NCBI GenBank assembly: GCA_945868195.1
Contig: CAMBLP010000075.1
Coordinates: forward strand, 1-10,383
Direction: 5' to 3'
Origin: Bordetella parapertussis
GTDB taxonomy: Bacteria > Pseudomonadota > Gammaproteobacteria > Burkholderiales > Burkholderiaceae_B
DNA length: 10,383 nucleotides
Both the position numbers and the translations under genes were made by a program. The notes beneath the pieces are model-generated. The model did not search any database and was not told the DNA's origin. It was given only the letters and a program-made list of their open reading frames with translations. How positions within the stretch are numbered: position 1 is the first letter of the stretch; each line of letters opens with the position of its first letter. Shown one piece after another: positions 1-10,383 of the stretch.

Positions 1-148
1 CGCCTGCAACGGTTGAGCCAGGGCTCAAGCGAAAGACCGTCAAGTCGCGGCGGTTTGCCTTGCGGATACCGGCTTCGGTGACGCCGATTTCAACACCGGG
101 AACGGGGAATACCGCGGAATCGGACGGAATATGTAAGTTAACGGCCAT
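1..148 (-). CDS. argJ: Bifunctional glutamate N-acetyltransferase / amino-acid acetyltransferase ArgJ, N-terminal fragment
   Basis: The reverse strand starts with ATG at 148-146 and stays open for 49 codons to the window edge. It begins MAVNLHIPSDSAVFPVPGVE and continues with EAGIRKANRRDLTVFRL and SPGSTVAG. The VPGVEIGVTEAGIRK-type opening is characteristic of betaproteobacterial ArgJ. ArgJ transfers the acetyl group from N-acetylornithine to glutamate, recycling acetyl in the cytoplasmic arginine pathway; many versions also use acetyl-CoA. The autocatalytic cleavage site and active-site Thr lie beyond the edge, so bifunctionality cannot be judged. No strong Shine-Dalgarno precedes the ATG. 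The gene diverges from livK across 169 bp. The family call is confident although only the N-terminus is present. Confidence 0.87.
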   Translation of the reverse strand, partial: MAVNLHIPSDSAVFPVPGVEIGVTEAGIRKANRRDLTVFRLSPGSTVAG

Positions 149-242
149 GTTTGATCTGCTAATAAAGAGTTGAGCAAAGTATCATTATCACCTGTTTTTC
201 ATCTGGCTGAGCGGGTCGGAAGCGTCTCGCAAAGAGCCTCAC

Positions 243-266
243 CTGCTACTATTTGCAATGTAGCAG
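243..266. promoter_or_regulatory. Inverted repeat upstream of livK (possible operator or leader hairpin)
   Basis: CTGCTAC (243-249) and GTAGCAG (260-266) are perfect 7-base inverted arms. If T250 is bulged, pairing continues as ATT (251-253) with AAT (257-259), leaving loop TGC. A T run follows at 275-280, but about 8 bases after the stem, too far for a standard intrinsic terminator. It lies about 50 bp before the livK start, in the argJ/livK divergent region, where an operator or an attenuation-like leader would sit. No regulator is known from this sequence and the function is inferred. Confidence 0.35.
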
Positions 267-288
267 CAACCCCCTTTTTTGCCCAAAG

Positions 289-307
289 TAGGGCAATTGA
301 TTGCCTA
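289..307. promoter_or_regulatory. Near-palindrome directly before the livK ribosome-binding site
   Basis: TAGGGCAAT and ATTGCCTA flank a TG centre and form a near-perfect palindrome with one extra G in the left arm. Its 3' end shares its last A with the livK Shine-Dalgarno AGGAG (307-311). A short GCCC...GGGC repeat (281-284, 291-294) overlaps its left side. A protein bound here, or a hairpin in the mRNA, would affect translation or transcription of the transporter operon. This is inferred from position and symmetry alone. Confidence 0.3.
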
Positions 308-317
308 GGAGATTTTT

Positions 318-1484
318 ATGCGTTTGATTAAGCAACTTCTTGCCTTAGCCGCGCTTGTGCCGGGTTTGGCGTTCGCACAAGCCACTATTAAAGTCGGTAT
401 CGCCAATGACCTGTCCGGTCCGTTCGCCGCTCTTGGAGCGGAGGCGCGCGATGGTTTTAATCTCGCGATCAAAGAGTTGGGTGGCAAGCTCGGTGGGAAA
501 TCCGCAGAGTTCTTGCAAACGGATATGGGCGGTAATCCTGATCAAGCGCGTCAGCTTGTCAATCGTTATATTCAGCGCGACAAGATTGATTTCTTTACCG
601 GTCCGATCGGATCGAACGTGGCTTTAGCAGTCGGCCCCGTCTTGTTTGCTGCCAAGATCCCTTATCTTTCCAATAATCCTGGCCCCAGCCAGTTTGCGGG
701 TGCGCAGTGTAATGACTACTGGTTTGGTGTGTCTTACCAGAACGATGCTTTTCACGAGGCAGCAGGAAAGGTCGCTGCGGACCGTGGTTTTAAAAATATG
801 GTGATCATGGCCCCGGATTATCCGGCTGGCAAGGACGCTCTAAATGGTTTTAAGCGTGGCTACAAAGCAGCGGTGAGTCAAGAGGTCTACACCAAGCTTG
901 GACAGATCGATTATGCGGCTGAGTTGGCGCAACTCCGCGACGCTAAGCCAGAGGCGGTCTATATCTTTTTGCCGGGCGGTATGGGTATTAACTTTATCAA
1001 GCAGTTTGTCTCTGCAGGTCTGAACAAGAGCATCAAGCTAGTGGGTCCCGGCTTTTCAGGCGATGAAGATGTGATTCGTGCGGTAGGCGAGCCCATGGTT
1101 GGCATGTTTAATACTGCCCAGTGGGCCCATGATCTGGACAATGCCCAAAACAAAAAATTTGTTGCAGCCTTCCGCAAGGAGTACAAGGACCGCATGCCTA
1201 CAGTCTATGCGGCGCAGGCCTACGACGTGATCATGGCGATCGATGCCGCTGTCAAAGCCACCAAGGGCAACGTGGCGGATCGTCCAGCTGTGTTGGCTGC
1301 GCTTAAAAAGGCAGACTTCTCTTCAGTGCGCGGACCGTTCAAGTATGGCATCAACAACTTCCCCATTCAGCCTTATTACCTGCGTGTGATTGAAAAGAAC
1401 GCGCAAGGTCAGATCACTAATAAGTTGGTGGGCAAGGTGTTTGACTCCTATCAGGACGTCTACGTGGGCCAATGCAAGAAATAA
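318..1484 (+). CDS. livK: Branched-chain amino acid/amide-type ABC transporter, periplasmic substrate-binding protein
   Basis: This 388-residue protein opens with a typical Sec signal peptide: MRLIK, a hydrophobic core, and AFA before Q21 as the likely cleavage site. The mature part is a type I periplasmic binding fold of the Leu/Ile/Val family, starting IKVGIANDLSGPFAALG, then QTDMGGNPDQARQLVNR and the GPIGSNVALAVGP segment that usually lines the ligand cleft. Length is normal for the family. Cys131 and Cys386 are the only mature cysteines I noticed and could form a disulfide. AGGAG at 307-311, six bases before the ATG, fixes the start. It leads the five-gene operon and delivers ligand to LivHM. 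The ligand could be branched-chain amino acids, an amide or an aromatic acid; nearby genes do not decide. Confidence 0.9.
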   Translation: MRLIKQLLALAALVPGLAFAQATIKVGIANDLSGPFAALGAEARDGFNLAIKELGGKLGGKSAEFLQTDMGGNPDQARQLVNRYIQRDKIDFFTGPIGSNVALAVGPVLFAAKIPYLSNNPGPSQFAGAQCNDYWFGVSYQNDAFHEAAGKVAADRGFKNMVIMAPDYPAGKDALNGFKRGYKAAVSQEVYTKLGQIDYAAELAQLRDAKPEAVYIFLPGGMGINFIKQFVSAGLNKSIKLVGPGFSGDEDVIRAVGEPMVGMFNTAQWAHDLDNAQNKKFVAAFRKEYKDRMPTVYAAQAYDVIMAIDAAVKATKGNVADRPAVLAALKKADFSSVRGPFKYGINNFPIQPYYLRVIEKNAQGQITNKLVGKVFDSYQDVYVGQCKK

Positions 1485-1485
1485 C

Positions 1486-2406
1486 ATGAGTTCGACGCTG
1501 ATCGCCGAGCAGTTGCTCAATGGACTGCAATTCGGCCTGATGTTGTTTTTGATTGCAGCGGGCCTGACGCTGGTTTTCGGGATTCTCGATATCCTGAACG
1601 TGGCGCATGGTTCGCTGTATATGGCGGGCGCTTATGTTGCCGCTCAAACCATGCAGGTCACGCAGTCGTTTGTCGCCGCAGTGGTGGTCGCGGTCGTAGT
1701 GACGGGGCTCGTGGGGTTGGTGCTCGAGCTCGTGTTGATCAGAAAGCTTGTCATCCGCGATCACCTAGCTCAAGTACTCGGCACGTTTGCGGTGATTTTG
1801 ATTGCCAATGACGTGATCAAAATGATCTGGGGGCCTGCACCGATGATGATGAGCATGCCGCCTGCGCTATCGGGACCCGTTCAACTGACGTCAGAGTTGC
1901 TGTATCCGGCATATCGGCTGTTGATCATCGCGGTGGGCTTGGCGGCCGCCTTGGGCCTTTATTTGTTTGTGACGCGCACGAGAGCTGGCGTGCTAGTGCG
2001 CGCGGGCGCATCCAATCGACAGATGGCCACTTTGATGGGTGTGCGCGTGCCGCTGTTATTTCTTGGCGTTTTTGTGCTGGGTGCGATGCTGGCCGCGCTT
2101 GCGGGTGCTTTGCTGGGACCGGTGACGGCGATTCAAACAGGCATGGGTGAACAGATTCTGATTTTGGTACTGGTGTGTATCGTGATCGGCGGGATTGGTT
2201 CCATGCGTGGCGCGTTTGTGGGTGCTTTGCTGGTGGGCTTTGTCGATACGTCAGGGCGCGCTTTTTTGCCTTCATTGTTAAAGATTTTTTTCTCGCCTGC
2301 CGTCGCTTCTAGCGTGGGTCCGACGTTGGCGGCATTATCTATTTACATCCTAATGGCGGTGGTGTTGGTGTTCCGACCTTCAGGGTTATTTCCGGCGCGC
2401 GGTTGA
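1486..2406 (+). CDS. livH: Branched-chain amino acid-type ABC transporter permease LivH
   Basis: This is an inner-membrane permease of 306 residues, the usual LivH length, made almost entirely of hydrophobic segments (BPD_transp_2 family). It starts MSSTLIAEQLLNGLQFGLML and contains the family-typical LTLVFGILDILNVAHGSLYM near the N-terminus, a cytoplasmic loop with GVLVRAGASNRQMATLMGV that should contact the ATPases, and IGGIGSMRGAFVGALLVG near the C-terminus, ending VFRPSGLFPARG. The ATG lies one base after the livK stop. A longer frame from 1390 would add 32 residues overlapping livK with no LivH character, so I reject it. It pairs with LivM to form the translocation channel. The Shine-Dalgarno is weak, so translational coupling to livK is likely. 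Confidence 0.9.
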   Translation: MSSTLIAEQLLNGLQFGLMLFLIAAGLTLVFGILDILNVAHGSLYMAGAYVAAQTMQVTQSFVAAVVVAVVVTGLVGLVLELVLIRKLVIRDHLAQVLGTFAVILIANDVIKMIWGPAPMMMSMPPALSGPVQLTSELLYPAYRLLIIAVGLAAALGLYLFVTRTRAGVLVRAGASNRQMATLMGVRVPLLFLGVFVLGAMLAALAGALLGPVTAIQTGMGEQILILVLVCIVIGGIGSMRGAFVGALLVGFVDTSGRAFLPSLLKIFFSPAVASSVGPTLAALSIYILMAVVLVFRPSGLFPARG

Positions 2407-3350
2407 TGATGCGCAAGTTATTCACTGCGACCAATATGTCTGCGCTGGGCCTAGTCTTGCTATTGGTGTTCCCGCTCGTCGCACCTGTCCTCAATCTTGA
2501 TTTTTATGTGTCGTTTGTTCGTCGCGTCTTGATTTTTGCTTTGGCCGCGACGAGTTTGAATTTTATTTTGGGTTACGGGGGTATGGTCGCGCTGGGTCAT
2601 GCGGCATTTTTTGGTGCGGGCGCCTATGTTGTCGCGATTCTCTCTGTCCAAGGTGTCTCGCAAGCTTTAATTGCCTGGCCTATCGCGATGTTGGTCGCGG
2701 GTGCGTTGGCGCTTGTCATTGGCTTTATTTCCTTGCGTACGCGTGGCGTATATTTCATCATGATTACGCTGGCATTTGCCCAAATGGTGTTTTATTTATT
2801 TATCTCGCTGCGGCAATATGGAGGCGAGGATGGCATCAACTTAGCAGATCCCAGTGCGTTGCCTGGCCTCAATCTTGCGAACGATCGGACGTTTTATTAT
2901 GTTGTGCTGGTGGTGGTGCTGGCCTGTCTGTGGTGGCTCAATCGTCTCATTCAGGCCCGCTTTGGTCAGGCCTTGCAGGGTATTCGTGAAAACGAGTCTC
3001 GGATGGAGGCTCTGGGCTATCCGGTTTTTCGGATCAAGCTGGTGGCCTTCGTCATCGCAGGCATCATGGCCGGGCTCGCAGGCGCACTATTAGCCAGTCA
3101 CAATCAGTTCGTCTCTCCAAGCCTGATGCACTGGACGGCCTCGGCTAATCTCATCATTATGGTGATTGTCGGAGGTATTGGCTTGCGCTATGGCGGACTC
3201 GTGGGCGCCGCGGTGATGCTGTGGCTTGAGGAAGTGCTGCGCTTGTATACCGACTATTGGCACTTGCCTTTGGGTGTATTGTTGCTTGCGATCGTCCTGT
3301 TTGCGCCGAGAGGGTTAGCGGGGATGTTTAAACGGAGCGCTGCGCGATGA
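2406..3350 (+). CDS. livM: Branched-chain amino acid-type ABC transporter permease LivM
   Basis: This 314-residue inner-membrane permease has many hydrophobic segments and LivM hallmarks: SLNFILGYGGMVALGHAAFF in the first third, a VYFIMITLAFAQM helix, a cytoplasmic coupling loop with IRENESRMEALGYPVFRIK, then AGIMAGLAGALLASHNQFVS and a C-terminal LFAPRGLAG. It forms the transporter pore with LivH. The ATG at 2406 overlaps the livH TGA by one base (TGATG). ATG at 2409 is equally possible, and a TTG at 2403 is in frame but unlikely. No clear Shine-Dalgarno is visible, consistent with coupled translation. It lacks the extra N-terminal region of E. coli LivM, as is usual for the shorter betaproteobacterial versions. 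Confidence 0.9.
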   Translation: MMRKLFTATNMSALGLVLLLVFPLVAPVLNLDFYVSFVRRVLIFALAATSLNFILGYGGMVALGHAAFFGAGAYVVAILSVQGVSQALIAWPIAMLVAGALALVIGFISLRTRGVYFIMITLAFAQMVFYLFISLRQYGGEDGINLADPSALPGLNLANDRTFYYVVLVVVLACLWWLNRLIQARFGQALQGIRENESRMEALGYPVFRIKLVAFVIAGIMAGLAGALLASHNQFVSPSLMHWTASANLIIMVIVGGIGLRYGGLVGAAVMLWLEEVLRLYTDYWHLPLGVLLLAIVLFAPRGLAGMFKRSAAR

Positions 3351-4114
3351 GTGCTCTGGTTTCCAACGCCGTATTAGTGGCGCAACAGTTGACCAAGCGC
3401 TATGGCGCGCTGGTCGCGTGCGATCAGGTCTCGCTGTCTTTGTTGTCCGGTGAGATTCATGCTTTGATTGGACCTAATGGCGCGGGCAAGTCTACGCTGA
3501 TTCATTTGCTCTCAGGTTCGGTTGCCTCAGATAGTGGTCGTCTTGCGCTTCAGGGGCATGACGTCACGCGTGCGAGTTTGCACCAGCGGGTGGCCTCGGG
3601 TTTGTCGCGTTCTTATCAGATCACCAATATTTTCAAACAGTTCAGTGTGTTTGAAAATTTATTACTCGCGATGCAAGCGTGTTCGGGGAGCAGCTTTAGT
3701 TTCTGGCGTCCTCGCGCGCAGGATAAGGCCTTGTACGAGGCCGCAGAATCCTTGGCGTGCGATTGTGCGATCGCGCCAGATGTGTGGCATGTTGCTGCCG
3801 GAACGTTGCCGCATGGAGAGCAACGCAAACTAGAGTTTGCCTTGGCCTTAGCCTCTAAGCCATCCGTGCTGTTACTTGATGAACCGATGGCAGGCATGGG
3901 GCCGGATGAAACCATTAAGCTGACCGAGTTAATTGCCTCGATGCGCGGACGCACCACGATGTTACTGGTCGAGCATGATATGCAGGCGGTTTTTCGACTT
4001 GCGGATCGTATCTCTGTCTTGGTTTATGGCCGCATGATCGCAACCGGCACGCCCGAGGAAATCCGAAATCATGCTGGTGTGCGAGAAGCGTATCTGGGTG
4101 AGGAGCAGACTTGA
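3347..4114 (+). CDS. livG: Branched-chain amino acid-type ABC transporter ATP-binding protein LivG
   Basis: This 255-residue cytoplasmic ATPase subunit has all nucleotide-binding motifs in order: Walker A GPNGAGKST at 42-50, Q-loop around Q91 (SRSYQITNIF), signature region LPHGEQRKLE at 154-163, Walker B VLLLDEP at 174-180, and H-loop His210 in LLVEHDM. The signature departs from the consensus LSGGQ in the way LivG proteins often do. The GMGPDE D-loop region and the C-terminal IATGTPEEIRNHAGVREAYL match the family, where the tail contacts the permeases. The start overlaps the livM stop as ATGA, with GGAG at 3334-3337. It should pair with LivF to drive import. Confidence 0.93.
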   Translation: MSALVSNAVLVAQQLTKRYGALVACDQVSLSLLSGEIHALIGPNGAGKSTLIHLLSGSVASDSGRLALQGHDVTRASLHQRVASGLSRSYQITNIFKQFSVFENLLLAMQACSGSSFSFWRPRAQDKALYEAAESLACDCAIAPDVWHVAAGTLPHGEQRKLEFALALASKPSVLLLDEPMAGMGPDETIKLTELIASMRGRTTMLLVEHDMQAVFRLADRISVLVYGRMIATGTPEEIRNHAGVREAYLGEEQT

Positions 4115-4818
4115 TGTTGCACGCCCATCACATACAAAGCGGATACGGCCAGAGCCAGGTGTTGTTCGATGTCTCCCTTGAGATCCAGCGTGGCGAGGTC
4201 GTGGCTTTGTTAGGGCGTAACGGCATGGGTAAAAGTACGCTGATCCGGACGTTGTTTGGTCAACTGCCCTTAACGGCAGGCACATTAAGTTTTGAGGGTG
4301 AGAGTATTGCGGGTTGGTCCTCTGATCGCATCGCGCGCTTGGGTTTGGCGATCGTGCCGGAAGGGCGACAGTGTTTTCCCAATCTGACAGTCCGAGAGCA
4401 CCTCACGGCGTTTGCCGCGCACCGCAATTCCGAGATCATTGAAGCTTGGGATGTCGAGAAGGTCTTTGAAATCTTTCCTCGTCTGCGTGAGCGGGCACGC
4501 AATATGGGTAATCAATTGTCCGGCGGCGAGCAACAAATGCTGGCGATTGGACGCGCGTTGGTGACCAATCCTAAACTTCTTGTACTGGATGAAGCGACTG
4601 AGGGGCTTGCCCCACTGGTGCGTGAAGAAATCTGGCAATGTCTTGCGCGTTTGCGCGAAAGCGGACAAACCATTCTCGTGGTCGACAAGTATGTCGAACG
4701 TTTATTAAAGCTGGCCGATCGGCATGTGATTTTGGAGCGGGGTGCGGTGGTGTGGCAAGGGAGCTCCGCTGAGCTTGATGCCCAGCGGGATTTGTGGACA
4801 CGTTATCTGGGCGTTTAG
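4114..4818 (+). CDS. livF: Branched-chain amino acid-type ABC transporter ATP-binding protein LivF
   Basis: This 234-residue ATPase is the second nucleotide-binding subunit. Walker [10 protein letters not shown] spans 34-42, with the [19 protein letters not shown]-loop/helical region typical of LivF, signature LSGGE at 135-139, and Walker B LLVLDEA at 155-161 followed by TEGLAP. The canonical H-loop His is absent: the aligned stretch is VVDKYV with Lys192. LivF proteins commonly lack this His, but Lys is a noticeable version. The ATG at 4114 overlaps the livG TGA by one base, and AGGAG at 4101-4105, eight bases upstream, supports this start over the in-frame TTG at 4111. The stop codon overlaps that of convergent hemL. 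Confidence 0.93.
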
Positions 4819-4833
4819 CCTTTGGCTAAGCGC
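4811..4833. terminator. Stem-loop over the overlapping livF and hemL stop codons
   Basis: GCGTTTAGCC (4811-4820) pairs with GGCTAAGCGC (4824-4833) around the loop TTT. This gives a 10-pair stem in plus-strand RNA with one G-U pair (4814/4830). In minus-strand RNA that pair becomes a C/A mismatch, leaving 9 pairs. Both stop codons lie inside it. No U tract follows on either strand, so it is not a textbook intrinsic terminator. It could still end or protect both convergent transcripts. Confidence 0.45.
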
Positions 4834-6101
4834 GCAAACACTTTGTCGGCAGCGGCGATGGTTGCGTCAATCACGCTGTCATCATGCGTCGAGGAAACAA
4901 AGCCGGCCTCATAGGCTGACGGTGCAAAATACACACCCTCGTCCAGCATGGCATGAAAGAACACCTTGAACATCTCGATATTACTGGCGGATACTGCGGC
5001 AAGTGTGGTCGGGATATCGTTTGAGAAATACAAGCCGAACATGCCACCCTCGCTGTCTGCGCTAAACGGGATGTCATGCGCATGCGCGCGCTCGGTGAGT
5101 CCTTTGGTCAGCGCGCGTGTTTGTTTGTTAAGCGCTTCGAAAAAGCCTGGCTTAGACAATAGCTTGAGCGTGGTGATGCCAGCGGCGACCGCGACAAGAT
5201 TGCCCGACAAGGTGCCGGCCTGATAGACACCACCCAGAGGAGCAATATTTTTCATGACCTCGGCGCTCCCACCAAAGGCTCCGATGGGCATGCCGCCACC
5301 GATGACCTTGGCCAGGGTGGTGATGTCGGGCTTGATGCCGGTCAGGCCTTGAACGCCCTGAGGGCCGACGCGGAAACCTGTCATGACCTCATCAAAAATC
5401 AATAAGGCGCCGTGCGCCGAGCATTCGCTGCGCAAGGTTTCAAGAAAGCCGGCGATTGGCTTGACCATGTTCATGTTGCCCGCGATCGGTTCAACGATGA
5501 CACAGGCGATTTCTTTGCCATGCTGTTTAAACGCAGCTTTGACACCCTCGATATCGTTGTAGTCGAGCACGATGGTGTGCGCGACAAACTCGGGTGGGAC
5601 GCCCGCCGAAGTTGGGTTGCCAAACGTCAAAAGACCTGAGCCCGCTTTGACCAACAGGCTATCCGCATGACCGTGGTAACAGCCTTCGAATTTAATGATC
5701 TTGTTGCGACCTGTCGCGCCACGTGCAAGACGGATCGCGGTCATCGTGGCTTCGGTACCCGAGCTCACCAAACGAACCTGTTCAAGAGAGGGCATGCGCT
5801 CGATCAGCATTTCCGCGATGATGACCTCAGTCTCTGTTGGCGCGCCATACGACAAGCCGTGCACGGCGGCATCCTGGACCGCCTTGATCACCTCGGGATG
5901 CGCGTGACCAAGAATAGCCGGACCCCATGAGCCGATGTAGTCAATGTAGCGTTTGTCATCTGCATCCCAAAAATAGGGTCCTTGGGCGCGGGCGACAAAG
6001 CGCGGTGTGCCGCCGACTGAACGGAAGGCCCGAACGGGAGAGTTGACACCCCCCGGGATGCTGCGACAGGCGCGTTCGAAAAGTTCAACGTTGCGTGACA
6101 T
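4815..6101 (-). CDS. hemL: Glutamate-1-semialdehyde 2,1-aminomutase
   Basis: This 428-residue cytoplasmic PLP enzyme converts glutamate-1-semialdehyde to 5-aminolevulinate in the C5 route to heme. Length is standard. It starts [20 protein letters not shown] and has [16 protein letters not shown] (113-128) for cofactor phosphate contacts, GCYHGHAD (140-147), [10 protein letters not shown] (237-246), and [15 protein letters not shown] with Lys265 as the Schiff-base lysine, the same number as in E. coli. [12 protein letters not shown] is also present. It is transcribed leftward as the last gene after thiE, 15 bases away. GGAG (complement of 6111-6114), nine bases before the ATG, lies immediately beside the thiE stop. 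The stop codon overlaps that of livF on the opposite strand. Confidence 0.97.
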
Positions 6102-6116
6102 AAAAAAATACTCCGT

Positions 6117-6809
6117 TCAAACGGGAAGAGAGGATGTGGAAAGAGAAGAGGCGGGCGGCGTCTGCGTAAACGGCGCAGACAAGGCGCGCGCTGCGGCTTC
6201 GATATCGGGCGCTAGAAATAGGCTGCCGACGACGGCGATAGCATCTGCACCGGCGCTCGCCAAGGTCGAGGCTTGAGCGATGCCGATGCCCCCGATTGCA
6301 ACGACGGCGGGCCGAGGCTCGCCTAGGGCTTGGCAAAGTGCTTGCCCCTCGGATAGTACGCTCAGCGGTGCTGTCGGGGCATGTGGTTTGGTCAAAGAGG
6401 CATACATGGCGCCAAAGGCGATATAGGCAACTTGATGCGCGAGTAAGCGCTGGGCGCGTTGTGGATCGGCATAACAGGAGACGCCCAAGAGCATTTCAGG
6501 ACCGATTTCACGGCGAACAAGGGCCGGGTCATCATCGTGCTGACCCACGTGCACGCCATGTGCGCCAAGCTCAAGCGCGAGACGCCAATCGTCGTTGATT
6601 AGAAACACTAGGCCGAGTTCATGACAAACCGGGAGTAAGGTCTGCGCTAAATGACGGCGCAGCGCGGGCTCGGCGGTTTTGTGTCGGAGCTGCAAGGCTT
6701 TCATGCCACCACGTGCGGCGGCGCGGACCGCTTGCTCGAGGCGAAGGGCATCATCCCAGTCGGGGGTGACGCCATAGAGGCCAATAGGAAACTTAATATT
6801 CGTTTGCAT
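6117..6809 (-). CDS. thiE: Thiamin phosphate synthase
   Basis: This 230-residue TIM-barrel enzyme joins hydroxymethylpyrimidine diphosphate and thiazole phosphate to make thiamin phosphate. The family signatures are in order: GLYGVTPD at the N-terminus, ALQLRHK (QLRxK, pyrophosphate contacts), LINDDWRLALELGAHGVHVG with the Asn-Asp-Asp metal and pyrophosphate residues, GVSCY, FGAMYASLTKPHAP, VAIGGIG and AVVGSLF. It therefore looks catalytically intact. The C-terminus carries an unusual Ser/Thr/Pro-rich tail of roughly 15 residues beyond the barrel, making it a little longer than typical ThiE. The gene follows the thiD-like gene by 17 bases and precedes hemL by 15, forming one leftward operon. 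The Shine-Dalgarno is weak. Confidence 0.95.
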   Translation of the reverse strand: MQTNIKFPIGLYGVTPDWDDALRLEQAVRAAARGGMKALQLRHKTAEPALRRHLAQTLLPVCHELGLVFLINDDWRLALELGAHGVHVGQHDDDPALVRREIGPEMLLGVSCYADPQRAQRLLAHQVAYIAFGAMYASLTKPHAPTAPLSVLSEGQALCQALGEPRPAVVAIGGIGIAQASTLASAGADAIAVVGSLFLAPDIEAAARALSAPFTQTPPASSLSTSSLPV

Positions 6810-6826
6810 CAGAGAACAAGGACTCT

Positions 6827-7645
6827 TTAAGGATCGATTGGTATGCGCCGGGCGATCAAGTGTCCCATGCCTGGTTGAAAAGACTGTAACAGGGCTTGTC
6901 CCGCATGGGCGCAGGCCTGTTCCGCAGCTGTGGGAACACTGAGTCCGCGAGCCAGCAGGCAGGCGAGCGCGGTGGCGACAAGGCCGCCCGAGTCCCGAGT
7001 GTGCTCTGGAAAGACAGGGTTTGGCCAGGCGATCGTTTCACTTTCAGGACCTGTTAGCACGTTAGCCTGAAGGCCGGGACGTTGTTTGACTCCAATGATG
7101 AGCACCCATTGGGCGCCGATGGCTTGTAGCGCTTGGGCACCTCCGGCTTGTCCAGAGGCCTCCATGACCTCGTCGCTAATCCATTGGGTCAGTCGACGCG
7201 CCTCAATGACGACAATATGGGCCTGAGGCACAAGCAGCTCAACGACGGCACCAATCAAGTCGTCAACCTCGTCCTCTTCTTCGGCGGGGATTTCAGTGTC
7301 GATTTCTTGGGCGCCTAGGTGTAAAACCAAAGGGATTTGACTGTAATCCGCGGCGATTTGTGCAACGGCGCTGACAGCTGCAACCGAGGACAGTGCGCCG
7401 ACTTTGATCGCTTGGACAGGGATATCCTCCAGGATGCAGCGCGCTTGGTCATCGATTTGCTCTGCGGAACAGGGCAAAACGGACTCGCTTTTGGCGCTGT
7501 CTTGGATGGTGATGGCCGTTAACGTAGACACGGCGTGCCCACCGAGCGCGGCACAGGTAATCGCGTCCGCGGGCAAACCATCCGAACCGGTCGGGTCAAA
7601 AGGGCCAAAAAGAAGAGTGACGGGTGTTGCGATGGGTTGATTCAT
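6827..7645 (-). CDS. thiD: Divergent hydroxymethylpyrimidine/phosphomethylpyrimidine kinase-like protein (ThiD-like)
   Basis: This 272-residue protein has a ribokinase-like fold related to ThiD, which phosphorylates hydroxymethylpyrimidine (phosphate) for ThiE. Family-like stretches are FGPFDPTGSDGLPADAITCA (13-32), TAITIQDS (43-50), IKVGAL (80-85) and the C-terminal GMGHLIARR. Key stretches are altered: the GTGC anion-hole/catalytic motif reads DSGG (218-221), the DPVM region reads HLGAQE (109-114), the TPN region reads VIEA, and KGGH reads IGVK. An acidic patch AEEEDEVDD (121-129) interrupts the middle. I chose ATG at 7645 (MNQPIATP) over ATG at 7705, which adds 20 residues of no family character. 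Its place before thiE supports a thiamin link, but kinase activity is uncertain. I recall similar proteins in Bordetella relatives. Confidence 0.72.
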   Translation of the reverse strand: MNQPIATPVTLLFGPFDPTGSDGLPADAITCAALGGHAVSTLTAITIQDSAKSESVLPCSAEQIDDQARCILEDIPVQAIKVGALSSVAAVSAVAQIAADYSQIPLVLHLGAQEIDTEIPAEEEDEVDDLIGAVVELLVPQAHIVVIEARRLTQWISDEVMEASGQAGGAQALQAIGAQWVLIIGVKQRPGLQANVLTGPESETIAWPNPVFPEHTRDSGGLVATALACLLARGLSVPTAAEQACAHAGQALLQSFQPGMGHLIARRIPIDP

Positions 7646-7716
7646 GTCAAAAAGACAAGCGATGTGTAGGCACGCATGGGTTGGTTTGGTTAAGATTGAC
7701 CCCATTGTAAGAGATG

Positions 7717-7755
7717 ACCCGTTTTCCCTGTCTTTTTCCTTGAGGACAGACGGGT
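7717..7755. repeat. Bulged inverted repeat in the thiD-like/rubredoxin divergent region
   Basis: ACCCGT (7717-7722) pairs with ACGGGT (7750-7755), and CTGTC (7728-7732) pairs with GACAG (7745-7749). The left arm has a five-base bulge TTTCC and the loop is twelve bases. It lies about 20 bp before the rubredoxin ATG, so it would fall in that gene's leader or operator zone. The 129-bp gap shows no other convincing signal. Confidence 0.3.
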
Positions 7756-7774
7756 TCCACTAAAAGAGAGAAAG

Positions 7775-7939
7775 ATGCGTACTTGGATGTGTTTAATTTG
7801 TGGTTGGATTTATGACGAAGAAACGGGCGTACCAGAGGAAGGGATTCCTGCCGGTACCCGCTGGGAGGATGTTCCGCCAAACTGGGTCTGCCCCGAATGT
7901 GGCGCGCGCAAAGAAGATTTTGAACTGATGGAGATCTAA
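7775..7939 (+). CDS. rubA: Rubredoxin
   Basis: This small redox protein of 54 residues is the usual rubredoxin size. It binds a single iron through four cysteines, all visible: Cys6-x-x-Cys9 followed by Gly-Trp, and Cys39-x-x-Cys42 followed by Gly. The rest fits the family: IYDEETG, PAGTRWEDVP, NWVCPECGARKEDF. It is a cytoplasmic one-electron carrier; its partner is not encoded nearby. AGAGAG just before the ATG serves as ribosome-binding site. It is the first gene of the rightward cluster, 9 bases before yqgE, and diverges from the thiD-like gene. A rubredoxin before yqgE and ruvX is a recurrent order in related betaproteobacteria, as I recall it. Confidence 0.95.
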   Translation: MRTWMCLICGWIYDEETGVPEEGIPAGTRWEDVPPNWVCPECGARKEDFELMEI

Positions 7940-7948
7940 GCCACGCCT

Positions 7949-8554
7949 ATGGACGCATCGCAACGCGCTGCCGGGACGGTGACCAACTTGTCGAATCAAT
8001 TTTTGATGGCGATGCCAGGCATGGTGTCGGGTGATTTGGCGGGAACGGTCATTTATTTGTGTGAGCACAGTCCCAAAGGCGCCTTAGGTCTTGTGATCAA
8101 TCGGCCTACGGATTTGAGTGTCGCGGGCTTACTTGAAAAAATCGACCTCAAGCTCGAAATCGCCCCTGGACAAAGCGCTGAGCAACATCCGGCATATTTG
8201 CCTGCGGTATTTTTCGGCGGTCCGGTACAGACCGATCGCGGCTTTGTCCTGCATTCGCCCGCAGGAGATTACAGTTCAAGCATCAAATTCGGACGCATGG
8301 CCCTGACGACCTCGCGCGACGTATTGGAAGCGGTTGCCCAAGGTCACGGACCACAACAGATGTTGGTCACGCTCGGCTACGCAGGATGGGGCGCAGGTCA
8401 ACTTGAAAATGAGTTAGCTCAAAATGCCTGGTTGAGCGTTGCGGCCCAAGAAAATATTATTTTCGATACGCCGCCCAAGGATCGCTACCCCGCAGCGCTT
8501 AAGCTGCTAGGCATCGATCCCGTCATGCTGATGGGTGCGGCAGGGCATGCCTGA
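7949..8554 (+). CDS. yqgE: YqgE/AlgH family protein (DUF179)
   Basis: This 201-residue protein has the UPF0301/AlgH signatures: TNLSNQFLMAMPGMVSGDLA near the N-terminus, VIYLCEHSPKGALGLVINRP, the FFGGPVQTDRGFVLH segment, and LGYAGWGAGQLENELAQNAW, ending with LLGIDPVMLMGAAGHA. Length is slightly above the roughly 185-residue core because of a short N-terminal extension before TNL. The biochemical role is not established; the name AlgH comes from alginate regulation studies in Pseudomonas. It is commonly found next to ruvX, as here, where the two genes overlap by 8 bases. The ATG nine bases after the rubredoxin stop is the first plausible start; I see no good Shine-Dalgarno. Confidence 0.93.
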   Translation: MDASQRAAGTVTNLSNQFLMAMPGMVSGDLAGTVIYLCEHSPKGALGLVINRPTDLSVAGLLEKIDLKLEIAPGQSAEQHPAYLPAVFFGGPVQTDRGFVLHSPAGDYSSSIKFGRMALTTSRDVLEAVAQGHGPQQMLVTLGYAGWGAGQLENELAQNAWLSVAAQENIIFDTPPKDRYPAALKLLGIDPVMLMGAAGHA

Positions 8555-8939
8555 AGAAACCTTGCTAGCCTTTGACTACGGCGCTAAAAAATTAGGCGTT
8601 GCGATGGGCAATACCTTGCTCAAACAAGCCCGTCCGCTGGACATCATTTTGGACGCGACGCGCGACGGACGTTTCACCCGGATCGAGGTTTTGCTCAAGC
8701 GCTGGCAACCTGAAAGACTGGTTGTGGGCTTGGCACTGGCGACAGACGGCGGCGAACAATATGCCAGTCAGCATTGTCGACGCTTCGCGCGTCAACTCGA
8801 AGGCCGATTTGGGTTGCCTGTTGTCTTGGTTGATGAGCGCGGCTCGAGCGTTGAAGCTCAAAAAATGACCGGGAATGAACCTGACGATGCGGTTGCCGCG
8901 GCCATCATTTTGCAGCGTTATTTTGATACGCTGACTTAA
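8547..8939 (+). CDS. ruvX: Putative pre-16S rRNA nuclease / Holliday junction resolvase-like protein YqgF
   Basis: This 130-residue protein has the RNase H-like YqgF fold, which in E. coli takes part in processing the 5' end of 16S rRNA. Motifs in order are LLAFDYGAKKLGVAMG with Asp10 as the first acidic residue, LVVGLALATDGGEQ (58-71), VDERGSSVEAQ with Glu97 (95-105), and DDAVAAAIILQRYF with Asp113/Asp114, so the acidic active site looks intact. I chose ATG at 8547, giving the usual MPEETLLAFD opening. An in-frame GTG at 8535 would only add four residues. The start lies inside the end of yqgE, an 8-base overlap that suggests coupling. The next gene begins 23 bases after the stop; no pyrR lies between, unlike the order I would expect. 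Confidence 0.93.
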   Translation: MPEETLLAFDYGAKKLGVAMGNTLLKQARPLDIILDATRDGRFTRIEVLLKRWQPERLVVGLALATDGGEQYASQHCRRFARQLEGRFGLPVVLVDERGSSVEAQKMTGNEPDDAVAAAIILQRYFDTLT

Positions 8940-8962
8940 ATGACTCTGGGCTCAACGAACGC

Positions 8963-9850
8963 ATGCGCAATCCCCAACTAAACCCACGCGGTGCGCTCAC
9001 ACATCTGCTCACAATCGAAGGGGTGTCGCGGCTGATACTGACGCGCATTCTCGATGAGACTGAGCTGTTTTTCACTACAACAGAAGGTGAGATTAAAAAA
9101 ACACCGCTCCTACAAGGTAAAAAAGTACTGGGTCTTGTGGATAAAGACATGGCTGAGCAGGCGCCAGCCGCCATGAGCGTATTTGAGCGCGCGGCGCAGC
9201 GTTTGTCCGCAGAGTGGCGCGGTATCCAAACATTACCTAACGACACGAAAAATTTCTTGGCGGATCTTGATGCGGATATTGTCGTGTTGCGCACCCAAGC
9301 CAGTGGCGCGCCGTATGTAATCGCACGACATGTTGGACCGCCTGTGCACATTATGAATGCGGGGGACGGCAGTCATGCCGATCCGCTTCGCGCTTTGATG
9401 GATATGTACACGATTCGCCGCGTCAAAAAAGACTTTGCGCATCTCACGGTGGTATTGGTGGGGGCAATCGCGCTTTCGCGTCAGGCACGTTCTTGTATTC
9501 ATGCGCTCACGACCTTGTGTGTCGCCGAAGTTCGCGTCGTCGCGCCCTTGACGTTATTGCCTGAGGGGCTCGCGCAGCTGGGTGTGCGTGCATATACGGA
9601 TTTGGTTCAGGGGCTACAGAACGCTGATGTTGTCATCGTTCTGGATCAGGAACCTTACGAGGGTGAAAATACCTACATCCCTTCGGTTCAAGAGTATGTC
9701 AAATGCTATGGGCTGACAGAGGAAAAGCTGGCGCATGCTCAAGACGATTGTTTGGTTCTTGGTGTGCAAGCTAATAGTATCGAGCAAGACGCTTTAGGTC
9801 TCGCGGTGCGCATGGCGGCGATGAGTCTTGTTGCGGGGGTGTTGGCATGA
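8963..9850 (+). CDS. pyrB: Degenerate aspartate carbamoyltransferase-like protein, predicted non-catalytic (PyrB homologue)
   Basis: This 295-residue protein is recognisably betaproteobacterial PyrB in its scaffold: HLLTIEGVSR, TPLLQGKKV, FERAAQRLSAE, ASGAPYVIARHV, NAGDG, LMDMYTI, SRQARSCIHALTTL, TLLPEGL, GLTEEKLAHA and AVRMAAMSLVAG. PyrB condenses carbamoyl phosphate with aspartate in pyrimidine synthesis. Its substrate-binding motifs are gone: the FENSTRTRTTFE loop reads DKDMAEQAPAAMSVFE (60-75), the SKGES loop is deleted or replaced (92-102), HPTQ reads DPLR (140-143), the LRLQ segment reads LDQE (227-230), and HPGP with its flanks is missing around 267-276. Arg110 and Arg173 persist. The frame is uninterrupted and other frames hold no lost motif, so this is substitution rather than frameshift. 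It is shorter than the usual 310 or more residues. It overlaps the next gene by ATGA. Confidence 0.85.
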   Translation: MRNPQLNPRGALTHLLTIEGVSRLILTRILDETELFFTTTEGEIKKTPLLQGKKVLGLVDKDMAEQAPAAMSVFERAAQRLSAEWRGIQTLPNDTKNFLADLDADIVVLRTQASGAPYVIARHVGPPVHIMNAGDGSHADPLRALMDMYTIRRVKKDFAHLTVVLVGAIALSRQARSCIHALTTLCVAEVRVVAPLTLLPEGLAQLGVRAYTDLVQGLQNADVVIVLDQEPYEGENTYIPSVQEYVKCYGLTEEKLAHAQDDCLVLGVQANSIEQDALGLAVRMAAMSLVAGVLA

Positions 9851-10383
9851 GGCTGCATATTCAGCAGGGCCGGGTGATCGATCCTGCAAATGGTATTGAT
9901 GCGCATACAGATGTCTGTATTGCCGAGGGCATGATTATCTCAGTGGGGGCGGTTCCGGAGGGCTTTGTCGCCGATCGAGTGCTCAATGCATCCGGAATGC
10001 TTGTGCTACCCGGTCTAGTGGATCTGTCTGCACGTGTGGGGCAGTCGGGCGAAGCCTCTGTTGCTGCCTTGGCCGGGGGCGTGACAAGTCTCGTGCAGCC
10101 ACCGGAGGCACAGTGGCATAAGCCGCTCGAGTCACAAGCTAAGGTTTACCGCCTAGGTGCGCTCACGGTAGATTTGGAAGGGCAGGCCTTGACGGAAATG
10201 GTGAAGCTTTCACAGACGGGTTGTGTGGGGTTTACACAGGGCAATATGCCTGTACAAGATACCGCAGTGCTTTTACATGCAATGCAATATGCGAAATCGT
10301 TTGACTTTGCGGTGTGGTTGCGACCTCAAGACGCATGGCTGTCGCGAGGCGGTGTCGTTGCGAACGGTGCGTATGCGTCGCGC
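9847..10383 (+). CDS. pyrC: Dihydroorotase-like PyrC' protein, non-catalytic type, N-terminal part
   Basis: The ATG at 9847 overlaps the preceding stop, and 179 codons stay open to the window edge. The start MRLHIQQGRVIDPANGIDAH and LPGLVDLSARVGQSG (54-68) mark the amidohydrolase/dihydroorotase family, with later GALTVDLEGQALTEM (104-118) and VWLRPQDAWLSRGG (156-169). Active dihydroorotases carry HxH after PGLVD; here it is SAR (61-63), so the metal site is absent. That is already true of the PyrC' class, which in Pseudomonas binds PyrB as an inactive structural partner. This copy also seems shortened after residue 68 and after VQPPEA (83-88), where relatives have additional residues. The C-terminal half is outside the window. 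It is probably co-translated with and bound to the PyrB homologue. Confidence 0.85.
   Translation, partial: MRLHIQQGRVIDPANGIDAHTDVCIAEGMIISVGAVPEGFVADRVLNASGMLVLPGLVDLSARVGQSGEASVAALAGGVTSLVQPPEAQWHKPLESQAKVYRLGALTVDLEGQALTEMVKLSQTGCVGFTQGNMPVQDTAVLLHAMQYAKSFDFAVWLRPQDAWLSRGGVVANGAYASR

Follow-up and report, generated by a model that had tools for sequence, protein, structure and literature searches.

In the class A aspartate carbamoyltransferase (ATCase) of Pseudomonas aeruginosa, an ATCase-pDHO dodecamer, the pseudo-dihydroorotase PyrC' is described as inactive yet required for ATCase activity (PMC7053772). The DHO-ATC complex of Aquifex aeolicus (PDB 3d6n) is described as active (PMC3880350). 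The "pseudo-ATCases" (UGTCase and others) are annotated as ATCases but are not; according to PMC4016543, they keep the STRT and HPTQ motifs, occur in other gene contexts, and include one shown to be an active carbamoyltransferase. For Burkholderia genomes, two ATCases are reported, a short HPGP form and a long HPLP form of about 430 residues, both of which keep their catalytic motifs; whether one of the two is catabolic is stated there to be unknown (PMC4581275).

The two chains encoded at the locus reported here, PyrB* and PyrC', are homologous to those of the P. aeruginosa enzyme, PyrC' appears inactive as it is there, and the genes are adjacent and usually overlap. The active PyrB of P. aeruginosa needs PyrC' (PMC7053772), whereas PyrB* lacks a recognizable active site and its relatives carry a separate long ATCase. 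The Aquifex enzyme is the best PDB sequence match of PyrB* and ranks fourth among its fold matches, but, unlike in that active complex (PMC3880350), both partners here are without catalytic motifs. As with the pseudo-ATCases, the usual source name for PyrB*, "aspartate carbamoyltransferase," is one that the sequences argue to be wrong; in contrast to the proteins described in PMC4016543, PyrB* has neither STRT nor HPTQ and still stands in a pyrB-pyrC' locus. The long ATCase is of the same type as that found beside a short PyrB in Burkholderia (PMC4581275), but the short form here appears dead or is gone. We file PyrB*-PyrC' as a pair of pseudoenzymes that descends from class A ATCase. Among the papers listed by searches of open PMC full texts, with subscription journals outside their scope, none describes a dead PyrB that is retained with PyrC'.

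The pyrB* frame and its locus

The window, that is, the whole stretch of 10,383 nucleotides analyzed, holds on its forward strand an intact frame of 295 codons and a stop at positions 8963 to 9850, as stated in an earlier note on this DNA; its protein is named PyrB*. Upstream on the same strand lie the conserved neighbors yqgE (7949 to 8554) and ruvX (8535 to 8939), which served as control genes, and a short frame just before yqgE (7775 to 7939) that we take to be a rubredoxin from its two CxxC pairs. The 23-base gap between ruvX and pyrB* (8940 to 8962) is the site of pyrR in relatives with canonical PyrB. Downstream, pyrB* ends and pyrC' begins within the same four bases, ATGA (9847 to 9850), and pyrC', whose product resembles dihydroorotase but lacks the HxH metal motif, runs off the window (9847 to 10383, forward strand).

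Alignment with Alcaligenaceae PyrB displayed all five motif changes that the earlier note had listed. The STRT carbamoyl-phosphate loop is replaced, with a small insertion, by DKDMAEQAPAAMS (9140 to 9178); the region of the former 80s loop (S..KGE) is shortened (9221 to 9274); HPTQ has become DPLR (9380 to 9391) and LRLQ has become LDQE (9641 to 9652); and the HPGP loop is deleted at approximately 9761 to 9775. One detail of that list needed correction, in that the lost 80s loop reads AAKGE or TAKGE in relatives and not SKGES. PyrB* therefore carries neither of the carbamoyltransferase signatures S[TR]RT and HPxQ, as given in the table printed in PMC4016543, nor the aspartate-binding RxQ and HP[LG]P, and the 80s-loop Ser and Lys that an active ATCase gives to the neighboring subunit are deleted. 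Its scores fell far below the cut-offs of the ATCase models NF002032 (155.5 bits; cut-off, 263) and TIGR00670 (93; cut-off, 236.95), and OTCace_N was the sole domain found in a Pfam search. The AF2 model of PyrB* (pLDDT, 76.4; pTM, 0.77) has the predicted fold of an ATCase, so the structure prediction that the note had proposed as a check came out on its side at the level of the overall fold: in a fold search with this model, the best 50 of 355 PDB matches (E ≤ 0.001) were all ATCases, with TM scores by query of 0.59 to 0.69. AF2 run on canonical PyrB gave a pLDDT of 51.4 from a shallow alignment, and the low-confidence N terminus of the PyrB* model is hence not used as evidence. By sequence, predicted fold, and tree position inside PyrB, PyrB* belongs to the ATCase fold family, and judged from its motifs, it has very probably lost catalysis.

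These losses are a family trait. Among the best 120 proteins listed, 58 relatives with at least 50% identity lack a PF00185 domain call (P0002 to P0058 and P0065), and Alcaligenaceae PyrB separates from this clade at about 48 to 52% identity. Counting the window and the 54 of these 58 that are full length (P0032, P0037, P0057, and P0065 are shorter), ST[RK]T, HP[TS]Q, RLQ, and HPGP occur in 0 of 55 members, versus 31 to 32 of 32 canonical relatives. S..KG[ED] is present in all 32 canonical relatives; in the PyrB* clade, KG[ED] occurs in six members (once as S..KG[ED]), at residue 41 or 260 to 264 and never in the 80s loop. At the level of loci, STRT, S..KGE, HPTQ, RLQ.ER, and HPGP are absent from all 30 PyrB* loci read, versus present in 26 to 28 of 28 canonical loci; the 30 comprise the window and 29 genomes chosen for a divergent score, of which 28 belong to the 56 genomes with both a long ATCase and a divergent short PyrB (see below) and the other is G067. 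Sequencing or assembly error was rejected as the cause of motif loss, which recurs in 54 database clusters and 29 genomes; the claim that a single sequencing error is no explanation thus stands, the same motifs being missing in 54 relatives. A scan of genome contigs with the single PyrB* sequence gave no matches. The clade alignment matched six loci, namely, five PyrB* loci, in three Burkholderiaceae metagenome-assembled genomes (62 to 77% identity), Zwartia panacis (50%), and Zwartia vadi (46%), and one canonical PyrB, in Pelistega indica. Two PyrB* proteins (G068 and G072; L092 and L093) have long Ala/Pro/His/Gln-rich inserts at the former active-site loops. One database entry (P0225) assigns an Achromobacter-type PyrB* to the fungus Rhizopus arrhizus, whose assembly was probably contaminated with bacterial DNA.

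The order yqgE-ruvX-pyrB*-pyrC' is common to the 30 PyrB* loci, with pyrC' cut off in the window. The four-base overlap of pyrB* and pyrC' fits 27 of them, 17 exactly as called and 10 with a longer-called pyrC' frame, and does not fit G120, G249, and G250. As expected of class A, the HxH metal motif is absent from PyrC' beside both PyrB* and canonical PyrB. Of what defines a class A holoenzyme, the gene arrangement provides an adjacent and probably coexpressed pyrB and inactive pyrC', and a catalytic PyrB is lacking by sequence. None of the 30 PyrB* loci has pyrR, which is present in 23 of 24 canonical loci without a long ATCase and in one of four canonical loci with it (G222; absent from G117, G226, and G227). 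When genomes were searched in full, PyrR was missing from eight of eight with PyrB* and matched in the canonical control G011. The one exception among the 24, G252 (L143), combines a canonical PyrB with neither pyrR at the locus nor a long ATCase. In G226 and G227 (L120 and L145), PyrC' lies about 11 kb from pyrB, so that the pair is separated yet both genes are kept.

A second, long ATCase and the distribution of the pair

A long ATCase of about 430 residues is encoded in each of the five PyrB* genomes recovered with the clade alignment and not in Pelistega. Within the genus of the window group, 26 of 32 genomes have a canonical-scoring PyrB (five of them read, the others classed by score) and six a divergent one, and the long ATCase (NF008853) exceeds its cut-off in exactly these six. 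There it keeps STRT, AKGES, HPSQ, RIQKER, and HPLP, three of which were recognized by pattern and two by eye. The search for a second ATCase suggested in the earlier note, run in relatives, thus yielded a copy with intact motifs in five PyrB*-carrying genomes and in G009, and from these relatives we infer that the window's own genome has one as well. A PyrC of the catalytic dimeric dihydroorotase family TIGR00856 was over the cut-off, by model score, in 19 of 19 genomes of both kinds.

Across the 268 genomes of the family, the long ATCase was found in 174 (E ≤ 1e-100; 172 over the cut-off). By score, the short PyrB of these 174 is canonical in 4, divergent in 56, and missing in 114; in the 94 genomes without a long ATCase, it is canonical in 85, divergent in 5, and missing in 4. 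PyrC' (NF005791) is present in 56 of 56 genomes with a long ATCase and a divergent PyrB, in 0 of 114 without a short PyrB, and in 89 of 89 with a canonical-scoring one, counts in which pyrB and pyrC' are neighbors that one deletion removes together and related genomes are not independent. The class thresholds are our own (short PyrB, E < 1e-85 for canonical and 1e-80 to 1e-29 for divergent; PyrC', E ≤ 1e-75), and at most eight short-PyrB and six PyrC' candidates were scored per genome, a cap that in large genomes may have let a diverged copy escape. The 56 comprise 28 aligned genomes, one read separately (G116), and 27 classed by score. The five divergent-scoring genomes without a long ATCase are counted apart: G067 is a 3.5-Mb assembly versus about 6.5 Mb in its relatives, the PyrB match reaches a contig edge in G099 and starts at one in G184, and G080 and G183 have short or split PyrB frames with pyrR present. 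Four genomes (G125, G198, G207, and G218) have neither a short PyrB nor a long ATCase by score and are either incomplete assemblies or pyrimidine auxotrophs.

An even sample of 399 genomes of the order contained 16 further genomes, outside the family, that matched the long ATCase (E ≤ 1e-100; 13 over the cut-off). None of these has a divergent short PyrB, 4 have no short PyrB, and 12 keep a canonical-scoring one (E of 6e-85 or better), so the long ATCase is permissive but not sufficient for the loss. Seven genomes of the sample without a long ATCase have short-PyrB scores of 1e-70 to 1e-20 (G273, G307, G351, G396, G474, G498, and G625), and further scores lie near 1e-75, all by score. The long ATCases (L054 to L059) carry about 80 extra N-terminal residues that are helix-turn-helix-like; one protein was scanned, with PF01381 at an E value of 0.12, below the cut-off. 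The long ATCase may be a DNA-binding, self-regulating enzyme, a possibility that would agree with the absence of pyrR.

Origins, selection, and retained residues

On a tree of YqgE and RuvX used as a species proxy (59 rows, the window and 58 genomes), PyrB* requires at least four changes, forced by the starred branches. The four origins are the window and Zwartia group of six; G009, which is sister to the canonical G011; G249 and G250; and 21 rows with Achromobacter. These 21 form a starred set together with G117, which has a long ATCase and a canonical PyrB; the 21 as one clade are not starred. The PyrB tree forces two changes, with the window group nested among the canonical PyrB proteins of its own genus, and is less reliable owing to its long branches; several distant canonical rows of the YqgE and RuvX tree are long as well. 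Neither tree includes G099 or G183, and the PyrB tree also omits G080. By the proxy tree, at least four lineages would have followed this path independently; by the PyrB tree, two.

For PyrB*, the 6 pairs of the window clade had a median pairwise dN/dS of 0.24 and the 36 pairs of the Achromobacter type one of 0.27, the latter sampled from 9 of 14 loci after five had been dropped, mostly for uncertain starts or long inserts. In these genomes, the control genes ruvX and yqgE gave 0.04 to 0.07. In five canonical genomes, the ratios were 0.015 for PyrB, 0.056 for PyrC', 0.059 for ruvX, and 0.095 for yqgE, with dS saturated; PyrB* thus exceeds canonical PyrB more than 10-fold, subject to that saturation. 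By codon comparison, PyrB* is under purifying selection that is relaxed and not neutral, at a dN/dS of about 0.2 to 0.3. An enzyme homologue without catalytic residues and under purifying selection is what a pseudoenzyme is defined to be, and PyrB* fits that description on present evidence; the stops or frameshifts and the dN/dS near 1 that define a pseudogene do not describe it.

The four PyrB* lineages have also kept the same residues. Among 196 columns conserved in canonical PyrB, parallel retention was significant in all six pairs of the four lineages (odds ratios, 7 to 18; P ≤ 3.2e-9; columns taken as independent). In reference numbering, 29 columns are kept in all five lineage groups, including P4, Q5, L6, L12, H14, E19, G20, NAGDGxH, R181, S182, H185, T189, R196, and P205. 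Best kept in every group are, among others, the first 20 residues, where 75 to 92% of 12 conserved columns survive; in the window, they belong to the N-terminal segment MRNPQLNPRGALTHLLTIEGVSRLILTRILD (residues 1 to 31; 8963 to 9055, forward strand). The NAGDGSH segment (9356 to 9376) keeps N, A, G, D, G, and H in all five groups, and the block RSCIHALTTLCVAEVRVVAPLTLLPEGLAQLG (residues 176 to 207; 9488 to 9583) falls in reference residues 181 to 220, where 50 to 100% of conserved columns are kept, depending on the group. The corresponding values are 0 to 31% for residues 61 to 100 (STRT and KGE), 0 to 36% for residues 261 to 280 (HPGP), and 0 to 15% for residues 281 to 300. Contrary to what the earlier note had supposed, the loss is not confined to active-site motifs: 105 of the 196 columns are kept in the window and Zwartia group. 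A need to maintain the fold core can explain part of the parallel retention; it would account less readily for the first 20 residues, a point of low weight given the poor AF2 result for canonical PyrB. In the P. aeruginosa ATCase, deletion of an 11-residue N-terminal extension is reported to have left assembly unaffected (PMC7053772), a result that would weigh against the assembly proposed below if that extension corresponds to the retained segment of PyrB*.

Explanations for the persistence of the pair

We consider it probable that catalysis passed to the long enzyme and that PyrB* is the dead descendant of a class A PyrB that binds PyrC' and is kept for a useful but dispensable noncatalytic task. 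The starting state would be pyrR with a class A pyrB and pyrC'. A second, long ATCase would be gained and take over catalysis, pyrR would be lost, PyrB would then lose its carbamoyl phosphate- and aspartate-binding motifs, and, as the last step, the pyrB*-pyrC' pair would be lost, a staircase order that we infer from the observed states. Before that last step, PyrB* would bind PyrC' in a class A-like, wholly noncatalytic assembly whose structural or regulatory role would favor its retention. Mutual dependence of the two chains has a precedent in P. aeruginosa, since PyrC' there is inactive yet needed for ATCase activity (PMC7053772). The absence of both genes from 114 genomes, the broken pair of G116, and the copies that have shrunk show that PyrB* can be dispensed with. 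They count against this explanation, as do the more than 10-fold higher dN/dS relative to canonical PyrB and, outside the family, the long ATCase found beside a canonical-scoring short PyrB in 12 of 16 genomes.

A variant of this explanation, which we regard as possible though short of probable, gives PyrC' a function of its own and leaves PyrB* as a mere chaperone or stabilizer under residual structural constraint. It draws on the co-occurrence of the two genes in 56 of 56 genomes and on the stronger constraint on PyrC', whose median dN/dS beside PyrB* was 0.15 in the window clade and 0.18 in the Achromobacter type (the window supplying only 537 PyrC' sites), versus the 0.24 and 0.27 of PyrB*. 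In a column analysis of PyrC' made with five reference rows and without the window, residues 1 to 48 and 241 to 384 were best kept, and the latter hold 50 to 100% of invariant columns per block in each lineage group. The absence of the HxH metal motif nevertheless makes an enzymatic role for PyrC' unlikely, and residues 97 to 120, the worst kept, are nearly gone in four of five groups.

More tentatively, the assembly with both subunits dead may have arisen at least four times in one family, each time with a second ATCase already present, and may have a shared noncatalytic job, such as the binding of metabolites or proteins for pathway regulation after the loss of PyrR. On such a repeated origin, it is conceivable, at the same low confidence, that the N-terminal segment, the NAGDGxH segment, and the Asp-domain core were kept each time for that job.

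Slow, relaxed decay, in which PyrB* has been jobless since the long ATCase took over and the pair is merely seen before its deletion, seems unlikely, although several observations point toward it. Both genes are gone, by score, from the 114 of 174 genomes with a long ATCase; the PyrB* copies of Zwartia are shrunken to 263 and 247 amino acids, and the pair is shortened in G009, where PyrC' has a large internal gap; G116, one of 29 genomes read that have a long ATCase and a divergent PyrB, has a broken pyrB*-pyrC' pair; and dN/dS, far above canonical values throughout, reaches about 0.33 (dN, 0.130; dS, 0.40) for the closest pair of the window clade, the window and G001. Against decay, the medians of 0.24 and 0.27 are not 1 at a median dS of 0.55 to 1.11, and separate lineages retain the same residues. 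Moreover, in neutral simulation of the window gene, copies with 0.2 substitutions per site carried a mean of 3.7 stops, and 21 of 1,000 were stop free (2 of 1,000 at 0.4), whereas each of the 30 aligned PyrB* loci holds one open frame. Stops in orthologues, which the earlier note would have read as the mark of a dying gene, are thus absent from the aligned loci, but the visibly broken pair of G116, read apart, tempers that result. Its preference for a selected pseudoenzyme over random decay is supported by relatives that share the altered motifs and by median ratios below 1.

That PyrB* is kept solely for the coupled expression of a downstream gene is very improbable: a 253-codon open reading frame does start inside the end of pyrC' in G001 and G003, but G034 has no same-strand frame of at least 100 codons starting within 1.1 kb downstream of pyrC', and a dN/dS below 1 would be left unexplained. 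Least credible of all is a neofunctionalized carbamoyltransferase acting on another substrate, like the purine-route pseudo-ATCases (UGTCase), for although ATCase-like paralogues with altered aspartate-binding motifs can do so, those described in PMC4016543 keep STRT and HPTQ, both lost in PyrB*, and the loop replacement differs between PyrB* lineages.

The family counts bear on the question, raised for Burkholderia (PMC4581275), of whether one of two ATCases is catabolic. No canonical-scoring short PyrB is found in 170 of the 174 family genomes with a long ATCase, so in these genomes biosynthesis would have to depend on the long form. In class A ATCase, as it is known, a dead subunit, PyrC', supports a live PyrB; here the live one would have died too, and the pair persists repeatedly. 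The graded natural series of states lets a possible function of the pair beyond catalysis be tested.
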